Origin: Chitinophaga oryzae
GTDB lineage: Bacteria; Bacteroidota; Bacteroidia; Chitinophagales; Chitinophagaceae
Length of the DNA: 64,000 nt
Direction of reading: 5' to 3'
Assembly (NCBI RefSeq): GCF_012516375.2
Contig: NZ_CP051204.2
Location: 6,758,001 to 6,822,000, forward strand
Made by a program: the position numbers and the translations under genes. Positions 1-64,000 of this stretch are shown in pieces; position 1 is the stretch's first letter; each line of letters starts with the position of its first letter. Under the pieces are notes generated by a model. The model did no database searches. It was not told the origin of the DNA and was given only the letters and a program-made list of their open reading frames with translations.

Positions 1-1732
1 ACTGCTTAAAGCCAAATGCACCGCCCCCGTCAGGCGACTATGGATTTCCTCCCTCACGGAAGAGGCTATACGTAATGGCTTTCAGCAGCTACGGGACGCC
101 AGTCAATATGACAACCTTTATGCCGCAGGCAGCGCCCGCGCTATCGGCGACTGGCTCCTGGGCATGAACGCCACCCGTTTGTTCACCAAAAAATTTGCCG
201 TTGGTAAAACCGTACTGTCCATCGGACGCGTGCAAACCCCTACCCTCGCCATGATTGTGGCCCGGCAGAAAGAGATCAACGCGTTTGTGTCGGAGGATTA
301 CTGGGAACTGAAAACCGTGTACCGCGACACCGAATTCACTGCCGCCATCGACCGCCTCGGCAGCGTGGAGAAAGCACAGAAAGGTCTGGCCTATTTACAG
401 GAACATCCTTTTGAAGTGACTTCTTTCGAGAAAAAAGATGGTAAGGAGGGCAATCCCCGCCTGTTTGACCTCACCTCCCTGCAGGTAGCGGCCAACAAAA
501 AATACGCGTACTCCGCCGACGATACCCTTAAATATGTGCAGAACCTCTACGAGAAAAAACTGGTCACCTACCCCCGCGTAGATACCACCTATCTCTCGGA
601 AGACCTGCACCCGAAAGTTGCCGGCATTCTCCAGGACATGACGCCTTACGCGGCGCTCACCGCCCCCGTGCTGGCCAGCCCCATTCCGAAACTGAAAACC
701 GTCTTCGATGATAAAAAGGTGACAGATCACCATGCCATCATCCCGACAGGCGTGCATCCCGGCGGCGGACTGCCACCGGAAGAAAAAAGGATCTACGATC
801 TTATCGCCCGCCGCTTCATCGCGGCATTCTACCCGGAATGTAAAATATCCAACACCACGGTATTGGGAAAAGTAGGCCAGGTGCCGTTTAAAGTCACAGG
901 TAAACAAATCATTGAACCGGGCTGGAAAGAAGTGTATGCCAACGATACCAGCATCAAAAAAGAAGGGGAAGAAGAAGAAAAATTCATTCCCGATTTTGTG
1001 GTAGGAGAAAGCGGACCGCATACGCCCCGCATCCATCAGGGTAAAACCTCTCCGCCCAAAGCCTTTACAGAAGCGAGCCTGCTCCGCGCCATGGAAACGG
1101 CCGGCAAACAGGTGGATGATGAAGAAATGCGCGAGCTGCTGAAAGACAACGGCATCGGCCGCCCTTCTACCCGTGCCAATATCATTGAAACACTGTTCCG
1201 CCGCAAATACATCGACAAAAAGAAAAAAAATATCTTCGCCACCCAAACCGGTATCGATCTGATCGACACCATCCGGACGGAGCTGCTCAAAAGCCCCGAA
1301 CTGACCGGCCAGTGGGAACGCAAGCTGCGCCTGATCGAGAAAGGGGAATATGCCATGGACACATTCAAAGACGAACTGATCGCCATGGTGGTAGACCTCA
1401 CCAAAGAAGTGAAAACGGCCAGTTATAAAACCATTACCATCGCGCCCGATACCCCGGCGCCTGCACCGGCCACAGAAGATAAGCCTAAAAAGGAACGCAA
1501 ACCCAGGGAAAAGAAAGCACTGGACCTTAGCGCGCTCAACTGCCCCAAATGCAGGGAGCATCTGCTGTTAAAAGGCAATAGCGCCTACGGCTGCGCTAAT
1601 TTCAAAGTATGTGGCTTTAAAATTCCTTTTGAAGTAAAAGGGAAAAAACTGACCGATAAACAGGTCCACGACCTGGTAACGAAGGGCAAAGCCGGTAAGC
1701 TAACCCTCACCGACACATTCGATATTCAATAA
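1..1732 (+). CDS. topB: DNA topoisomerase III, 3' part (5' end outside window)
   Basis: The reading frame is open from base 2, so this is the C-terminal part of a type IA topoisomerase that began upstream; the ATG at 164 is internal. Type IA enzymes cut one DNA strand through a tyrosine and pass the other through, helping to resolve recombination and replication intermediates. Visible signs are the GRVQTPTLAMIV segment near base 230, the active-site stretch TYPRVDTTYL (catalytic Tyr codon about 569-571) and the HHAIIPTG motif near 730. A lysine/proline-rich linker follows, then a C-terminal zinc-ribbon-like tail with CPKC and CANFKVCGF. That tail and the compact size point to TopB rather than TopA. 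A strong hairpin terminator follows the stop codon. The family call is secure. Confidence 0.95.
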   Translation, partial: LLKAKCTAPVRRLWISSLTEEAIRNGFQQLRDASQYDNLYAAGSARAIGDWLLGMNATRLFTKKFAVGKTVLSIGRVQTPTLAMIVARQKEINAFVSEDYWELKTVYRDTEFTAAIDRLGSVEKAQKGLAYLQEHPFEVTSFEKKDGKEGNPRLFDLTSLQVAANKKYAYSADDTLKYVQNLYEKKLVTYPRVDTTYLSEDLHPKVAGILQDMTPYAALTAPVLASPIPKLKTVFDDKKVTDHHAIIPTGVHPGGGLPPEEKRIYDLIARRFIAAFYPECKISNTTVLGKVGQVPFKVTGKQIIEPGWKEVYANDTSIKKEGEEEEKFIPDFVVGESGPHTPRIHQGKTSPPKAFTEASLLRAMETAGKQVDDEEMRELLKDNGIGRPSTRANIIETLFRRKYIDKKKKNIFATQTGIDLIDTIRTELLKSPELTGQWERKLRLIEKGEYAMDTFKDELIAMVVDLTKEVKTASYKTITIAPDTPAPAPATEDKPKKERKPREKKALDLSALNCPKCREHLLLKGNSAYGCANFKVCGFKIPFEVKGKKLTDKQVHDLVTKGKAGKLTLTDTFDIQ

Positions 1733-1734
1733 AA

Positions 1735-1768
1735 AACCCCGGGCCTGTGCCCGGGGTTATCTTTTTTA
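1735..1768. terminator. Bidirectional intrinsic terminator between topB and SDR gene
   Basis: A perfect 10-bp stem AACCCCGGGC / GCCCGGGGTT (1735-1744 and 1749-1758) has a 4-nt loop. It is preceded by an A-run and followed by ATCTTTTTT, so it can stop transcription from both convergent genes. Its distal edge overlaps the stop codon of the minus-strand SDR gene. Confidence 0.85.
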
Positions 1769-2599
1769 GTAACCGGTACCTACCGTTGTTGTTTTCCACG
1801 CTTCTACTTCTTCTTTAACAGCATCGATTTTAGCATATACCATGTTATACGCGTCTTCACCGAGGAAGAGGTGCACCGGCGGGTTTTCCGCTTCGCTCAC
1901 CTGTATAATGGCGTCAGCGGCTTTCTCCGGGTCACCGGGCTGATTGTGATTGATTTCATTCACATGCAGGGCCTGTGCTTCCCTTACCAGCTGGTAATCG
2001 GCGATAGGCTGCGCCGGTTGGGCCAGCGACCCGGTGGTCAGGAAATCGGTCCGGAAGTAACCGGGAGAAACGATGGTCACATGTACCCCGAAAGGCTTCA
2101 CTTCCTCTGCCAGTGACTCGGAAAATCCGTCCACCGCGAATTTGGTAGCGCAATAGATACCGAAACCGGGGAATCTGCCATTAAATCCGGCGATGGAAGA
2201 CACATTGAGGATGTGCCCTGATTTTTGTGCACGGAAATAAGGCATCGCTTTACGGATAACATTCAGCGTACCGAAAACATTGATGTCGAAGTTACTGCGG
2301 GCTTCTGCGTCGGACAGTTCTTCGAGGCTGCCTACCAGTCCATAGCCGGCGTTGTTCACCACTATGTCTATACGACCAAAGCGGGCCACGGTATCCGTCA
2401 ACGCCTGTGCTATACTGGCTTCATCATTCAGCTGCATCGTAAGCGGCAGGAAATTATCGTCGGTAGCTATTTTACGAAGTTCATCGAGGTTACGGGAGGT
2501 GGCAGCCACACGGTAACCGCCGGCCAGCAGTTTTTTAACAAGGTCCCGGCCTAATCCTTTGGAAGCGCCGGTCACAAACCATACTTTTTTGTTGCTCAT
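1766..2599 (-). CDS. Short-chain dehydrogenase/reductase (classical SDR)
   Basis: This 277-residue protein has the classical SDR layout. It shows the dinucleotide-binding TGASKGLG at residues 10-17, NNAG at 82-85, the catalytic serine at 134-135 (NVSS), and the Tyr149-x3-Lys153 pair in YCATK. It should be a cytosolic NAD(P)H-dependent oxidoreductase acting on a carbonyl or alcohol; the substrate cannot be read from sequence. The C-terminal half resembles SDR proteins often annotated as oxidoreductases of unknown substrate. An AraC-type regulator lies 82 bp upstream on the same strand and is a plausible local controller, which is inference from position. The ATG at 2599 is the natural start. 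Confidence 0.9.
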   Translation of the reverse strand: MSNKKVWFVTGASKGLGRDLVKKLLAGGYRVAATSRNLDELRKIATDDNFLPLTMQLNDEASIAQALTDTVARFGRIDIVVNNAGYGLVGSLEELSDAEARSNFDINVFGTLNVIRKAMPYFRAQKSGHILNVSSIAGFNGRFPGFGIYCATKFAVDGFSESLAEEVKPFGVHVTIVSPGYFRTDFLTTGSLAQPAQPIADYQLVREAQALHVNEINHNQPGDPEKAADAIIQVSEAENPPVHLFLGEDAYNMVYAKIDAVKEEVEAWKTTTVGTGY

Positions 2600-2681
2600 A
2601 AGATGTTCATTTTTATGGCAACAAAATTAGGGACGCGATAGATACCGGCTATTACGCCAAACAAACGAATGATTGCAAAAA

Positions 2682-3584
2682 TCAAACAGCTCTGAAACCA
2701 GTGGGTGTCAGCTGGGTATGTTTCCTAAAGAAGTTATTAAAGTGGGAAGGCTCCTCAAAGCCAAGGCTGTAGCTGATCTCCGATACGTTCCAGTCGGTAT
2801 GCCGTAACAGTGCTTTTGCCTCCCTGACGATCCTTTCCGAGATATGGGTAGTGGTCGTTTTACCAGTGGTTTCTTTCACCGCCCGGTTGAGGTGGTTCAC
2901 ATGCACGGACAATTCTGTCGCAAAATCCCCGGCGGCCCGCAGCCGGAATACTCTCCCCGGCGCTTCAATAGGAAACTGCCGTTCCAGCAGCTCCATGAAA
3001 ACGGCCGCGATCCGCTCGTTGGCATTACGGTGCTGATAAAGCCTTTCGGAAGGTTCTGTCTTCATCACCAGATGCACCATCTCCATCAGGTAGTTCCGGA
3101 TCAGGTCATATTTACCCCGGTAGTCGCTGTTGATTTCGTCCAGCATTTTAAGGAACAACCGCTCCACCTCGCTCTCCAGTTCGGGCGTAAGCCGGTAAGA
3201 AGGTTTTCCCTGCGGGTGAAACATAGGCAGGTCTTTCAACGCGTAACGGCCCATCTCCGTTAAAAAAGATTCGCGGAAGATACAGAAGTAGCCGGAGGCC
3301 TGTCCTTCGGACAGCTGCTCCCAGGCGTAGGGCACCTGCGGGTTAAAGAACAGCAGGTTGCCGGTTTCCGCCAGCAGGCTCCTGTCTGCATAGTGATAGA
3401 TAAACCTTCCCCTCAGCAGGCTTATCTTATAGAAGTCACGGCGATTGTAAGACATGCTGGGACTTGCAGGCTTACAGTCTTCCATGCGGAAAACATTAAA
3501 ATGCCCGATGTCCTGCTGGAGATTAGCGGGCATCCAGTTCATTTTCTCCTGGTAGAACTCTGCGATGGATTGTGGTTTTGGCAT
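2682..3584 (-). CDS. AraC family transcriptional regulator
   Basis: The 300-residue protein has an N-terminal cupin-like sensing region (about residues 20-170) and a C-terminal double helix-turn-helix (about 200-298). The last helix carries the AraC signature around ISYSLGFEEPSHFNNFFRKHTQLTPTGFR. Such proteins bind DNA as activators or repressors in response to a small ligand held by the N-terminal barrel. It sits directly upstream of the SDR gene on the same strand, a frequent regulator-target arrangement. The ligand is unknown. Confidence 0.92.
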   Translation of the reverse strand: MPKPQSIAEFYQEKMNWMPANLQQDIGHFNVFRMEDCKPASPSMSYNRRDFYKISLLRGRFIYHYADRSLLAETGNLLFFNPQVPYAWEQLSEGQASGYFCIFRESFLTEMGRYALKDLPMFHPQGKPSYRLTPELESEVERLFLKMLDEINSDYRGKYDLIRNYLMEMVHLVMKTEPSERLYQHRNANERIAAVFMELLERQFPIEAPGRVFRLRAAGDFATELSVHVNHLNRAVKETTGKTTTTHISERIVREAKALLRHTDWNVSEISYSLGFEEPSHFNNFFRKHTQLTPTGFRAV

Positions 3585-3602
3585 ATAACAAAGTTACGAA
3601 AT

Positions 3603-4478
3603 TCAAACATCAAACCGACTGCTGTCGTATTCGGGGTTGGCGCCTTCGCAGGTGGTCACGAAGCCGCTGACTTCCACGGCCAGGTCCAGCGCGGCCGGCA
3701 CGGGGCGTCCTTTCAGCAGCTGTGACAGGAAACCGGCGAGAAAGGAATCACCGCTGCCCACCGTGTCTTTCACCGTCACCTGTTTGGCCGGGCGTTCGTA
3801 TTGCGTCTGTTTGTCTACATACAAGGCGCCTTTGCTGCCGCGGGTGATGATCAGTTGCGGCACACCGTAATGTTGCATCACCTTACGGGCGCCATCCACC
3901 GGCGAGCCGAAAGTATCGCCGGTAGCCTGCAGCACCAGCTGCAGTTCCTCTTCATTCATTTTCACCAGGTCTACCCGGCGCAATAGTTCCCGGATAACAT
4001 TCATATCGCTGTGCGGCGGACGGATGTTAATATCCAGCACTTTATAGGGGGCGGCATCCAGCAGCTTCCATAACGTACTACGCGACACTTCGCTGCGTAT
4101 GGCGAGGCTGCCGAAAACAAAAGCGCCGGCGCGGCGTATGAGCGCTTCCTGTTCCGGTTGCCATGCGATAAAATCCCATGCTACCGGTTTCAGGATATCG
4201 TAATGCATTTCGTGGTTCTCTCCTGCCGTGGCCAATACGGCGCCGGTGGGCTGCTGCGGGTCCGGTTGTACCGTCTCTTCCGGGATCTGCCACTGGCGGA
4301 GGATCTGCCGCAAGGCTTCACCGGCTTCATCGTCGCCGGTGCGACTGATAATATAACTGTCCATCCCGAGGCGGGAAAGATGATAAGCGACATTAAAGGG
4401 GGCGCCGCCGGGCTTGCGGACGCCGTTGGGAAATATGTCCCAGAGTATTTCTCCAAAGCATACGGTAACAGGCTTCAT
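3603..4478 (-). CDS. PfkB-family carbohydrate kinase (fructokinase-like)
   Basis: I start this gene at the ATG at 4478, because the protein then opens MKPVTVCFGEILWDIFP, typical of PfkB sugar kinases; an earlier in-frame start would add 23 unlike residues and run into the next gene. The product is 291 residues. The sugar-binding GGAPFNVAYHLSRLG lies near the N terminus, and the C-terminal signature DTVGSGDSFLAG holds the catalytic Asp at about 244. It probably phosphorylates fructose or a related hexose with ATP in the cytosol. It lies just downstream of ligD on the same strand, with no evident functional link. Confidence 0.9.
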   Translation of the reverse strand: MKPVTVCFGEILWDIFPNGVRKPGGAPFNVAYHLSRLGMDSYIISRTGDDEAGEALRQILRQWQIPEETVQPDPQQPTGAVLATAGENHEMHYDILKPVAWDFIAWQPEQEALIRRAGAFVFGSLAIRSEVSRSTLWKLLDAAPYKVLDINIRPPHSDMNVIRELLRRVDLVKMNEEELQLVLQATGDTFGSPVDGARKVMQHYGVPQLIITRGSKGALYVDKQTQYERPAKQVTVKDTVGSGDSFLAGFLSQLLKGRPVPAALDLAVEVSGFVTTCEGANPEYDSSRFDV

Positions 4479-4524
4479 GCGAATTTTTTTTAAATGCGGT
4501 GATAGGGAAGATACTATCTTTCTG

Positions 4525-6564
4525 TTATTCGCGGAACAGTTTTTCAAGACCGGCGAGCGCTGTCTTCATGTTGATACCTTTGCCCAATACGGGTTTGAAA
4601 ATATCTCCTTGTTCGCGTACCCGTTGCACGGCATTATGGATAGTAAAATCTTTCATCGTCAGCCCTTTTTTCACTTCTTCCCAGTGCAGCGGCATCGACA
4701 CCGTGGCGCCGGGCTTGGGGCGCAGGGAGTAAGGCGCCGCTACGGTGGCCTGCGGCCTGTTTTGGAGAAAATCGATGTACATTTTTCTTTTCCGCCGGTT
4801 AGTGGCACGCTCAATGCTGGTGGTGTCCGGCAGGCGGCCATGTACCAGCCGGGCGATGATACGGCCGAATTCTTTGGATTGTTCGTAGGTGTATTTTGCA
4901 CCCAGCGGAATATAGATATGCAGGCCGGTAGAGCCGGAAGTTTTACAGTAACCAGGGATGCCTGCCGCCTCCAGTATTTCGTGGGTCACCTGCGCCGCTT
5001 CAATCACCTCGTTGAAAGTAGTTTTATCGGGGTCAAGGTCAATAATACACCAGTCGGGGTTTTCCGGTTTGCGCAGCCGGCTGCTCCACGGGTTGATCTC
5101 TATACACCCCAGCGAGGCCATATACAGCAGCGTCGCTTCATTTTCTCCCACGAGATATTCTTTTTCGCGGGGCTCGTCGCTGCTGTGATAGGGAAACGTA
5201 GGCGCCCAGTCGGGCGCTTTGCCGGAAACATCTTTCTGATAAAAGCTCTCGCCTTTGATACCGTTGGGGAAGCGGTTGAGCGACTGTGGCCGGTCTTTGA
5301 TATAAGGCACCATATAAGGCGCTATCTGATAGTAGTAGTTGATCATATCACGTTTGGTGATTTTTTCACCCGGCCAGTAGATCTTGCTGAGATTGGTGAA
5401 TTTAAGCGCATGGCCGTTGATGGTGCGCACCTGTGTTTCTTCACCCGGGTTCAGCAATGTGTTGCGGACTTTAGCCGCTGCAGGCTTCAACGCTTTTTTC
5501 AGCGAAGTTGCTTTGGCGGTTTTCTTTTCCGTTGTGTTTTTTGATTTGGCGGTGCGTGCCTTCACCGGCTTTTCCGCTGTTACCTGTGCCGGTGCTTTGT
5601 CTTCCCGCATGCCTTCAAACGAGGGATGCCGCATGACGCCATCGGATGTCATTTCGCGGAAACTGACTTCGCAGATCAGTTGGGGCTTCAGCCAGACTGC
5701 CGCTGCCTGCGGGGGATTGGGCCGGAAACGGGAAGGTTTGTTCACATCGGGGATGACGGCAAACGGCGACTTTTTTACTTCCAGCGGAGCAAACTGTTTG
5801 ATCAGTTCCTGTTGCAGCGCGATGGAGAATCCGGTACCGATTTTACCGGTGTATTGCAGTTTACCATTTTCGTATACCCCTACCAGTAAGGAGCTGAAAG
5901 GTTTGGAAGACCCTTCGTTTTTCGTATATCCGCCGATGACGACTTCCTGCCGGTTGCTGGTTTTGATTTTGAGCCAGTCGCGTGTGCGGACGCCGGGAGT
6001 ATAGCGACTGTCGGTTCTTTTGGCGATGATACCTTCCAGCTTCAGCTTTTTAGCCTGTTCGAAGAAGTCGGTGCCGTCCGTTACAAAACCTTCGCTGAAA
6101 CGAAGGACCGCGTTATTCACCGGCATCAGTTGCTGCAATAATTTTTTGCGCTGCATCAGTGGCAGCGGAGTGAGGTCTTTACCATTGAGCCAGAGGATGT
6201 CGAAGAGATAATACACCAGTTGGCCGTCTGCCTCGCTGCGCCATTCCTGCAACCGGCTGAAGTCCGTATACCCTTCTTCATCGATCACTACTATTTCGCC
6301 ATCCACCACGGCGTTGACTTTCCATTGCTGCAACGCCTGGTAAACAGGGTAATATTTTTCATTAAAGGACTTGTTGTTACGTGACCGCAGTTCCACCGTT
6401 CCTTTGTCGAGGAAGGCCAGGGCGCGATACCCATCCCATTTGATTTCGTATAGCCAGCCGGGTTCGTCGGTGGCAGACGATGTGAGGGTAGCCAGCATGG
6501 GCGTGGTATTACCGGGTTTGGGCATGGCCTGTTTACCGGAAGTTCTTTGAGCGCACATAGGCAA
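4525..6564 (-). CDS. ligD: LigD-type DNA ligase with ligase and polymerase domains
   Basis: The 679-residue protein carries an ATP-dependent DNA ligase at the N terminus (about residues 14-310). Its nucleotidyl-acceptor motif is EIKWDGYRA, with the adenylated lysine at about 42. A lysine/alanine-rich linker (about 320-370) leads to a LigD-type primase-polymerase domain (about 390-679). There the metal ligands LDPD (Asp509, Asp511) and YIDF (Asp598) and the SGSTGLH nucleotide-binding turn are visible. LigD works with Ku in bacterial non-homologous end joining. The 3'-phosphoesterase domain found in many LigD proteins is absent. No Ku gene lies in this window. The start could also be Met3 or Met14. 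Confidence 0.93.
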   Translation of the reverse strand: MPMCAQRTSGKQAMPKPGNTTPMLATLTSSATDEPGWLYEIKWDGYRALAFLDKGTVELRSRNNKSFNEKYYPVYQALQQWKVNAVVDGEIVVIDEEGYTDFSRLQEWRSEADGQLVYYLFDILWLNGKDLTPLPLMQRKKLLQQLMPVNNAVLRFSEGFVTDGTDFFEQAKKLKLEGIIAKRTDSRYTPGVRTRDWLKIKTSNRQEVVIGGYTKNEGSSKPFSSLLVGVYENGKLQYTGKIGTGFSIALQQELIKQFAPLEVKKSPFAVIPDVNKPSRFRPNPPQAAAVWLKPQLICEVSFREMTSDGVMRHPSFEGMREDKAPAQVTAEKPVKARTAKSKNTTEKKTAKATSLKKALKPAAAKVRNTLLNPGEETQVRTINGHALKFTNLSKIYWPGEKITKRDMINYYYQIAPYMVPYIKDRPQSLNRFPNGIKGESFYQKDVSGKAPDWAPTFPYHSSDEPREKEYLVGENEATLLYMASLGCIEINPWSSRLRKPENPDWCIIDLDPDKTTFNEVIEAAQVTHEILEAAGIPGYCKTSGSTGLHIYIPLGAKYTYEQSKEFGRIIARLVHGRLPDTTSIERATNRRKRKMYIDFLQNRPQATVAAPYSLRPKPGATVSMPLHWEEVKKGLTMKDFTIHNAVQRVREQGDIFKPVLGKGINMKTALAGLEKLFRE

Positions 6565-6570
6565 CAGGTT

Positions 6571-7527
6571 TTATGACTTACGCCGGTTGTATAACAGTGC
6601 GCCGGTGGCGACCAGTGTTACCACGCCGGCCAGTATCAGCCATTTGGGAATGCGGGCCGCCGGCACATATTCGACACCGTTGACGCCTGCCACCGCTGCT
6701 TCTTCCACATATCGTCCGCAGCGGGGTTTGGCCGCTGTTTGGAAGTGGTCGGCCAGCCACTGCAGGCGGCGCTGCATCCCGGCGCCGTAGAGAGGGCGCC
6801 CATGACCGGTGGCCACTGCCTCCGGTTGCAGTTCCGCCAGCTTTTTCACGCTGGTTTCTGCAGATATCCAATCGGGTGTGAAATATTTCGGAGGGCCGGA
6901 GACTTGTTTGGCTTGTGTGATAGTGCTGCTCAGGGCTTCTGCACGGGTGGTCACAAATGCGTCGCCCGCGAGCAACAGTTTATCTTCGTCGCGGAAAAGG
7001 CTGATGTGTCCCGGAGTGTGACCGGGCGTTTCGATGTAACGCCAGCCATCCAGTCCGGGAATCGTTTTGTCTTCCGGCAGCAATAGCAGATGCCCATTCA
7101 GGTCGATGGGGTCTTTAGGGAAAGTCCATGACATCATCGTCATGAGGCCGCCGCCGGCGCAGGGGTCTGGTGGCGGATAGGCCGAACGGCCCGTCAGATA
7201 AGGCGCTTCCAGGTAATGTGCATATACCGGTATTTCCCATTCCCGTAGTAGCGATGGCAGCGCACCTACATGGTCAAAATGACCGTGTGTCAGCACAATC
7301 GCCGAAGGCACAAAGTGCGGGGCAAACAGTTGCCGCGCCGCCGCTTTGATTTTGGGGGCTGATGTGCGGAGGCCTGCATCTACCAGTACCCATGAGCGGG
7401 TACGTGCATTCTGCACCAGGTACATGTTCACAAAAAGATCACGGATGCCCCACACGCCCGGCGCCACCTGAAACCATGCCCTGTCTGCCATCTCTTCAAT
7501 GTTGGTAATGTTTTCCATAGTATGCAC
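6571..7527 (-). CDS. Metallo-beta-lactamase-fold hydrolase with C-terminal membrane anchor
   Basis: The 318-residue protein has the metal-binding motif HGHFDH at residues 81-86, followed by the further ligands TPGHTPGH, AGDAF and ATGHGRP of the MBL superfamily. A C-terminal hydrophobic helix (about residues 293-312), flanked by arginine and lysine, probably anchors it in the inner membrane with the catalytic domain in the cytosol; there is no N-terminal signal. Substrate is unknown; the overall look is of the glyoxalase-II/quorum-lactonase-like group. It ends 6 bp before the LigD start codon, so the two are probably co-transcribed. A start at Met4 is equally possible. Confidence 0.88.
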   Translation of the reverse strand: MHTMENITNIEEMADRAWFQVAPGVWGIRDLFVNMYLVQNARTRSWVLVDAGLRTSAPKIKAAARQLFAPHFVPSAIVLTHGHFDHVGALPSLLREWEIPVYAHYLEAPYLTGRSAYPPPDPCAGGGLMTMMSWTFPKDPIDLNGHLLLLPEDKTIPGLDGWRYIETPGHTPGHISLFRDEDKLLLAGDAFVTTRAEALSSTITQAKQVSGPPKYFTPDWISAETSVKKLAELQPEAVATGHGRPLYGAGMQRRLQWLADHFQTAAKPRCGRYVEEAAVAGVNGVEYVPAARIPKWLILAGVVTLVATGALLYNRRKS

Positions 7528-7585
7528 TTTTGGAGGTTGTTACCACAATTCCCGTTCCTGCAATAAAGCCTGAGCTCGTTACTGA

Positions 7586-8038
7586 CTAACAAGCCAGGAC
7601 CAGCGGGTCCCCTTCATCTTTGAATTTCCTTTCATCACTGCGGACAGGCACGTCATTGATAGACGCAAACCGGCGCTGCATCAGGCCGTGAGCGTCAAAC
7701 TCCCATAATTCATTGCCGTAAGAGCGAAACCAGTTGCCCACCTTGTCGTGCCATTCGTATTCAAACCTTACCGCTATTTTGTTGTCGTTGAAAGTCCACA
7801 GTTCCTTTTTCAGGCGGTAATCCAGTTCTTTTTCCCATTTTTTAGTCAAAAAGGCCACTACTTCCTCGCGGCCGTTGATGAACTGGTCACGGTTGCGCCA
7901 TTCAGTGTTTACAGTGTAGGCTTTTGATACTTTTTCGGGATCACGGCTGTTCCAGGCATCTTCTGCCATTTGAACTTTCTGCAGGGCGGTCTCCAGCGTG
8001 AAAGGAGGAAAGGGAGGTTTCTGTTCCATGTTTTTCAT
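7586..8038 (-). CDS. NTF2-like protein of the DUF1348 family
   Basis: The 150-residue protein matches the single-domain DUF1348 group with an NTF2/SnoaL-like cone fold. The recognisable core is [17 protein letters not shown], followed by a tryptophan- and arginine-rich middle ([28 protein letters not shown]) and [11 protein letters not shown]. Members have no firmly assigned activity; the fold serves as a small-molecule pocket. A perfect 10-bp inverted repeat lies 17 bp upstream of the start codon and matches the palindrome in front of the TetR gene near 11.6 kb. This gene is therefore probably under TetR control together with the divergent synthase-oxidase gene. Confidence 0.85.
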
Positions 8039-8055
8039 TTTTTTTGATCCACAAT

Positions 8056-8079
8056 AATAGACAGACCAATCTGTCTATT
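8056..8079. promoter_or_regulatory. Predicted TetR operator (perfect inverted repeat)
   Basis: AATAGACAGA (8056-8065) and TCTGTCTATT (8070-8079) form a perfect 10-bp dyad around CCAA. It lies between two divergent genes, 17 bp from the DUF1348 start and about 156 bp from the synthase-fusion start. A related dyad precedes the TetR gene, which is the basis for naming it an operator. Confidence 0.7.
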
Positions 8080-8235
8080 TTTAGTAAAGATATGACTTAT
8101 TGTTATTTGAGCAAGAATTTTTTTGGGAAGATTTGGAGGAAGATCCCCTCATCAGCTTGCTATATTTGAAAAATCGGCTATCTTGATTCCTCATAACAAG
8201 CCACACATTTTCATCCACCGTTGACAAACACCAAT

Positions 8236-10122
8236 ATGCAATTAGAGAACGTCTATATTACGGCAGCCGGTAAATATCTCCCTGGCGCGCCTGTTCACAA
8301 TGATGAAATAGAAGAATACCTTGGGTTGATTGACGGGAAACCATCCCGCAGCAAAACGAAGATGCTGTCTCAAAACGGTATCCGGTCGAGGTATTACGCG
8401 CTGGACAAACAACAACGTACAACCCATACCGTTAGCGGCATGACTGCCAGGGCCATTGAAGATTGCCTGAGCCGGAACGGCGCCAGCAAGACAGACATAC
8501 AGCTCATCTCTGCCGCTACCACACAGTCTGACTTACCGGTGCCCGGTTTCGCCAGCATGGTGCATGCCGACCTGGGCAGCCCTGCCTGCGAAATTGCCAG
8601 TCACCAGAGCGTGTGCGCAGCAGGATTGATGGCTATCAAAAACGCCTATACGAATATTCAGACCGGCGCCGCGCAAACAGCCGTAGCCTGCGCCGGAGAA
8701 CTGGCCAGCAGGCTCTTTAAAGCCAAACGGTTTGAACAGCAGCAACGTATCCGTGACGGGCACGGACTGGAACTGGAAACAGATTTTCTCCGCTGGATGC
8801 TGTCAGACGGCGCCGGCGCATTGTTATTGCAAAACAGGCCGGCAGCGCAACATATCAGCTTGCAAATAGAATGGATAGACCTGCGGTCCTATGCACACCT
8901 GTACGACGTATGCATGTATGCAGGCAGAAACAAAGGAGAAGCCGGTGGTCGGCCGCTCTCATGGATGGACTATGACAGTTTCTCTGCGGCAGACAGGGAC
9001 GGAGCGCTCAACCTGAAGCAGGACCTCCGGCTGGTAGACAACATGGTGAAGCTGGGCGTACAACGCTTTTTCGAGCTGGTCGATGAAGGGAAGTTTGACG
9101 CAGCGGGGTTCGACTGGCTGGTATGCCACTACTCTTCCCATCACTTTAAGGAGAAGATCATACAGCTGTTGGCCAAAGGCGGCGTTGCCATCCCTGAAGA
9201 AAAATGGTTCAGCAACCTGTACTCCGTTGGTAACGTGGGCACCGCTTCCATCTTTGTTTTGCTGGAAGAACTGTTGCGCAGCAAACCCCTGAAAGCAGGC
9301 GATAAAATACTCTGCATGGTGCCTGAAAGCGGTCGTTTTATCACTGGCTTTATGATGCTGACAGTAGTACCGCCAACAGCCTCGCAGACCTTTGATCCAT
9401 CGTCCTTGCTTACAGACATTAAGGCGCCTGAAATCAGGATACATCTGGAGAACCCGGTACTGGAATGGCTGATACGCCAGCTGACGACGGTATGGATCGA
9501 TTTTGAAAGTTCCCTGCGACAGGTGCCGATTGTTAAAAAGATATTTTCCGGCACGCTCACACTGGAAGAATACAAAGCCCTGCTGTTCAACCTCCGGCAG
9601 CAGGTGATAGACGGCTCCCAGTGGATCGCCCGCGCGGCCTCCAACGTGAGCATCGGGCATTTCGATATCCGCTCTTCCTTTATCTCCCATTCCCGCGATG
9701 AACACCGGGACTACCAGATACTGGAAAAGAACTATATTCAATGTGGCGGCAGCCTTGAAGAACTGCAACGGGGAGAGAAGAACATCGGCAGCGAAGCGTT
9801 GAGCGCCTACATGTTCCAGAGGGCCAGCCAGCCGGACCCCTTTGATCTGCTGGGCGGCATGTTCATCATCGAGGGCCTCGGCAACCGTGTGGCGGGCAAC
9901 TGGGGACGCGCCATTCAGCAACAGCTGCAACTGCGGGACGACCAGGTATCGTTTTTCACTTATCATGAAACCAGCGATTCCAGCGAAAACCATTTCGAAC
10001 GGTTTGAAAACGCGATCCAGTCAGGCCTGCTGACGACCAGCCTTGCAGAGAGAATCGTAAAAACCGCGAAAGTAACAGGCCGTTTATACCGGCTGCAACT
10101 GGAGCAAATTGGAAATTACTGA
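8236..10122 (+). CDS. Ketoacyl-synthase III / haem-oxygenase-like oxidase fusion protein
   Basis: This 628-residue protein (ATG at 8236; a TTG at 8221 would add five residues) joins two enzyme types. Residues about 1-380 form a thiolase-fold KAS III (FabH-like) condensing domain. It shows the nucleophile in SVCAAGL (Cys127), a candidate catalytic histidine in LVCHYSSHH (His298) and Asn333 in SVGNVGTAS. Residues about 400-628 are helical and resemble haem-oxygenase-like iron oxidases and TenA/PqqC relatives. Candidate metal ligands are His485, Glu489 and His490 (SHSRDEH), Glu546 (FIIEGLGN), and His577, Asp581 and His586 (YHETSDSSENH). The expected chemistry is carbon-carbon condensation of acyl groups followed by an oxygen-dependent modification. 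That is inference, and the substrate is unknown. It is the first gene of a two-gene unit beside a TetR gene. Confidence 0.82.
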   Translation: MQLENVYITAAGKYLPGAPVHNDEIEEYLGLIDGKPSRSKTKMLSQNGIRSRYYALDKQQRTTHTVSGMTARAIEDCLSRNGASKTDIQLISAATTQSDLPVPGFASMVHADLGSPACEIASHQSVCAAGLMAIKNAYTNIQTGAAQTAVACAGELASRLFKAKRFEQQQRIRDGHGLELETDFLRWMLSDGAGALLLQNRPAAQHISLQIEWIDLRSYAHLYDVCMYAGRNKGEAGGRPLSWMDYDSFSAADRDGALNLKQDLRLVDNMVKLGVQRFFELVDEGKFDAAGFDWLVCHYSSHHFKEKIIQLLAKGGVAIPEEKWFSNLYSVGNVGTASIFVLLEELLRSKPLKAGDKILCMVPESGRFITGFMMLTVVPPTASQTFDPSSLLTDIKAPEIRIHLENPVLEWLIRQLTTVWIDFESSLRQVPIVKKIFSGTLTLEEYKALLFNLRQQVIDGSQWIARAASNVSIGHFDIRSSFISHSRDEHRDYQILEKNYIQCGGSLEELQRGEKNIGSEALSAYMFQRASQPDPFDLLGGMFIIEGLGNRVAGNWGRAIQQQLQLRDDQVSFFTYHETSDSSENHFERFENAIQSGLLTTSLAERIVKTAKVTGRLYRLQLEQIGNY

Positions 10123-10139
10123 CCGTATTGTACTTGTGT

Positions 10140-11024
10140 ATGAAAGACAGCGCTTATTTTGAACAGCTGGAGAATAACCCCAGGAATCCCAGCCACTGGC
10201 ATGCCCTGTTCCTCGACAGCAGCATCCCGTTCAACCCGGACGCCAAAGCCGCGTTCCTGTACGATTCCAGCCGCAGGACCAAACAGTTCCTGTATCCTTT
10301 CGTAAAAGTGTTTGCCCGGCTGGGCATCATTCTGCTGCAGGTGTTTAAAGCTATTGCACCTAATATTATCAATGCGCCGCAACGCCTGCACCGCTGGCTG
10401 TACCGGGGCATGAAATACTGCATTACACCGGAAGCCAATTTCCTGATCCTGCGTCATTTTTACCTGGGATCGGAAGTGCTGCGGTTTATAAAAGACAATG
10501 TGAAAGATATCGAAGACATTCCCATGCATCCGTTGAAACCGGTGTCCGTCAATGCCGTAAAGGATGACCTCTTTCTACAGCACGATCTTAATCTCTACAA
10601 CTTTATCATCAACCTGAATAATGCGCTGAAAGCAAAAGGCAAGACCATTACCAAAGTGAATGAACCTGATTTTAGCGCCATCACCGTGGGGCCGCTGCCC
10701 TTTGAGCCTTTCCGGAACAAATGGAGCAACTGCATTGATCTGGCTACTGCTATTGAGATATTCACACCGGTGTACCAGTTCTTTCTGACGGATAGTGATT
10801 TCTGGAGAGCATCCAATTCATTACAGCTGGATGAGGTGATCGGGTTATATGCCGCTACGATCATGAACTGCCCGGAGCGGCTGGTAGCGCTGAACAATAA
10901 ACATCCCATGATCCCGCTGCCCACTTATGGCGCTGCTTTCCGGCTCACGTTGCACGGCCTTTCCACAGAAGTGCTGCATGCGTTGCTGGTAGAACAAAAG
11001 CTAAAACAGGCAGCAGCCAACTAA
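10140..11024 (+). CDS. Unrecognised protein paired with the synthase-oxidase fusion
   Basis: I do not recognise this family. I take the ATG at 10140 (17 bp after the fusion gene) over a TTG at 10128, giving 294 residues. The sequence is rich in aromatic and basic residues. A weakly hydrophobic stretch near residues 55-75 (VFARLGIILLQVFKAIAPNI) could lie on a membrane, but no clear signal peptide or full transmembrane helix is seen. The C-terminal half is mostly helical, with conserved-looking NKWSNCIDLATAIEIF and PLPTYGAAFRLTLHGLSTEV. Its stop codon overlaps that of the convergent TetR gene by three bases. Tight coupling to the fusion gene suggests a shared pathway. Confidence 0.7.
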   Translation: MKDSAYFEQLENNPRNPSHWHALFLDSSIPFNPDAKAAFLYDSSRRTKQFLYPFVKVFARLGIILLQVFKAIAPNIINAPQRLHRWLYRGMKYCITPEANFLILRHFYLGSEVLRFIKDNVKDIEDIPMHPLKPVSVNAVKDDLFLQHDLNLYNFIINLNNALKAKGKTITKVNEPDFSAITVGPLPFEPFRNKWSNCIDLATAIEIFTPVYQFFLTDSDFWRASNSLQLDEVIGLYAATIMNCPERLVALNNKHPMIPLPTYGAAFRLTLHGLSTEVLHALLVEQKLKQAAAN

Positions 11025-11563
11025 AGCAGTTCAGCCACCATCTTTCTGGCCTCCTGTACCGGCCACTGGTTGGCATACAGCTGGCTCTCCACCATGGCGG
11101 ATTCAAAAAGCAGGTAAATATGGTCCTGCACCAGTTGTTTTTCCTTGTTGAGAATAGCAGAAAAATAAGCGCGCAGGTCCTTCTTATGGTCCCGGATAAT
11201 ACGGAGGGCTTCCCCGTCCTGTGCAGTGATTTCAGAGAGGATATTTAAAAAAGCGCACCCACGGTAGTTTTCCTTTTCGTTGATGTCCAGCAGGAAATCG
11301 AAGGCGGCGAGGATTTTCTCTTTGGGTTTGGAAGGCTTTTCCGTAAAGCTTTTCAGGGCGTCAAACCAGTAGTTGTGCCGGTATTCCAGGAAAGCTTCCA
11401 GCAACGCTTCCTTGGAGGCGAAATGCAGGTACAGGCTGGCCCTGGCCACACCCGCTTCCTGCAATACCTGGTTGATGCCGGTGGCGTGGTAGCCCTGCCT
11501 GTAAAATAGATCGGTGGCTGTATCCAGCAACCGCTGCCGGGGATCACTGCTTTTCTGTTTCAT
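11021..11563 (-). CDS. TetR/AcrR family transcriptional regulator
   Basis: The 180-residue protein has the TetR N-terminal helix-turn-helix (about residues 8-55), with ATDLFYRQGYHATGINQVLQEAGVARASLYLHFASKEAL. A helical ligand-binding domain follows, similar to TetR proteins with a TetR_C_11-type tail. Such proteins usually repress until a small hydrophobic molecule binds. It converges on the synthase-fusion unit. Its own upstream dyad at 11573-11596 resembles the perfect dyad between the DUF1348 and fusion genes. It is therefore the likely repressor of the module and of itself. Confidence 0.92.
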   Translation of the reverse strand: MKQKSSDPRQRLLDTATDLFYRQGYHATGINQVLQEAGVARASLYLHFASKEALLEAFLEYRHNYWFDALKSFTEKPSKPKEKILAAFDFLLDINEKENYRGCAFLNILSEITAQDGEALRIIRDHKKDLRAYFSAILNKEKQLVQDHIYLLFESAMVESQLYANQWPVQEARKMVAELL

Positions 11564-11572
11564 ACTACAAAG

Positions 11573-11596
11573 ATAAGACAGACTGATCTATCTTTC
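11573..11596. promoter_or_regulatory. Predicted TetR autoregulatory operator
   Basis: ATAAGACAGA (11573-11582), CTGA, TCTATCTTTC (11587-11596) is an imperfect dyad with 7 of 10 arm pairs. Its left half shares the AGACAGA half-site, and it keeps the 4-nt centre of the perfect dyad at 8056-8079. It sits 9 bp upstream of the TetR start codon and overlaps the end of rpiA. Confidence 0.55.
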
Positions 11597-12283
11597 GGGT
11601 GATACTACCGTTACCCCGTTTTTACCCGCTATAATGGCTTCATGGGCCATCCGGTAAAACAGGGACGTCTCCAGTATCCCGGGGATGGCCTTTAACTGTG
11701 GATTAATTTCTGCAACCGGGGGAAATGCGGTAAAGAAGATGTCGATCAGCAGGTTGCCCCGTTCGGTGATCACAGCCCCGTCTTTTTTGTTGCTAAGCCG
11801 CAACTGCGGTTGTGCGTCGGGGTACAGGCGGCGCAATGCCTGTTGCACGAAAGACAACGCATCCGGGACCAGTTCTATCACCACCGGTACGGTAGGCAGT
11901 AGTTTTTCCACATATTTGGGACCGTCGCCCACCAGTATAAACCGTTGGGCCATGGCGGCCAGCAGCTTTTCCAGCGTATGTACGCCGCCACCGCTTTTCA
12001 GGGCGTTGAGCTGACGGTCAAATTGATCGCAGCCGTCGAAATGGAAGTCCAGCTGCGCTACGGAAGCCGTTTCCCGGATGATAAACCCGTGTTCCTGCAA
12101 CAGCAGCCGGGTGTTAAAAGAGGCCGTCACAACGGAGATGTTTTCCCGCAGGCCCGGCGCCGCCGCCAATTCCCGCACCAGGTGCGCGATCGTGCTACCC
12201 GCTCCCAGTCCCACGGTATGCCCTTCCCGTATATAAGTCAATGCTTTCCTGGCTGCTTCCAGTTTATAGTCAATCGTTTCCAT
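11588..12283 (-). CDS. rpiA: Ribose-5-phosphate isomerase A
   Basis: The 231-residue protein interconverts ribose 5-phosphate and ribulose 5-phosphate in the pentose phosphate pathway. Family signatures are GLGAGSTIAHLV (phosphate loop) and DGCDQFDRQLNALKSGGG, the counterpart of the usual DGADE...IKGGGA. The two acidic residues and the lysine of the active site are kept, as is the glutamate in HTLEKLLAA. The change of the usual Glu to Gln after the second Asp marks it as a divergent copy. It ends 25 bp before the TetR gene start but its role looks housekeeping. It is divergent from the PL6 gene. Confidence 0.92.
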   Translation of the reverse strand: METIDYKLEAARKALTYIREGHTVGLGAGSTIAHLVRELAAAPGLRENISVVTASFNTRLLLQEHGFIIRETASVAQLDFHFDGCDQFDRQLNALKSGGGVHTLEKLLAAMAQRFILVGDGPKYVEKLLPTVPVVIELVPDALSFVQQALRRLYPDAQPQLRLSNKKDGAVITERGNLLIDIFFTAFPPVAEINPQLKAIPGILETSLFYRMAHEAIIAGKNGVTVVSPER

Positions 12284-12378
12284 GCTGTATTACTTCCCCT
12301 AAAAGTAATTAAATGCTTCAGCAGTAGGCACTTAAAAAAACAGTTTTTTTAATCCGCAGAATTTTCTTTTCTTGCAAA

Positions 12379-12392
12379 TGCAAACGATTGCA
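12379..12392. promoter_or_regulatory. LacI-type operator candidate
   Basis: TGCAAACGATTGCA has 5-bp arms TGCAA/TTGCA around a central CG, the usual layout of LacI/GalR-family operators. It lies in the 198-bp divergent region between rpiA and the PL6 lyase gene, 89 bp before the lyase start. No LacI-family gene is in this window. Confidence 0.5.
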
Positions 12393-12481
12393 TAAATGAA
12401 GACCTTTAGTTATCCTGAAAGACCTGAAGCCCGGATTTGTCCCGCCCATACATACCCTACCACCACCTTTAAACATTCCAC

Positions 12482-14581
12482 ATGAGAAAAAAATTACTCC
12501 CCCTGCTTTTGTTATGCTGGCTGGCAGCTGCACAGGCATCCACCGCACAAACGACGGTAACATCCCTGTCAGCGCTGCAATCAGCCATCAACAACGCCGG
12601 TCCCGGTGACGTCATCATCCTGGCCAACGGCACCTACACCGCTTCGGCCGATATCTCCATCACCAAACAAGGCACGGCAGCACAGCCGATCACCATCAGG
12701 GCACAATCGGTAGCAGGCGCTATTATCACCGGCACCGGCGGGTTTAACATCTCCAGCCCGGCCAGATACATCGTTGTGCAGGGATTTAAATTCACCCACA
12801 GCGCCAGCAAAGCTAAAACAGGCAGCGGCACGTCGTTCTGCCGCTTTACCCGCAACATCTTCGAGACGCCGGGCGACGGCGAAAACCTGACCATCGCCGG
12901 CAGTCACCATGAAATAGATTACAATACCTTCCAGCATAAAAATGCGCTGGGCCGTTTCCTCGCCATCCGTGGCAGCGGCAGCCAGATAGCGGACAGCCTG
13001 TGGATACACCACAACTACTTCCTCGACCAGCAGCCCCAGTCCGGCAACGGCATAGAAACGCTGCAGTTTGGGCTGAGCGGCTACAGCATGTCTTCCAGCA
13101 ACAGCATCGTGGAATACAACCTCTTTGAACAATGCGCCGGCGAAAATGAAATGATCTCCGTGAAAGCTTCGGCAGTAACGCTGCGGTACAATACCATCCG
13201 CGACTGTCCTGCGCAGTTCACCCTCCGCCACGGCAACAAGTGCAAAGTGTACGGCAACTACTTCATCAACACACCGGGCATCCGCATCTTCGGCGACGAC
13301 CATTTCATCTACAGCAACCATTTCGAAAGCTGCAATCCTGCCATCAACATCGGCAACGGCGACGGTGAAGTGGCCGACGGCTCTCCCCTCACCTGCCATG
13401 ACCGCCCCGACCGCGTGCTGATCGCTTTCAACACCCTTGTCAACAATACCAGCAACATCACCCAGTCAGGCCGCACCGACGGCCTGGGCGCCACCTACAC
13501 CAACGTAGCTTACAACATCATCCAGGGAGGCAGCACCGCCGCACAGATCGCCGGCCCGTACACCAATCCCACCTGGAAAGGCAATATCATCTATAGTACC
13601 AGCGCCGGCGCCATTCCCGGCGGTGGTTATGTTACCGCCAATCCACAGGTAGCCCGCGACACCACCGGCACCTTCCACCTGCAGTCCGGCAGCCCGGCCA
13701 TCGGCGCCGCCACCTCCGGCTACACCGATGTGAAATTCGATATGGACGGCCAATCCCGCTCGCTCCCCCTGGACGCCGGCGCCGACCAGGTATCCACCGC
13801 CCCGGTGACCGCCAGGATACTCACACCTGCCATGGTAGGACACAACGCCAATTCCACCCCGCCTGTTAACCAACTGGTAGACCTCACCGACAACGGCGGC
13901 GTCATCACCGGTCAGTATCCCAACACCACGAAACCGTCGGAAGACATCCCCAGCCTGATAGATAACAACACCGCCACCAAATACTTCCGCAGCGGCAGGA
14001 CCGCCTTATGGGTACAATACAAATCCACTACGCCCGCCGCTGTCACCAAATACACGCTGACCTCCGGCAACGACGTTCCCGGCCGCGACCCGAAAAACTG
14101 GACGCTGCAAGGCTCCAACGACACCATCACCTGGACCAGCATTGACAGCCGCTCCAATCAAACTTTCGACAGCCGCGGGCTCACCAAAAGCTATACCTGT
14201 ACCAATACCACCGCCTACCGCTATTACCGGCTGAACATCACCGCCAATAACGGTGACACGGGTACGCAATTGGCAGAATGGGAACTGTTTGCACTGCAGG
14301 CCGGCAACATGATGGCCACAGTGGACATGGAAGTGCCGGTCAATGTATATCCCAACCCCACCACTGGGCTTTTCAAAGTGAAGCTGACAGACAAAAAAAA
14401 TAAATCTTACCGGCTGATCGTACTCGACGCGAAAGGTCACCAGGTAGCCGCCACCGTGCTGGGAGCCGATCAGACCACCCTCGAAGCTAATTTTAATCTC
14501 ACCGCCATGCCGGGAGGCATGTATTTCGTACAGGTGAGCGACGGGCTGCATCAAACAACCCGCAGCGTGTTTAAATATTGA
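12482..14581 (+). CDS. Polysaccharide lyase family 6-like secreted enzyme with T9SS tail
   Basis: The 699-residue protein has a signal peptide (residues 1-22, cleaved near AQA/STAQ) and then a right-handed parallel beta-helix (about 24-440). That region matches the PL6 alginate lyase/chondroitinase B group. The catalytic basic residues fit Lys228 in NEMISVKAS and Arg249 in FTLRHGNKCKVYGNYF. A discoidin-like (F5/8 type C) carbohydrate-binding region spans about 450-610. The C terminus (VPVNVYPNPTTG onward, about 622-699) is a type A sorting domain for type IX secretion. It should cleave an acidic polysaccharide, such as alginate or a glycosaminoglycan, at the cell surface or outside. Which one is undecided. 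A LacI-type palindrome lies upstream. Confidence 0.88.
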   Translation: MRKKLLPLLLLCWLAAAQASTAQTTVTSLSALQSAINNAGPGDVIILANGTYTASADISITKQGTAAQPITIRAQSVAGAIITGTGGFNISSPARYIVVQGFKFTHSASKAKTGSGTSFCRFTRNIFETPGDGENLTIAGSHHEIDYNTFQHKNALGRFLAIRGSGSQIADSLWIHHNYFLDQQPQSGNGIETLQFGLSGYSMSSSNSIVEYNLFEQCAGENEMISVKASAVTLRYNTIRDCPAQFTLRHGNKCKVYGNYFINTPGIRIFGDDHFIYSNHFESCNPAINIGNGDGEVADGSPLTCHDRPDRVLIAFNTLVNNTSNITQSGRTDGLGATYTNVAYNIIQGGSTAAQIAGPYTNPTWKGNIIYSTSAGAIPGGGYVTANPQVARDTTGTFHLQSGSPAIGAATSGYTDVKFDMDGQSRSLPLDAGADQVSTAPVTARILTPAMVGHNANSTPPVNQLVDLTDNGGVITGQYPNTTKPSEDIPSLIDNNTATKYFRSGRTALWVQYKSTTPAAVTKYTLTSGNDVPGRDPKNWTLQGSNDTITWTSIDSRSNQTFDSRGLTKSYTCTNTTAYRYYRLNITANNGDTGTQLAEWELFALQAGNMMATVDMEVPVNVYPNPTTGLFKVKLTDKKNKSYRLIVLDAKGHQVAATVLGADQTTLEANFNLTAMPGGMYFVQVSDGLHQTTRSVFKY

Positions 14582-14589
14582 TCATTCCA

Positions 14590-14729
14590 AATTCCCCCAG
14601 GGGCCCGGGGCTCACGCCCTGGGCTACGATCTCTTTCAGATCCGTTAACCGGAAGTTTAAACGTTAAGCCAAATGAGAACCTGAATAACAACGTAGCCCG
14701 GGGCATGAGCCCCGGGCCCCCGGGAAATG
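14590..14729. repeat. Long GC-rich inverted repeat between convergent genes
   Basis: The arms 14600-14628 and 14692-14720 are complementary over 29 bases with two mismatches, and the match runs on weakly to about 14590 and 14729. The arm begins GGGGCCCGGGGCTCACGCCC. The 63-bp centre is AT-rich and non-coding. It fills the gap between convergent genes, so it may act as a bidirectional terminator. Its length and terminal-repeat layout also fit a small non-autonomous or REP-like element. Confidence 0.75.
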
Positions 14730-14757
14730 CAGATTTCGGAGAATGCGCGCATATGGT

Positions 14758-15936
14758 TTATAAACGTTTCATTATTTCCATGCAGGCCCGTGCGTTATGA
14801 TACGGGCATTTCCACAGGCCGGCTTTATCTTCTTCCATTACGGCGCCGTCTTCCCGGATGCCCCAATACCATTCGCCATGAGTTTTATCCAGCAGATGTT
14901 CTTCGGTGAACTTCCAGCAGTCATACGCCCGCTGCAGGAACCTGCCTGAAGGCTGCAACTGCCATGCGTTTACAAATCCTACGATGGCTTCCGCCTGCGG
15001 CCACCAGTGCTTTTCGGCTACCATGTGCTGTGTGGACGGTTCATACTCATACCACAATCCGCCGTCACGGGCAAGGCCTTCTTCAGTTGCCAGGGCCATC
15101 TTCAGCGCCATGGCTTTGAAGTCGGCAGTCAGTTCGGCATCGTGGATGACCTGTGCAGCTTCCAGCAGCAACCAGCTTGCCTCTATATCGTGACCGTAAG
15201 ATACCAGCCGTCCTTTCACCTGCCATTGCTCATCGAAAAAGAGATGCAGGTGCCCGCTTTTACGATCGATGATGCGGTCGCGGAAAAGCCGCAATAAATC
15301 CTGTATGTTTTTCTTCAGTGTACTTTCCGGCCATACCGTGTAGAGGTTGGCGTAAGCTTCCAGTACATGCAGATGCGTGTTCATGGTCTTCTTTTCGTTG
15401 GCGTCTTTTTCACTGAGCCGTTGGTCCTGCAAAGGCTTCCATTCCCGCGTAAACGCTTCGAAATACCCGCCTGACTTCGGATCGTAAGCATACTGCTGCA
15501 AATTGTTGTACAGGCGGATGGCGACAGCGCGCGCCGCTTCTTCTTTGGTGGCCCGGTAATATTCGCTGTAAGCATAGATGGCGAAAGCAATGGCATACAC
15601 CTGTTTTTTGGTTTCCAGCGGACGGCCCTCGTAGTCTGCCGTCCAGAACACGCCGCCGTATTCCGTATCCAGCAGGTGTTCCCTGAACCAGCATTCCGCA
15701 CGGCGCGCCAGCGGCAACAGCGTGGTATCACCTGTAAGGTTATACGCAGCGGCGAAAGTCCACAGGATACGCGCATTCAGTACCGCACCTTTGGGCGCCC
15801 GGGGATCAATGTTGTTGTAATTATCCACCTTTCCGTAGAACCCGCCGTATTGTTCATCCGGCAGGCAGGTGGTCCAGTAATGAAGGATGCGGTGCAATTC
15901 GGTCTGTAGTGCCTGTTTTAATGCTTGCTGTATCAT
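14758..15936 (-). CDS. Cellobiose 2-epimerase-like (AGE family) sugar epimerase
   Basis: The 392-residue protein has the (alpha/alpha)6-barrel AGE fold. The motifs YGGFYGKVDN, KGAVLNARILWTFAAAY, KTMNTHLHVLEAYANLY and SYGHDIEASWLLLEAA are close to cellobiose 2-epimerases. Those enzymes convert the reducing-end glucose of beta-1,4 disaccharides to mannose or the reverse. Catalytic histidines are expected in the THLH and YGHD stretches. No signal peptide is seen, so it acts in the cytosol. Its start codon overlaps the stop of the upstream symporter gene (ATGA overlap), so the two form an operon that probably imports and converts a disaccharide. Exact substrate is inferred. Confidence 0.88.
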   Translation of the reverse strand: MIQQALKQALQTELHRILHYWTTCLPDEQYGGFYGKVDNYNNIDPRAPKGAVLNARILWTFAAAYNLTGDTTLLPLARRAECWFREHLLDTEYGGVFWTADYEGRPLETKKQVYAIAFAIYAYSEYYRATKEEAARAVAIRLYNNLQQYAYDPKSGGYFEAFTREWKPLQDQRLSEKDANEKKTMNTHLHVLEAYANLYTVWPESTLKKNIQDLLRLFRDRIIDRKSGHLHLFFDEQWQVKGRLVSYGHDIEASWLLLEAAQVIHDAELTADFKAMALKMALATEEGLARDGGLWYEYEPSTQHMVAEKHWWPQAEAIVGFVNAWQLQPSGRFLQRAYDCWKFTEEHLLDKTHGEWYWGIREDGAVMEEDKAGLWKCPYHNARACMEIMKRL

Positions 15937-17315
15937 CAGTTGAGTTGTTGTTTGCGGACAGCCAGTTCTTTGCTGATAAGGGCTATACGGTTTTCCGACA
16001 AAGGATATAAAACGATAAAAAGAATAGACAACAGCGACCCTGCGGCGGGCAGCCAGCTTAACATCAGTACAATACCCTGCTGTGTGGCGTGTTCCTGTAC
16101 GCTGTTGGCCTGAAAACCGAAGTATCCCAGCAGCCAGCCGGTAATAGCGCCGCCGATCGTCCAGCCGAACTTCTGCGACATGGAGGAGGAAGAGAAGATG
16201 AGCCCTGTAGCCCTACGGCCGTTCCTCCATTCGGAATAGTCAGCGATATCTGCATACATGGACCATAACAGGGGAAAGACAATCCCGGCACAAACGCTGA
16301 TGATGAACTGAAACACATAAATAAGCACGAGCTGCTCTCTCTGCAGCCAGAAAAAGCCGATGCTTAACACAGAAGCAATCACCATGGCCGAAAGATAGGT
16401 ATTCTTTTTACCGATGCGGTTGCCCACCGGCGATGCCAGCACCACGCCCATGATATTGGCGCCCTGCCCTATCAGCAGGTAAAGGGTGGAATAAGTCACC
16501 TTGGTGGTCCCCAGCTGAAAGGCGGCGTCCTGCTGAATAAAATACTTGAAATAATACAGGGTGGCCCCATCGCGGATAGAGTTGAATATGAGCGCTGCCA
16601 CGCCTGCGCCTAATAATATCCACCAGGGCCTGTTCTGCCAAAGGTCCCGCAGGTCCTCTTTCAGGGATGCAGATTGTTCAAAGGCCGGTTTTACCCGTTC
16701 CTTCACCCAGGCAAAACATAACAGGAACAGCAGTACGCAAATCAATGCAATGACCGTCACCCCCAGCTGCCAGCCGCGTTGCGGCGTGGCCTCTTTGCTG
16801 AAAATACTGACCAGCGGCTCTATCAGCGCCACCGCCAGCAGGCTGCCGCCAAAGGCAAACGCCATCCGGAAGGAAGCCAGCGTGTTCCTGTCACGCCCGT
16901 CAGGCGAGATAACGCCCAGCAACGACGCATAAGGTACATTGATCAGCGAATAGATCATCATCATCGCGGAGTAAGTGACATAGGCGTAAATCAGTTTGCC
17001 CGGAGCGCTGTAGGCAGGTGTGGTAAAGGTGAGCACCCCGATGATGCCGAAAGGGACGGCCATGTACAGGAGATATGGACGGAACTTACCCCAGCGGGAA
17101 CTGGTACGGTCTGCCATAGTGCCTACCACCGGGTCAAAAAGCGTGTCCCAGATGCGGGTGATGAGAAACATGGTACCGGCGGCGGCGGCGGTAATTCCCA
17201 TCACATCGGTATAAAAAAACAACAGATACATACCGAACAGCTTCCAGAACATGGAGGAAGCCATGTCGCCAAAACCATAGCCGATTTTTTCCTTGAGCGT
17301 TATTTGGTTGTCCAT
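15936..17315 (-). CDS. GPH-family sugar:cation symporter (MFS)
   Basis: The 459-residue protein has about twelve hydrophobic helices and opens KIGYGFGDMASSMFWKLFGMYLLFFYTDV. The motif RIWDTLFDPVVGTMADRTSSRWGKFRPYLL is typical of glycoside-pentoside-hexuronide:cation symporters such as MelB relatives. It should bring a disaccharide or short oligosaccharide across the inner membrane with a cation. It is the first gene of a two-gene unit with the cellobiose-2-epimerase-like gene and overlaps it by one base, which supports a disaccharide substrate, possibly mannobiose or cellobiose. Confidence 0.92.
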   Translation of the reverse strand: MDNQITLKEKIGYGFGDMASSMFWKLFGMYLLFFYTDVMGITAAAAGTMFLITRIWDTLFDPVVGTMADRTSSRWGKFRPYLLYMAVPFGIIGVLTFTTPAYSAPGKLIYAYVTYSAMMMIYSLINVPYASLLGVISPDGRDRNTLASFRMAFAFGGSLLAVALIEPLVSIFSKEATPQRGWQLGVTVIALICVLLFLLCFAWVKERVKPAFEQSASLKEDLRDLWQNRPWWILLGAGVAALIFNSIRDGATLYYFKYFIQQDAAFQLGTTKVTYSTLYLLIGQGANIMGVVLASPVGNRIGKKNTYLSAMVIASVLSIGFFWLQREQLVLIYVFQFIISVCAGIVFPLLWSMYADIADYSEWRNGRRATGLIFSSSSMSQKFGWTIGGAITGWLLGYFGFQANSVQEHATQQGIVLMLSWLPAAGSLLSILFIVLYPLSENRIALISKELAVRKQQLN

Positions 17316-17395
17316 ACGTGGGTATAAAGCTGGCTGTTATTGCCAGGCAAAACTATCCCCACAAATTACATTTTCTATAATACTTATTTATCCGA

Positions 17396-18355
17396 TTACG
17401 GTAATTTGTTATCCGTCGAAGCTGATGGTTGCTCTTCCGCCGTTTTCAGCTCATAATGCGCGGCATGATGCGCCGCCCGGATAGGCATGCCGGTGTGGTA
17501 CGACCAGGCGTTGGTGAAAGCCGCGCCGAAGTAGAAGATAATGGAAGAATAGAACATAAACAGCAGCAACAGCACGGTAGATGCGGATGCGCCATAGAGG
17601 GTGTTGATACTGCTGTAGGTGAGTAACACTTTCAGGACGATTTTACCGATACTGAAAAGAATGCCGGTCACCAGTGCGCCGATAATGCCCGGCTTCAGGC
17701 GGGGCCGTCCGTCGGGGATAAAATAGAAAACGAGGTAAAACCAGGCGGTCACGATCAACACAGAAAGTACATAGTTGAGCGCGCTGTTATAATAAGACGC
17801 CAGCGCCGGCAGGTAGATGCTGATATACTTCCCTAAAAAAGCCTGGGCTGCTTCCGCCACCACGTCAATGAGGAACAGCAGTCCCGCGAAGAAGATCACC
17901 AGCACGCCCCTCAGCCGCGATACCATTATCCGGCCGAAGCTGGCACGGTGGACAGGCTTTATCTTCCACAGTTCATTGATGGAGCCTTTGATAATTTTAA
18001 ACAGGGTGGTGGCGACAAACAGCAGGAAGAGAAACCCTGCGATGCCTATCAGCCAGTTCTGGGCGATGCTCCGGAACGCCCGCAGCGTTTGCACGATCGC
18101 TTCGGCCGTCTCCACGCCAAACAGCGCCTCCAGTTGCATCGACAAACGGCGGCCCGGATGTTCCATCCGGAAAATAAGCCGTAACAGCTGTATGAGGATC
18201 ACCAGGATGGCAGGCAGGGCGAAGGTGGTGAAAAAAGCGGTAGCTCCAGCCAGCCGCAACGGGTCGTTGGCCTGCAAAGACTGATATGCATCTTTAAAGG
18301 ACAGTAGCAGGAGACGCCAGTACGGCTGTCTTTTTGTTGTTGTTATTTCACCCAT
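17396..18355 (-). CDS. YihY/BrkB family inner-membrane protein
   Basis: The protein (319 residues from the ATG at 18355; a TTG at 18364 is less likely) has about six transmembrane helices. The YihY/BrkB pattern includes RLAGATAFFTTFALPAILVILIQLL at the start and the central SAFLGKYIS and YFIPDGRPRLKPGIIGALVTG region. The C-terminal tail is polar. The family was once called ribonuclease BN but is now regarded as a membrane protein of uncertain transport or envelope role. It is divergent from the SGNH esterase gene with a very short shared control region. Confidence 0.9.
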   Translation of the reverse strand: MGEITTTKRQPYWRLLLLSFKDAYQSLQANDPLRLAGATAFFTTFALPAILVILIQLLRLIFRMEHPGRRLSMQLEALFGVETAEAIVQTLRAFRSIAQNWLIGIAGFLFLLFVATTLFKIIKGSINELWKIKPVHRASFGRIMVSRLRGVLVIFFAGLLFLIDVVAEAAQAFLGKYISIYLPALASYYNSALNYVLSVLIVTAWFYLVFYFIPDGRPRLKPGIIGALVTGILFSIGKIVLKVLLTYSSINTLYGASASTVLLLLFMFYSSIIFYFGAAFTNAWSYHTGMPIRAAHHAAHYELKTAEEQPSASTDNKLP

Positions 18356-18375
18356 GTTTGACAATTCGGCCCGGA

Positions 18376-19482
18376 ATGCTTAATTTACGTATAACCGCAA
18401 TTGCAAATATAGAGCATCCCATAAACTTACAGACTGTGTATAAGATCCTTGTCCTGTTACTGAGCTGCCTGCTGTGGCAGACCAGCCACGCCGATACCTT
18501 CTACCCTGCCGATAACGGCTATTTCGAATATGTGGGCCGTATTGATTTCTCCCGTCCCGCTACGCCCCGCTTCTGGGCGCCCGGCGTGTACGTGACCGCC
18601 CGCTTCAAAGGACCACGCTGCGAGATCGTGCTGAACGATGAAATGTTATACGGCACCAGTCACAATTATGTGTCCATTATTATCGACAATAAACCACCCC
18701 TCCGTCAGCAGCTGCTGGGTAAAAGCGATACTATCCGCCTGCATCAGGGGTTGAATGACGGTCCGCATACCATCGTTATCTGTAAAAACACCGAAGCCGG
18801 TATCGGTTACCTCGAGTTCGCCGGCCTGCGCTGCCAGGAACTGCTGCCACTACCGGTATCGCCTGTACGAAAAATAGAATTTATCGGTAACTCCATCACC
18901 TGCGGCTCGGGCAGCGATCAGTCGGCAAAACCCTGCGGACAGGGGGAGTGGTATGATCAGCATAACGCCTGGCAAAGCTATGGCGCGCTGACGGCCCGCA
19001 AACTCAACGCGCAGTGGCAGCTCAGCTCCGTTTCCGGCATCGGGCTTATCCACAGCTGTTGCGGTATGTCGCTCACCATGCCGCAGGTGTTTGATAAAGT
19101 CAATATGCACCGCGACTCCATCCCGTGGGACTTCGCCAACTATCAACCGGACGTGGTGGCCGTTACCCTCGGCGAAAACGACGGCCCGCAGGACTCTACC
19201 CGCTTCTGCCAGGCTTATGTCGGGTTCCTGAAAAAGCTGCGAACATATTACCCGGCAGCCAGCATCATTTGCATCGACAGCCCCATGGCAGACCCCGCGT
19301 TTTCTCCGGTATTGCAGCGGTATATCACCGCCGTGGTAGCAGCCACGCAGGATAAAAAGGTGAGTAAGTATTTTTACAACAGAAAATATCAAAACGGTTG
19401 CGGCGGACATCCCGATCTGGCCGGGCATCAGCTGATGGCCAACGAGCTGACCACCTATATCAAAAAACTGAAACGCTGGTGA
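18376..19482 (+). CDS. SGNH/GDSL esterase, CE2-like acetylesterase
   Basis: The protein has an N-terminal beta-sandwich-like region (about 50-150) and a C-terminal SGNH hydrolase domain. That domain shows FIGNSITCGSG (serine nucleophile in GNSIT), the GEND block with an Asn, and the terminal catalytic pair in GHPDLAGHQ. This two-part layout matches CE2 acetyl-xylan/acetyl-mannan esterases. A hydrophobic export signal (KILVLLLSCLLWQTSHA) follows a 20-residue leader. A GTG at 18436 would put the signal peptide at the very N terminus and may be the true start. It likely removes acetyl groups from plant polysaccharides in the periplasm or outside. Confidence 0.85.
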   Translation: MLNLRITAIANIEHPINLQTVYKILVLLLSCLLWQTSHADTFYPADNGYFEYVGRIDFSRPATPRFWAPGVYVTARFKGPRCEIVLNDEMLYGTSHNYVSIIIDNKPPLRQQLLGKSDTIRLHQGLNDGPHTIVICKNTEAGIGYLEFAGLRCQELLPLPVSPVRKIEFIGNSITCGSGSDQSAKPCGQGEWYDQHNAWQSYGALTARKLNAQWQLSSVSGIGLIHSCCGMSLTMPQVFDKVNMHRDSIPWDFANYQPDVVAVTLGENDGPQDSTRFCQAYVGFLKKLRTYYPAASIICIDSPMADPAFSPVLQRYITAVVAATQDKKVSKYFYNRKYQNGCGGHPDLAGHQLMANELTTYIKKLKRW

Positions 19483-19510
19483 TGAATCTGGCCCGCATGT
19501 TTTTCAAACA

Positions 19511-20719
19511 CTATTCTTCGCCGGCAAAGAGACCACGGGAACGCCAGTAATCAAAGGTTTTACCGGACATGCCGCAGGCGCGCAGCATACCTGCTGTGTC
19601 CTCATCAGATAGGCTCCAGTCGACTGCATAGACGAAAAAGTAATCATCCAAAGGTATTTTACCGGAAAAGCGGGAAGCAGTCAGACGCCTGGCTACCTGA
19701 TGCATCATTGCGTCTGCCACATCGTATTGTCTGCTTCGAAGTACTTCCGCTGTAAATGCTTTCAATAACCGGGCATGCGCCGTATCGTCGAGCGTAATAT
19801 ATTCCCCGTCAGAAAAAAGCATTGCCTGCATCAGTTCATTACCCTCCAATTCCCCGGCCAACCGGCGCTGTTCTTCGGCCGTCAGCACCTTTACCAACGG
19901 ATGATAATCATCTACAGCCCGGTAATTCAGTTCCACAACAGCCAGCGGTTCCCTGATATCTCCGGCCTGCAAGCCCGCAATCACCGCATCAGCGATCTGT
20001 AACGACAGTTCATCCGCCAGGTCTGTCAAAGTCTTGCCTTCGGGTACTTTTACATAGTCGAACACCACATGGCCGTTGTCATCTTCTCTTGAAATCTCCT
20101 GTAAGTCGCCCTTTTCGTTATAAACATATTGTTGTTCAGACCGGCATTCCCCTATACCCGGCAGGATGGATAAACTCTTTGTCCCTGCAATACGCCCGTC
20201 TTCATACCGGTATTTTTTCACCGTTAAAATCAATGCGTGGTGTTGTATCAGTTGTGGCACCATCACCTCGGGAGCGAGTGTAACATACACAGGGCCCAGC
20301 TGACGGCCATTGATCATGCACGACTGATAACCGGCCACCCTGCCTTGCTCCATATACATCCGCTGTACCTTTACAGGTGTGTTTTCATTCCTGTTAAATT
20401 CAACATACCGCGCCTCCTCTTCACTATAGAGAAAACAACCTTCCCACGCTACCCGGTTATGCTGATGTTCATAAAATAAATAACAAGGCCGGCCTTTTTC
20501 ATCCAGCCCGTATTTATACCCGGTATCTTCCGCAGGCTCCGAAAACACCTCTTCGTCAGGCGTTATCTGCCTGCCGTCGTAGTTGTCCAACTGGTAACAT
20601 TCGCCCCGGGCGTACACATACCGCACTGCCGCAGCTTTAGCCTGCTCTATCTTGTCCATGTCCCCGAAAGCGGCTATCCATCTTTGAAGTATGTCGTCTT
20701 TTAATGCCGTCAGTTGCAT
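19511..20719 (-). CDS. Unrecognised 402-residue soluble protein
   Basis: I do not recognise this family. The protein is acidic, with no signal peptide and no transmembrane helix. Residues about 60-240 contain several short strands of the type GYKYGLDEKGRPCYLF, KKYRYEDGRIAGT and QQYVYNEKGDLQEI, spaced like beta-hairpin YD-type repeats. The C-terminal third (about 280-402) is helical. It stands alone between an SGNH esterase gene and the ten-gene run, with a 225-bp region upstream shared with that run. Composition is like its neighbours. Confidence 0.6.
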   Translation of the reverse strand: MQLTALKDDILQRWIAAFGDMDKIEQAKAAAVRYVYARGECYQLDNYDGRQITPDEEVFSEPAEDTGYKYGLDEKGRPCYLFYEHQHNRVAWEGCFLYSEEEARYVEFNRNENTPVKVQRMYMEQGRVAGYQSCMINGRQLGPVYVTLAPEVMVPQLIQHHALILTVKKYRYEDGRIAGTKSLSILPGIGECRSEQQYVYNEKGDLQEISREDDNGHVVFDYVKVPEGKTLTDLADELSLQIADAVIAGLQAGDIREPLAVVELNYRAVDDYHPLVKVLTAEEQRRLAGELEGNELMQAMLFSDGEYITLDDTAHARLLKAFTAEVLRSRQYDVADAMMHQVARRLTASRFSGKIPLDDYFFVYAVDWSLSDEDTAGMLRACGMSGKTFDYWRSRGLFAGEE

Positions 20720-20835
20720 ATGATTATTTTAATGCTGAAGATCGGAAAAATTTATACAACCTCCCCTGCGGCGAATGTTACATGGAAACCGTAAACGGGT
20801 TTTCTGTCAGCACTTTTATGCGCCCTTTCATAATT

Positions 20836-20851
20836 TTACGAAATAACGTAA
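20836..20851. promoter_or_regulatory. Shared 16-bp palindrome in front of ten-gene run
   Basis: TTACGAAATAACGTAA has arms TTACG/CGTAA around six bases. It lies 93 bp before the first gene of the 20.9-31.6 kb run. The reverse complement of the dyad at 33216-33231 matches it at 15 of 16 bases, and the TT in front is shared too. Confidence 0.6.
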
Positions 20852-20944
20852 CCCCTCCCTTATCATAAAAAAACATAACCAACTAACTATCAGCAATTTA
20901 CAATTAGGCATCTGAATTGAATCCCTGGCGCAAACTTTTAAAAA

Positions 20945-21577
20945 ATGAAACCATCATCCAACTTATTGTCTCCCGACAATCATGCGCTGGTCCTGATCGA
21001 TTTTGAAGGCCAAATGGGCTTTGCCACTAAAAGTATTGCACTGAGTGAACTCAGGACCAATACTGCTGTTGTTGCAGGCGCCTCAAAAATTTTCAACGTG
21101 CCGACGATTGTCACCACTGTCGCTGAAGAATCTTTTTCCGGCCCTGTCTTCCCTGAAATCGAAGAATTTTACCCGCAGGCCACCTCCGGTTATATCGACC
21201 GTACTTCCATGAATACCTGGGAAGATGAAGCCGCCTACAAAGCGATCACTGGAAAGGGCAAGAAGAAACTGGTCCTGGCCGGTCTGTGGACTGGCGTGTG
21301 CATCGTAGGACCCGCCCTCTCCGCACTCGAAGAAGGTTATGATGTGTACGTGATCACCGATGCCTGTGGTGATGTAAGCCCTGAAGCACACGATCGCTCC
21401 GTACAAAGAATGATACATGCCGGAGTAAAACCTATGACCGCCATTCAATACCTGCTGGAACTGCAACGTGACTGGGCACGTCAGGAGACTTATAAGGCGG
21501 TAACTGATCTGATGAAAAAATACGGCGGCGCCTATGGCATCGGTATCCACTACGCCCACCACATGCTGAAACACTGA
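20945..21577 (+). CDS. YcaC-like isochorismatase-family hydrolase
   Basis: The 210-residue cysteine hydrolase has the isochorismatase fold, with the catalytic Asp19 in LIDFEGQM, a lysine near the central strand, and the nucleophile Cys119 in GLWTGVCIVGPALSALEEGYDV. The set is closest to YcaC-type hydrolases rather than true isochorismatases. It is cytosolic and its substrate is unknown. It is the first gene of a ten-gene run with gaps of 3 to 26 bp, and a 16-bp palindrome lies upstream. YcaC-like genes are often found with pirin, DoxX and other stress-linked genes, which fits this context. Confidence 0.88.
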   Translation: MKPSSNLLSPDNHALVLIDFEGQMGFATKSIALSELRTNTAVVAGASKIFNVPTIVTTVAEESFSGPVFPEIEEFYPQATSGYIDRTSMNTWEDEAAYKAITGKGKKKLVLAGLWTGVCIVGPALSALEEGYDVYVITDACGDVSPEAHDRSVQRMIHAGVKPMTAIQYLLELQRDWARQETYKAVTDLMKKYGGAYGIGIHYAHHMLKH

Positions 21578-21601
21578 ACCATTCTTTAAAAACTGCTCCA
21601 A

Positions 21602-22993
21602 TTGCCAATAAAACGCCTTCCCCGTCTGATTCGTTTAGCCGTTCTGGTTACTATTTGTCTTTCTTCTGCTGTCAGGGTGAAAGGGCAAAGCTTTAAACTG
21701 ATGCGCTTTGATGAAGACTATTCAGGACTCAAAGATTCCACCCGCAACTTCTACCGGAAAATAAAATACACCAGCCTGTCAAAAACCGGCAGCGCCTACG
21801 TCTCTTTCGGCGGTGGCGCCAGAGTAGAGTATGTTGATTTTAACAACGAAGACTGGGGAAGGCTGGGCATTGGGCGCAACGTTTTTTTGCTGCAACGTTA
21901 CGACCTGCATGCAGACCTCCATCTGCATGAACGGTTCAGGATTTTCACCCAGATCAGAAGCGCCTGGGAAACCGGAAGGGACAATGGTCCCCGTCCTATC
22001 GACGAAGACCATCTGAATATACAAAACCTCTTCATCGATGCTACTATCATCAAAAGGAAAGATCAGCAACTGGTCCTTCGCACCGGCAGGCAGGAACTGG
22101 ATTATGGCAGCGGCAGACTGATTTCCGTAAGAGAAGGTCCCAACCTCCGGCTGTATTTCGACGGGGCTAAACTGATGTATACCACTCCGCGATGGAGCCT
22201 CGACGGATTTGCGATGATGGCCGACACCACCTACACCGGCGCTTTTGACAATAAACGCGGCAAGCAGGTGAACCTCTGGGGATTGTACAGCAAAATCATT
22301 CTTCCCGCCTTTCCCAATATCGACGTGTATTACATCGGTATTAAGCGCGACCGCTCGGTGTTTGAAGAAGGCATCCATAAAGAATTGCGGCATACCGCAG
22401 GCACCCGGATATGGCGCTATGGCGGCGGTTTCATATACAACCTGGAAGCCGCCTGGCAGTTCGGTTCTTTTGGAGATGGTCGTATCAACGCCTGGACAGC
22501 ATCCGTGGAAGCGGGTTACCTGTTTGAAAACCTCCCCGGCCGCCCGGCGATCAGCCTGCGGAATGATTATATCTCAGGAGACGGCCAAAAAGGAGACGGT
22601 CGCCTTCAGTCTTTCAATCCGCTGTATCCCAAAGGCGGATACTTTGGCTTCAGTCCACAGATCGGCCCTGTCAACCTGATAGATTTACATCCCTATGCCA
22701 CTATCAACATTGGTAAGAAGATACTGGCGCAGGCGGATGTGGTGCTCAACTGGCGGTATTCGCTACAGGATGGTATTTACAGGCCCAGCGGAGGATTTAA
22801 CGTCTCCGGTTCAACATCTGCAGAAAGACATATCGGCACGGCCTGGCTCGCAAGCTTCATCTACAGTTTAAACAAATTTATCTCGTTGAACTGTGGCTTT
22901 CAATATTTCAAAGCAGGTGCTTTTATCCGGGATATAACACCTGCTCCAAAGGATGGCCTGTTTATCAATACCAGGATCAGTCTCAAATTCTAG
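21602..22993 (+). CDS. Alginate-export-family outer-membrane porin
   Basis: The 463-residue protein begins at a TTG (21602), because an in-frame stop lies upstream and no ATG precedes the signal peptide (LPRLIRLAVLVTICLSSAVRVKG). The rest is a beta-barrel of the alginate_exp type. Strand patterns such as YVSFGGGARVEYVDF, FRIFTQIRSAWETG and LRTGRQELDYGSGRLISVREGPNLRLYFDGAKL are typical, and it ends in the outer-membrane signal RISLKF. Despite the family name, many members are general or hydrocarbon-linked porins. Its place after the YcaC-like gene suggests uptake or efflux of the compound handled by the run. Confidence 0.86.
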   Translation: MPIKRLPRLIRLAVLVTICLSSAVRVKGQSFKLMRFDEDYSGLKDSTRNFYRKIKYTSLSKTGSAYVSFGGGARVEYVDFNNEDWGRLGIGRNVFLLQRYDLHADLHLHERFRIFTQIRSAWETGRDNGPRPIDEDHLNIQNLFIDATIIKRKDQQLVLRTGRQELDYGSGRLISVREGPNLRLYFDGAKLMYTTPRWSLDGFAMMADTTYTGAFDNKRGKQVNLWGLYSKIILPAFPNIDVYYIGIKRDRSVFEEGIHKELRHTAGTRIWRYGGGFIYNLEAAWQFGSFGDGRINAWTASVEAGYLFENLPGRPAISLRNDYISGDGQKGDGRLQSFNPLYPKGGYFGFSPQIGPVNLIDLHPYATINIGKKILAQADVVLNWRYSLQDGIYRPSGGFNVSGSTSAERHIGTAWLASFIYSLNKFISLNCGFQYFKAGAFIRDITPAPKDGLFINTRISLKF

Positions 22994-23009
22994 CATAAAA
23001 CAATACACC

Positions 23010-23759
23010 ATGAATAAAATATTTATTATCCGATGTCAGCGGGCGCTCGTTGTTTGTATGAGCGTTTCCGTCCTTTTGTTGCATTCCGTTGTATTATCAG
23101 CCCAGCAGACTGACAGCCCAGCCAGGACCACGCCCATAGGCACCACAAAAGTATGGGGCAAAGCAGAGGGCATATCCATCATTGGATTAGTGCAAGGCCC
23201 TTCCGCTGCCGCAGCGCCGTTACAGGTAGCCTGCGTATTTGAATATACCGAAGGCGACATTTTCCAGCCTCCTGCGCTGCCAGCCGCACTTAATGGAATG
23301 GTACATCTCGACGAAGCGCTCAAGGGACAGATCACTGAATTAAGAAAAAGCGGAAAGTTCGAAGGGCATTACCTGGAAACACTGTTGATCACCCCGCCCA
23401 AAGGCGCCATAAAAGCGCCCAGATTGTTGCTGATCGGGTTGGGCGACCGTCATGAGTTTAATGCAGACATGATGATCAGTGTCGGCGCCGTAGCCCTTCG
23501 CGAAGCGACCCGGCTCGGCGTATCCGGCTTTGCCTTTGCCAGCGACATCAAAGATGCCGGTGTCGACGCTCCCACGGCATTGGTAGCTGCCAATGTCACC
23601 AAAGGGATCATCAATGCCTGGCGCACACAACGCTATCTGCAAAAGCTACACCTCTCTCCGGTAAAGCCCATAACCCAGGCCACCTTGCTGGCCGGGCCGG
23701 CATTTTTTGAAATAGCAGGAGAAGGTATCAGGGAAGCCATTGCATCTTTTAACAACTAA
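23010..23759 (+). CDS. Secreted M17 leucyl-aminopeptidase N-terminal-domain-like protein
   Basis: The ATG at 23010 gives 249 residues with a signal peptide (ALVVCMSVSVLLLHSVVLSA). The mature part resembles the N-terminal macro-like domain of M17 leucyl aminopeptidases. It has the strand-helix pattern VACVFEYTEGD, LIGLGDRHEFNADMMISVGAVALREATRLGVSGFAFAS, and the stretch GIINAWRTQRY. The zinc-binding catalytic domain that should follow is missing; the protein simply ends. It may therefore bind a ligand in the periplasm rather than cut peptides. It sits between the porin gene and an amidohydrolase gene with gaps of 16 and 8 bp. Confidence 0.75.
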   Translation: MNKIFIIRCQRALVVCMSVSVLLLHSVVLSAQQTDSPARTTPIGTTKVWGKAEGISIIGLVQGPSAAAAPLQVACVFEYTEGDIFQPPALPAALNGMVHLDEALKGQITELRKSGKFEGHYLETLLITPPKGAIKAPRLLLIGLGDRHEFNADMMISVGAVALREATRLGVSGFAFASDIKDAGVDAPTALVAANVTKGIINAWRTQRYLQKLHLSPVKPITQATLLAGPAFFEIAGEGIREAIASFNN

Positions 23760-23767
23760 ATACCGCC

Positions 23768-25648
23768 ATGATGAATAAAAAAGCAGATCTCGTGCTGTAC
23801 AACGGGAAGATACATACGGTGGACCCATCTAATCCCCGCGCCACTGCCGTTGCCATCAGCGACGGCCGGTTCGTGGCCGTAGGTGATGATCAGGTCATCC
23901 TTCAGCAATATGGCGCAGCAGGAACAGTACAAATAGACCTTAAAGGGAAACGGGTGATCCCCGGGCTCAACGACTCCCACATCCACCTCATTCGCGGAGG
24001 ACTGAATTACAATCTCGAACTGAGATGGGACGGCGTCCCTTCCCTCTCCGACGCTTTGGCTATGCTGAAAAAACAAGTGGCCGTCACGCCATCCCCCCAA
24101 TGGGTAAGAGTGGTAGGTGGATGGACCGAACATCAGTTTGCAGAAAAGAGGATGCCGACACTGGAAGAGCTCAACACCATTGCCCCGGACACGCCGGTCT
24201 TCATCATGCACCTGTATGACCGTGCATTCCTGAACCGTGCGGCCCTGCGGGCTGTGGGTTTCACCAAAGATACACCGGCCCCTCCCGGCGGCATCATCGA
24301 AAAGGACCGCAATGGAGAACCTACAGGGCTGATCCTTGCCAGTCCCAATGCAATGATACTATATTCCACACTGGCAAAAGGGCCCAGGCTTTCCTACGAA
24401 CATCAGGTCAACTCCACCCGTCACTTTATGACGGAACTGAACAGATTTGGTATTACCAGTGTGATTGACGCCGGTGGCGGATTTCAGAACTACCCGGACG
24501 ACTATCAGGTGATCAGCGAACTTCACCAAAAACAACAGCTTACCGTACGCATTGCTTACAATCTCTTTACACAAAGGCCCAAACAGGAACTGGAAGATTT
24601 TAAAAACTGGACCAGCACGGTGAAAGTCCATCAGGGCGACGATATGTACCGGCACAATGGCGCAGGTGAAATGCTTGTATTTTCAGCTGCCGACTTTGAA
24701 GATTTTCTGCAGCCGCGGCCCGATCTGCCGGAAACCATGGAAGCCGAACTGGAGAAAGTGGTGCGCCACCTCGTGGAAAACCGCTGGCCATTCCGGTTAC
24801 ACGCCACCTACAATGAAAGTATCTCCCGCTTCCTCGATGTTTTCGAAAAAGTGAACAGGGACATTCCGTTCGACGGACTACACTGGATATTTGACCATGC
24901 TGAAACGATCGATGAACGGAACATAGACCGGGTGAAGGCCCTTGGCGGTGGTATCGCCATTCAGAGCCGGATGGCGTTTCAGGGGGAATACTTTACTGAT
25001 CGCTACGGCAAGGCAGCGGCAGCGCAAACGCCACCGGTGAAAAGGATGCTGCAGGCAGGCGTGCCCGTAGGCGCCGGCACAGACGCCACGCGCGTCAGCA
25101 GCTATAATCCGTGGATAGCCCTCTACTGGTTGTCCGCCGGCAAAACAGCCGGTGGCCTGCAGCTTTATGACGACGGCACCCGGCTAAGCAGAGAAACCGC
25201 ACTCGAATTATACACCCGGGGCAGTGCGTGGTTCTCAGATGAGCAGCACCTTAAAGGGTGTATCAAAACAGGCCAGCTGGCAGACCTCGCGGTGCTGGAC
25301 GCCGACTATTTCACCATACAGGAAGAAGACATCAAACACATATCATCCCTCCTGACGATCGTAGGCGGGAAAATCGTGTATGGCAGCGACGAGTTCTCTT
25401 CACACGCTCCCCCTGCTATCCCTGTGCTGCCCGACTGGTCGCCGGTTAACCGGTTTGGAGGTTATTATTCTTCGAAAGGCAGCCTGGTAAAAAACAATCC
25501 GGCAGCCATTACCAGTCAGGTACACTGTTGCGCCGGAAGCTGCGACGTACATGGGCACGATCACAATATAGCCAGGCTGAATCCGGTGCCGGTCAATAAC
25601 TACAGCGCATTCTGGGGTGTTTTCGGATGCTCCTGTTTTGCTTTTTAA
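23768..25648 (+). CDS. YtcJ-like amidohydrolase with cysteine-rich C-terminal tail
   Basis: The 626-residue protein is a metal-dependent amidohydrolase of the Amidohydro_3 type. It has the metal motif NDSHIHL near residue 67, later histidines in FRLHATYNE and HWIFDHAET, and an AGTDATRVSSYNPW block near the C-terminal active-site aspartate. The composite beta-sandwich at both ends is typical. A tail of about 60 residues carries CCAGSCDVHGHDH and ends GVFGCSCFAF, which could bind a metal; similar tails occur in relatives. It is cytosolic. Substrate is unknown, though N-acyl or hydrolysable amide compounds are likely for the family. Confidence 0.88.
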   Translation: MMNKKADLVLYNGKIHTVDPSNPRATAVAISDGRFVAVGDDQVILQQYGAAGTVQIDLKGKRVIPGLNDSHIHLIRGGLNYNLELRWDGVPSLSDALAMLKKQVAVTPSPQWVRVVGGWTEHQFAEKRMPTLEELNTIAPDTPVFIMHLYDRAFLNRAALRAVGFTKDTPAPPGGIIEKDRNGEPTGLILASPNAMILYSTLAKGPRLSYEHQVNSTRHFMTELNRFGITSVIDAGGGFQNYPDDYQVISELHQKQQLTVRIAYNLFTQRPKQELEDFKNWTSTVKVHQGDDMYRHNGAGEMLVFSAADFEDFLQPRPDLPETMEAELEKVVRHLVENRWPFRLHATYNESISRFLDVFEKVNRDIPFDGLHWIFDHAETIDERNIDRVKALGGGIAIQSRMAFQGEYFTDRYGKAAAAQTPPVKRMLQAGVPVGAGTDATRVSSYNPWIALYWLSAGKTAGGLQLYDDGTRLSRETALELYTRGSAWFSDEQHLKGCIKTGQLADLAVLDADYFTIQEEDIKHISSLLTIVGGKIVYGSDEFSSHAPPAIPVLPDWSPVNRFGGYYSSKGSLVKNNPAAITSQVHCCAGSCDVHGHDHNIARLNPVPVNNYSAFWGVFGCSCFAF

Positions 25649-25658
25649 AATATTTTTT

Positions 25659-26090
25659 ATGAATGAGATCATCCGCCATCTCCTCTACTCGGACGCCGGG
25701 AGCGCCCTCAATAACTATGCATTGCTGGCTTTCCGGGTATTGCTCGCTTTTGAACTGTTCCGTGTGCATGGCATGAAAAAATTCCGTTTGCAAAACGGAC
25801 AAAAGGAACATGTTCCTAATCCGCTGCATCTGCCCGATAAGCTGAATGGGCTTGTTGCCACATTCGCAGACACTGTGGTGCCCTTCCTGATGGCACTGGG
25901 ACTGTTTACCCGCCTGGCGATCCTGCCTACCATCAGCGTAACCGCCATCGGCTATTTTTTCGTGCACCGGAAAGACAGTCCCAAAGTACGGGACGTACCC
26001 TACATGTACACGCTGTCCCTTTTGTTGCTGCTGATACTGGGACCTGGCAACTATTCCATAGACGTACAATTTTTATATCACCTTTTCTAA
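25659..26090 (+). CDS. DoxX-family membrane protein
   Basis: The ATG at 25659 gives 143 residues with four hydrophobic helices, arranged as in DoxX (helix 1 LALLAFRVLLAFELFRVHGMKKF, with a later GLFTRLAILPTISVTAIGYFFVHRKDS block). DoxX-like proteins are small quinone- or thiosulfate-linked membrane proteins in several organisms, and others are linked to oxidative stress; their exact role here is unknown. It lies in the middle of the ten-gene run, 10 bp after the amidohydrolase and 11 bp before dps. Confidence 0.88.
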   Translation: MNEIIRHLLYSDAGSALNNYALLAFRVLLAFELFRVHGMKKFRLQNGQKEHVPNPLHLPDKLNGLVATFADTVVPFLMALGLFTRLAILPTISVTAIGYFFVHRKDSPKVRDVPYMYTLSLLLLLILGPGNYSIDVQFLYHLF

Positions 26091-26101
26091 ATCATCTACG
26101 C

Positions 26102-26575
26102 ATGCAAGCCAATATCGGCATCGAACAAAAAAATCTGGCCGCGGTATCCCATTCGCTGGGCAAAATGATGGCAGATGAATTTTTACTGTACACCAAAACC
26201 AGGAAGGCGCACTGGTGCGTGACAGGGCCCGATTTTCACAGCAAACATATTTTCTTTGAAAGTCAGTACCAGCAACTGGAAGAAATCATCGACGATCTGG
26301 CAGAACGTATCCGTACGCTGGGCCATTTTCCACCGGCCACGCTCAAAGAATTTCTGGCCCTCACCCATCTCACCGAAATGACGAGGGAGAAAAACGACGG
26401 CATCGGGTTCATCAAAGACCTGTTGCACGATCACGAAAGTATCCTGATTCATCTCCGGGAGAACATCAACCATTATGGCACCGCCCTCCATGATGCCGGC
26501 ACCAGTGATTACATCACAGGGCTGATGGAAACACATGAGAAAATGGCCTGGATGCTCCGGGCGCACCTGGAATAA
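26102..26575 (+). CDS. dps: Dps-type ferritin-like DNA protection protein
   Basis: The 157-residue protein is a Dps mini-ferritin that forms a dodecamer, oxidises iron with peroxide and shields DNA. The ferroxidase residues are visible: TRKAHWCVTGPDFHSKHIFFESQYQQLEEIIDDLAERI holds the His, Asp and Glu ligands shared between subunits. The central HDHESILIHLRENI and the C-terminal ETHEKMAWMLRAHL helices are typical. Length is normal for the family. Its place inside the ten-gene run, 26 bp before the DUF1275 gene, is a strong sign that the run serves stress protection. Confidence 0.93.
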   Translation: MQANIGIEQKNLAAVSHSLGKMMADEFLLYTKTRKAHWCVTGPDFHSKHIFFESQYQQLEEIIDDLAERIRTLGHFPPATLKEFLALTHLTEMTREKNDGIGFIKDLLHDHESILIHLRENINHYGTALHDAGTSDYITGLMETHEKMAWMLRAHLE

Positions 26576-26601
26576 ATTGTTCATCTAAACAGACGACCGG
26601 T

Positions 26602-27294
26602 ATGACAGAACAAAAACATAGTATTAACTGGGTCACTTTCCTGCTGGCATGGGTGGCAGGTTATTGTGATACCGCCACTTTCGTGTCCGGCGATTCCATT
26701 TTTTCCGCGCATGTTACGGGCAACTTCATTGTATTCGCGGCACAGGTGTCCGCCGGAAGTACCAGTGCCACGGCATGGATCAAGCTGATTACGTTTCCCG
26801 TATTTATAGTGGCGGTGATGGCCGGCGGCTGGCTGGCAGAAAAAACAGTAAAAAAATACCGCATTTTACTGGCAGAAGGCCTAATTTTGACGGCTTGCGG
26901 AATCACAGCTTTTTTCCTGCCGATATTAACATCTCTGGAAGAAAAACCGGTAAGCTATCTTATCGTCATGGTCACTGTATTGGGCATGGGCCTACAGAAC
27001 GCCTTCGGGAAGCTGTTTGCCAGGGAAACACATGGCCCTACCACTATGATGACGGGCAATGTCACACAAGCCGCGCTGGACCTGGGCAGCATTATCCGGA
27101 ATGGCTGGCAGGGCAATGAGGTACCGGTGTCCGGGCTAAAAAAGCAGGCTGTCACCATCGGCGGGTTCCTGGCCGGCTGTATCATCGGCGCGCTCGTTGC
27201 GCGGTGGGCGGGGCTGAGCGCTATCATTATACCCGGCGTAGCCATCGTGATCTGTTACCTGCAGGGAGAAATGTCCGCGCAAAAAGAAGAATAA
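26602..27294 (+). CDS. DUF1275 (YoaK-like) membrane protein
   Basis: The 230-residue protein has six transmembrane helices, with the family stretches AWVAGYCDTATFV, FSAHVTGNF and QNAFGKLFARETHGPTTMMTGNVTQAALDLG. It belongs to DUF1275/YoaK, whose function is unknown and possibly transport. The N-terminal GYCD and TGN motifs and the repeated TGNVT are characteristic. It lies in the ten-gene run, 3 bp before the histidine kinase start, and is presumably co-transcribed. Confidence 0.88.
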   Translation: MTEQKHSINWVTFLLAWVAGYCDTATFVSGDSIFSAHVTGNFIVFAAQVSAGSTSATAWIKLITFPVFIVAVMAGGWLAEKTVKKYRILLAEGLILTACGITAFFLPILTSLEEKPVSYLIVMVTVLGMGLQNAFGKLFARETHGPTTMMTGNVTQAALDLGSIIRNGWQGNEVPVSGLKKQAVTIGGFLAGCIIGALVARWAGLSAIIIPGVAIVICYLQGEMSAQKEE

Positions 27295-27297
27295 CAG

Positions 27298-29556
27298 ATG
27301 TTTCAATGTATGATCAATTCCCGGCGGCAGCTACTGCTGCTGATACACCTGCTGATACCGGCAGCCATATTAGCCCAGGCTGATACAGACACCGGCAAAG
27401 CCGGTGAACTGCTTAGGACTGACAAAGCCGATACCGCCACCATTCACAGGATGTTGCGCGTGGGCGAAGCATTCCTCGACAAGCCGGAGTCCCGGGAAGA
27501 AGACATGAATATGGGCTTTCGCATGGCCGACGCAATGGAAAGCCGTAGCCGGAAGATCAACTATCTCAGGGGCCTTGGCCTGAGTAAACTATTGCGGGCC
27601 AAGGCCTTCCGGGAGTCCGGACAGGCAGAAAAAGGCAGAACAAGCAGCGAACAGGCCCTCCAGCTGCTGTCGCAGGCGGGCACGGAAAAAGAAAAGGCAC
27701 AGGCTATTATTGAATTAGGAGGCACTTACTCCAACGATGCCAAAGATCTCCCCCGGAAAATCGCATTATATCAACAAGGGGCGGACATCTTCCTGAAAAA
27801 CGGGGAGGAATTGCCCGCAGCACAACTAAAAGAGTTCATCGGCGACCTGTTACAGGTGAACGGGAGCTACAGCGATGCAGAACAGGTATTGCAGGAAGCC
27901 CTTTCCATCTACAAAAAGAAGGGATATGAACGGCTACAGGGCCTGTATTCCATTCTGGGAGAAGCGTATCACGGTTCAAACAACTTTGTGCAATCGCTTC
28001 GCTACAACCTGCTGGCGGTGGAAACCGCAGAAAAAATGAATGAACAGGGGCCGCTGATGACAACGATCTACAACCGCGTTGGACTCAACTATTACAGCGT
28101 GCATTATTATGACCAGGCATTCGACTATTTTGATAAAGCGCTGGCACATGCAAGATATCTTCGGGACACGGGCACTGCCAGGACCCTGTTATTAAACATG
28201 TCTGACGCGTTGCGCCACCGCGGAGAATACAGCAGAAGCCTGGATACGCTGTTCGCCGCCGGGAAACTCGGCCCTATCGTCCTGAGCAACGAAATAGTAC
28301 AGGCAAAAATCAGCTACCTGAAAAACTATATGGCATTAAATGCCTGGCAGAAAGCGGCCCCTCACTATGAATATCTGAAAAAGATACCGGAAGATGACCA
28401 CCAAGACAAAGGAATTGTTCAGGCCGTGCGCCTGGCAATTGCCGGTTATCTGCAATCAGCGGGCCTGTTTAGCAAAGCCGAGAAATACATCAGGGATTAC
28501 CAGCGCGACATGAAGGAGGTCCCCGGCGGACTTGTACGGCAATCAGAAGGAGAATATCTCGCCTTCCGGGCCGACTCTGCGATAGGCAATCTGCCTTCCG
28601 CCATCATCCATTACCAACGCTTTAAACAGCTATCAGATTCCGTTACCGGCACAAACCAAAGCAAACAACTCGATGTACTCCGGTTACAGTTTGAAACAGA
28701 AAGAAAAGACAAAGACATAGAGCTGCTGACCCAGAAAAGCAAACTGCAGGAAATTTCCCTGCAGAAAGGAAGAGTGTTCCGAAACGTGATCATGGGTGGC
28801 ATTGCCATGCTGCTGCTCATCCTGGCTTTGTTATACAACAGATACCGGCTGAAGAAGCGGAACGCCTTCCGGCTGGAAAAACAACGGGAAGCCATCAATG
28901 CACAGAATGAACTACTGAAAAAACTGGTGGATGAAAAGGAGTGGCTGCTCAAAGAAATTCACCACCGGGTAAAAAATAATCTCCAGATTATCATCAGCCT
29001 GCTGAACACCCAGTCCCGCTATCTCGACAACGCAGACGCCCTGGCGGCCATCAAAAACAGCCAGCACCGGATGTATGCCATGTCACTGATCCATCAGCGG
29101 CTCTATCATACTGACAACCTCGGCGCCATCGATATGCATTGGTATATCCGGGAACTGACAGGGTTTATGCAGGAAAGTTTTGATACCGGTTCAAAAATCA
29201 CTTTCTGCATTAACAGCGAAGCCATTCAGGTAGATGTAGTACAGGCCGTTCCATTGGGCCTGATCCTGAACGAGGCAGTCAGCAACGCCATTAAATACGC
29301 CTTTCCCGGCGACAGGCACGGCGTAGTGGAAATAACATTCAAAAAAAACGGAGCACAATATTACCTGCTTTCTATCGCCGACGACGGTATCGGGCTGCGC
29401 GACAGCTTTATACCGGAGGAATCATGCTCGCTGGGCATGAGCCTGATGAAAGGACTGGCAGAACAACTGGAAGGATCTTTCCACCTTAACAGTACCGCCA
29501 ACGGCGTAGCCATACAGGTACTTTTTTCAGCAAAAACCACCCATCAGACAACCTAA
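27298..29556 (+). CDS. TPR-containing sensor histidine kinase (HisKA_2 type)
   Basis: The 752-residue kinase has a signal peptide and a long periplasmic TPR region (residues about 50-460) with repeats such as [20 protein letters not shown]. One transmembrane helix follows (about 496-515) and then a short coiled coil. The HisKA_2 dimerisation motif [20 protein letters not shown] carries the phospho-accepting His at about 555. The C-terminal HATPase domain shows [17 protein letters not shown] and DDGIGL. It should sense a periplasmic or surface signal and phosphorylate the response regulator encoded next, 10 bp downstream. The start ATG follows the DUF1275 gene by 3 bp. Confidence 0.92.
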
Positions 29557-29566
29557 AAAAAGTGCT

Positions 29567-30934
29567 ATGGCCGACAAAGAAAAAATACTGATCGTCGAAG
29601 ATGAATTCATTGTAGGCAACGACCTGAAAATGATACTGGTCAAAGGCGGCTACGATGTATGCGGGATCGCGGCGTCTGTAGAACAAGCCCGGTTATTGAT
29701 CTCACAGCAGAAGCCCGACTGGGTACTGCTGGATATCATTCTCAAAACGCCGACCAGCGGCATTGAGCTGGCGAAAGAACTTCAGCAGCTCCGTATCCCT
29801 TTTCTGTATATTTCCGCCAATACCAACCAGCAAACGCTGGAAGCCGCCAAAGCAACCCAACCCTATGGTTTCCTGGTAAAACCTTTCCGGGAAAGAGACC
29901 TTTTTGTGATGCTCGACATCGCCCGTTACCGCTACGGCGCAGAAACAGGGATAATAAGAGAGGAACGGCAGCCAGCGGCCGCGGCAACGGTCCTCGATCC
30001 GAACATTATCGGCAGCAGCAACAGCATGAAAAAAGCACAGGAACAGGCCGGAATCGTTGCCCCAACCAATACTTCCGTTTTGCTTCTGGGAGAAAGCGGC
30101 ACCGGCAAAGAACGTTTTGCGCAGGCTATCCACAAAAACTCCCACAGAAAAAACAAACCTTTTATTACCGTCAACTGCGCAGCGTTGCCGGTTTCCCTGC
30201 TGGAATCAGAGCTGTTCGGCCATGAACGCGGAGCCTTTACAGGCGCCGTCCAAAAGCGCGCCGGTAAATTTGAACAGGCGCACGGCGGCACCCTTTTTCT
30301 GGACGAAATCGGTGAACTGCCATTGGAAGCGCAGGTGAAACTGCTTCGCACCCTGCAGGAAAAAGAAATAGAAAAACTGGGCGGAGGCCCGCTGATCAAG
30401 GTAGATGTTCGCGTCATCGCTGCTACGAACAGAAACCTGGAGAAAGAAGTTGCTGAAGGAAGATTCCGGCTCGACTTATACTACCGGCTCAACGTATTTC
30501 CCATTGCGTTACCCCCACTGCGCGAGCACAAAGAAGATATTACGCCGCTGACCCTTCATTTTCTAAAAAAGTTCTCCACCAATGCCGGCAGAAAAATGAC
30601 CGGCATCAGCGACGCAGCGCTGCAAACGCTACTGCAACATGACTGGCCCGGCAATATCCGTGAGCTGGAACATGTGATAGAACGACATTTTATCCTGGCG
30701 GAGGGAGAACAGATCAACACCATAAACATCCCCGTCGCCCAGCTGCCGGTCCTTGCTGCCGAAGAAAAACTGGAAACGATGGAAGAGATGGAAAGAGCCC
30801 ATATCCTGAAAGTGCTGAAAGCCTGCAACGGCCGCGTATCCGGCAGCATGGGCGCCGCCGCCATTCTCCGCATATCAGCGCAGACGCTGTACTCGAAAAT
30901 GAAAAAACTGGGTATAAAAACCACTTACAAATAA
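29567..30934 (+). CDS. Sigma-54-dependent response regulator (REC-AAA-Fis)
   Basis: The 455-residue NtrC-type protein has a receiver (residues 1-125, phospho-Asp56 in VLLDIIL), a central AAA+ ATPase (about 140-380) and a Fis-type helix-turn-helix at the C terminus (about 415-455). The ATPase has Walker A GESGTGKE near 175, the sigma-54-contacting GAFTGA at about 222 and Walker [11 protein letters not shown], so it should activate sigma-54 RNA polymerase. The upstream kinase gene is its likely partner. It lies 8 bp before the channel gene and closes the regulatory part of the run. Confidence 0.94.
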   Translation: MADKEKILIVEDEFIVGNDLKMILVKGGYDVCGIAASVEQARLLISQQKPDWVLLDIILKTPTSGIELAKELQQLRIPFLYISANTNQQTLEAAKATQPYGFLVKPFRERDLFVMLDIARYRYGAETGIIREERQPAAAATVLDPNIIGSSNSMKKAQEQAGIVAPTNTSVLLLGESGTGKERFAQAIHKNSHRKNKPFITVNCAALPVSLLESELFGHERGAFTGAVQKRAGKFEQAHGGTLFLDEIGELPLEAQVKLLRTLQEKEIEKLGGGPLIKVDVRVIAATNRNLEKEVAEGRFRLDLYYRLNVFPIALPPLREHKEDITPLTLHFLKKFSTNAGRKMTGISDAALQTLLQHDWPGNIRELEHVIERHFILAEGEQINTINIPVAQLPVLAAEEKLETMEEMERAHILKVLKACNGRVSGSMGAAAILRISAQTLYSKMKKLGIKTTYK

Positions 30935-30942
30935 TCTGTCAG

Positions 30943-31575
30943 ATGGAAAAAGAAACGGCAAGGATAGAAGGCTTCAGCGATGGCGTATTTGCGATCGCTA
31001 TCACCCTGCTGGTACTGGACCTGCGTATCCCCGCCACAGAAAACAACGACAGGCAAACACTGGTGAACAGCCTGTTGAAACAATGGCCGTCATTCCTGGC
31101 TTTTAGCCTGTCTTTTTTCAGCATCTTCATTATGTGGGTCAACCACCACAAGATGTTTAAGCAGATCTACCGGCGCAACAGCATGCTGATGTTTGCCAAC
31201 GGGCTCATATTATTTCTGGCTACCTGTATCTCCTATCCTACCGCGCTGCTGGCGAGGTATTATGGCACTCCTTCCGCAACGGTGGCTGTGGCGGTGTACA
31301 CCGGGCTGTTTGTGCTGATTAATCTCGCGTTTAACTTACTATGGTCCACCGCCAGCCGTGACAGGAAACTGCTACGGCCAGCCATCAGCGATGCGGCCGT
31401 CAGAAAAATCGCGAGAAACTATCAATACGGCTTACCGGTGCATTTGTCAGCGTTCCTGCTTTCCTTTTGCTGGGCCGGCGGCGCCCTGATATTATGCATC
31501 GTCCTCTGGACCTATTGGGCTTTTACTTCCGGCAGGCTGGACCTGCCCGATGAAAAGCCCGTCAGCGTGCCTTAA
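30943..31575 (+). CDS. TMEM175-family ion channel
   Basis: The 210-residue protein has about six transmembrane helices and the TMEM175 signature [24 protein letters not shown] at the N terminus, the FSD motif that lines the pore. Bacterial members conduct potassium ions with weak selectivity. Later helices include [22 protein letters not shown]. It is the last gene of the ten-gene run, and its stop overlaps the stop of the convergent sigma-54 regulator by four bases. It may reset membrane potential or cytosolic potassium under stress; that is inference. Confidence 0.9.
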
Positions 31576-33185
31576 CCGGTCTCTTTCCCGCTATCAATAA
31601 AATGTTCTTTCCGGATACCCAGTTTTTGCATTTTGGAGATAAGCGTGGTAGAAGGCAGCTGCAGTTTAACGGCGGCACCGGCAGCGCCGGATATCCTGCC
31701 ATTCGACAACCTGATCATTTTGAGAATATGTTCCCGTTCAACGTCCGCCAGTGACCGCACCTGCGTTTCCGCATCGGGCCGGGAGAAAAGCATTTTGTTT
31801 TTAGACGGTAAACTAACCTCCGTGATAATGCTGGTGGAAGTGAGCAATACGGTCCTTTCTATCAGGTGCTCCAGCTCCCGGATATTACCCGGCCATGAAT
31901 AAGCCTTTAATTTCTGCAACGCTTTGGGTGCAATGCCGGTGATCTTCCTTCCGCTCCCAACGGCATACTTTTCAATAAAAAAAGATACCAGCGCGGGAAT
32001 ATCTTCCCTGCGTTCCCGCAGTGGCGGCAAAGTAATGGGAAACACACACAGACGGTAATAAAGGTCGCTGCGAAAGCGGCCGGCGACGATCTCTTCTTCC
32101 AGGTTCTTGTTGGTAGCGGCAACAATACGCACGTTGACTTTGATCAACCCCTTCCCGCCAATCCTTTCAATTTCTTTTTCCTGCAACGCCCGTAACAACT
32201 TCGCCTGCATTTCCGGCGGCAGTTCTCCGATTTCGTCCAGGAAAAGCGTACTGTTGTCGGCCAGTTCAAACTTACCAATCCTTTTATCCAATGCGCCTGT
32301 GAAACTGCCTTTCTCATGACCAAACAACTCGCTTTCCAGCAGGTTAGCCGGAATAGCCGCACAATTAACTTTGATCATGAGTTTATCGCGCCGCGGAGAA
32401 CTATCATGTATCTGGTGTGCGATCAGTTCCTTTCCGGTCCCGGTTTCTCCGAGGATTAATACCGTGGCGTCGGAAGCCGCTACTTTTTCTACCAGTTCGT
32501 AGACGTTACGTATGGCTGCAGAGCGGCCTATTGCCTTGTCTGCCGGCAGCCGGTCTTTTTTCCGTTCCTCCTTCAGGTAACGGTTTTCCTGCTCCAGTTG
32601 TGTTTTATACTGCCGTATTTCCTCCAGCTGCAACTCAATTTTTTCGTTGGCGAGGATATTGGATACCCCTGTTCCCAACTGATCCGCTATGCCGGTGAAA
32701 AAACCAAACCGGCGCTTTGTAAATACGCCAGCTTTCAACGCATAAAGATACAACACGCCTTTAGGCTCCTTTCCGTTGCATACCCTGATCAGCATCATCT
32801 CTTTCACACCGGAATTATACCAGTGAATGACATAGGCAGGAACATCCTTTTGGCGGATGAGGCTTCTCAGGTCAAACACCACCGGCTCCTCCCGGTCGAT
32901 AGCCTTATCAAATATGCCGTCGTGAACAGGATGTTGCAGGTGCATCACCGGGTTTTCCCCGGTAATAGTCCTTATCTTTTTTTCTGCGCTGTACAGGAAG
33001 GGGGAATGAGTGACCCCATCTTCGTTGATCAGGCAAAGCGTATAATAGCTGGCGCCGATATTTTCCAGCAGCTGTTCATTGACTATCTCCCAGAGATCAG
33101 AACGATGCCTGGCCGCCGCTATTGCTTTGGAAAAACATAGCAGGGTTTCAAATTCATCTTTTTTGCGGGAAATATCTGTGTTCAT
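31572..33185 (-). CDS. GAF-domain sigma-54 activator (GAF-AAA-Fis)
   Basis: I start at the ATG at 33185, giving 537 residues. It has an N-terminal GAF-like sensory domain (about 15-175), a short coiled coil, and a sigma-54 AAA+ domain (about 210-450). Walker A is GETGTGKE, the sigma-54-contacting loop is GSFTGA, a common variant of GAFTGA, and Walker B is [11 protein letters not shown] Fis-type helix-turn-helix follows near 475-525. No receiver is seen, so the GAF domain probably senses a small ligand. It converges on the ten-gene run. A palindrome at 33216-33231 upstream matches the one in front of that run. Confidence 0.93.
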
Positions 33186-33215
33186 GATGCAATAATACAA
33201 AAGCGCTTATAAAAA

Positions 33216-33231
33216 TTACGATATTTCGTAA
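33216..33231. promoter_or_regulatory. Second copy of the TTACG-N6-CGTAA palindrome
   Basis: TTACGATATTTCGTAA lies 30 bp upstream of the GAF-AAA-Fis gene start and 138 bp upstream of the divergent Crp/Fnr gene. Its reverse complement differs from the 20836-20851 dyad at one base of 16. The shared site suggests one regulator acts on both the regulator gene and the ten-gene run, and autoregulation is likely. Confidence 0.6.
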
Positions 33232-33369
33232 AACAGCTAAGGCGGCAAAAAAACGTTTATTACTGATAATCAACAATATACATTCCGGTACATCGTTTGG
33301 CTATAGTGGTCAATTCCCGGACAAGAGCGGGAAGTTTCACAACAACTAATATCCTATCTTTAATAGACT

Positions 33370-33951
33370 ATGTTCGAACAGATTGACCAATTCGTGGACC
33401 GTATCATCTCCCTGACGCCGGAAGAGCGGCAGTTATTTCATTCACTGCTTAAATTCAAACGGGTCAGGAAACGTACCTACCTGTTGCAGGAGGGCGAAAT
33501 CTGCGATTTTGAAGCGTATATCGTTAAAGGTTGTATCCGTACCTACTACCTGAGCGAAGACGGTACGGAAACGATACTTTCCTTTGCCATAGAGGATTGG
33601 TGGGTGAGTGATCTTGGCAGTTTTACCGAGCAAACGCCCTCCAATATGTTCATCGAATCACTGGAAGACTGTGAGCTGCTGATCATCGATCATAAGAGCA
33701 AAGCAGCGCTCTACGAAAAAATACCCAAGTTCGAGACTTTATTCCGCCTGCTGATCCAGCGTTCGTTATTTGCGCTCCAGAAGCGTTTTCACAGCCTTAT
33801 TTCCCAAACGGCGGAACAGCGGTACCTGGCCTTTATAGAGAAATACCCCAAAGTAGTGCAGCGTGTTCCACAGAACCAGATCGCACGCTACCTTGGAGTA
33901 TCACCCGAATTTTTAAGCAAAGTGAGAAGCACGCTGCAGAAAAAGAAATAG
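33370..33951 (+). CDS. Crp/Fnr-family transcriptional regulator
   Basis: The 193-residue protein has an N-terminal cyclic-nucleotide-binding-type barrel (residues about 20-120) and a C-terminal helix-turn-helix, with QNQIARYLGVSPEFLSKVRSTLQ as the recognition helix region. It is a short member typical of Bacteroidota, and the ligand of this barrel is unknown. It ends 3 bp before the stop of the convergent esterase gene. It is the closest candidate to bind the 5-N4-5 palindromes in front of the pirin and chloroperoxidase-like genes, because those dyads have the TTAAT-N4-ATTAA layout of Crp/Fnr sites. That link is inference. Confidence 0.92.
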   Translation: MFEQIDQFVDRIISLTPEERQLFHSLLKFKRVRKRTYLLQEGEICDFEAYIVKGCIRTYYLSEDGTETILSFAIEDWWVSDLGSFTEQTPSNMFIESLEDCELLIIDHKSKAALYEKIPKFETLFRLLIQRSLFALQKRFHSLISQTAEQRYLAFIEKYPKVVQRVPQNQIARYLGVSPEFLSKVRSTLQKKK

Positions 33952-33954
33952 TTA

Positions 33955-34572
33955 TCAGCCGAATACCCTTTCGGTGGCCAGCCTTATTTCATCTTCTATA
34001 ATCGTGTGTCCCATATTGTCATAGATCTTCTCTGTCACATCGGCGCCCATGGACTGCAACAGCGCGGCAGATGCTTGCACCCTCTCCACCGGCACGTGGA
34101 AATCGGGGTTGGAGCTGCCAATGAAAACAGGCGTGCCCTCAAACGTTCCCTGGTAATTTTCCGGATAAAGCCGGTCGCCGATAAGGCCGCCGGTGAAAGC
34201 GACCGCGCCGCCATACCTTGCAGCATTTCTCGCTATGAATTCAAGGGTGAGGCAAGCCCCCTGCGAAAATCCCAGGAAGTAGATATGCTCCCGGGTGATG
34301 CCCTGCTGTTGCAGCTGGCCGGTCATCTTCTTCAGGAGGTCCAGCGCGGAAGAAAGCCACGGTTCATTCTGCGCCGGCGGCGCCAGAAACGACTGCGGGT
34401 ACCAGGTATGGTTGGTAGCCTGCGGCGCCAGCAGCGCGTAATCTCCAACCGGGAACCATTTGGCCAGCGACAGGATATCTTCTGCTGAAGCGCCCCTGCC
34501 ATGCACCATGATCAACGCCTTCGTAGCTGCTGCCACTGGTTTTCCCGCTGTGATAATATTTTCCTTATGCAT
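33955..34572 (-). CDS. Alpha/beta-hydrolase, phospholipase/carboxylesterase family
   Basis: The 205-residue protein has the small carboxylesterase fold: an oxyanion-side MVHGRGASAEDIL, the nucleophile elbow GFSQGA (serine), an aspartate in SSNPDFHVP and the catalytic histidine in NMGHTI. It is cytosolic and resembles MhqD-type hydrolases. Next to it lies a ring-cleaving dioxygenase; that pairing is known from MhqO/MhqD, which deal with quinones and electrophiles in Bacillus. It probably hydrolyses a ring-cleavage product or an ester. Confidence 0.88.
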   Translation of the reverse strand: MHKENIITAGKPVAAATKALIMVHGRGASAEDILSLAKWFPVGDYALLAPQATNHTWYPQSFLAPPAQNEPWLSSALDLLKKMTGQLQQQGITREHIYFLGFSQGACLTLEFIARNAARYGGAVAFTGGLIGDRLYPENYQGTFEGTPVFIGSSNPDFHVPVERVQASAALLQSMGADVTEKIYDNMGHTIIEDEIRLATERVFG

Positions 34573-34589
34573 AAAAATCTCCTTTACGT

Positions 34590-35525
34590 TTATTTCAATA
34601 CCGGTAATATTTTTTCTATCTCTTTCCTGGCAGGTTCATACTGTTTGGGGAGTTTAAGGCCGGAACCGAGTTTGTCAAGCGGCTCGTCTACCGTGAACCC
34701 CGGATTGTCGGTGGCGATTTCAAACAGTACTCCGCCCGGCTCTCTGAAATAAAGAGAATAAAAATAATCCCTGTCAATTTTAGGCGTGATCTGTAAGCCT
34801 TTGCTCATGATCTTCTCGTGGTATTCCATCTGGATAGTATCATTCGCTACCCTGAAAGCCACATGGTGGTTGGTACCGGCGCCGTTGAAACCACGCTGCC
34901 CGTCGGGCACCGCCAGCAAATCGATAATACCGGCCTGCGGCACCGCATCGGTAATGAAGCGGTAACGGTCGCCCTCCTGGGAAAGCAATCGGTAACCAAA
35001 GATATCCGTGAGCACATTCGCGGTAGCGTCTATTTCCTTTAAGGACAAAGTGGTGCTGTGGAAACCGCGGGTGGCAATATCCGCCTTTACATCGGCTGTT
35101 TGCCAGGGCGCCCTTGTATCCGGCACTTTGGGTACTGTCAGGTTCAGCTGAAGCCCGTCAGGGTCCGTGAAAGAAAGATAGGCTTCGCCAAAACGTTCCT
35201 GTATGCCGGAAACGGGAACATTAAAACGGGACAACCGCTCTTTCCACGCTTCCAGGCTGCCTGGAGGAACGGCATAAGTAATTTCCGTAGCCATGCCTGT
35301 CCCGGTATGGCCGGGAGTGATATGCTCCCATGGGAAGAAAGTCAGGATCGTTCCGGGAGTACCCTGCTCATCGCCATAGTAGAAATGATAAGTGCCCGGA
35401 TCGTCAAAGTTGACGGTCTTTTTGACCATCCTGAGGCCGAGGACTTTGGTATAAAAATCATAGTTGCGTTGGGCATCGCCCGCGATAGCGGTAATATGAT
35501 GAAGCCCCTGTATTTGTTTTTCCAT
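34590..35525 (-). CDS. Ring-cleaving dioxygenase (VOC superfamily, MhqO-like)
   Basis: The 311-residue protein has two VOC (glyoxalase/bleomycin) halves. The first opens QGLHHITAIAGDAQRNYDFY, with a metal-binding histidine near residue 9; the second has GTNHHVAFRV and the terminal glutamate near 267 in GVLFEIATD. The block GTPGTILTFFPWEHITPGHTGTGM is typical of MhqO-like dioxygenases. It should open an aromatic ring of a quinol or related compound with Fe(II) and oxygen. It lies between the esterase and the pseudo-receiver gene in one minus-strand unit. Confidence 0.9.
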   Translation of the reverse strand: MEKQIQGLHHITAIAGDAQRNYDFYTKVLGLRMVKKTVNFDDPGTYHFYYGDEQGTPGTILTFFPWEHITPGHTGTGMATEITYAVPPGSLEAWKERLSRFNVPVSGIQERFGEAYLSFTDPDGLQLNLTVPKVPDTRAPWQTADVKADIATRGFHSTTLSLKEIDATANVLTDIFGYRLLSQEGDRYRFITDAVPQAGIIDLLAVPDGQRGFNGAGTNHHVAFRVANDTIQMEYHEKIMSKGLQITPKIDRDYFYSLYFREPGGVLFEIATDNPGFTVDEPLDKLGSGLKLPKQYEPARKEIEKILPVLK

Positions 35526-35537
35526 AGTATTAATTTT

Positions 35538-35852
35538 TTATTGATGATCGAGTGCAGCGCGCAGTTCATTTTCGAGCAGTCCGCTGCCACCGCCGTAATG
35601 TCTTATTACTTTTGCGGATGGATGATGATGGCTGGCGGCTTGCCGGACCGCTTCCTCATCCGCCGCGCTGACGCCTACGCAGAGCAGTATGGCATCGTAT
35701 TTTTCATTGCTTGTTTTCGCCAGCCCTTCTTCCCTGGTAAGGGCTACCACGCCTTCCCATCCGGCATGGCTGTTCAGCAGCCGTTCCACTACCTGCATGA
35801 TGGCAGGATCGTATCCGATAGCGAGCAGTTTTAATGATATATTCTGGTCCAT
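35538..35852 (-). CDS. Small receiver-like protein with degenerate phosphorylation site
   Basis: The 104-residue protein has the alternating strand-helix pattern of a response-regulator receiver: LKLLAIGYDPAIMQVVERLL, then WEGVVALTREEGL, then KYDAILLCVGVS. The aspartate normally phosphorylated sits where the third strand ends, but here that position is Cys or Val (ILLCVG), so phosphorylation is unlikely. It ends 12 bp before the dioxygenase gene and follows the pirin gene closely, so it belongs to the same unit. Function is unknown; a ligand- or partner-binding pseudo-receiver is possible. Confidence 0.65.
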   Translation of the reverse strand: MDQNISLKLLAIGYDPAIMQVVERLLNSHAGWEGVVALTREEGLAKTSNEKYDAILLCVGVSAADEEAVRQAASHHHPSAKVIRHYGGGSGLLENELRAALDHQ

Positions 35853-35863
35853 GATGATCCTTG

Positions 35864-36586
35864 TTAAGCGTGAATATTCATTGGTACTTCCATGATCAGG
35901 ACATGAGCGTCGTCACTCAGTGCTTTCACTTCGATGCCGGCGGTATCCCATATGCCCAGGCCATCCCTGGCTTCCAGCGCTTTCCCGTCAATGGAGAAAC
36001 GGCCCGCTATCACGAAGACATACACACCATTATGCTCCAGGTGCACCGGGTAGGAAAAAGAAGCGCCGTGAGCAAACCGGCCAGTACTAAACCATACATC
36101 CTTACGGACATAAATGCTATCGGCCTTGTCGGGCGCAATAAATGTATGCAACCGGTCTTTCCCGGCATCTGCCGGCAAATCGCCCAGGGTATACCGGGGC
36201 GGGGTGTTCAGTGTTTCCGGGTAAAGCCATATCTGCAGGAACTCAGCCTCCTCATCCTGGCTGTTATTGTATTCGCTGTGAAACAGGCCGCTGCCGGCAT
36301 GCATCACCTGCAGGGCGCCTGCAGCAGCGATGGCTTTGTTGCCCGCTGAATCCTCATGTTTCAGGCTTCCTCTGAGCGGAATACTGATAATTTCCATATT
36401 GTCATGCGGATGGCGGCCAAAGCCCTTACCACCTGGCAAAATATCGTCATTCAGCACCCGCAGCGCGCCAAATCCCATCCTGCGGGGATTGTAGTAATCG
36501 CCGAAACTAAATGTTTTCTTGCTGTCCAGCCAGTCATGATAATCATGCCCCCTGGTATCTGCTTTATGAAAAATGTACTGTGCCAT
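35864..36586 (-). CDS. Pirin-family protein (quercetinase-like)
   Basis: The 240-residue bicupin shows the pirin metal-binding set: FGRHPHDNMEIIS (two His) and MHAGSGLFHSEYN (His, Glu). The N-terminal YHDWLDSKKTFSFGDYYNPRRMGFGALRVLNDD is typical of YhhW-type pirins with quercetin 2,3-dioxygenase activity. It is cytosolic. It is the first gene of a minus-strand unit with the pseudo-receiver, dioxygenase and esterase genes. A composite palindrome lies 59 bp upstream of its start. Together with the neighbours it suggests oxidative or electrophile handling of aromatic compounds. Confidence 0.92.
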   Translation of the reverse strand: MAQYIFHKADTRGHDYHDWLDSKKTFSFGDYYNPRRMGFGALRVLNDDILPGGKGFGRHPHDNMEIISIPLRGSLKHEDSAGNKAIAAAGALQVMHAGSGLFHSEYNNSQDEEAEFLQIWLYPETLNTPPRYTLGDLPADAGKDRLHTFIAPDKADSIYVRKDVWFSTGRFAHGASFSYPVHLEHNGVYVFVIAGRFSIDGKALEARDGLGIWDTAGIEVKALSDDAHVLIMEVPMNIHA

Positions 36587-36645
36587 TACTTTTATATTTA
36601 TAACACAAAGTTCCGCTGTCCGCGCCCGCCCACCTATGAACCAGG

Positions 36646-36673
36646 TTAAGAAAGCGGGTTAATCTAGATTAAG
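36646..36673. promoter_or_regulatory. Composite palindrome upstream of pirin unit
   Basis: TTAAG, eight bases, then TTAATCTAGATTAAG. The right part is a perfect palindrome of TTAAT-N4-ATTAA type, the 5-4-5 layout of Crp/Fnr sites. The same composite with identical spacing lies upstream of the next minus-strand hydrolase gene (37672-37699). It sits 59 bp from the pirin start codon. Confidence 0.7.
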
Positions 36674-36689
36674 AACCCTGACGGTGGCT

Positions 36690-36735
36690 GCCTATAAAAA
36701 AACGCGGCCCGGGCAAGTTCCCGGGCCGCCTTCCA
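36690..36735 (-). terminator. Intrinsic terminator after the chloroperoxidase-like gene
   Basis: A perfect 10-bp stem GCGGCCCGGG / CCCGGGCCGC (36704-36713 and 36720-36729) with a 6-nt loop is followed, on the minus strand, by a run of seven T. It ends the transcript of the alpha/beta-hydrolase gene before the pirin control region. Confidence 0.85.
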
Positions 36736-36752
36736 AAATTTCCCCAGCTGTA

Positions 36753-37574
36753 TTATGCCTTGATAAAGGCCAGCAGGTCCGCATTGATAGTAGCAGCCTC
36801 TGTAGTAGGCATGCCGTGCGGGAAACCGGGATAAGAAATCAGTTGACCGTTCTTCAACAGCTGCGCCGCTTTTACACCGGTAGTAGCGATCGGTACGATC
36901 TGGTCGTCTTCGCCATGCATTACCAGCACGGGAACATCCACACTTTTAAGATCTTCCGTAAAATCAGTTTCCGAAAATGCCTTGATACAGTCATAATGCG
37001 CTTTGATAGCTCCCATCATTCCCTGGCGCCACCAGTTGTCCATAATACCCTGAGATTTTTTGGCTCCTTCGCGGTTATAACCATAGAACGGGATGGTGAA
37101 ATCCTGGAAATACTGCTGCCTGTTAGTGGCAGTGTTAACGCGTATTTCATCAAATACAGACATCGGAACACCGTCAGGGTTGTTGTCATTCTTCACCATG
37201 ATAGGGGTAACAGCACTTACCAGCACCGCTTTGGCTACGCGGCCCTTACCATATTTAGCGACATAACGGATCACCTCTCCGCCACCAGTAGAGTGACCGA
37301 TATGCACCGCGTCTTTCAAATCGAGGGCTTTTACCAGTTCCGCCACGTCAGATGCGTAGGTGTCCATATCATGTCCAACCGCTGTCTGGCTGGATCTGCC
37401 ATGACCTCTGCGGTCAAAAGCGATCACCCTGAAACCCTGGTTCAGGAAAAAAATCATCTGCGCATCCCAGTCGTCGCTGGACAAAGGCCAGCCATGGTGG
37501 AATACCAGCGGTTGTCCGGTACCCCAGTCTTTATAATAAATCTCAGTGCCGTCTTTTACTGTAATCTTGTTCAT
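36753..37574 (-). CDS. Alpha/beta-hydrolase, non-haem chloroperoxidase-like
   Basis: The 273-residue protein has the alpha/beta-hydrolase triad: Ser in GHSTGG, Asp in HGEDDQIVP and His in FPHGMPTT. The opening MNKITVKDGTEIYYKDWGTGQPLVFHHGWPLSSDDWD and the RRGHGRSSQ block are typical of non-haem chloroperoxidases/arylesterases, which in practice act as esterases or perhydrolases. It is monocistronic, with a terminator downstream. The same composite palindrome as in front of the pirin unit lies 97 bp upstream, so both units are probably co-regulated. Confidence 0.92.
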   Translation of the reverse strand: MNKITVKDGTEIYYKDWGTGQPLVFHHGWPLSSDDWDAQMIFFLNQGFRVIAFDRRGHGRSSQTAVGHDMDTYASDVAELVKALDLKDAVHIGHSTGGGEVIRYVAKYGKGRVAKAVLVSAVTPIMVKNDNNPDGVPMSVFDEIRVNTATNRQQYFQDFTIPFYGYNREGAKKSQGIMDNWWRQGMMGAIKAHYDCIKAFSETDFTEDLKSVDVPVLVMHGEDDQIVPIATTGVKAAQLLKNGQLISYPGFPHGMPTTEAATINADLLAFIKA

Positions 37575-37671
37575 GTTGTCAGGTTTTTAAGTTTAATGAT
37601 AGAAATGGTTTCAAAGTGATTATTGCCCCACAAAAATCGTTCATCAAATACCTATCCCCCAATAACGTACA

Positions 37672-37699
37672 TTAAGAAAACATCTTAATCTAGATTAAG
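37672..37699. promoter_or_regulatory. Second copy of the composite palindrome
   Basis: TTAAG, eight bases (AAAACATC), then TTAATCTAGATTAAG: the same motif, order and spacing as at 36646-36673, although the eight spacer bases differ in five places. It lies 97 bp upstream of the chloroperoxidase-like gene. Confidence 0.7.
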
Positions 37700-37804
37700 C
37701 ATTAACAGATTACAGAACTTATATCTATATGATCAATACAGGCTACATGTGTACATTTATCATCAAATTGCTACGATGATTTGCCGGGCTGGTGTATAAA
37801 CATA

Positions 37805-37834
37805 AAAGGGGGCCTCCGTTACGGAGACACCCTC
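37805..37834 (-). terminator. Probable terminator of the SusCD operon
   Basis: The minus-strand sequence forms a stem with CTCCG / CGGAG around a 3-nt loop. It is extended by GGG / CCCCC with one bulge and followed by TTTTAT. It lies about 30 bp after the DUF3823 stop codon, the last gene of the polysaccharide locus. Confidence 0.6.
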
Positions 37835-37863
37835 TTCTCTTGTTTGTCCTCGTTCCCTGTCCG

Positions 37864-38556
37864 TTACAATTTTTGTTCTATTACCGGCGAAAACAACATA
37901 TCCTCCACACCTTCCACTTTCACGCCCACCCGCACAAACACCGATGACTGCACCGGGTTGATGGCAGGCACGTTCAGCTGTATCGTAATATTCGCCGGGT
38001 CCCGGATATCACTGCCGTTAATGGTTTGATTGGCGATGTTATTGATACCATCTACAAACTGCGTCCGGTTCACGTACAACGTCACACGCTCTACGTTCCA
38101 GGCGCGGGTGTCCGTAACGATCTTCTCCAGTTTACAGCTGGCCGTTATCTGCCGTCCACCGGCGCTCAGTTTGGCGTTCCTGATCATATAATAAGGCAGC
38201 ACTTCTATGTCCATGGTACGATCTCCTTTCAGCTGCAGTAGTGTGGTATCGGTATGACTGGCGCCATCCGGCAGGGAGAGAAAAGGCCCCTGGTTTTTAG
38301 GGATGACCAGTTGATAGGTACCGTCGAACAGCAGTGAAGAAAAGGAACCGTCCTGCGCTATCCCCACGTTGATGGGCGTACGTTTTCCCCAGCCGGATTC
38401 CCACAGTTCAAAAAACACTTCGCCGTGACCTACATTCACTGCCTCTCCCTGGTAAACGATACGGCCTTTAAAACTGGTGCCGGGAGGGGCGTAATTGTCC
38501 TTTTTACAGGAAACGGCCAGCAGTATAACGATGATGATAAATAAGCAGTTTCTCAT
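37864..38556 (-). CDS. DUF3823-type surface lipoprotein
   Basis: The 230-residue protein has a lipoprotein signal (IIIVILLAVSCKKD, lipid-modified Cys at about 17). A beta-rich body with the DUF3823 pattern follows (FKGRIVYQGEAVNVGHGEVFFELWESGWGKRTPINVGIAQDGSFSSLLFDGTYQLVIPKNQGPF). DUF3823 genes occur next to SusD genes in Bacteroidota and are presumed surface glycan-binding proteins. It lies 11 bp downstream of the SusD gene and ends the operon. It likely helps capture the glycan. Confidence 0.87.
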   Translation of the reverse strand: MRNCLFIIIVILLAVSCKKDNYAPPGTSFKGRIVYQGEAVNVGHGEVFFELWESGWGKRTPINVGIAQDGSFSSLLFDGTYQLVIPKNQGPFLSLPDGASHTDTTLLQLKGDRTMDIEVLPYYMIRNAKLSAGGRQITASCKLEKIVTDTRAWNVERVTLYVNRTQFVDGINNIANQTINGSDIRDPANITIQLNVPAINPVQSSVFVRVGVKVEGVEDMLFSPVIEQKL

Positions 38557-38567
38557 GTGTGTGAATT

Positions 38568-40439
38568 TTAATGATTAGGATTTTTGGTCACCAACGGGTT
38601 GTTATTCCGGATATCATCACCGATATAGGAATAATAGTTGCCCAACCTGAACTGATGGGCGCTGGTGACATTACTGGGGATCACTTTTTTAAACACCCAT
38701 TTGCCATCCTGTGACGTGCCCGGGTTATAGATACGGTAAGGCAACAGGCCGAACACGCGGGTGCTGGTAGACCGGGCCTTTTCCGGGTGCGTAGTTAAAT
38801 CGGTGGACAGTCCGTCCCACACGACGTGTGCGAGCCGCCAGCGTTTCATGTCCCATAGCTGATGCCCTTCAAAAGCCAGCTCCACTCTCCTTTCATGCAC
38901 AATACGATCAAAAGTGACGTCAGCCGGCGTGAGCGGAATAGTAAAACCTGCACGGGCCCGCACCTGGTTGAGATAACCGGCGGCCGTATTATTATCGCCC
39001 AGCTCAAAAGCCGCTTCCGCCGCGTTCAGCAGCACTTCCGCATAACGGTAACGCACCCACCATACTTCACTTTTAGTGCCGATGCGGCCCGAGCCTACGG
39101 CAGGGTCCTGGTATTTACGTACATAGAAACCCGTCTGTGCACTGAACTCGAGGTTATCAATCGGGCCGTCGAAACCCACTACCTGTACACGGTTGCCGCC
39201 CAGCATGGCCTGCCCGCCGAAGTTATTGGCGGTGACTATACTGCCGTCTTTCAGAATATACCCGGCCCAGATATCCACTTTTTTGCTTTTGAATTCTGTA
39301 CCCGGAAGAATAACGGTACCGGCTAAACGAGCATCCCTGCCGGCAAACATATCTTCCGGTTTGTCGTAGTAGATATAATCGCCATTGGCGGCATTGGTTA
39401 CAAAGGGCGCAAAAGTATTGTCCAGTTTTTCAAAAGACTGTACCAGGTTCAGCGACGGGTTCAACCGGCCGCCCTGCTGCTCTTCTGCGAGAGAACGCGG
39501 TTGATTGGCCAGCGTCCACTCCTGTACTGTCCCGCTCTGCAGCTTAAAGTCCTTCACGAAAATCACTTCCGGGTTACCGCCTTTATCATAAAACAGTGCG
39601 GCAAAATTATCAGAGAGATTATCCGGTTTTTTGTTGTACAGCGCGTATTTGCCGCTGTTAATCAGTTGCTGCGCGGCAGCCAGTGCGGTCTGGTAATAAC
39701 CGGCCGCCATGGACGCGGGGATACCCACCTCCCCGCCCGGCAGCGATACCTGCGGCGTGGTGGCGCCGTATTTGGCGATGGATGCAGCATACAGGGCGGC
39801 ACGGGCTTTCACCGCCAGCGCCAGCCCTTTGGTGGCCCTGCTCTTAATATTGGCATCGTTGGGCAATACCTGCATGACGGCGTCCATCTCTTTTATTACA
39901 AAATCATAGATGGCGGATTCTTTCTCCCGGGGCCTTCGGAGTGCGCTGGGATCGCCCTGGTAATCATAGGTCAGCGGTTCCAATACCAGCGGCACGCCGC
40001 CCATACGTTTCACCAGCTCAAAGTACACATTGGCGCGCAGGAAGCGGGCTTCTGCCAGGAAACGGTCCCTGGACTCGGGCTTCAGCTGACTGGCTTTTGT
40101 GCATTTTTCGATGAACAGGTTCAGCGCCCGCACATAACCATAATCCCAGAACCCCCAGGCGCCATAGCCATATTGCTGATTTTTATGCCGGCCGTACTGT
40201 CCGGACTCGGAGGCAAACGCCTCGTCGAACGCGGCAAATTCAGACCAGTTCTCAATGGTCTGATAATCGGGATAACGGTTATAAAGATCCGCGATCAATG
40301 ACAGTACCAACACCTCGTCTTTCCACACCTGCTCGTCCAGCAGGATATTGCTGGGCGAACGGTCCAGGAAGTCGTCATTGCTCTTCACACACCCGAATAA
40401 AGTCAACATCAGCAGTATATAAAAACCATACGTTCTCAT
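38568..40439 (-). CDS. SusD/RagB outer-membrane glycan-binding lipoprotein
   Basis: I start at the ATG at 40439, which gives 623 residues with a lipoprotein signal (YGFYILLMLTLFGCVKS). The SusD fold shows the N-terminal helical TPR-like body and the C-terminal FDRIVHERRVELAFEGHQLWDMKRWRLA block typical of RagB/SusD. It sits on the outer face of the outer membrane as a lid on the SusC transporter and binds the oligosaccharide. Its start codon lies 10 bp after the SusC stop, the usual pair order. Confidence 0.95.
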   Translation of the reverse strand: MRTYGFYILLMLTLFGCVKSNDDFLDRSPSNILLDEQVWKDEVLVLSLIADLYNRYPDYQTIENWSEFAAFDEAFASESGQYGRHKNQQYGYGAWGFWDYGYVRALNLFIEKCTKASQLKPESRDRFLAEARFLRANVYFELVKRMGGVPLVLEPLTYDYQGDPSALRRPREKESAIYDFVIKEMDAVMQVLPNDANIKSRATKGLALAVKARAALYAASIAKYGATTPQVSLPGGEVGIPASMAAGYYQTALAAAQQLINSGKYALYNKKPDNLSDNFAALFYDKGGNPEVIFVKDFKLQSGTVQEWTLANQPRSLAEEQQGGRLNPSLNLVQSFEKLDNTFAPFVTNAANGDYIYYDKPEDMFAGRDARLAGTVILPGTEFKSKKVDIWAGYILKDGSIVTANNFGGQAMLGGNRVQVVGFDGPIDNLEFSAQTGFYVRKYQDPAVGSGRIGTKSEVWWVRYRYAEVLLNAAEAAFELGDNNTAAGYLNQVRARAGFTIPLTPADVTFDRIVHERRVELAFEGHQLWDMKRWRLAHVVWDGLSTDLTTHPEKARSTSTRVFGLLPYRIYNPGTSQDGKWVFKKVIPSNVTSAHQFRLGNYYSYIGDDIRNNNPLVTKNPNH

Positions 40440-40449
40440 AAAGTAGTTT

Positions 40450-43400
40450 TTAGAAAGTGAGATTGAAACCAACGTTGATAAACTTGTTTTGCGGATACTG
40501 CAAGCCGTTCTCGTCAATGATCTCGGGCTCAACGCCCAGCTGCCTTACATTATCAATGGAAAACAGGTTGTAGGTATTGAGGTACAGCCTGACTTTCTTC
40601 AGCCTGATCCTGTCCAGCCAGGGCTGTGGCAGCGTATAGCCCAGTTCCATGGTACGCAGGCGGATATAATGCACGTTGGTGAGCCAGAAAGTGGAAGGTT
40701 TGTTGTAGTTACTGTGACCGCCATCATTAAACCGCAGCGCCGGATATCTGCCGGGTATCCATTTGCTGTTTACATCGAAGGGGTCCTCGCGGTGCCAGCG
40801 GTCGTCGTAGAACTGTCTCAGCAGGTTGCCATTGTTCTGGTAAGGCCAGCGCATTTCCCAGTTCTGGGAGTAGGAATACAGCGAGCCGCCGGAGAAGTCG
40901 GCGGAGAAATCGATGCCTTTCCAGCGCACCCCGATATTAAAGCCCATACCGATAGTGGGGTTGCCGGTGGTCTGGTAGCCGATGGGGCGCACGTCATGTC
41001 CGTCGATGAAACCGTCGCCGTTGACATCTTTATAGATCAGGTCCCCGGGCAGCAATGTCTTATTCCCTTTTCCATCGACGTTCACCGGGTAATGATTGAT
41101 TTCTTCCTGTGACTTAAACTGGCCTATAGCTTCAAAGCCCCAGTAAACACCGCTCCAGCGGTTTTCCTGTGAAGTCATGTAATGGTCGAGGGAGTTGCCC
41201 CACAGCGGCTTGTATGATTGAAGGAAACGGCCACGGGAGTACGAAAAATTACCGCCTACCATAAACTGCACCTGGCCAATCTTCCCGTTGTAGGCAGCGG
41301 ATATTTCCCCGCCTATCTGCGCGTCGCTGTTTACGTTTTCTTCCGGTAGCGAATAACCTACTTCGCTGGGCACCAGGATGTCGTACTTGGGACCACGCAG
41401 ACCGGTACGTTTACGGTAAAAGTAATCTACCGCGCCGGTCACCTTGCCATTCCACAGCGAGTAGTCGACACCGATATCGGTGATGCGGGATACAAACCAC
41501 GACAGCCGGTTGTTGGGTACGCCTTTGTCGGCAGAACCTACTACCACCTGGCCATCGAGGATCACTTTGGACACATTGTATTTATAGCCTGACATGTAAT
41601 CGTAAGCGCCGATACCGATATCATCGTCGCCCAGCTCACCGTAAGAAGCGCGGATTTTCAGGTCGGAGAGGATGCTGTTGCGGCCCAGCAGGCGGCGAAA
41701 GAAGTCTTCCTCCGTAATGCGCCATCCGGCGGATACAGAAGGAAAGAATCCCCAGCGCCTGTCTGGTGCGAACTTCCAGGAGGCGTCGCTTCTGCCGGCG
41801 ACTTCCACAAAATACTTGTCTGCGAAGCTGTAATTCAGACGGCCAATGTAACCGATCCGCGCCTGCGTATCATCGTTATCGTTATAGGTGTCCATATCGG
41901 CGAACTGTATCAGGGGCAGCACATTGTTTTTCGGAACGGCGTGCAGCCATACATCTATCTCGCGGCGGACGATACGTTCTGCCACCACGGTAGCGCCGAT
42001 GCTGTGCCTGCCAAAGGTATTGGCATAGTTGGCCTGTCCCTGCGTTACCTGTTCCAGTATCTTACGGGTGCCTCTTTCGCGCCACGGGTTGGAGCTCCCC
42101 CCGGTGCGACGGTAGCTGCTGTCCTGCGGATAAAAAGTATATGTGTCGTACGTATATTCATGCCCGTCCATCAGCCGGTCGGCAAAATAATAGGAATACA
42201 TGCCTTTAAGCGTAAGTCCTTTGAGCGGTGTATTGTACTCGGCGTTTAAGTTGGTTTGCAGCACACGCCAGGTCTCCGTCCAATAGCCGGAAATGGCTTT
42301 GGACTGTACCGCCCAGTTTTCTGTATTGTGGCCGATATCATTGGGATAGGCGGGGTTATCGTTGGCGTAAGGCCGCTCTGTGGGCCGGTTGCGGAACAGA
42401 GCAAAACGGGGCGCCCAGTAGTCGTCTCCTCCGGGTACGCCGGGGTTGTCGCGTTCTTCGATACGGCCGTTGATCTGTACACCTACTTTGAGGCGTTTGG
42501 TGATGCGGGCATCCACATTACTCTGGATGTTGGTACGACTAAACTGAAACTCACGGCCCAGTACTGACTTCTGGTCCAACCGGGTAACGGAAAGATAGTA
42601 GTTGATATTTTCAGACCCACCGGTAGCATTCACGTTGATGGAGCGTTGCGGTGCGTTGTTTTTGATGATAAAGTCATACCAGTCGAAGCTCTGGTAGCCT
42701 TTCTCCGTACCGGCTTTCCATTTTTCCAATTCTTCGGGGGTGATCTGCGTGCCCGGGTTTTCGCGGTTCATTTCCGCTTCGGCCTTCCCCAGCATCCATT
42801 CATAGGCGCCTACGGTCTTGGGAAAGCGCGACCAGTTCTGCCATCCCGTGTAACCGTCGACGTTAATCAGGTTACCGCTTCCCATGCGGCCTCTTTTGGT
42901 GGTCACCACTATGACGCCGTTGGCGGCACGTACGCCGTAGATAGCAGCGGATGCGTCTTTGAGCACAGTAATGCTTTCAATATCGTTGGGTGATATGTTA
43001 TTAAACTGACCGGCATCTTTTTGTATGCCGTCGATCACATACAGCGGGTTGCCCATATTACGGATCTGGATGTTGGCGGAAGCGCCGGGCCTGCCGTCGG
43101 GCATACGGAAGCTGACGCCGGGGATCTTGCCGGCCAGCGTGGCGCTGACGGTAGAACCATGCACCCGCTCTATGTCTTTAGCGGTGATGGCGGATACGGC
43201 GCCGGTCACGGACTCTTTTCGCTGGGTACCGTAGCCCACCACGATGACTTCTCCCAGCCCTTTGTTGTCGGGGTCCAGCTGTACGGTCATGGGTTTGCCT
43301 GGCGTGACCGGCAGTTCTTTCCGTTGATACCCTACATAGGAAAAAACGAGTATGGCATGTTCATCGGGCACCTGGAGGGAAAAAGCGCCCAGATCATTGG

Positions 43401-43590
43401 TGGAGGCGCCTTTGGCGGTGCCTTTCACGCTTACGCTGACACCGGGCAACGGACTGCCTTTTTCGTCCGTGACTTTACCGGTGACAGGGATGTCCGCCGC
43501 AAAAGACGGTATACCTGTCAACAGTAGTAACCAGAAGGCAATAAGGGGTAGGTTCCGGGCAAAGCCCGGAAATGGTAATGGTGTTTTCAT
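40450..43590 (-). CDS. SusC/RagA TonB-linked outer-membrane transporter
   Basis: The 1046-residue protein has a signal peptide and a CarboxypepD_reg-like N-terminal domain ([20 protein letters not shown]). A SusC signature [15 protein letters not shown] (about residues 120-135) and a plug domain ([37 protein letters not shown]) follow, then a large beta-barrel that ends in a typical outer-membrane C-terminus ([10 protein letters not shown]). It imports oligosaccharides with energy from TonB/ExbBD. It pairs with the SusD gene. The glycoside hydrolases upstream are GH43, GH2 and GH127, so the glycan probably carries arabinose and galactose. Confidence 0.96.
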   Translation of the reverse strand: [1046 protein letters not shown]

Positions 43591-43621
43591 AACGAGATTA
43601 TGTTTGGGTGATTTTGGTTTC

Positions 43622-43647
43622 CCACCCCGGGCCTGCCCGACGGGTGG
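43622..43647. other. Imperfect hairpin in the 113-bp gap before SusC
   Basis: CCACCC / GGGTGG form the outer stem and GGGC / GCCC the inner stem around a 2-nt loop. It lies between the GH127 gene and the SusC gene, 32 bp before the SusC start codon. No T-run follows on either strand, so it is more likely a 5' untranslated structure or an internal mRNA-processing site than a terminator. Confidence 0.4.
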
Positions 43648-43703
43648 CTGTTACTTTCGTTTTAGTTTTGTCATCACATGTAAAAAGTGCTGGTGTCTAT
43701 ATC

Positions 43704-45737
43704 CTATCTGACTACGGGAAATGCTACGACTCTTACTTTGGTGCAGCCGTAAGGCACAAGGGTGATCGTTTCTTCTTCGGCGGCGGTTTGCCCCTTGTAA
43801 GTGCCCTCCCTGGCGGTGACAGGCTGCGGCGCCACGTCGTCTGCCAGTTGCCAGGCCGGTATCTTTCTGGCGGAAGTAGTAATGCTCACCGGCGCGTGTT
43901 CGAGGTTCCAGACGAAATCCGGAGTGACAGGTTTGCCCTTGTGGACGGTAAAGTTCTGTACTGGCGCTTTCACAGCTTTCTCCAACAGGCCGAAGTTCCA
44001 TGCTCCTTCCGGGAATATGCTGAAATACTCGCCTTCTTGTTCATCGACCGCTTTCTCCCAACGTTCGCCTAACTTCAGCGCATATACGAGCGGACCTCTT
44101 TCCACGGCGCGGGAGTTGCGGCCCCAGGCGGATACAGTGACCTCCATGGGCAGCTGTAACACCAACTGGTCCTTGTTTTTCCAGGCGCGCTGCAGCGTGA
44201 TGACCTGCCCGCCTTTTTCGCGGCGCAGCGGCTGCCCGTTGAGCGTGATCACCGCCTCGCGGCACCAGGCCGGAATACGCAGCTGTAAAGGAAATTCTAC
44301 GGTACCGGAAGTCCGGAAGGTAAAGCTCACCTGGTCATCGAAGGGATAGGCCGTCTCTTCGACAATAGTGACCGGCTGCTGCTGTCTGCCGACTTTCGCC
44401 GTCACTTCACTGGGGCTGTAGCTCAGTGCGGCAAGTCCCTGGTCAGCGGCGGCATACCACAGGTGGGAAGCGAACTTTGTCCAGCCCTGGTGCATGTTGG
44501 CGGTGCAACAGGTGTACCCGCTGCGCAGGCCGTATACGTTGTTCATCCCCCTTTCAAAAGGAAGGGAGAAGTTGAACACGCCTTTCTTTACCTGTACCTG
44601 GTTGGCTATCTGGAAGTATTGTTTGTTGTTGTAATCATCTGTTGTCTGTGTGGGAAGCGCGTTGAAGGTCATACGTTCCAACGCGTCCATGTAGCGGATA
44701 TCGCCGGTGATACCGATGATTTCTTCGAGCGAGAACATCGACTCCACGATGGCGCACAATTCCGTTCCCTGCGTAGGGGCGTTACCGTGAAGATCTTCAT
44801 CGGCGGAGAAAATGCCCATGGGCAGGCCGTGCAGTGTCATCAGGTCGTGAAAGCCGGTATGCAGGGAATCGAGGTAGTGGCGGTCGCCGGTGCGCTGATA
44901 GTTTATGGCCGGGTCTTTCAGGCCCATGGCCACGTTTACGCCGTGACGGCGCATCCACTGGTGATCATCCTGTTGTGCGGCGGCGTCTATCACCCAGTTA
45001 CGGTTGCCAAGCCAGTTGGTCCACGGATAGCTCTGACGGTGTATCAGTGCCGCCAGTTCCAGCAGGGACGGATCTTTGGTTTGCCGGTACAGCCACTGCA
45101 CCACCAGCGCGTTGTCTGCGCCGCGGGAAGTAGCCCATTCCGTCCACTGGCCAATGGGGCATTTCTTCAGCACCTGCAGCTGGTATTGAAAATATTTTTT
45201 CAGGAAGGGGACCACGCGGCTGTCACCGGTGGCGGTGTAGTACTGCTGCAATACTTTCAGCATCACCATTTTGGGCCACCAGTCTTCGCCCGCTTCGGGG
45301 TTATTAACAGTAATGGCTATATTTTTTTCGCGCTCTGCTTTGGTGATAGGGCCAAAATAACCGGATGGACGCTGGTGATCCAGCGTCCAGTTAATATAGC
45401 GTAGCACTTTTTGTTTCAGCGCGGTATCATCCAGCAGGTATGCCAATGGTACCGCACCGTCCAGCCAGTAGGGCGTCTCCTCCCAGGCTTCACCTTTTCC
45501 GCCGAGCCAGCCGTTATCGTTTTTTATTTTGTTGTGGACTTCATCAAGATGGCCGCTGCTGCCATCGCGCATGATCTGCAGCTGATGCAGCAGCCAGCCG
45601 CGGGGTTTTACCGCACCCAGCGGCAGCTCCTGGTACACGGGTGTTTTAAAGGCAGCAGAAACCGGCGAATGATGAGCATTCGCCGGTATAAAGCCAACTA
45701 TAACGGATGTGAGTGCGAACAACGTGGAATAGCGCAT
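43704..45737 (-). CDS. GH127 beta-L-arabinofuranosidase-like glycosidase (DUF1680)
   Basis: The 677-residue protein has a signal peptide (MRYSTLFALTSVIVGFIPANA). It has the (alpha/alpha)6-barrel of GH127 with PLGAVKPRGWLLHQLQIMRDG and the double-cysteine motif YTCCTANMHQGW (Cys410-Cys411), which in characterised beta-L-arabinofuranosidases carries the zinc-coordinated nucleophile. The glutamate in TELCAIVESMFSLEE is a likely acid/base. The C-terminal beta-sandwich is present. It likely removes beta-L-arabinofuranose or a related sugar in the periplasm. It starts 3 bp after the GH2 gene stop. Confidence 0.92.
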   Translation of the reverse strand: MRYSTLFALTSVIVGFIPANAHHSPVSAAFKTPVYQELPLGAVKPRGWLLHQLQIMRDGSSGHLDEVHNKIKNDNGWLGGKGEAWEETPYWLDGAVPLAYLLDDTALKQKVLRYINWTLDHQRPSGYFGPITKAEREKNIAITVNNPEAGEDWWPKMVMLKVLQQYYTATGDSRVVPFLKKYFQYQLQVLKKCPIGQWTEWATSRGADNALVVQWLYRQTKDPSLLELAALIHRQSYPWTNWLGNRNWVIDAAAQQDDHQWMRRHGVNVAMGLKDPAINYQRTGDRHYLDSLHTGFHDLMTLHGLPMGIFSADEDLHGNAPTQGTELCAIVESMFSLEEIIGITGDIRYMDALERMTFNALPTQTTDDYNNKQYFQIANQVQVKKGVFNFSLPFERGMNNVYGLRSGYTCCTANMHQGWTKFASHLWYAAADQGLAALSYSPSEVTAKVGRQQQPVTIVEETAYPFDDQVSFTFRTSGTVEFPLQLRIPAWCREAVITLNGQPLRREKGGQVITLQRAWKNKDQLVLQLPMEVTVSAWGRNSRAVERGPLVYALKLGERWEKAVDEQEGEYFSIFPEGAWNFGLLEKAVKAPVQNFTVHKGKPVTPDFVWNLEHAPVSITTSARKIPAWQLADDVAPQPVTAREGTYKGQTAAEEETITLVPYGCTKVRVVAFPVVR

Positions 45738-45740
45738 TTT

Positions 45741-47588
45741 CTACGGTTTGACTGTTACCAGGGCGGGATTATACAATTTCTGGCTCGCGGCTTTCAGTTT
45801 TTCCACCGGCACTTTCTGTACCCTGCGGTCGTAGGTCATCAGGCCATTGATTTCTACTTCCACATCGGTGGTCTGGGTATATACCGCGGCAGACAAGCCC
45901 AGTTTAATCAGTTCTTCCAGCCGGTCAGTGAAAGCGGAATAACGTTTGAACATTTCATCTGCATTTTTAAAGCTCTGGTATCCCCAGTTGTCTTTCTGTT
46001 GCCATACGTGGCCATCTACCGGCAATCCCAGGCCGCCGTATTCTCCCAGCACGATAGCGCGCTTGTCGCCGTATATCGCAGGATCGGGCATTGCCGGTTC
46101 CGGGTAGTTGTGCAGGTCGATGATGGGCCCTATCGGGTAGAAGTTGCCGCCGCTGGCCGTATTCACGAGGCGGGACGGGTCTTTCTTCATCGTCCAGGCG
46201 GCGATGTCCATGGTCTTGAACTGTCCCCATGCTTCGTTGAACGGCGTCCATACGATGATAGAAGGGAAATTATACAGGGTATTGATGATAGCGTTCCATT
46301 CTTTGCGGTAGTAAGCTTCGGATTCGGCGGAGCGGTTTTTATCGGTCGCCCTGTCGATGATGCCCGGACGCATTTCCCAGCCGTTGCCGAGGTCGCCGCT
46401 GGGCATATCCTGCCATACCAGCATTCCCAGCTTATCGCAGTAATAATACCACCTGGCCGGTTCCACTTTGATGTGTTTACGGATCATGTTGAAGCCCATG
46501 GCTTTGGTTTGCTCAATATCATACAACAGCGCTTCATCGGTGGGGGCAGTGTACAGCCCGTCAGGCCACCAGCCCTGGTCCAGCGGACCAAACTGGAATA
46601 CGAAGCGGTTGTTGAGCAGCATACGCTGAACACCATTGTTATCTTTTCCGATAGATGATTTACGCATGGCGAAGTAACTCTTTACATCGTCGATCACTTT
46701 GCCCTTGCGGGTGATGGTAAAACGGAGATCGTACAGGAAAGGGGATTCCGGAGACCACAGTTTAGGAGATGTTATTTTCAGTTGCAGAGGCTGTGCTTCC
46801 AGGTTACCGGCAGCTACTTCGGTGTTGCCGTCATAGGCGGTTACCTTCACCACATCGCCGGGCTGGCGGCCGGGGATGTCTGCATTTACCGTCAGCTCTC
46901 CGCGATCGATGTCGGGCGTCTGGGTGGTGCCGGCGATATAGGTATCTGCCACACCTTCCACCCATACCGTCTGCCAGATGCCTGTTACCGGCGTATACCA
47001 GATACCGTTAGGCTTCTTTACCTGTTTGCCTCTGGGCTGCGGGCCTTCGTCTGTAGGGTCCCACACGCTGATAGTGACTTCCTGTGCGCCTTTCTTCAGG
47101 AAAGGAGTGATATCGAAGGAGAAGGGATCGAAGCCGCCTTCATGGGAACCAGCTTCTTTGCCATTCACGTATACGGTAGTACGCCAGTCTACCGCGCCGA
47201 AGTGCAGCAGCACTTTTTTACCTTTCATAGCAGCCGGCAGCGTGACGCTGGTGCGATACCACAGCAGGCTGTCTTTCCCTACGGTCCGGCCCACACCGGA
47301 CAGGCCCGATTCAATGGCGAAAGGCACTAATATCTTTCCATCCCAGGACGTGGGCGTGGCGGCGTTCTTCTCACGCACGGCATACTGCCATAGTCCGTTG
47401 AGGTTTTTCCAGTTGCCACGCACCAGCTGCGGACGGGGATATTCAGGTAATACCGCCGCAGGGTCTACCTTTTCACTCCAGGGAGAAGTGATCTTATTGC
47501 CTGCAATTTTCCATTCCTGCTGTTGTGCCTGCGCCGTGGATATTAATCCGAGGGATAAAGCCAGTAATAAAAGGTTGTTTCTTATCAT
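45741..47588 (-). CDS. Glycoside hydrolase family 2 enzyme
   Basis: The 615-residue protein has a signal peptide (LLLLALSLGLISTAQAQ), then a galactose-binding-like domain, an immunoglobulin-like domain and a TIM barrel. The acid/base glutamate is in WTPFNEAWGQ (about Glu452) and the nucleophile in VLGEYGGLG (about Glu516). Activity is probably beta-galactosidase or beta-glucuronidase-like; sequence alone does not decide. It is shorter than classic LacZ. It lies between the GH127 and GH43 genes, and an AT-rich inverted repeat sits just upstream. Confidence 0.9.
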   Translation of the reverse strand: MIRNNLLLLALSLGLISTAQAQQQEWKIAGNKITSPWSEKVDPAAVLPEYPRPQLVRGNWKNLNGLWQYAVREKNAATPTSWDGKILVPFAIESGLSGVGRTVGKDSLLWYRTSVTLPAAMKGKKVLLHFGAVDWRTTVYVNGKEAGSHEGGFDPFSFDITPFLKKGAQEVTISVWDPTDEGPQPRGKQVKKPNGIWYTPVTGIWQTVWVEGVADTYIAGTTQTPDIDRGELTVNADIPGRQPGDVVKVTAYDGNTEVAAGNLEAQPLQLKITSPKLWSPESPFLYDLRFTITRKGKVIDDVKSYFAMRKSSIGKDNNGVQRMLLNNRFVFQFGPLDQGWWPDGLYTAPTDEALLYDIEQTKAMGFNMIRKHIKVEPARWYYYCDKLGMLVWQDMPSGDLGNGWEMRPGIIDRATDKNRSAESEAYYRKEWNAIINTLYNFPSIIVWTPFNEAWGQFKTMDIAAWTMKKDPSRLVNTASGGNFYPIGPIIDLHNYPEPAMPDPAIYGDKRAIVLGEYGGLGLPVDGHVWQQKDNWGYQSFKNADEMFKRYSAFTDRLEELIKLGLSAAVYTQTTDVEVEINGLMTYDRRVQKVPVEKLKAASQKLYNPALVTVKP

Positions 47589-47617
47589 GAACTCTTTTTT
47601 TGTTACGAATTACGGTT

Positions 47618-47695
47618 TCAATTACGAATTACGAATTCAATTGCGAATTCCGAATGAAGAAGCAGCTTTCATCGTAATTCGTAATTCGTAATTGA
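47618..47695. repeat. AATTACG inverted-repeat element, copy 1
   Basis: TCAATTACGAATTACGAATT at 47618-47637 is exactly complementary to 47676-47695. The arms are built from a 7-base unit, AATTACG, and the spacer is 38 bp. It lies between the GH43 stop and the GH2 start and could form a strong hairpin in the operon mRNA. Two more elements of the same type occur at 48848 and 58183. Confidence 0.75.
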
Positions 47696-47696
47696 T

Positions 47697-48722
47697 TTAC
47701 TCTCCGCCGGGTTTACGTTGTGCTACGCCGATTTTCACCGGTTCGCCGATGACCGGCAGACCGTTACGGTCCCAGGCGAGGGGCTGCATACGGGGATTGC
47801 GCTGACCACCGCAGCCTTGTCCCGCGCGGGAGTTGGCGTGATAGATGATCCAGTCTTCTTTCCCGTTGGCCGACTTGAAGAAACCGTTATGTCCGGGAGA
47901 GAAAGCGCCATTTTCCGGTTTACCGGTGAGAATGGGCTCCGGCATCTTGGTCCAGTTGGCCGCCACCATCGGGTCTGCATCTTTTTTGAGACGCAGCAGC
48001 CCAAGGGCGTAATCGTCTGTCCAGCAGCCGCTGACAGAGAATACGAGGAATACGTCTTTTTGTTGGTTAAGCAGTATCTCCGGGCCTTCGTTGATCCCGT
48101 TTTTCTCCCAGGGGTACTGCGGCGCGGCAATTTCCACGCGACCGGATACCAGTGTCCATGGGTTTTTCATCCTGGCGATATACAGCCGTTGTACGTTGTC
48201 TTTGCCATTATGCCCGCTCCAGATAAAGTAACGTTGTCCTTTATACGAAAAGACGGTCCCGTCGATAGCGAAATCATCGGCGGCCGTATCGCGGACCTGC
48301 CCTTTGCTGACCCAGGTGCCGGTAGTAGGATCGGCGGCCGTATTTTCCAGTACGAAGGTGTGTTGCGGATGCACGCTGTCCGACGAGCCGGCAGTATAAT
48401 ACAGATACCATTTACCATCAAGGCGGTGCAGCTCCGGCGCCCAGATATCACGGGCATCGGGCCCCTGGGACGGTGGTGTCCACACTACAGTGGCCGGTGC
48501 AGCAGCCAGGGCGGACATAGCTTTGGTTTTACGGATGGTGATATTACGGCCCGTGGTGGCCATGTAATAGTATATGCCCTTGTCCTGTATCACCCAGGGA
48601 TCGGGGCCGCCCGGCAGCAACGGATTGGTAAAAGTTGCGGCTGTGTCCGGTTTTGCCGGCTGACTAAAGCCGGGCATGGTCAGTAAAAGAAGATATAAGG
48701 TGAACAGGTAGCCGCCTTTCAT
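47697..48722 (-). CDS. GH43-type arabinan-active glycosidase
   Basis: I start at the ATG at 48722, giving 341 residues with a signal peptide (GGYLFTLYLLLLTMPGFS). The five-bladed propeller of GH43 shows the catalytic triad pattern: aspartate in LLPGGPDPWVIQ, aspartate in DFAIDGTVF, and glutamate in GINEGPEILL. It is probably an arabinofuranosidase or arabinanase acting in the periplasm or at the surface. It is the first gene after the divergent promoter region shared with the sensor kinase, so it leads the locus. Confidence 0.88.
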   Translation of the reverse strand: MKGGYLFTLYLLLLTMPGFSQPAKPDTAATFTNPLLPGGPDPWVIQDKGIYYYMATTGRNITIRKTKAMSALAAAPATVVWTPPSQGPDARDIWAPELHRLDGKWYLYYTAGSSDSVHPQHTFVLENTAADPTTGTWVSKGQVRDTAADDFAIDGTVFSYKGQRYFIWSGHNGKDNVQRLYIARMKNPWTLVSGRVEIAAPQYPWEKNGINEGPEILLNQQKDVFLVFSVSGCWTDDYALGLLRLKKDADPMVAANWTKMPEPILTGKPENGAFSPGHNGFFKSANGKEDWIIYHANSRAGQGCGGQRNPRMQPLAWDRNGLPVIGEPVKIGVAQRKPGGE

Positions 48723-48847
48723 AACATAGATTTTGATTGATTTAAGCGTACAAACAACGCTTAAACTATTTTCCAAAGAAAAAGAATACCGTGGTTGCTC
48801 GTACACCTTTTCGTCTCAATCTTTTTACAATTTGTCTCATTTTTTGG

Positions 48848-48958
48848 AATTACGAATTACGGATTACGAATTGAGAATTTCTTATTGGAAAGGCTACTAC
48901 ATAAACGCACTATAAAGGAAGCCTCCAATTCGTAATTCGTAATCCGTAATTCGTAATT
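48848..48958. repeat. AATTACG inverted-repeat element, copy 2
   Basis: Arms of 25 bp at 48848-48872 and 48934-48958 are perfectly complementary (arm begins AATTACGAATTACGGATT). The 61-bp spacer is non-coding. The element fills much of the 264-bp control region between the GH43 gene and the sensor kinase gene, so it may influence transcription of either. Confidence 0.75.
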
Positions 48959-48986
48959 GACTGTTATCTTTATAAAAACCTTTTGA

Positions 48987-51900
48987 TTGTTGCTGTTGCG
49001 TTGTATTATCATTTTTCTGTTGCTGGTTGCCGGTTTCCAGGCAACCAGCCAGTCTGTCAACTTTGTTCATTACCAGGTGGAGAACGGGCTGTCGAATAAT
49101 GCGGTGATCTGTTCCTGGCAGGACAGGCAGGGCTTTATGTGGTTTGGCACAAAGGACGGCCTCAACCGGTTCGACGGGTATACTTTCCGCATATTCCGCC
49201 ACGACCCGCAGCTGCCGGGCAGTATCGGCGGCAACTATATTTCAGTGATATGGGAGGACAACGACGGACTGCTGTATATAGGTACCGACAAGGGCCTGTA
49301 TGCCTATGATCCGGCCACGGAGCAGTTTACCGCTATCAAAGCGCAACCCGGCATTATCCTCGCGATAGACAAAGACCTCGACGGTAATATCTGGTTCAGC
49401 GACGATCTGAAACTGTACCGGTACAATCCCCGTACCGGCGAACTGGCGGCACCGGCACATTATCCACAGACCAGCTCCCTCTGCAGGGCCGCTGATGGCA
49501 ACATATGGCTGACATCGCCCGAAGGGCAGATAGCTAAGTATAACAGGCAAACAGACCGGTTCACGGCTTATCCCCTGTTCAACCACTCCCCTGCCCCAAC
49601 GTCCACCTGGATCACCAGAATGACCGCCGCCGGCCCGGACACCATCCTGGTAGGCACTACCACGCAGGGCCTCAAACTGTTCAATACCCGGCTGCATACT
49701 TACCAGGACCTGCTCACCCGTACAGCAGAAGGTACGGGCACGTACGTACGCGATTTCCTGCGCCGCGGTCCAAACGAATACTGGATAGCCACGGAGAGCG
49801 GCATTTATATCTACCATCCGGCTGACAGCAGTTATGTTAATCTGCGCAAAAAATACAACGACCCTTACTCCATTTCCGATAATGCGGTATATACGCTGTA
49901 CCGCGACCGGGAGGGCGGCATCTGGGCAGGAACGTATTTCGGCGGCGTCAATTATTTTACCGAATCCTATACTGCTTTTGAAAAGTTTTTTCCCCGCACC
50001 GGCGAAAACGCATTGGGCGGCAATGCTGTCCGGGAAATATGTCCCGACCGCTACGGCCGCCTCTGGATCGGGACAGAAGACGGCGGGCTAAACAGCATGG
50101 ATATACGCAGCGGCAACATCACCCGTATCCGGCCGTCACCCGGCGGTGGCGGCCTGTCGCACACCAATCTGCATGGCCTGCTGGTCACCGGAGACACCCT
50201 GTGGATCGGCACTTTCGAGCACGGCCTCGATTTGATGGATGTACGCAACGGGAAATTCATCCGTCACTATGCCGCAGGCAACGGCCCATACGACCTGCGC
50301 AGCAACTTCATCTACAGCATTACGCAGAACAGGCATGGTGAAATCCTTTTCTGTACTTCGAGGGGGCTTTACCGTTACCTTCCTGAGCGCGATGGTTTCG
50401 CCCTCATAAAAGAAGTGCCCGATTACTTCTTTTATACCTGCGTGTACCAGGACAGCGATGGCACTTACTGGGCGGGCACCACGCGGGACGGGCTGTATTA
50501 CTTTAATCCGCGCACCGGCAGCAAGGGCGTATACCTGTACAACAACGCCGATAGTACCAGCCTGCCTAACAACCGCGTAGACCATATCCTGGAAGACAGC
50601 CGCCACCAGCTCTGGTTCACCACCGAAGGAGGCCTGTGCCGGCTGGACAAGGCCACCGGCCGCTTTATACGGTATACCACCCGCAACGGCCTGCTGAGCA
50701 ATATGACCTATAACCTGCTGGAAGATGACCAGCACGATCTGTGGATCACCACTTCCAAAGGGCTGGCACACCTGCGCCCCGCTACCGGTAACATCAAAGT
50801 ATATACGAAAGCCAACGGACTGCTCAACGACCAGTTCAACTACAACTCAGCATATAAAGACAGTTGCGGCACCATGTATTTCGGCAGCGTAAAAGGAATG
50901 ATCCGCTTCAACCCCGCCAGCCTGCCAGCCGACAACTACATACCACCGGTATACCTCACCGGTTTCCAGGTATATAACAAACCACTGCTGCCCGGCAATC
51001 CCGTACTGCCCAGGGCCATTAACTACACCGATACCATTACGCTCGCATACGACCAGTCGTCTTTCAGCATCGACTTTGCCGCCCTTCGCTTCAGCGCACC
51101 CGAAACCACGCCCTACGCTTATAAGATGGAAGGCCTGGATAAAGACTGGACATACCTGGAGGCTAACCGCAAAGCCGTTTTCACCAAACTGGCGCCCGGC
51201 ACGTATCATTTCCTGGTGAAAGCCGCCAATAACAGCGGGCAATGGACCACCGCCCCGCGGCAGCTGACCATCCGCATTCTGCCACCTTTTTGGGCCAGTT
51301 ATCCAGCCTATGCGCTTTACCTGGTGACACTCTGCAGCCTCACCTGGCTTATCTTCCGTCATTACCGGCAGCGCAACCGCCAGCAGCAGCAGCGCCGCAT
51401 GGAACTGCTGGAACATGAAAAAGAAAAAGAACTGTACCAGGCCAAGATTGAATTTTTCACACACATCGCCCATGAGATACGCACACCGCTGACACTGATC
51501 AAAGGTCCGATGGAAAAGGTCATACAACGCTCCGGTGAAGTACCGCAGGTGCAAAAGAACCTCCAGATCATGGAGCGGAATACCAACCGGCTGCTGGAGC
51601 TGACCAACCAGCTGCTCGATTTCCGGCGTACAGAGATCAACGGTTATAAACTGAATTTCGTGAAAGCCGTTATCCCGGCGTTGCTACAGGAAATACACCT
51701 GCAGTTTATCCCTGCCGCCGAACAGAAGGAGCTGCAGTTCCGTATAGCCCTTCCCGTAACTACCTTCCATGCATACATCGATATCGAAGCGTTTAACAAG
51801 ATCATCAGCAACCTTACGAGCAACGCCATCAAATACGCTGCCGGCGAGGTGTGGACAGAATTGCTGCCGGTTGGCCCCGGCGCAGCGCATTTCACCATAC

Positions 51901-52151
51901 GTGTCCACAACGACGGGCCGCTCATTCCTGCCGAAATGAAGGAGAAAATATTTGAGCCCTTCTTCCGCGGCAAAGGCGCCGGTAACCAAGCCGGCACCGG
52001 TCTCGGTTTATCCATCGCCCGGTCGCTCGCCCTGTTGCACCAGGGCACACTGGAGCTGCAATACATCGATCATCGCAATGTGTTTGTACTGACATTGCCT
52101 ATACATCAGGAAATAGAATTTAATCTCAGCAAATGGAAAAGCATATCATAA
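48987..52151 (+). CDS. Hybrid-type two-component sensor kinase with propeller domains
   Basis: The 1054-residue protein starts at a TTG (48987) directly after an in-frame stop, and opens with a signal peptide. About fourteen Reg_prop blades form the periplasmic sensor (residues about 30-690), then a Y_Y_Y domain (about 700-765) and one transmembrane helix (about 771-792). The HisKA helix FFTHIAHEIRTPLTLIKGP (His829) and a HATPase domain (NAIKYA, GTGLGLSIARSL) follow. Such sensors bind oligosaccharides released from a target glycan and switch on the divergent utilisation locus. Unlike canonical fused forms, the receiver and AraC parts lie in the next gene, overlapping by 19 bp in another frame. 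Confidence 0.93.
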   Translation: MLLLRCIIIFLLLVAGFQATSQSVNFVHYQVENGLSNNAVICSWQDRQGFMWFGTKDGLNRFDGYTFRIFRHDPQLPGSIGGNYISVIWEDNDGLLYIGTDKGLYAYDPATEQFTAIKAQPGIILAIDKDLDGNIWFSDDLKLYRYNPRTGELAAPAHYPQTSSLCRAADGNIWLTSPEGQIAKYNRQTDRFTAYPLFNHSPAPTSTWITRMTAAGPDTILVGTTTQGLKLFNTRLHTYQDLLTRTAEGTGTYVRDFLRRGPNEYWIATESGIYIYHPADSSYVNLRKKYNDPYSISDNAVYTLYRDREGGIWAGTYFGGVNYFTESYTAFEKFFPRTGENALGGNAVREICPDRYGRLWIGTEDGGLNSMDIRSGNITRIRPSPGGGGLSHTNLHGLLVTGDTLWIGTFEHGLDLMDVRNGKFIRHYAAGNGPYDLRSNFIYSITQNRHGEILFCTSRGLYRYLPERDGFALIKEVPDYFFYTCVYQDSDGTYWAGTTRDGLYYFNPRTGSKGVYLYNNADSTSLPNNRVDHILEDSRHQLWFTTEGGLCRLDKATGRFIRYTTRNGLLSNMTYNLLEDDQHDLWITTSKGLAHLRPATGNIKVYTKANGLLNDQFNYNSAYKDSCGTMYFGSVKGMIRFNPASLPADNYIPPVYLTGFQVYNKPLLPGNPVLPRAINYTDTITLAYDQSSFSIDFAALRFSAPETTPYAYKMEGLDKDWTYLEANRKAVFTKLAPGTYHFLVKAANNSGQWTTAPRQLTIRILPPFWASYPAYALYLVTLCSLTWLIFRHYRQRNRQQQQRRMELLEHEKEKELYQAKIEFFTHIAHEIRTPLTLIKGPMEKVIQRSGEVPQVQKNLQIMERNTNRLLELTNQLLDFRRTEINGYKLNFVKAVIPALLQEIHLQFIPAAEQKELQFRIALPVTTFHAYIDIEAFNKIISNLTSNAIKYAAGEVWTELLPVGPGAAHFTIRVHNDGPLIPAEMKEKIFEPFFRGKGAGNQAGTGLGLSIARSLALLHQGTLELQYIDHRNVFVLTLPIHQEIEFNLSKWKSIS

Positions 52152-52906
52152 CCCGGCCCCAGCTGCTGCTGGTAGACGATAACCAGGAAATCCTTGATTT
52201 TATCGCCGACGACCTGCAGGACAAATACCACATCATTACCGCAAAGGACGGCGTCACCGCGCTGGGCATCCTGCGCGACAGCGCCATCCAGCTGGTGGTC
52301 AGTGATGTAATGATGCCGGAAATGGACGGCTTTGAGCTGTGCCGCCAGATTAAATCAGATGTGGAATACAGTCATATCCCCGTAATACTGCTCACCGCCC
52401 GCAATACCCTCCAATCCAAGATCGAAGGCCTCGAACTGGGCGCCGACGCTTACATCGAGAAACCTTTCTCTCCTGCCCACCTCGAAGCACAGATCGCCAG
52501 CCTGCTCAGCAACCGGCAAAAAGTACGCGACCATTTCGCCACTTCCCCCGCCGCACATATCCGCAGCATGGCCATCTCCCGCGCCGACGAAGCTTTCCTC
52601 GACAAGCTGCATGAGATCATCCTGCAACATCTCACCGATGTCAATCTCGATGTGGAAGTCCTTGCCGATAAAATGAATATGAGCCGTCCTACCCTGTACC
52701 GCAAGATAAAGGTCATCTCCGACCTTACCCCCCATGAACTGATCAGCCTTACCCGCCTCAAAAAAGCCGCTATGCTGCTGGACAGCGGTTATTATAAAGT
52801 CAATGAAGCTGCCGAAATGACCGGTTTCGCATCGCTGAATAACTTCAGCCGTAATTTTCAGAAACAGTTCGGGATGCTGCCATCGGAGTACCTGGCGAGG
52901 AAATAG
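52133..52906 (+). CDS. Response regulator with AraC DNA-binding domain
   Basis: The 257-residue protein has a receiver (residues about 1-125, phospho-Asp58 in VVSDVMMPEMDG) and an AraC double helix-turn-helix (about 150-257), with YKVNEAAEMTGFASLNNFSRNFQKQFGMLPSEYL. It overlaps the end of the sensor kinase gene by 19 bp in another frame and starts at its own ATG. This is the output half that a fused hybrid regulator would carry in one protein. It should bind upstream of the divergent GH43-GH2-GH127-SusCD operon. Confidence 0.93.
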   Translation: MEKHIITRPQLLLVDDNQEILDFIADDLQDKYHIITAKDGVTALGILRDSAIQLVVSDVMMPEMDGFELCRQIKSDVEYSHIPVILLTARNTLQSKIEGLELGADAYIEKPFSPAHLEAQIASLLSNRQKVRDHFATSPAAHIRSMAISRADEAFLDKLHEIILQHLTDVNLDVEVLADKMNMSRPTLYRKIKVISDLTPHELISLTRLKKAAMLLDSGYYKVNEAAEMTGFASLNNFSRNFQKQFGMLPSEYLARK

Positions 52907-53056
52907 TTTGTTACTTTTCGCTTGTCAACCCCCTGAAAAAATAATATATTAGCGAAGTTCAGCGATTCGACAATTGGCTTTAACACATTATGCCGGGGCG
53001 TTTACACGCACTGACATAACCGTACATTACGCAATCTATAAATCGATTTTTACTGT

Positions 53057-55291
53057 ATGCATCTACCGAAATTGATTATTGACCTGGCATTGATCCTTGG
53101 AGCGGCAGGTATTATTACACTATTATTCAGGCGGCTGAAACAGCCCATGGTATTAGGTTACATCATCGCCGGCTTTATCGTGGGCCCTAACTTCCACCTT
53201 TTCCCCTCCATCAGCGACGGGGAGAGCGTAAAAATATGGTCTGAGATCGGCGTTATCTTTCTGTTATTTTCCCTTGGCCTTGAATTCAGCTTCAAAAAAC
53301 TGATGCGTGTGGGAGGCACGGCGGCAATTACCGCCTTCACTGAGATAGCCTGTATTACCGTGGCCGGATATTTCACCGGTCAACTGATGGGCTGGAGCAC
53401 CATGGACAGTCTCTTTCTCGGCGGGCTGCTCGCCAGTTCGTCCACGACTATCATCATCCGCGCTTTTGATGAACTGGGCATCAAGAAAAAACCCTTTACC
53501 AAAATCGTATTCGGCGTATTGGTGATAGAAGACATTGTAGTGATCCTGTTGATGGTATTGCTTTCCACCATGGCGGTCAGCAAACAGTTTGAAGGCTCCC
53601 AGATGTTGTTCACCATTGCCAAACTGATGTTTTTCCTCGCGGTATGGTTCCTGGCAGGCATCTTCCTGTTGCCTACTTTCCTGAAAAAAATGGAGAAATA
53701 CATGAACAGCGAAACGCTGCTCATCCTCAGCATCGCCCTCTGCCTGGGCATGGTGATACTGGCCACGCAGGTAGGCTTTTCTGCGGAACTGGGTGCGTTT
53801 ATCATGGGGTCCATCATCGCGGAGACTACCTCATCTGAAAAAGTAGAACACCTCATACAACCGGTAAAAGATCTGTTCGGCGCTATTTTCTTTGTGTCTG
53901 TGGGGATGCTCATCAATCCCGAGATGATCATAGAATACCGCTGGCCCGTGCTGTGGATTACACTGCTGACTATCTTCGGTAAATTTATCAGCACCTCTAC
54001 GGGCGCGCTTTTATCCGGCCGGCCGCTGAAAGAGGCGGTGCAGGTGGGAATGAGTATGGCGCAGGTAGGCGAGTTTGCCTTTATCATCGCCACGCTGGGC
54101 GTGACGCTTGGTGTCACCAGCGATTTCCTGTTCCCCGTGGCGGTGGGTGTTTCCGCGGTAACGACCTTCACCACGCCGTATATGATCCGTTTCTCCACAC
54201 CGATGTACAACTGGCTGTCGAAGATCATCCCGGAAAAATGGCTGCTGGCGCTCAACCGCTACTCTGCCAGTTCACAAACGCTGCAGGCGGAAAGCGATTG
54301 GCGCATTGTGCTCAATGCCTACCTGAAAGTGATCATTCTCAACAGTGTGGTGCTGATTGCCATCATTCTGCTCAACACCTATTACGTAGGGCCTTTCATC
54401 GCAAAATATGTGGAGAACCAGCTGCTGGCCAAACTGATTGCCGTGATACTGGCTATCGCCATGATGGCGCCGTTTATCTCCGCGCTCACCATCAAAAAAG
54501 TACAGGGCATCGCCTATAAAGCGCTGTGGCTCGACTCCAAGTACAACCGCGGTCCGCTGGTAGTGGTGGAAGTTATCCGTAACGTGATAGCGGTACTGTT
54601 GGTAGGTTTCCTGCTCAACCAGTTCTTTCCTTTCTGGCAGGCATTGCTGGGCACTTCGCTGGTGATGCTGCTGGTGCTGCTGGCGTTGCGTCAACAGCTG
54701 CAGAAATATTACAACCGCATTGAACACCGTTTCCTTTCCAACCTGAACGCCCGCGAAGAAGCAGATGCCGCCAAAAAAACGCCGGCAGCCGATCTGCTGC
54801 CCTGGGATGCACAGGTCTCTGAAATAGAGATCAACCCCTGGTCTTCACTGATCGACACGCCGCTGGTAGACCTGCAGCTACGGGAAAAGTACGGCATCAA
54901 CGTAGGCGCTATCAAAAGAGGGAACATCACCATCTACGCCCCCACCCGGCAGGAAAAACTGTTCCCGAATGACGTGATCGTGGCCATCGGTACGGAAGCG
55001 CAGCTGGAAGAGTTCAACCGCGTAGTGAACACGCTCGTGGTCGAAAGAAGCGACGACATGGCAGACGACAACGTAGGCCTAACCAGCATCGTGGTAGATG
55101 AACACAATGGCCTGAAAGGACAGACCATCCGCAGCTCCGGCATCCGCGAAAGGACCAATGCTCTCGTGGTAGGCATCGCCCGCGGTAGCGAACGTATCCT
55201 CAACCCGCCATCTGATATGGCTTTCGAATGGGAAGATGTAGTGTGGCTGGTGGGAGACCGGAAGAAGATTTCAGAACTCGCGAAGAAATAA
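53057..55291 (+). CDS. CPA2-family cation:proton antiporter with RCK_C domain
   Basis: The 744-residue protein has about twelve transmembrane helices of the KefB/KefC type (PMVLGYIIAGFIVGPNFHL, SLGLEFSFKKLMRVGG, LFLGGLLASSSTTIIIRAFDELG). Two soluble C-terminal regions follow, the second being an RCK_C/TrkA-C-like regulatory domain (about 650-740). It should exchange potassium or sodium for protons across the inner membrane. The C-terminal domain may sense a nucleotide or ion. It stands alone with a 150-bp upstream region and is convergent with aconitase. Confidence 0.92.
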   Translation: MHLPKLIIDLALILGAAGIITLLFRRLKQPMVLGYIIAGFIVGPNFHLFPSISDGESVKIWSEIGVIFLLFSLGLEFSFKKLMRVGGTAAITAFTEIACITVAGYFTGQLMGWSTMDSLFLGGLLASSSTTIIIRAFDELGIKKKPFTKIVFGVLVIEDIVVILLMVLLSTMAVSKQFEGSQMLFTIAKLMFFLAVWFLAGIFLLPTFLKKMEKYMNSETLLILSIALCLGMVILATQVGFSAELGAFIMGSIIAETTSSEKVEHLIQPVKDLFGAIFFVSVGMLINPEMIIEYRWPVLWITLLTIFGKFISTSTGALLSGRPLKEAVQVGMSMAQVGEFAFIIATLGVTLGVTSDFLFPVAVGVSAVTTFTTPYMIRFSTPMYNWLSKIIPEKWLLALNRYSASSQTLQAESDWRIVLNAYLKVIILNSVVLIAIILLNTYYVGPFIAKYVENQLLAKLIAVILAIAMMAPFISALTIKKVQGIAYKALWLDSKYNRGPLVVVEVIRNVIAVLLVGFLLNQFFPFWQALLGTSLVMLLVLLALRQQLQKYYNRIEHRFLSNLNAREEADAAKKTPAADLLPWDAQVSEIEINPWSSLIDTPLVDLQLREKYGINVGAIKRGNITIYAPTRQEKLFPNDVIVAIGTEAQLEEFNRVVNTLVVERSDDMADDNVGLTSIVVDEHNGLKGQTIRSSGIRERTNALVVGIARGSERILNPPSDMAFEWEDVVWLVGDRKKISELAKK

Positions 55292-55312
55292 TCACGCAAA
55301 AGGAGAAAGTGA

Positions 55313-55430
55313 GCAAAGAGCGCTAAGATTATTATAAGCGAGCAGAGAAAACAAAGGAGCGGAGACCAAAGCTGATCTCCGCTCCTTTGCTTTCTTATAT
55401 ATCTTAAAACATAATCTTAGCGCTCTTTGC
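55313..55430. repeat. Nested inverted repeats between convergent genes
   Basis: Outer arms of 20 bp, 55313-55332 and 55411-55430, are exactly complementary (GCAAAGAGCGCTAAGATTAT). Inside lies a second hairpin of 14 bp, CAAAGGAGCGGAGA at 55352-55365 and its complement at 55376-55389, with a 10-nt loop followed by CTTTCTT. The inner hairpin is a good terminator for the antiporter gene, while the outer arms end exactly before the aconitase stop. It is possibly a repeat-derived bidirectional terminator. Confidence 0.8.
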
Positions 55431-58166
55431 CTACTTCGCTTCTTTGCGGGACAAAAACGCGCGCAGCACATATTGCAGTATACCGCCGTTTTTATAATAC
55501 TCAATTTCGATAGCGGAATTCAGCCGGCATTTGGCCTGGAAAACGACCGGGTCACCGGTGGCAGGTGTAGCCGTTACCGTTACAATTTTACCGGGTGTCA
55601 GGTCTTCTGCGATGCCGGTGATGGAATAGGCTTCCGTGCCATAAAGCCCCAGGGAAGCGGCTGTCTGGCCATCCACGTATTCCAGTGGCAATACGCCCAT
55701 GCCTACCAGGTTACTGCGGTGGATACGTTCATAACTTTCCGCAATAACGGCTTTTATACCCAGCAGGTTGGCGCCCTTGGCCGCCCAGTCACGCGAAGAA
55801 CCGCTGCCGTATTCTTTTCCGGCGAGAACGATCAACGGCACTTTGGCTGCGGCATACTGCATGGCGGCGTCATACACCGGCAGCACCATGCCCTGCGGCA
55901 TCAGGGTGGTAAACCCGCCTTCTTTGGGCGACAGCGCATTTTTGATGCGTACGTTGGCAAAGGTACCGCGGACCATCACTTCATGATTCCCCCTGCGGGA
56001 GCCGTAGGAGTTAAACATCTTTGGGTCGATGCCGCGGTCTATCAGGTATTTACCGGCAGGCGTGTCTGCTTTGAAAGAGCCGGCGGGCGAAATATGGTCG
56101 GTAGTAACTGAATCGCCCAGCATCAGCAGCACGCGGCCGTCAACAATATCTTCGGCGGCTGACGGCGTATCCGGCAGGTCGTGGAAAAACGGCGCTTCCT
56201 TGATATAGGTAGAGTCGTTGCTCCAGTGATAATCCTGCCCTGTAGGCGCCAGTAGGCCCTGCCACTGGTCATCCCCGTCAAAGATCACCGAATAGGTATT
56301 TTTAAAGTCTTCCTGTTTCACGGCGGCGGCAACGGCTTCGTTGATCTCGTCCTGTGTAGGCCAGATGTCCCGCAGGAATACCGGTTCACCGTTCGGGTCA
56401 TACCCCAGCGGATCGTTGAGCAGGTCCACATCTACCCGGCCAGTAATGGCATAAGCTACTACCAGCAGCGGCGATGCAAGGAAATTCATCTTCACCTGCG
56501 GATGTACGCGCGCTTCAAAGTTACGGTTGCCTGACAGCACAGAAGCCACAATCAGGCTGCCTTTGTCCACTGCTTCAGCGATATGCGGCGGCAGCGGGCC
56601 ACTGTTACCAATACACGAAGTACAGCCATATCCTACTACGTGGAAACGCAACGCCTCCAGTTCGTAGAGCAAACCGGAACGTTTCAGGTATTCTGTCACC
56701 ACGCGGGAACCAGGCGCCAGGCTTGTCTTCACCCAGGGCTTCACGTACAGGCCGCGGCTGATCGCTTTTTTAGCTACCAGCCCGGCGCCTATCATCACAC
56801 TCGGATTGGAGGTATTGGTGCAACTGGTGATGGCCGCAATAGCGATAGCGCCATCGCTCAGCACATATTCTTCATTTTTCAGTTTGATGCGTACCGATTT
56901 CAGGTAGTCCACTTCCACCGCCACTTCTTCCGTGTGTTTCTGGATCTCGTAGGTGAATGCGGTACCGGAACCACCTTCTGACAGCCACGCCGTGTCGCGG
57001 CGTTTGCCTTCTGGGGTGTACATCCTTTTAAACTCCTTGTTCAGCAACGTTTCGAATTCCGAATGCAGGTCCTTCACCAGGATACGGTCCTGCGGCCGCT
57101 TAGGGCCTGCTACGGCGGACTGCACCTTCGAAAGGTCGAGCTCTATCACATCTGAGTAAGTGATGTTTTCGTTGCCATGACGCCACAGCATATTTTCCTT
57201 GCAATAGCTTTCCACCCGTGCCACCACTTCTTCGGGGCGGTTAGTGCGGCGCATATATTGCAAAGTCTGTTCGTCGATCGGGAAGTAGGTCACGGTACAA
57301 CCGAATTCGGGCGACATGTTGGATATAGTGGCCCTGTCGGGTACGGAGAGATGGTCGAGCCCATCACCGAATACTTCCACAAATTTATCCACCACGCCGT
57401 ACTTGCGCAGCAGTTGGGTGATGGCCAGCACCATATCGGTGGCAGTAACGCCCTCTGTCAGCCGTCCGGTCAGCTTCAGACCGATCACCTGAGGACAGGA
57501 GAAATAAATCGGTTGCCCCAGGATGGCGGCTTCTGCTTCAATACCGCCTACGCCCCAGCCCAGCACTCCGATACCATTCACCATGGGCGTATGGGAGTCG
57601 GTCCCTACCAGCGAATCGGGGAAAGCCCACCCATCGCGGGAGATCACGCCGTGTGCAAGATATTCCAGGTTTACCTGGTGGCAGATGCCCATGCCCGGCG
57701 GCACGACCGTAAAATTATCGAAAGCTTGTTGCGCCCATTTAAGCAGCTGATACCGCTCTTTGTTACGCTCGTACTCGTAGGCCACATTTTTTGTGTAAGC
57801 GTAGTCCGTAGCAAAAAAATCAACCTGTACGGAGTGGTCCACCACCAGGTCTACCGGGATGGCCGGGTTGATTTTAGCACCGTCTTTTCCCCGACGGATG
57901 ACTTCTGCGCGGATCGAGGCAATATCCACCACGGCGGCCACACCGGTAAAATCCTGCATCAGCACACGCGCCGGCTTAAAAGGGATCTCCTTGTCGGGCG
58001 GTGTAGGCTGCCAGTTGACCAGCGTCTCCACATGTTCATCGGTGATAGCGAAATTGTCGTGATTGCGCAATACGTTTTCCAGTAAGATCCTGATGGAGAA
58101 AGGTAAACGGGATATCTGCCTGCCTTCCTTTTCCAGTTTGCTGAGAGATGCTATACGTTCGTTCAT
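55431..58166 (-). CDS. acnA: Aconitate hydratase A
   Basis: The 911-residue protein converts citrate to isocitrate in the TCA cycle using a 4Fe-4S cluster. Cluster cysteines are in AAITSCTNTSNPSVM and VGYGCTSCIGNSG; the swivel-domain stretch GKEYGSGSSRDWAAKG lies near the C terminus. Length and motifs match the AcnA/IRP1 type rather than AcnB. It is a single gene. Its control region contains an AATTACG inverted-repeat element, and the divergent methyltransferase gene starts about 172 bp away. Confidence 0.95.
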   Translation of the reverse strand: MNERIASLSKLEKEGRQISRLPFSIRILLENVLRNHDNFAITDEHVETLVNWQPTPPDKEIPFKPARVLMQDFTGVAAVVDIASIRAEVIRRGKDGAKINPAIPVDLVVDHSVQVDFFATDYAYTKNVAYEYERNKERYQLLKWAQQAFDNFTVVPPGMGICHQVNLEYLAHGVISRDGWAFPDSLVGTDSHTPMVNGIGVLGWGVGGIEAEAAILGQPIYFSCPQVIGLKLTGRLTEGVTATDMVLAITQLLRKYGVVDKFVEVFGDGLDHLSVPDRATISNMSPEFGCTVTYFPIDEQTLQYMRRTNRPEEVVARVESYCKENMLWRHGNENITYSDVIELDLSKVQSAVAGPKRPQDRILVKDLHSEFETLLNKEFKRMYTPEGKRRDTAWLSEGGSGTAFTYEIQKHTEEVAVEVDYLKSVRIKLKNEEYVLSDGAIAIAAITSCTNTSNPSVMIGAGLVAKKAISRGLYVKPWVKTSLAPGSRVVTEYLKRSGLLYELEALRFHVVGYGCTSCIGNSGPLPPHIAEAVDKGSLIVASVLSGNRNFEARVHPQVKMNFLASPLLVVAYAITGRVDVDLLNDPLGYDPNGEPVFLRDIWPTQDEINEAVAAAVKQEDFKNTYSVIFDGDDQWQGLLAPTGQDYHWSNDSTYIKEAPFFHDLPDTPSAAEDIVDGRVLLMLGDSVTTDHISPAGSFKADTPAGKYLIDRGIDPKMFNSYGSRRGNHEVMVRGTFANVRIKNALSPKEGGFTTLMPQGMVLPVYDAAMQYAAAKVPLIVLAGKEYGSGSSRDWAAKGANLLGIKAVIAESYERIHRSNLVGMGVLPLEYVDGQTAASLGLYGTEAYSITGIAEDLTPGKIVTVTATPATGDPVVFQAKCRLNSAIEIEYYKNGGILQYVLRAFLSRKEAK

Positions 58167-58182
58167 ATGCTATATTTTTATC

Positions 58183-58276
58183 AATTACGAATTGCGAATT
58201 ACGAATTGAGTGCTCGCTTATTGAGCGCTTCCTGGCACCGCTTTCCGATAGTAAGCCCAATTCGTAATTCGTAATT
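58183..58276. repeat. AATTACG inverted-repeat element, copy 3
   Basis: Arms of 18 bp, 58183-58200 and 58259-58276, match with one mismatch (AATTACGAATTGCGAATT against the reverse complement of AATTCGTAATTCGTAATT). An internal hairpin of the type GYGCTC / GAGCGC sits between. The element occupies the divergent control region of acnA and the methyltransferase gene. Confidence 0.7.
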
Positions 58277-58337
58277 GGATCTACTGCATCCTTAATGCGC
58301 ACGTAAGCCTTATATTCAATAAAAATAACCATTTCTG

Positions 58338-59171
58338 ATGACCCATAAGTTAAAAGTTCCCGCTACTTCGAGACTGGTATTGGAACAGGCTATCAGACTA
58401 TACACCAGCCCACTGGAACAGGCCTATGTCAACGCTATTGATTTCAGTGAGACGAGCCGGCTTTCCCGCGACCTCACCCGCGCCTATCCGCCGGCGGCAG
58501 ATATGATCTGTTACCGCAAGCAGGCAGTCCGCGAAGTAATACGGCAACGGATGGAACAGTATCCTGTACAACAGGTGCTGATCCTTGGCGCAGGACTGGA
58601 CCCGCTGTCGCTTTACCTGCTGGAAAATTACCCCCGCCGTATCAGCCGTATACTGGAGGTGGACAACGGTTATATCGAAGAGAAGAAAAAAATCTATGAA
58701 GATATCCTGCATACAACAGTACCACTGTATTTTCTGCACTGCGATCTGACCGATACTGTTTTACTGAACAAGATGCTAAAGCAGGCAGGATACGTGCCGG
58801 AAGAACCAGCCATCGTTATTTTTGAAGGCGTCATTCATTATATCAGCAATGAAGCCTGTGTACAGGTCATGCAGCTGTTGACCACGCCTATGCAACACCA
58901 CCTCGGCGTCATGGATTTTTCGCTGTCCTTAACGGAAGTTCCGGACAACTACCTGGTGTACCATCGTAATTTGTTGAAGGTGATGGAGACCCATCTCAAC
59001 ATGACTGCCAATCTCAATACCCGGCAACAGGTCCGCGATATGATAGGGCGCTTTGGGCGGCTTGTACACCTGGAACCGCTCTGTGAAACAGAGAAAAAAC
59101 TTACCGGCGCCAACCGCATTTTTCTTCAGCCGGGACACGGCATTATAGAAATGGCCGTTTTCAATTTGTAA
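58338..59171 (+). CDS. SAM-dependent methyltransferase, LCM/PPM1-like
   Basis: The 277-residue protein is a class I methyltransferase of the leucine carboxyl methyltransferase/YktD group. The SAM-binding motif is VLILGAGLDPLSLYLL (about residues 75-90), followed by an acidic residue in ILEVDNGYIEEKK. The LVIFEGVIHYISN-type block (IVIFEGVIHYISNEA) is typical of that group. Substrate is unknown, often a small molecule or polyketide-like acid. It is divergent from acnA and appears to be monocistronic. Confidence 0.88.
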   Translation: MTHKLKVPATSRLVLEQAIRLYTSPLEQAYVNAIDFSETSRLSRDLTRAYPPAADMICYRKQAVREVIRQRMEQYPVQQVLILGAGLDPLSLYLLENYPRRISRILEVDNGYIEEKKKIYEDILHTTVPLYFLHCDLTDTVLLNKMLKQAGYVPEEPAIVIFEGVIHYISNEACVQVMQLLTTPMQHHLGVMDFSLSLTEVPDNYLVYHRNLLKVMETHLNMTANLNTRQQVRDMIGRFGRLVHLEPLCETEKKLTGANRIFLQPGHGIIEMAVFNL

Positions 59172-59449
59172 AGCCACCACTGCAGACAGGATAACTCTTT
59201 CCTACGGCCACCTGTTCACCGATCATAGCGTGATAACCACCAGCCCTTTCGCAGCCGCTGCTGCCGTCATCCGCACCGGCGGCTCGTTCCACGGATGATT
59301 GGCGAACGCAAACTTTCCCCTGACCACAGGCTGCCGCCTCTTTTTAAACCGCGACCGGAAAATGACGTGTATTCGTCTTCGTTAGTCAAACCACATCGGA
59401 TGAATGAATAGCCTGCCCACAGTGGTGTTTCACCGCGGGCAGTGGTTGC
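59172..59449. other. Intergenic gap with a possible short coding remnant
   Basis: Nothing convincing is coded here. On the minus strand a frame is open for about 50 codons from roughly 59380 to the stop at 59223, with a plausible-looking end (GKFAFANHPWNEPPVRMTAA then a hydrophobic strand). It has no start codon or known match, so it may be the 3' remnant of a lost gene. A stem-loop with GTGGTG / CACCGC and CTGCCC / GGGCAG lies at about 59415-59445. Confidence 0.3.
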
Positions 59450-61246
59450 TTATCTCACCAGCAGGCGTTTTCCGCGCGCCATCAACCGCAACAGGCGGGT
59501 ATTGCCGAAGAAAGCGGAGTGATACCTGGCAGATGCCAGCTGCCTTTCGCTGTAGGTATGCAGGATAGCTGCCGCCGTCACCATGCCCTTCAATCGGTTG
59601 TCTTCTGTCACGGCCAGCACGCTCAGCTGATATTTCTCCATTATCTGCGCCACCATGTTAATATCATCGCCCGGCAGCACGAACGGCGCCATGCGTGATA
59701 TCAGTTGCCCTGCCACGGTATTTTCATCAGCCGTGAGCAGCTGCTGCCGGTCCAGGTAACCGGTAAAACGGCCGTCAGCATCAGTCACCAGCAGGTGCCG
59801 CTGATAATAAGTGTGATTATCGAGCAGGATATTTACCTGTGCCACGGTGAACGTATCCCTGACCATCATCTCCGGCTGTACTACCACCATGGCGGCATTG
59901 ATCTGCTGCATCACATCGGGGACATATTCTTCCGGCGCGTTTACTCCTCTGCGGCGGATCTTCTCTGTCATGATAGACCCTTTCATCAAAAAGAAAGAGA
60001 CAAAGTAAGCGGTGGTACAAGCGCCGATCAACGGCAGCAGCCCGTGCGGCTGACCGGTGGTCTCCAGCGCAAATACAATAGCTGTCAGCAACGCACGCGA
60101 CGCACCGGCAAACATAGCCGCCATTCCTATCAGCGCCGCCGTAGCCAGGTTGATGCCGCTGCCCGGAAAAAGCTGCAGCACCGCCACGCCTATCAGCGCG
60201 CCCAAAGCACCGCCGATGGTGAACAACGGCGCCAGCGTGCCGCCGGAAGTGCCGCTGCCCAGCGAAATCACCCACGACAGGTATTTCAACACACAAAGGG
60301 ACAACATCAGCATTAACGGCACATGACCAGCCAGCAGCGTCTTAATGTTATCATAACCTACGCCCATGGTGTGCGGAGCGAAATAACCGATCCCCCCCAC
60401 AGCCACGGCGCCGATCGCCGGCCACCACATCCAGTGGACCGGCAGATGCTCAAACATATCTTCCACCCAGTACACCGACCGGGACACCAATGCCGCTATC
60501 ACGCCAATGGCCGCCCCCATCAATACATAAGTCACCAGCGCGGTGTCTGATACCGCCGGAATAACCGGCATCGCAAACACCGGATCACTCCCGAAAAGCA
60601 ACAGGTGCATACCGGCGCCGGCAATACAGGCCAAAGCCACCGGGATCACCGAGCGCGGGGAAAACTCAAACAGCAACAACTCTATCGCCAGCAGAATGGC
60701 CGCCAGCGGGCTGCCGAAGATGGCCGACATACCTGCGCAGGCGCCCGCTGCCAGCAAAACTTTCCGCTCTGCGGAAGAAATATGGATCACCTGTCCGGTA
60801 AACGATCCCATAGCGCCGCCGGTAGCGATGATCGGACCTTCCGCCCCGAAAGGGCCGCCCGTACCAATGGAAATAGCGGCTGACAAAGGCTTCAGTAACG
60901 TGATCACCGGCGGTATCCGGCTTTCATTCAATATAATGTTCTCCATCGCTTCCGGTATACCATGCCCGCGGATCGCCTTGCTGCCAAAACGCGCCATGAT
61001 ACCCACAATAACACTCCCGATCACCGGCACCATGATCACCAGCCAGCCCAGGTGATGCCCCGCAGGCCCCCGCTCTTCAAAAGAAAACTCCCCGTAAAAC
61101 GACAGATTGGTGATCAGGTCTATAAGGAGCACCAGCCCCTTGGCCACAAAACCCACCAGCACTGCATTCAGCAAAGCCTGCATGCTCAGGTAAAATACTC
61201 TTCTCGATACTTTTCCGGCCTTTTCAGACCTATTTATATGATCCAT
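59450..61246 (-). CDS. ClC-type chloride channel/antiporter with CBS domains
   Basis: The 598-residue protein has the ClC membrane region (about 30-430) and two CBS domains (about 440-580). Selectivity motifs are present: RGHGIPEAMEN, the gating glutamate in GTGGPFGAEGPIIATGG, GSGTSGGTLAPLF and GMAAMFAGASRALLTAIVFALE. Whether it is a channel or a chloride/proton exchanger cannot be told, because the proton-coupling glutamate was not located with certainty. It is divergent from an FNR-like regulator gene and shares a 111-bp control region containing an FNR-type box. Confidence 0.93.
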   Translation of the reverse strand: MDHINRSEKAGKVSRRVFYLSMQALLNAVLVGFVAKGLVLLIDLITNLSFYGEFSFEERGPAGHHLGWLVIMVPVIGSVIVGIMARFGSKAIRGHGIPEAMENIILNESRIPPVITLLKPLSAAISIGTGGPFGAEGPIIATGGAMGSFTGQVIHISSAERKVLLAAGACAGMSAIFGSPLAAILLAIELLLFEFSPRSVIPVALACIAGAGMHLLLFGSDPVFAMPVIPAVSDTALVTYVLMGAAIGVIAALVSRSVYWVEDMFEHLPVHWMWWPAIGAVAVGGIGYFAPHTMGVGYDNIKTLLAGHVPLMLMLSLCVLKYLSWVISLGSGTSGGTLAPLFTIGGALGALIGVAVLQLFPGSGINLATAALIGMAAMFAGASRALLTAIVFALETTGQPHGLLPLIGACTTAYFVSFFLMKGSIMTEKIRRRGVNAPEEYVPDVMQQINAAMVVVQPEMMVRDTFTVAQVNILLDNHTYYQRHLLVTDADGRFTGYLDRQQLLTADENTVAGQLISRMAPFVLPGDDINMVAQIMEKYQLSVLAVTEDNRLKGMVTAAAILHTYSERQLASARYHSAFFGNTRLLRLMARGKRLLVR

Positions 61247-61287
61247 GAAATGAAAAAATGATGCTTTAAAATCAAATTCAACTCAAA

Positions 61288-61307
61288 AATATGATTCAAA
61301 TCATATT
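61288..61307. promoter_or_regulatory. FNR-type palindrome between clc and FNR-like regulator
   Basis: AATATGATTCAAATCATATT is a nearly perfect 20-bp dyad. Its core TGAT-TCAA-ATCA has the TTGAT-N4-ATCAA layout of FNR boxes. It lies 50 bp upstream of the FNR-like gene start and 41 bp upstream of the ClC gene start, so it may serve both. Confidence 0.65.
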
Positions 61308-61357
61308 AATTAGCATTTTTTCTGTAAAAACATTGAAAAAGTATTACTATTGCAACC

Positions 61358-62035
61358 ATGAAGAAAAACAGGGCCTGCGATCTGAAGACATGTTTTTTGT
61401 GCCAGCATGCGATCCCGGAATGGTTGACTGCCGTGGCTTCCCACCGGCGGCATCAGCCGTTTAAAAAGGGGGAAATACTGTTCCGTGAAGGCGATCCGGC
61501 CACCGGTATCTATTTTTTATACGACGGGAAAGTGAAAGTGCATAAACAATGGGGACCGGACAAAGAACTCATCATCCGGCTGGCCAAAAAGGGCGATATC
61601 CTCGGTCACCGCGGCTTTGGAAGCGAACAGCGCCTGTACCCGGTATCAGCCACCGCCCTGGAAGACGGCACTTATTGTTATGTGGACAACGCGTTTTTTG
61701 AAGCCTCGCTGAAAGTGAACCCCGTCCTTACCTACCGGCTCATGCAGTTTTATGCGGCGGAATTACAGGAAGCGGAAAAGAAAATGCGCAACCTCGTGCA
61801 CATGGACGTAAAAAGCAGGCTGGCAGAAGCCCTGCTGGAAATAAGCCGGGTATACGGGCACAAACAATTTACGATCAACCGGCAGGACCTCGCCTCCCTC
61901 GCAGGCACCACCTACGAAACCATCTACCGCATGCTGCAGGACTTCGTCCAGCAACGGCTCATCGAAGCGGAAGGAAAATCCATCACCATCCTGCAGGAGA
62001 AAAAATTACAACAACTGCTCACAGCCGCCTCCTGA
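61358..62035 (+). CDS. FNR-like Crp-family regulator with N-terminal cysteines
   Basis: The 225-residue protein has an N-terminal cysteine set Cys7-x4-Cys12-x2-Cys15 and a fourth cysteine at 107, with Cys15 to Cys107 spaced as in FNR (about 92 residues apart). That suggests a redox- or oxygen-sensing 4Fe-4S cluster. The cyclic-nucleotide-binding barrel follows, then a C-terminal helix-turn-helix (about 165-205; INRQDLASLAGTTYETIYRMLQDFVQ). An FNR-type palindrome lies 50 bp upstream of the ATG, so the protein probably regulates itself and perhaps the divergent ClC gene. Cluster binding is inferred from cysteine spacing. Confidence 0.88.
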   Translation: MKKNRACDLKTCFLCQHAIPEWLTAVASHRRHQPFKKGEILFREGDPATGIYFLYDGKVKVHKQWGPDKELIIRLAKKGDILGHRGFGSEQRLYPVSATALEDGTYCYVDNAFFEASLKVNPVLTYRLMQFYAAELQEAEKKMRNLVHMDVKSRLAEALLEISRVYGHKQFTINRQDLASLAGTTYETIYRMLQDFVQQRLIEAEGKSITILQEKKLQQLLTAAS

Positions 62036-62040
62036 CAGCA

Positions 62041-62379
62041 TCACCGTTTGTCATGCCATTGGGCCAGGGCATCCAGGATCGGTAAGATAGCTTCTCCCTT
62101 TTCGGTAAGATGATAATCCACCCGCACAGGCACCTCCGCAATAACGGTCTTGCCAATCAACCCGTCAGCCTCCAGCTCCCGCAGCTGCCGCCCCAGCACC
62201 TGGTCGGACACCGTTGGCAGCACCTGTTTCAATAAACTGAAACGGTTCTTTCCCTCTGCAATATGAATCAGCATCAGCGCTTTCCAGCGGCCGGCGATCG
62301 TTTCCAACGCCCCATTGATGCGGCATACGCTGTGCAGAAATTTCCGGTTATACGCGTTCGACGATGTTTCCTTGATCAT
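62041..62379 (-). CDS. HxlR-family transcriptional regulator
   Basis: I start at the ATG at 62379, giving 112 residues; a GTG at 62418 would add 13. The winged-helix HxlR pattern is clear: CRINGALETIAGRWKALMLIHIAEGKNRFSLLKQVLPTVSDQVLGRQLRELEADGLIGKTV and YHLTEKGEAILPIL. HxlR proteins often sense aldehydes or other electrophiles and control a nearby oxidoreductase. It is divergent from a quinone-type reductase gene (62470), a standard regulator-target pair. Its target site lies presumably within the 90-bp gap; I could not single it out. Confidence 0.93.
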   Translation of the reverse strand: MIKETSSNAYNRKFLHSVCRINGALETIAGRWKALMLIHIAEGKNRFSLLKQVLPTVSDQVLGRQLRELEADGLIGKTVIAEVPVRVDYHLTEKGEAILPILDALAQWHDKR

Positions 62380-62469
62380 ATACCACTCATTTTTTTGTGA
62401 GTAACTCCCTATTATCACGGTTGTTGGTCAACCTTACCCCGCTCGTTAGTTTTATCCAAAATTACATAC

Positions 62470-63471
62470 ATGCAGGCAATTGTATTAAACGGATTCGGGG
62501 CGCCTGATCAATTCCGGCAAAAAGAACTACCTGTTCCGGCTTACGGGGAAAATGAACTCCTGATTGAAATAAAAGCCACCGCTTTTAACCCGATTGACTA
62601 CCAGATGCGGCAGGGACGCCGCGAAAGCCAACATATGCACTCCCCGGTACTGGGCAGGGAACTGGCCGGCATCGTGATAGCTGCAGGCGCGCAGACAACA
62701 GGCTTCGCACCGGGCGATACGGTGATCGCCGCCGCCGGCAGCAAAGGCTCCAACGGTACTTACGCCACACACATCGCGCTCAATTACCAGATGGTAACAC
62801 TGTTGCCCGCAGCATTGCCTTTTGCCGTCGCTACGGCCATCCCGTCGGCCGGACTGACCGCCTATCAAACTTTTCAGCGCATGAATGCCCGGCCGGACGA
62901 CCTGCTTTTTCTCACCGGTGGCGCCGGCGCCGTGGGCAGTTTCCTGGTCAAACTGCTGAAAGCGCACGGCATACACCAGCTGTTCACCACTGCCGGCAAC
63001 GAACAAAGCCATGCTGTACTGGAAGCACTGGGACTGCCGGCCTGCCGGATACTCAACTATCGCGTGGTTGATCTCGCACAAAGGCTCCTGGCCGCCACCG
63101 GGCAGCAGTATTTTGACTGGGCGATAGATACGGTGGGAGGAAAAATATCAGAAACAGCGGCGGAGGTACTGGGGCTGAACAAAAGTTATGCAGACATCAC
63201 TTTCCTGGGAACGGAACGCACACGGGAACTGCTGTTCGACAAAGGCGCCCATGTACTCAACATCTCCAATTATGCATACGCGGTGGCCAACCGGCTGTCG
63301 TGGTACGGCCAAAACCTGCGGGAGCTGGCCGCCCTGATCGATGCTGCCGTGATCACACCGCCCGCGGTGCAGGTAGTAGGCCGCTTCAGCGCCGATACCG
63401 TGCAGCAGGCACATATCATGATGGAAAATAACCGGACCTGTGGCCGTAAGCTGGTCATGACAATGGATTAG
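62470..63471 (+). CDS. Zinc-free MDR-type NAD(P)H-dependent oxidoreductase
   Basis: The 333-residue protein is a medium-chain dehydrogenase/reductase of the quinone oxidoreductase type. It has FNPIDYQMRQG, VLGRELAGIVIAAG, and a Rossmann nucleotide fold with LTGGAGAVGSFLVKLLKAHG. It lacks the zinc-binding cysteines of alcohol dehydrogenases, as expected for quinone reductases. It probably reduces quinones or enones with NADPH. It is divergent from an HxlR regulator. Its 3' end overlaps the 3' end of the convergent last gene by 17 bp. Confidence 0.9.
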   Translation: MQAIVLNGFGAPDQFRQKELPVPAYGENELLIEIKATAFNPIDYQMRQGRRESQHMHSPVLGRELAGIVIAAGAQTTGFAPGDTVIAAAGSKGSNGTYATHIALNYQMVTLLPAALPFAVATAIPSAGLTAYQTFQRMNARPDDLLFLTGGAGAVGSFLVKLLKAHGIHQLFTTAGNEQSHAVLEALGLPACRILNYRVVDLAQRLLAATGQQYFDWAIDTVGGKISETAAEVLGLNKSYADITFLGTERTRELLFDKGAHVLNISNYAYAVANRLSWYGQNLRELAALIDAAVITPPAVQVVGRFSADTVQQAHIMMENNRTCGRKLVMTMD

Positions 63472-64000
63472 AAGGACTGATGTTCAGTCGTCCTATCTTC
63501 CGGGCGAAACGTTCATTGAAATTCTTCCAGGGTTCCGCATATTCCGGTTTGTCGTAACGCTGACGCGCATACGTATAGGTACTGGCAGAGAGGTGCCAGT
63601 TGAAAATATTCTCCAGGTATTTGATATCCTCGGCTATTACGCGCTCCAGCACTTTCTGCTTGGACACGCCGGACTGCTGACAGTACCTGTCCAGCCAAGC
63701 GCCGCGACCGGCTTTAACGTACAGCACCAGCATGTCTTCCGTGATAAATACAATAGGCACATGTTCCATCTGCCAGTCATTTTCCCTGATCACGGTACAC
63801 AGCAGCGCGTGCTCATAGAACCGCTCCGGGATATCGTGCCGCAGGATAGCGCCGTGTTTGGCCGCAAGGTAGCACAGCTCCCGGGTGATCATTTCCGCCG
63901 GCAGGTAACGCAGGGCTTTACCATCTTTCGTTGCCGCCGCAATGGCCAGTTCCGGTGTGATGACTTCCGGCGGAAAATATTCCAGCGCGAAAATGCTGTA
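63455..64000 (-). CDS. DUF4116-like repeat protein (5' end outside window)
   Basis: The reading frame runs on without a stop to the window edge, so the gene is incomplete at its N terminus; the Met at 63892 is probably internal. The visible part has repeats of the type ALEYFPPEVITPELAIAA..TKDGKALRYLPAEMITRELCYLAAKHGAIL, similar to DUF4116 repeats of about 50 residues. The C-terminal part (SKQKVLERVIAEDIKYLENIFNWHLSAS) is helical and basic. Function is unknown. It converges on the oxidoreductase gene, overlapping by 17 bp. Confidence 0.7.
   Translation of the reverse strand, partial: YSIFALEYFPPEVITPELAIAAATKDGKALRYLPAEMITRELCYLAAKHGAILRHDIPERFYEHALLCTVIRENDWQMEHVPIVFITEDMLVLYVKAGRGAWLDRYCQQSGVSKQKVLERVIAEDIKYLENIFNWHLSASTYTYARQRYDKPEYAEPWKNFNERFARKIGRLNISPSNPLS

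Follow-up and report, generated by a model that had tools for sequence, protein, structure and literature searches.

Gene content and insertion site of the module

The window, a stretch of 64,000 nucleotides from Chitinophaga oryzae, harbours a ketosynthase (KS)-haem-oxygenase-like (HO) fusion gene and a partner gene of the DUF6999 family, which together sit as a cassette between tetR and a DUF1348 gene. The features of the locus are as follows:

7586..8038, minus strand: DUF1348 (SnoaL/NTF2-like) gene, an older neighbour outside the module
8056..8079, no strand: perfect 9-bp inverted repeat, operator-like, belonging to the tetR-DUF1348 unit and not to the module
8236..10122, plus strand: KS-HO fusion gene, 628 aa from ATG 8236; an in-frame TTG at 8221 is an alternative start (633 aa)
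8236..9369, plus strand: StlD/DarB-type ketosynthase domain, residues 1-378 of the fusion
9391..10119, plus strand: haem-oxygenase-like domain, residues 386-628, assigned by PF14518 (29.5 bits), PDB 3dde (E 7.7e-10) and model helices
10140..11024, plus strand: DUF6999 (PF22523) partner gene, 294 aa from ATG 10140, with an in-frame TTG at 10128; 385.3 bits (gathering cut-off 27)
11021..11563, minus strand: TetR-family regulator, an older neighbour downstream of rpiA, convergent with the DUF6999 gene and overlapping it by 4 bp
11588..12283, minus strand: rpiA, flank of the insertion site

The fusion of a KAS III-like synthase with a haem-oxygenase-like domain in one chain, claimed in an earlier note on this DNA, is real. 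The next gene does start 17 bp past the fusion stop. It had been called unrecognised, which holds for its function; its family, Pfam DUF6999, is known. The predicted model of the DUF6999 protein is all-helical (pLDDT 88.3). No fold match was found in the PDB (Foldseek, VIA-align) or among viral models, which does not prove a new fold. Profile comparison ruled out that DUF6999 is a diverged haem-oxygenase-like domain (probability 0.14%), and likewise that the unknown gene beside a Streptomyces plasmid ketosynthase is a DUF6999 gene (0.09%). DUF6999 is also present in Caulobacter vibrioides.

An NTF2-like and a TetR gene do flank the fusion pair, and the former had been read as a pathway member and the latter as a dedicated repressor of the fusion. 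The divergent gap that separates DUF1348 from the fusion contains a perfect palindrome, 156 bp ahead of the fusion ATG, in a form (ATAGACNG-N6-CNGTCTAT) that the genome has only once. Among 79 Chitinophaga genomes, 5 have the exact 18-bp form of this palindrome, and each of the 5 bears the fusion; distant TetR-like ORFs lie near the module in two other loci (L087, next gene, E 2e-4; L074, E 2e-9). However, tetR, palindrome and DUF1348 also occur together in Chitinophaga that are free of the fusion. From 57 genomes with DUF1348, the best 30 of the loci were examined, 24 of them fusion-free, and TetR adjoins DUF1348 in 14 of these 24. With 1-2 mismatches, the palindrome is present in all 12 scorable TetR-DUF1348 gaps of fusion-free loci, compared with never fewer than four mismatches in 200 base shuffles per gap, where the consensus was picked after viewing the same sequences and the shuffles preserve base composition only. 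None of the 14 regions scored ahead of fusions in other clades has it, the nearest approach being 6 mismatches, and in locus L043 it lies ~1.3 kb from the fusion, with a separate ORF between. The palindrome and the tetR-DUF1348 pairing in fusion-free loci led us to reject TetR as the module's own regulator; that it acts as a dedicated repressor beside an NTF2-like pathway member is highly unlikely. A promoter and terminator scan gave no more sites than shuffled sequences.

The ketosynthase half

Cys127, His298 and Asn333, numbered from ATG 8236, are present as the earlier note had stated and are invariant in all 59 aligned fusions, window included, as are Arg159/Phe161/Lys162, Arg186, Glu364 and Arg367. 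The KAS III call stood as far as a condensing domain with this triad is concerned. Its kinship is StlD/DarB-like, and plain FabH/KAS III was ruled out, StlD being far closer (38% identity over 372 residues). StlD/DarB ketosynthases form dialkyl-cyclohexanediones and resorcinols, and the KS half shares both the fold and the Cys-His-Asn triad with those of stilbene, dialkylresorcinol and flexirubin pathways. Unlike them, it is joined to an oxidase domain, carries a signature of its own (Arg159/Phe161/Lys162) and scores below the curated cut-offs, with 414 bits over residues 11-383 for NF005293 (StlD/DarB family ketosynthase; cut-off 450) and 382.2 bits for NF053539 (DarB, dialkylresorcinol pathways; cut-off 550). 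In a tree of 71 of the 79 KS rows (near-duplicates dropped), built by a quick method with SH-aLRT support only and with a very long outgroup branch and other long branches flagged, the 12 DarB rows form their own branch and the fusions need two changes. Judged by its sequence, the KS half forms a separate branch within the StlD/DarB group.

The module might accordingly be read as a source of dialkylresorcinols or dialkyl-hydroquinones, in which the KS makes a dialkyl-cyclohexanedione and the oxidase domain stands in for a DarA-type aromatase. Arg186, Glu364 and Arg367, common to DarB-like proteins and the fusion, are consistent with this, and the two-electron oxidation for ring aromatisation is one that a metal oxidase could supply. 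Besides the missed cut-offs and the separate DarB branch, differences from DarB at Arg159/Phe161/Lys162/Cys297/Tyr299 (fusion numbering) argue against it. Unlike StlD/DarB pathways, the module also has no carrier-protein gene within the 64-kb window, which contains none of the 98 acyl-carrier (PF00550) matches of the genome; the stand-alone DarB-like gene of the same genome has such a match ~4 kb away. In the loci of relatives, where listed ORFs had at least 80 aa, small carriers could be missed. Domain annotation of the four flanking genes scanned showed nothing DarA-like. We consider a dialkylresorcinol-type product rather unlikely.

The haem-oxygenase-like half

The C-terminal domain matches Haem_oxygenas_2 (PF14518) with 29.5 bits when searched alone and with 27.1 bits within the whole protein, the gathering cut-off being 28.9. 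Together with the match to the haem-oxygenase-like structure 3dde, this bears out the domain call of the earlier note. No recognisable sequence similarity to the solved structures of UndA/SznF-type oxidases was seen, the 26-sequence profile that gave the 3dde match hitting nothing else at E <= 10. In a structure search with the whole-protein model, the KS took all rows shown, and the putative HO fold is assigned from sequence and helix pattern (predicted helices 476-502, 536-564 and 568-584). An OleA-like head-to-head condensation followed by UndA-like oxidative decarboxylation, which would yield long-chain ketones or alkenes, seems very doubtful.

Seven candidate metal ligands (His485, Glu489, Asp492, Glu546, His577, Asp581 and His586) are invariant in 59 aligned rows from four phyla. 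Glu546, His577, Asp581 and His586 fit the last four positions of the E-H-E-H-(D/E)-H motif of haem-oxygenase-like dimetal oxidases, and the first pair is replaced by H485/E489/D492, so that the first helix reads H-x3-E-x2-D in place of the published E-H order. The fusion shares the family match, the second-helix Glu and the third-helix H-x3-D-...-H with UndA, SznF, BesC, CADD and FlcD/FlcE (PF14518), but differs from them in its first helix, where a Tyr takes the position of the 3dde His, and in its place C-terminal to a ketosynthase. These deviating ligands may alter metal binding. In FlcD, a deviating motif is reported to have gone with a new cofactor (PMC11363339).

The unusual ligand set and the Tyr could also mean that the domain is no oxygenase acting on the KS product and instead acts as a PqqC-like catalyst that needs no metal, serves as a scaffold or has a protective role; one report gives a protein with an HDO-like domain a role in desiccation protection (PMC13232832). 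The invariance of the seven His and acidic positions speaks against such a role, as does the close linkage to the KS, joined in many loci by linkage to genes for a hydroxylase or a desaturase, and we regard it as quite improbable.

Distribution and proposed pathway

Scanning genome contigs with DUF6999 alone revealed 66 loci, of which 63 carry a full-length fusion, two a frame-broken one and one a remnant; the loci were found by peptide patterns of one query, so that distant DUF6999 proteins are under-sampled, and this one scan covers Proteobacteria to a limited extent. The pairing of fusion and partner expected from this single locus is thereby borne out, and the synthase-oxidase plus partner arrangement is more general than the earlier note could have seen; the condensation and oxygen- and metal-dependent step that it proposed for this chain stay a matter of inferred chemistry. 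Of the 66 loci, alignment A1 takes in 57, A2 58 and A3 24; all three also include the window, and A3 locus L106 as well, with broken and near-identical loci omitted. The Comamonadaceae/Bdellovibrionales branch is distant (29-31% identity in the HO).

A fatty-acid hydroxylase gene accompanies the module in 36/66 loci, while 30 loci, and also the window, have no hydroxylase-cluster ORF in the stretch seen. Desaturase genes lie near the module in a few relatives, and neither gene adjoins it in the clade of this strain. Both counts derive from blastp clusters, with five hydroxylase and two desaturase ORFs confirmed by Pfam.

On a plasmid of Pseudoalteromonas sp. THAF3, KS, 'iron-containing redox enzyme' and DUF6999 are three separate consecutive genes (FIU82_RS18250/18245/18240) in the order of the module, with a DUF6999 merely 22-23% identical. 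They are annotated, and we know of no product. The split HO of L106 had no PF14518 match at E <= 1, and its link to the fusion HO rests on alignment (38%) and annotation. In the T_hemolysin - AMP-binding - iron-containing redox enzyme - SDR operons of Vibrio, Citrobacter and Pseudoalteromonas plasmids, a PF14518 domain akin to that of the fusion adjoins a gene of acyl-activating type; the stretches seen carry no annotation as ketosynthase or DUF6999. In the azaserine cluster, a KAS III-family gene (azsD) is listed beside an 'iron-containing redox enzyme' gene (azsE); these are separate genes of another pathway, in which AzsD shifts an acyl group between carrier proteins (PMC10445470). Among the titles and passages seen in an open-access paper library, none described the module or DUF6999, and none joined dialkylresorcinols, or the structure 3DDE, to haem-oxygenase-like proteins.

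On our preferred reading, the two genes form the core of a small, horizontally moving, probably lipid-making module that recurs in distant bacteria. We posit, with somewhat better than even confidence, that this mobile pathway makes a lipid by condensing two acyl chains and oxidising the product with O2 in the same polypeptide. The KS half would take up a fatty acyl thioester on Cys127 and couple it, in the StlD/DarB manner, with another chain, either a beta-ketoacyl or an enoyl thioester; the outcome would be a dialkyl beta-keto intermediate that is branched or cyclic. This intermediate, still held by the same polypeptide, would be oxidised by O2 at a non-haem, probably two-metal, centre of the HO half. 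DUF6999 might carry out the next step or act in the complex, possibly at the membrane, and the hydroxylase of many relatives and the desaturase of a few would further modify the chains. The evidence directly supports the domains, the invariance of residues of catalytic and ligand type, the conserved association of the genes, their split form and the position of the cassette, with tetR on one side and DUF1348 on the other; metal content, step order, substrates and product are what we infer. Against this reading stand the absence of a nearby acyl-carrier gene, the deviating first-helix ligands, the loci without a hydroxylase-cluster ORF, the distance of the Comamonadaceae/Bdellovibrionales branch and the missing PF14518 match of the L106 HO.

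More tentatively, hydroxylase or desaturase, fusion and DUF6999 could make up a self-contained, horizontally spread pathway to an undescribed class of oxidised dialkyl lipids, in which the fusion channels the condensed intermediate to an oxidase whose metal site is non-standard, with DUF6999 as an enzyme of new fold. If our reading is right, a ketosynthase type that forms cyclic dialkyl products would be tied to oxidases whose family is known for breaking bonds in unusual ways, and the pathway, with its two or three genes, would be compact enough to express in a heterologous host. DUF6999 would gain a pathway context, and the haem-oxygenase-like oxidases an unusual ligand set.

Architecture of the fusion gene and its haem-oxygenase-like half

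The window covers positions 6758001-6822000 of an 8.36-Mb single-contig genome, which near-identical relatives such as C. eiseniae place in Chitinophaga. The module and its flanking genes are arranged in window coordinates as follows.

7586-8038, minus strand: DUF1348 (SnoaL/NTF2-like) gene, divergent from the fusion
8236-10122, plus strand: fusion of a StlD/DarB-type ketosynthase (KS) and a haem-oxygenase-like (HO) half, 628 aa from the ATG, with an in-frame TTG at 8221
10140-11024, plus strand: DUF6999 (PF22523) partner gene, from its ATG, overlapping tetR by 4 bp
11021-11563, minus strand: tetR, convergent to the DUF6999 gene

Cys127, His298 and Asn333, named by an earlier note, are present when numbered from the ATG at 8236, and the 17-bp spacing it claimed to the next gene is borne out, with the ATG at 10140 lying 17 bp past the fusion stop.

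Residues 386-628, searched as a domain alone, match Haem_oxygenas_2 with 29.5 bits against a cut-off of 28.9, and 24 of 26 relatives also match at E <= 0.1. For a 26-row HO profile, the sole PDB entry at E <= 10 was 3dde (E 7.7e-10), a haem-oxygenase-like protein without assigned function. Invariant in 59 rows are His485, Glu489 and Asp492 (helix 476-502), Glu546 (helix 536-564), His577 and Asp581 (helix 568-584), and His586. A passage of PMC11363339 describes an E-H-E-H-(D/E)-H motif common to characterised haem-oxygenase-like enzymes, the first two residues being on core helix 1. The fusion agrees with these enzymes at the last four positions, but has H-x3-E-x2-D in place of the first pair; it also differs from 3dde, whose His position is a Tyr in the profile alignment. 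The HO half likely holds a metal site, which may have one or more metals. A rival reading makes this half non-oxidative.

The DUF6999 partner, a split form and the spread of the module

The partner scores 385.3 bits for DUF6999. Its structure model is nearly all helix (mean pLDDT 88.3), and no significant fold match was found in the PDB and viral models. Since residues such as R109, H110, H152 and D153 are invariant across 58 rows (as are H259, R272, H276 and E281, among others; numbering from the TTG at 10128), we posit that the partner may plausibly be an enzyme.

On plasmid pTHAF3_a of Pseudoalteromonas sp. THAF3, three consecutive genes encode a KS (46% identical to the fusion KS), an 'iron-containing redox enzyme' that is 38% identical to the HO domain but does not itself match PF14518, and a DUF6999 protein (321.9 bits). 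This separate arrangement is good evidence that KS, HO and DUF6999 act together and that the fusion is no accident.

Searching GTDB species genomes with DUF6999 as the only query gave 66 loci, 63 of them with a full-length fusion (62 as an ORF of 600-700 aa, and L098 within a longer one) and two with the fusion in broken frames (L073, L104); in L079 what is left of the KS is joined to DUF6999. The host genomes are those of Bacteroidota, Paenibacillaceae and Comamonadaceae, together with one Moraxellaceae MAG and one Bdellovibrionales MAG. The module is rare: phylum-wide, 5 of 395 genomes were positive, counting this genome and one partial 32-bit match, and within the genus a full-length fusion occurs in 15 of 79 genomes, with fragments in two more (G052, G045). 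Of the 36 genus genomes covered by both the fusion and the DUF6999 search, 7 carry the two genes and 29 carry neither. The module is real and scattered.

Decayed or frame-broken copies (L079:9626-10771, L090:10001-10902, L073, L104 and L061:7800-8090, the last by eye just a 97-aa hydroxylase-like piece), together with the fragments in G052 and G045, which are short KS pieces, show that the module is also undergoing loss. In L098 (6432-9941) a 1170-aa open frame extends upstream of the fusion; its first ~550 residues resemble, by eye, the kind of overlapping frame that a GC-rich genome yields and not a true domain. Chitinophaga-type loci place the module in at least three distinct gene neighbourhoods (L059, L060, L067, L069 and L090; L066 and L079; L040-L043 and the window), with a UDP-glucosyltransferase-like gene upstream in L059, L060, L067 and L090.

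The TetR-DUF1348 unit

The earlier note regarded the module as TetR-controlled, a view the comparison does not sustain, because TetR and an 18-bp palindrome go with DUF1348 in fusion-free loci. In 14 of 24 such loci examined, a TetR (53-76% identical) lies inside the 3.4-kb stretch around DUF1348, and the gene row of L136, rpiA-tetR-DUF1348-LigD, is the window order minus the cassette. The palindrome occurs with 1-2 mismatches in all 12 scored TetR-DUF1348 gaps (L154, with 7 bp left, and L148, with TetR on the other side, were excluded), and shuffles never fell below 4. It was found at none of 14 scored fusion upstream regions of other clades (14 of 62 such loci; best, 6 mismatches). Given the recurrence without the fusion and this absence elsewhere, the two-gene cassette appears to have been placed into an older tetR-DUF1348 unit. 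In Chitinophaga the combination of TetR, palindrome and DUF1348 recurs as a unit independent of the fusion (window 7586-8079 and 11021-11563; L136-L154).

The exact palindrome is present in 5 of 79 genus genomes, every one with the fusion, a co-occurrence that would have misled if taken alone. In the window it is 17 bp upstream of DUF1348 and 156 bp upstream of the fusion ATG, and in L043 it is ~1.3 kb from the fusion with one ORF between. TetR may also act incidentally on the fusion promoter. Other local regulators of the module are also possible, since distant TetR-like ORFs lie near it in L074 and L087.

Accompanying genes, proposed product and known systems

Neighbouring ORFs were grouped by blastp, in part confirmed by Pfam. 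A hydroxylase-cluster ORF is found in 36 of 66 DUF6999 loci; in 31 it immediately precedes the fusion in the same orientation, and in 13 the two overlap by 4 bp. Two loci (L091, L092) have a desaturase-cluster ORF upstream; three others (L093, L094, L102) have one between the fusion and the DUF6999 gene. Median identity among most of the operon hydroxylases is 34-50%, including those of Paenibacillus L080 and Comamonadaceae L091, versus a best match of at most about 35% to this genome's PF04116 genes (8 of 9 compared). Exceptions are the second copies of L055 and L058 (49-55% to L116); second copies in L055, L058 and L097 are of other kinds.

StlD/DarB enzymes join two acyl chains into a cyclohexanedione, and haem-oxygenase-like enzymes perform O2-dependent desaturation, decarboxylation or N-oxygenation. 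From this known chemistry, the KS half would condense first and oxidation would follow. Carbon excision is described for the haem-oxygenase-like FlcD in a passage of PMC11363339. Because fatty chains are what the hydroxylase and desaturase partners modify, we favour a membrane-directed dialkyl lipid as the putative product, over the rival resorcinol and ketone/alkene types.

Streptomyces plasmid clusters (L119:8703-18279, L120:8712-18272) encode a ketosynthase ~46% identical to the fusion KS, with Arg159 and Lys162 kept but Met in place of Phe161. The genes after it encode a protein of 321-327 aa (without Pfam match in L119), FAD monooxygenase, SCP2, FabF and P450; the annotation of these stretches holds no haem-oxygenase-like or DUF6999 gene. 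An operon of T_hemolysin, AMP-binding enzyme, PF14518-type oxidase and SDR recurs on Vibrio, Pseudoalteromonas and Citrobacter plasmids (L121:4834-8437, L122:4824-8394, L123:3859-7393). In L122 the oxidase is encoded within the AMP-binding gene, and two-component genes come next in L121 and L122. The operon looks like an acyl-derived small-molecule pathway.

No description of the module was found in the open-access literature searched. The nearest published arrangement found is azaserine azsD/azsE, where a passage of PMC10445470 places a KAS III-family gene beside an iron-containing redox enzyme gene; these are separate genes of another pathway. The parts of the module belong to known families; what sets it apart is that KS and HO are fused, that the ligand set is altered and that DUF6999 is tightly linked.
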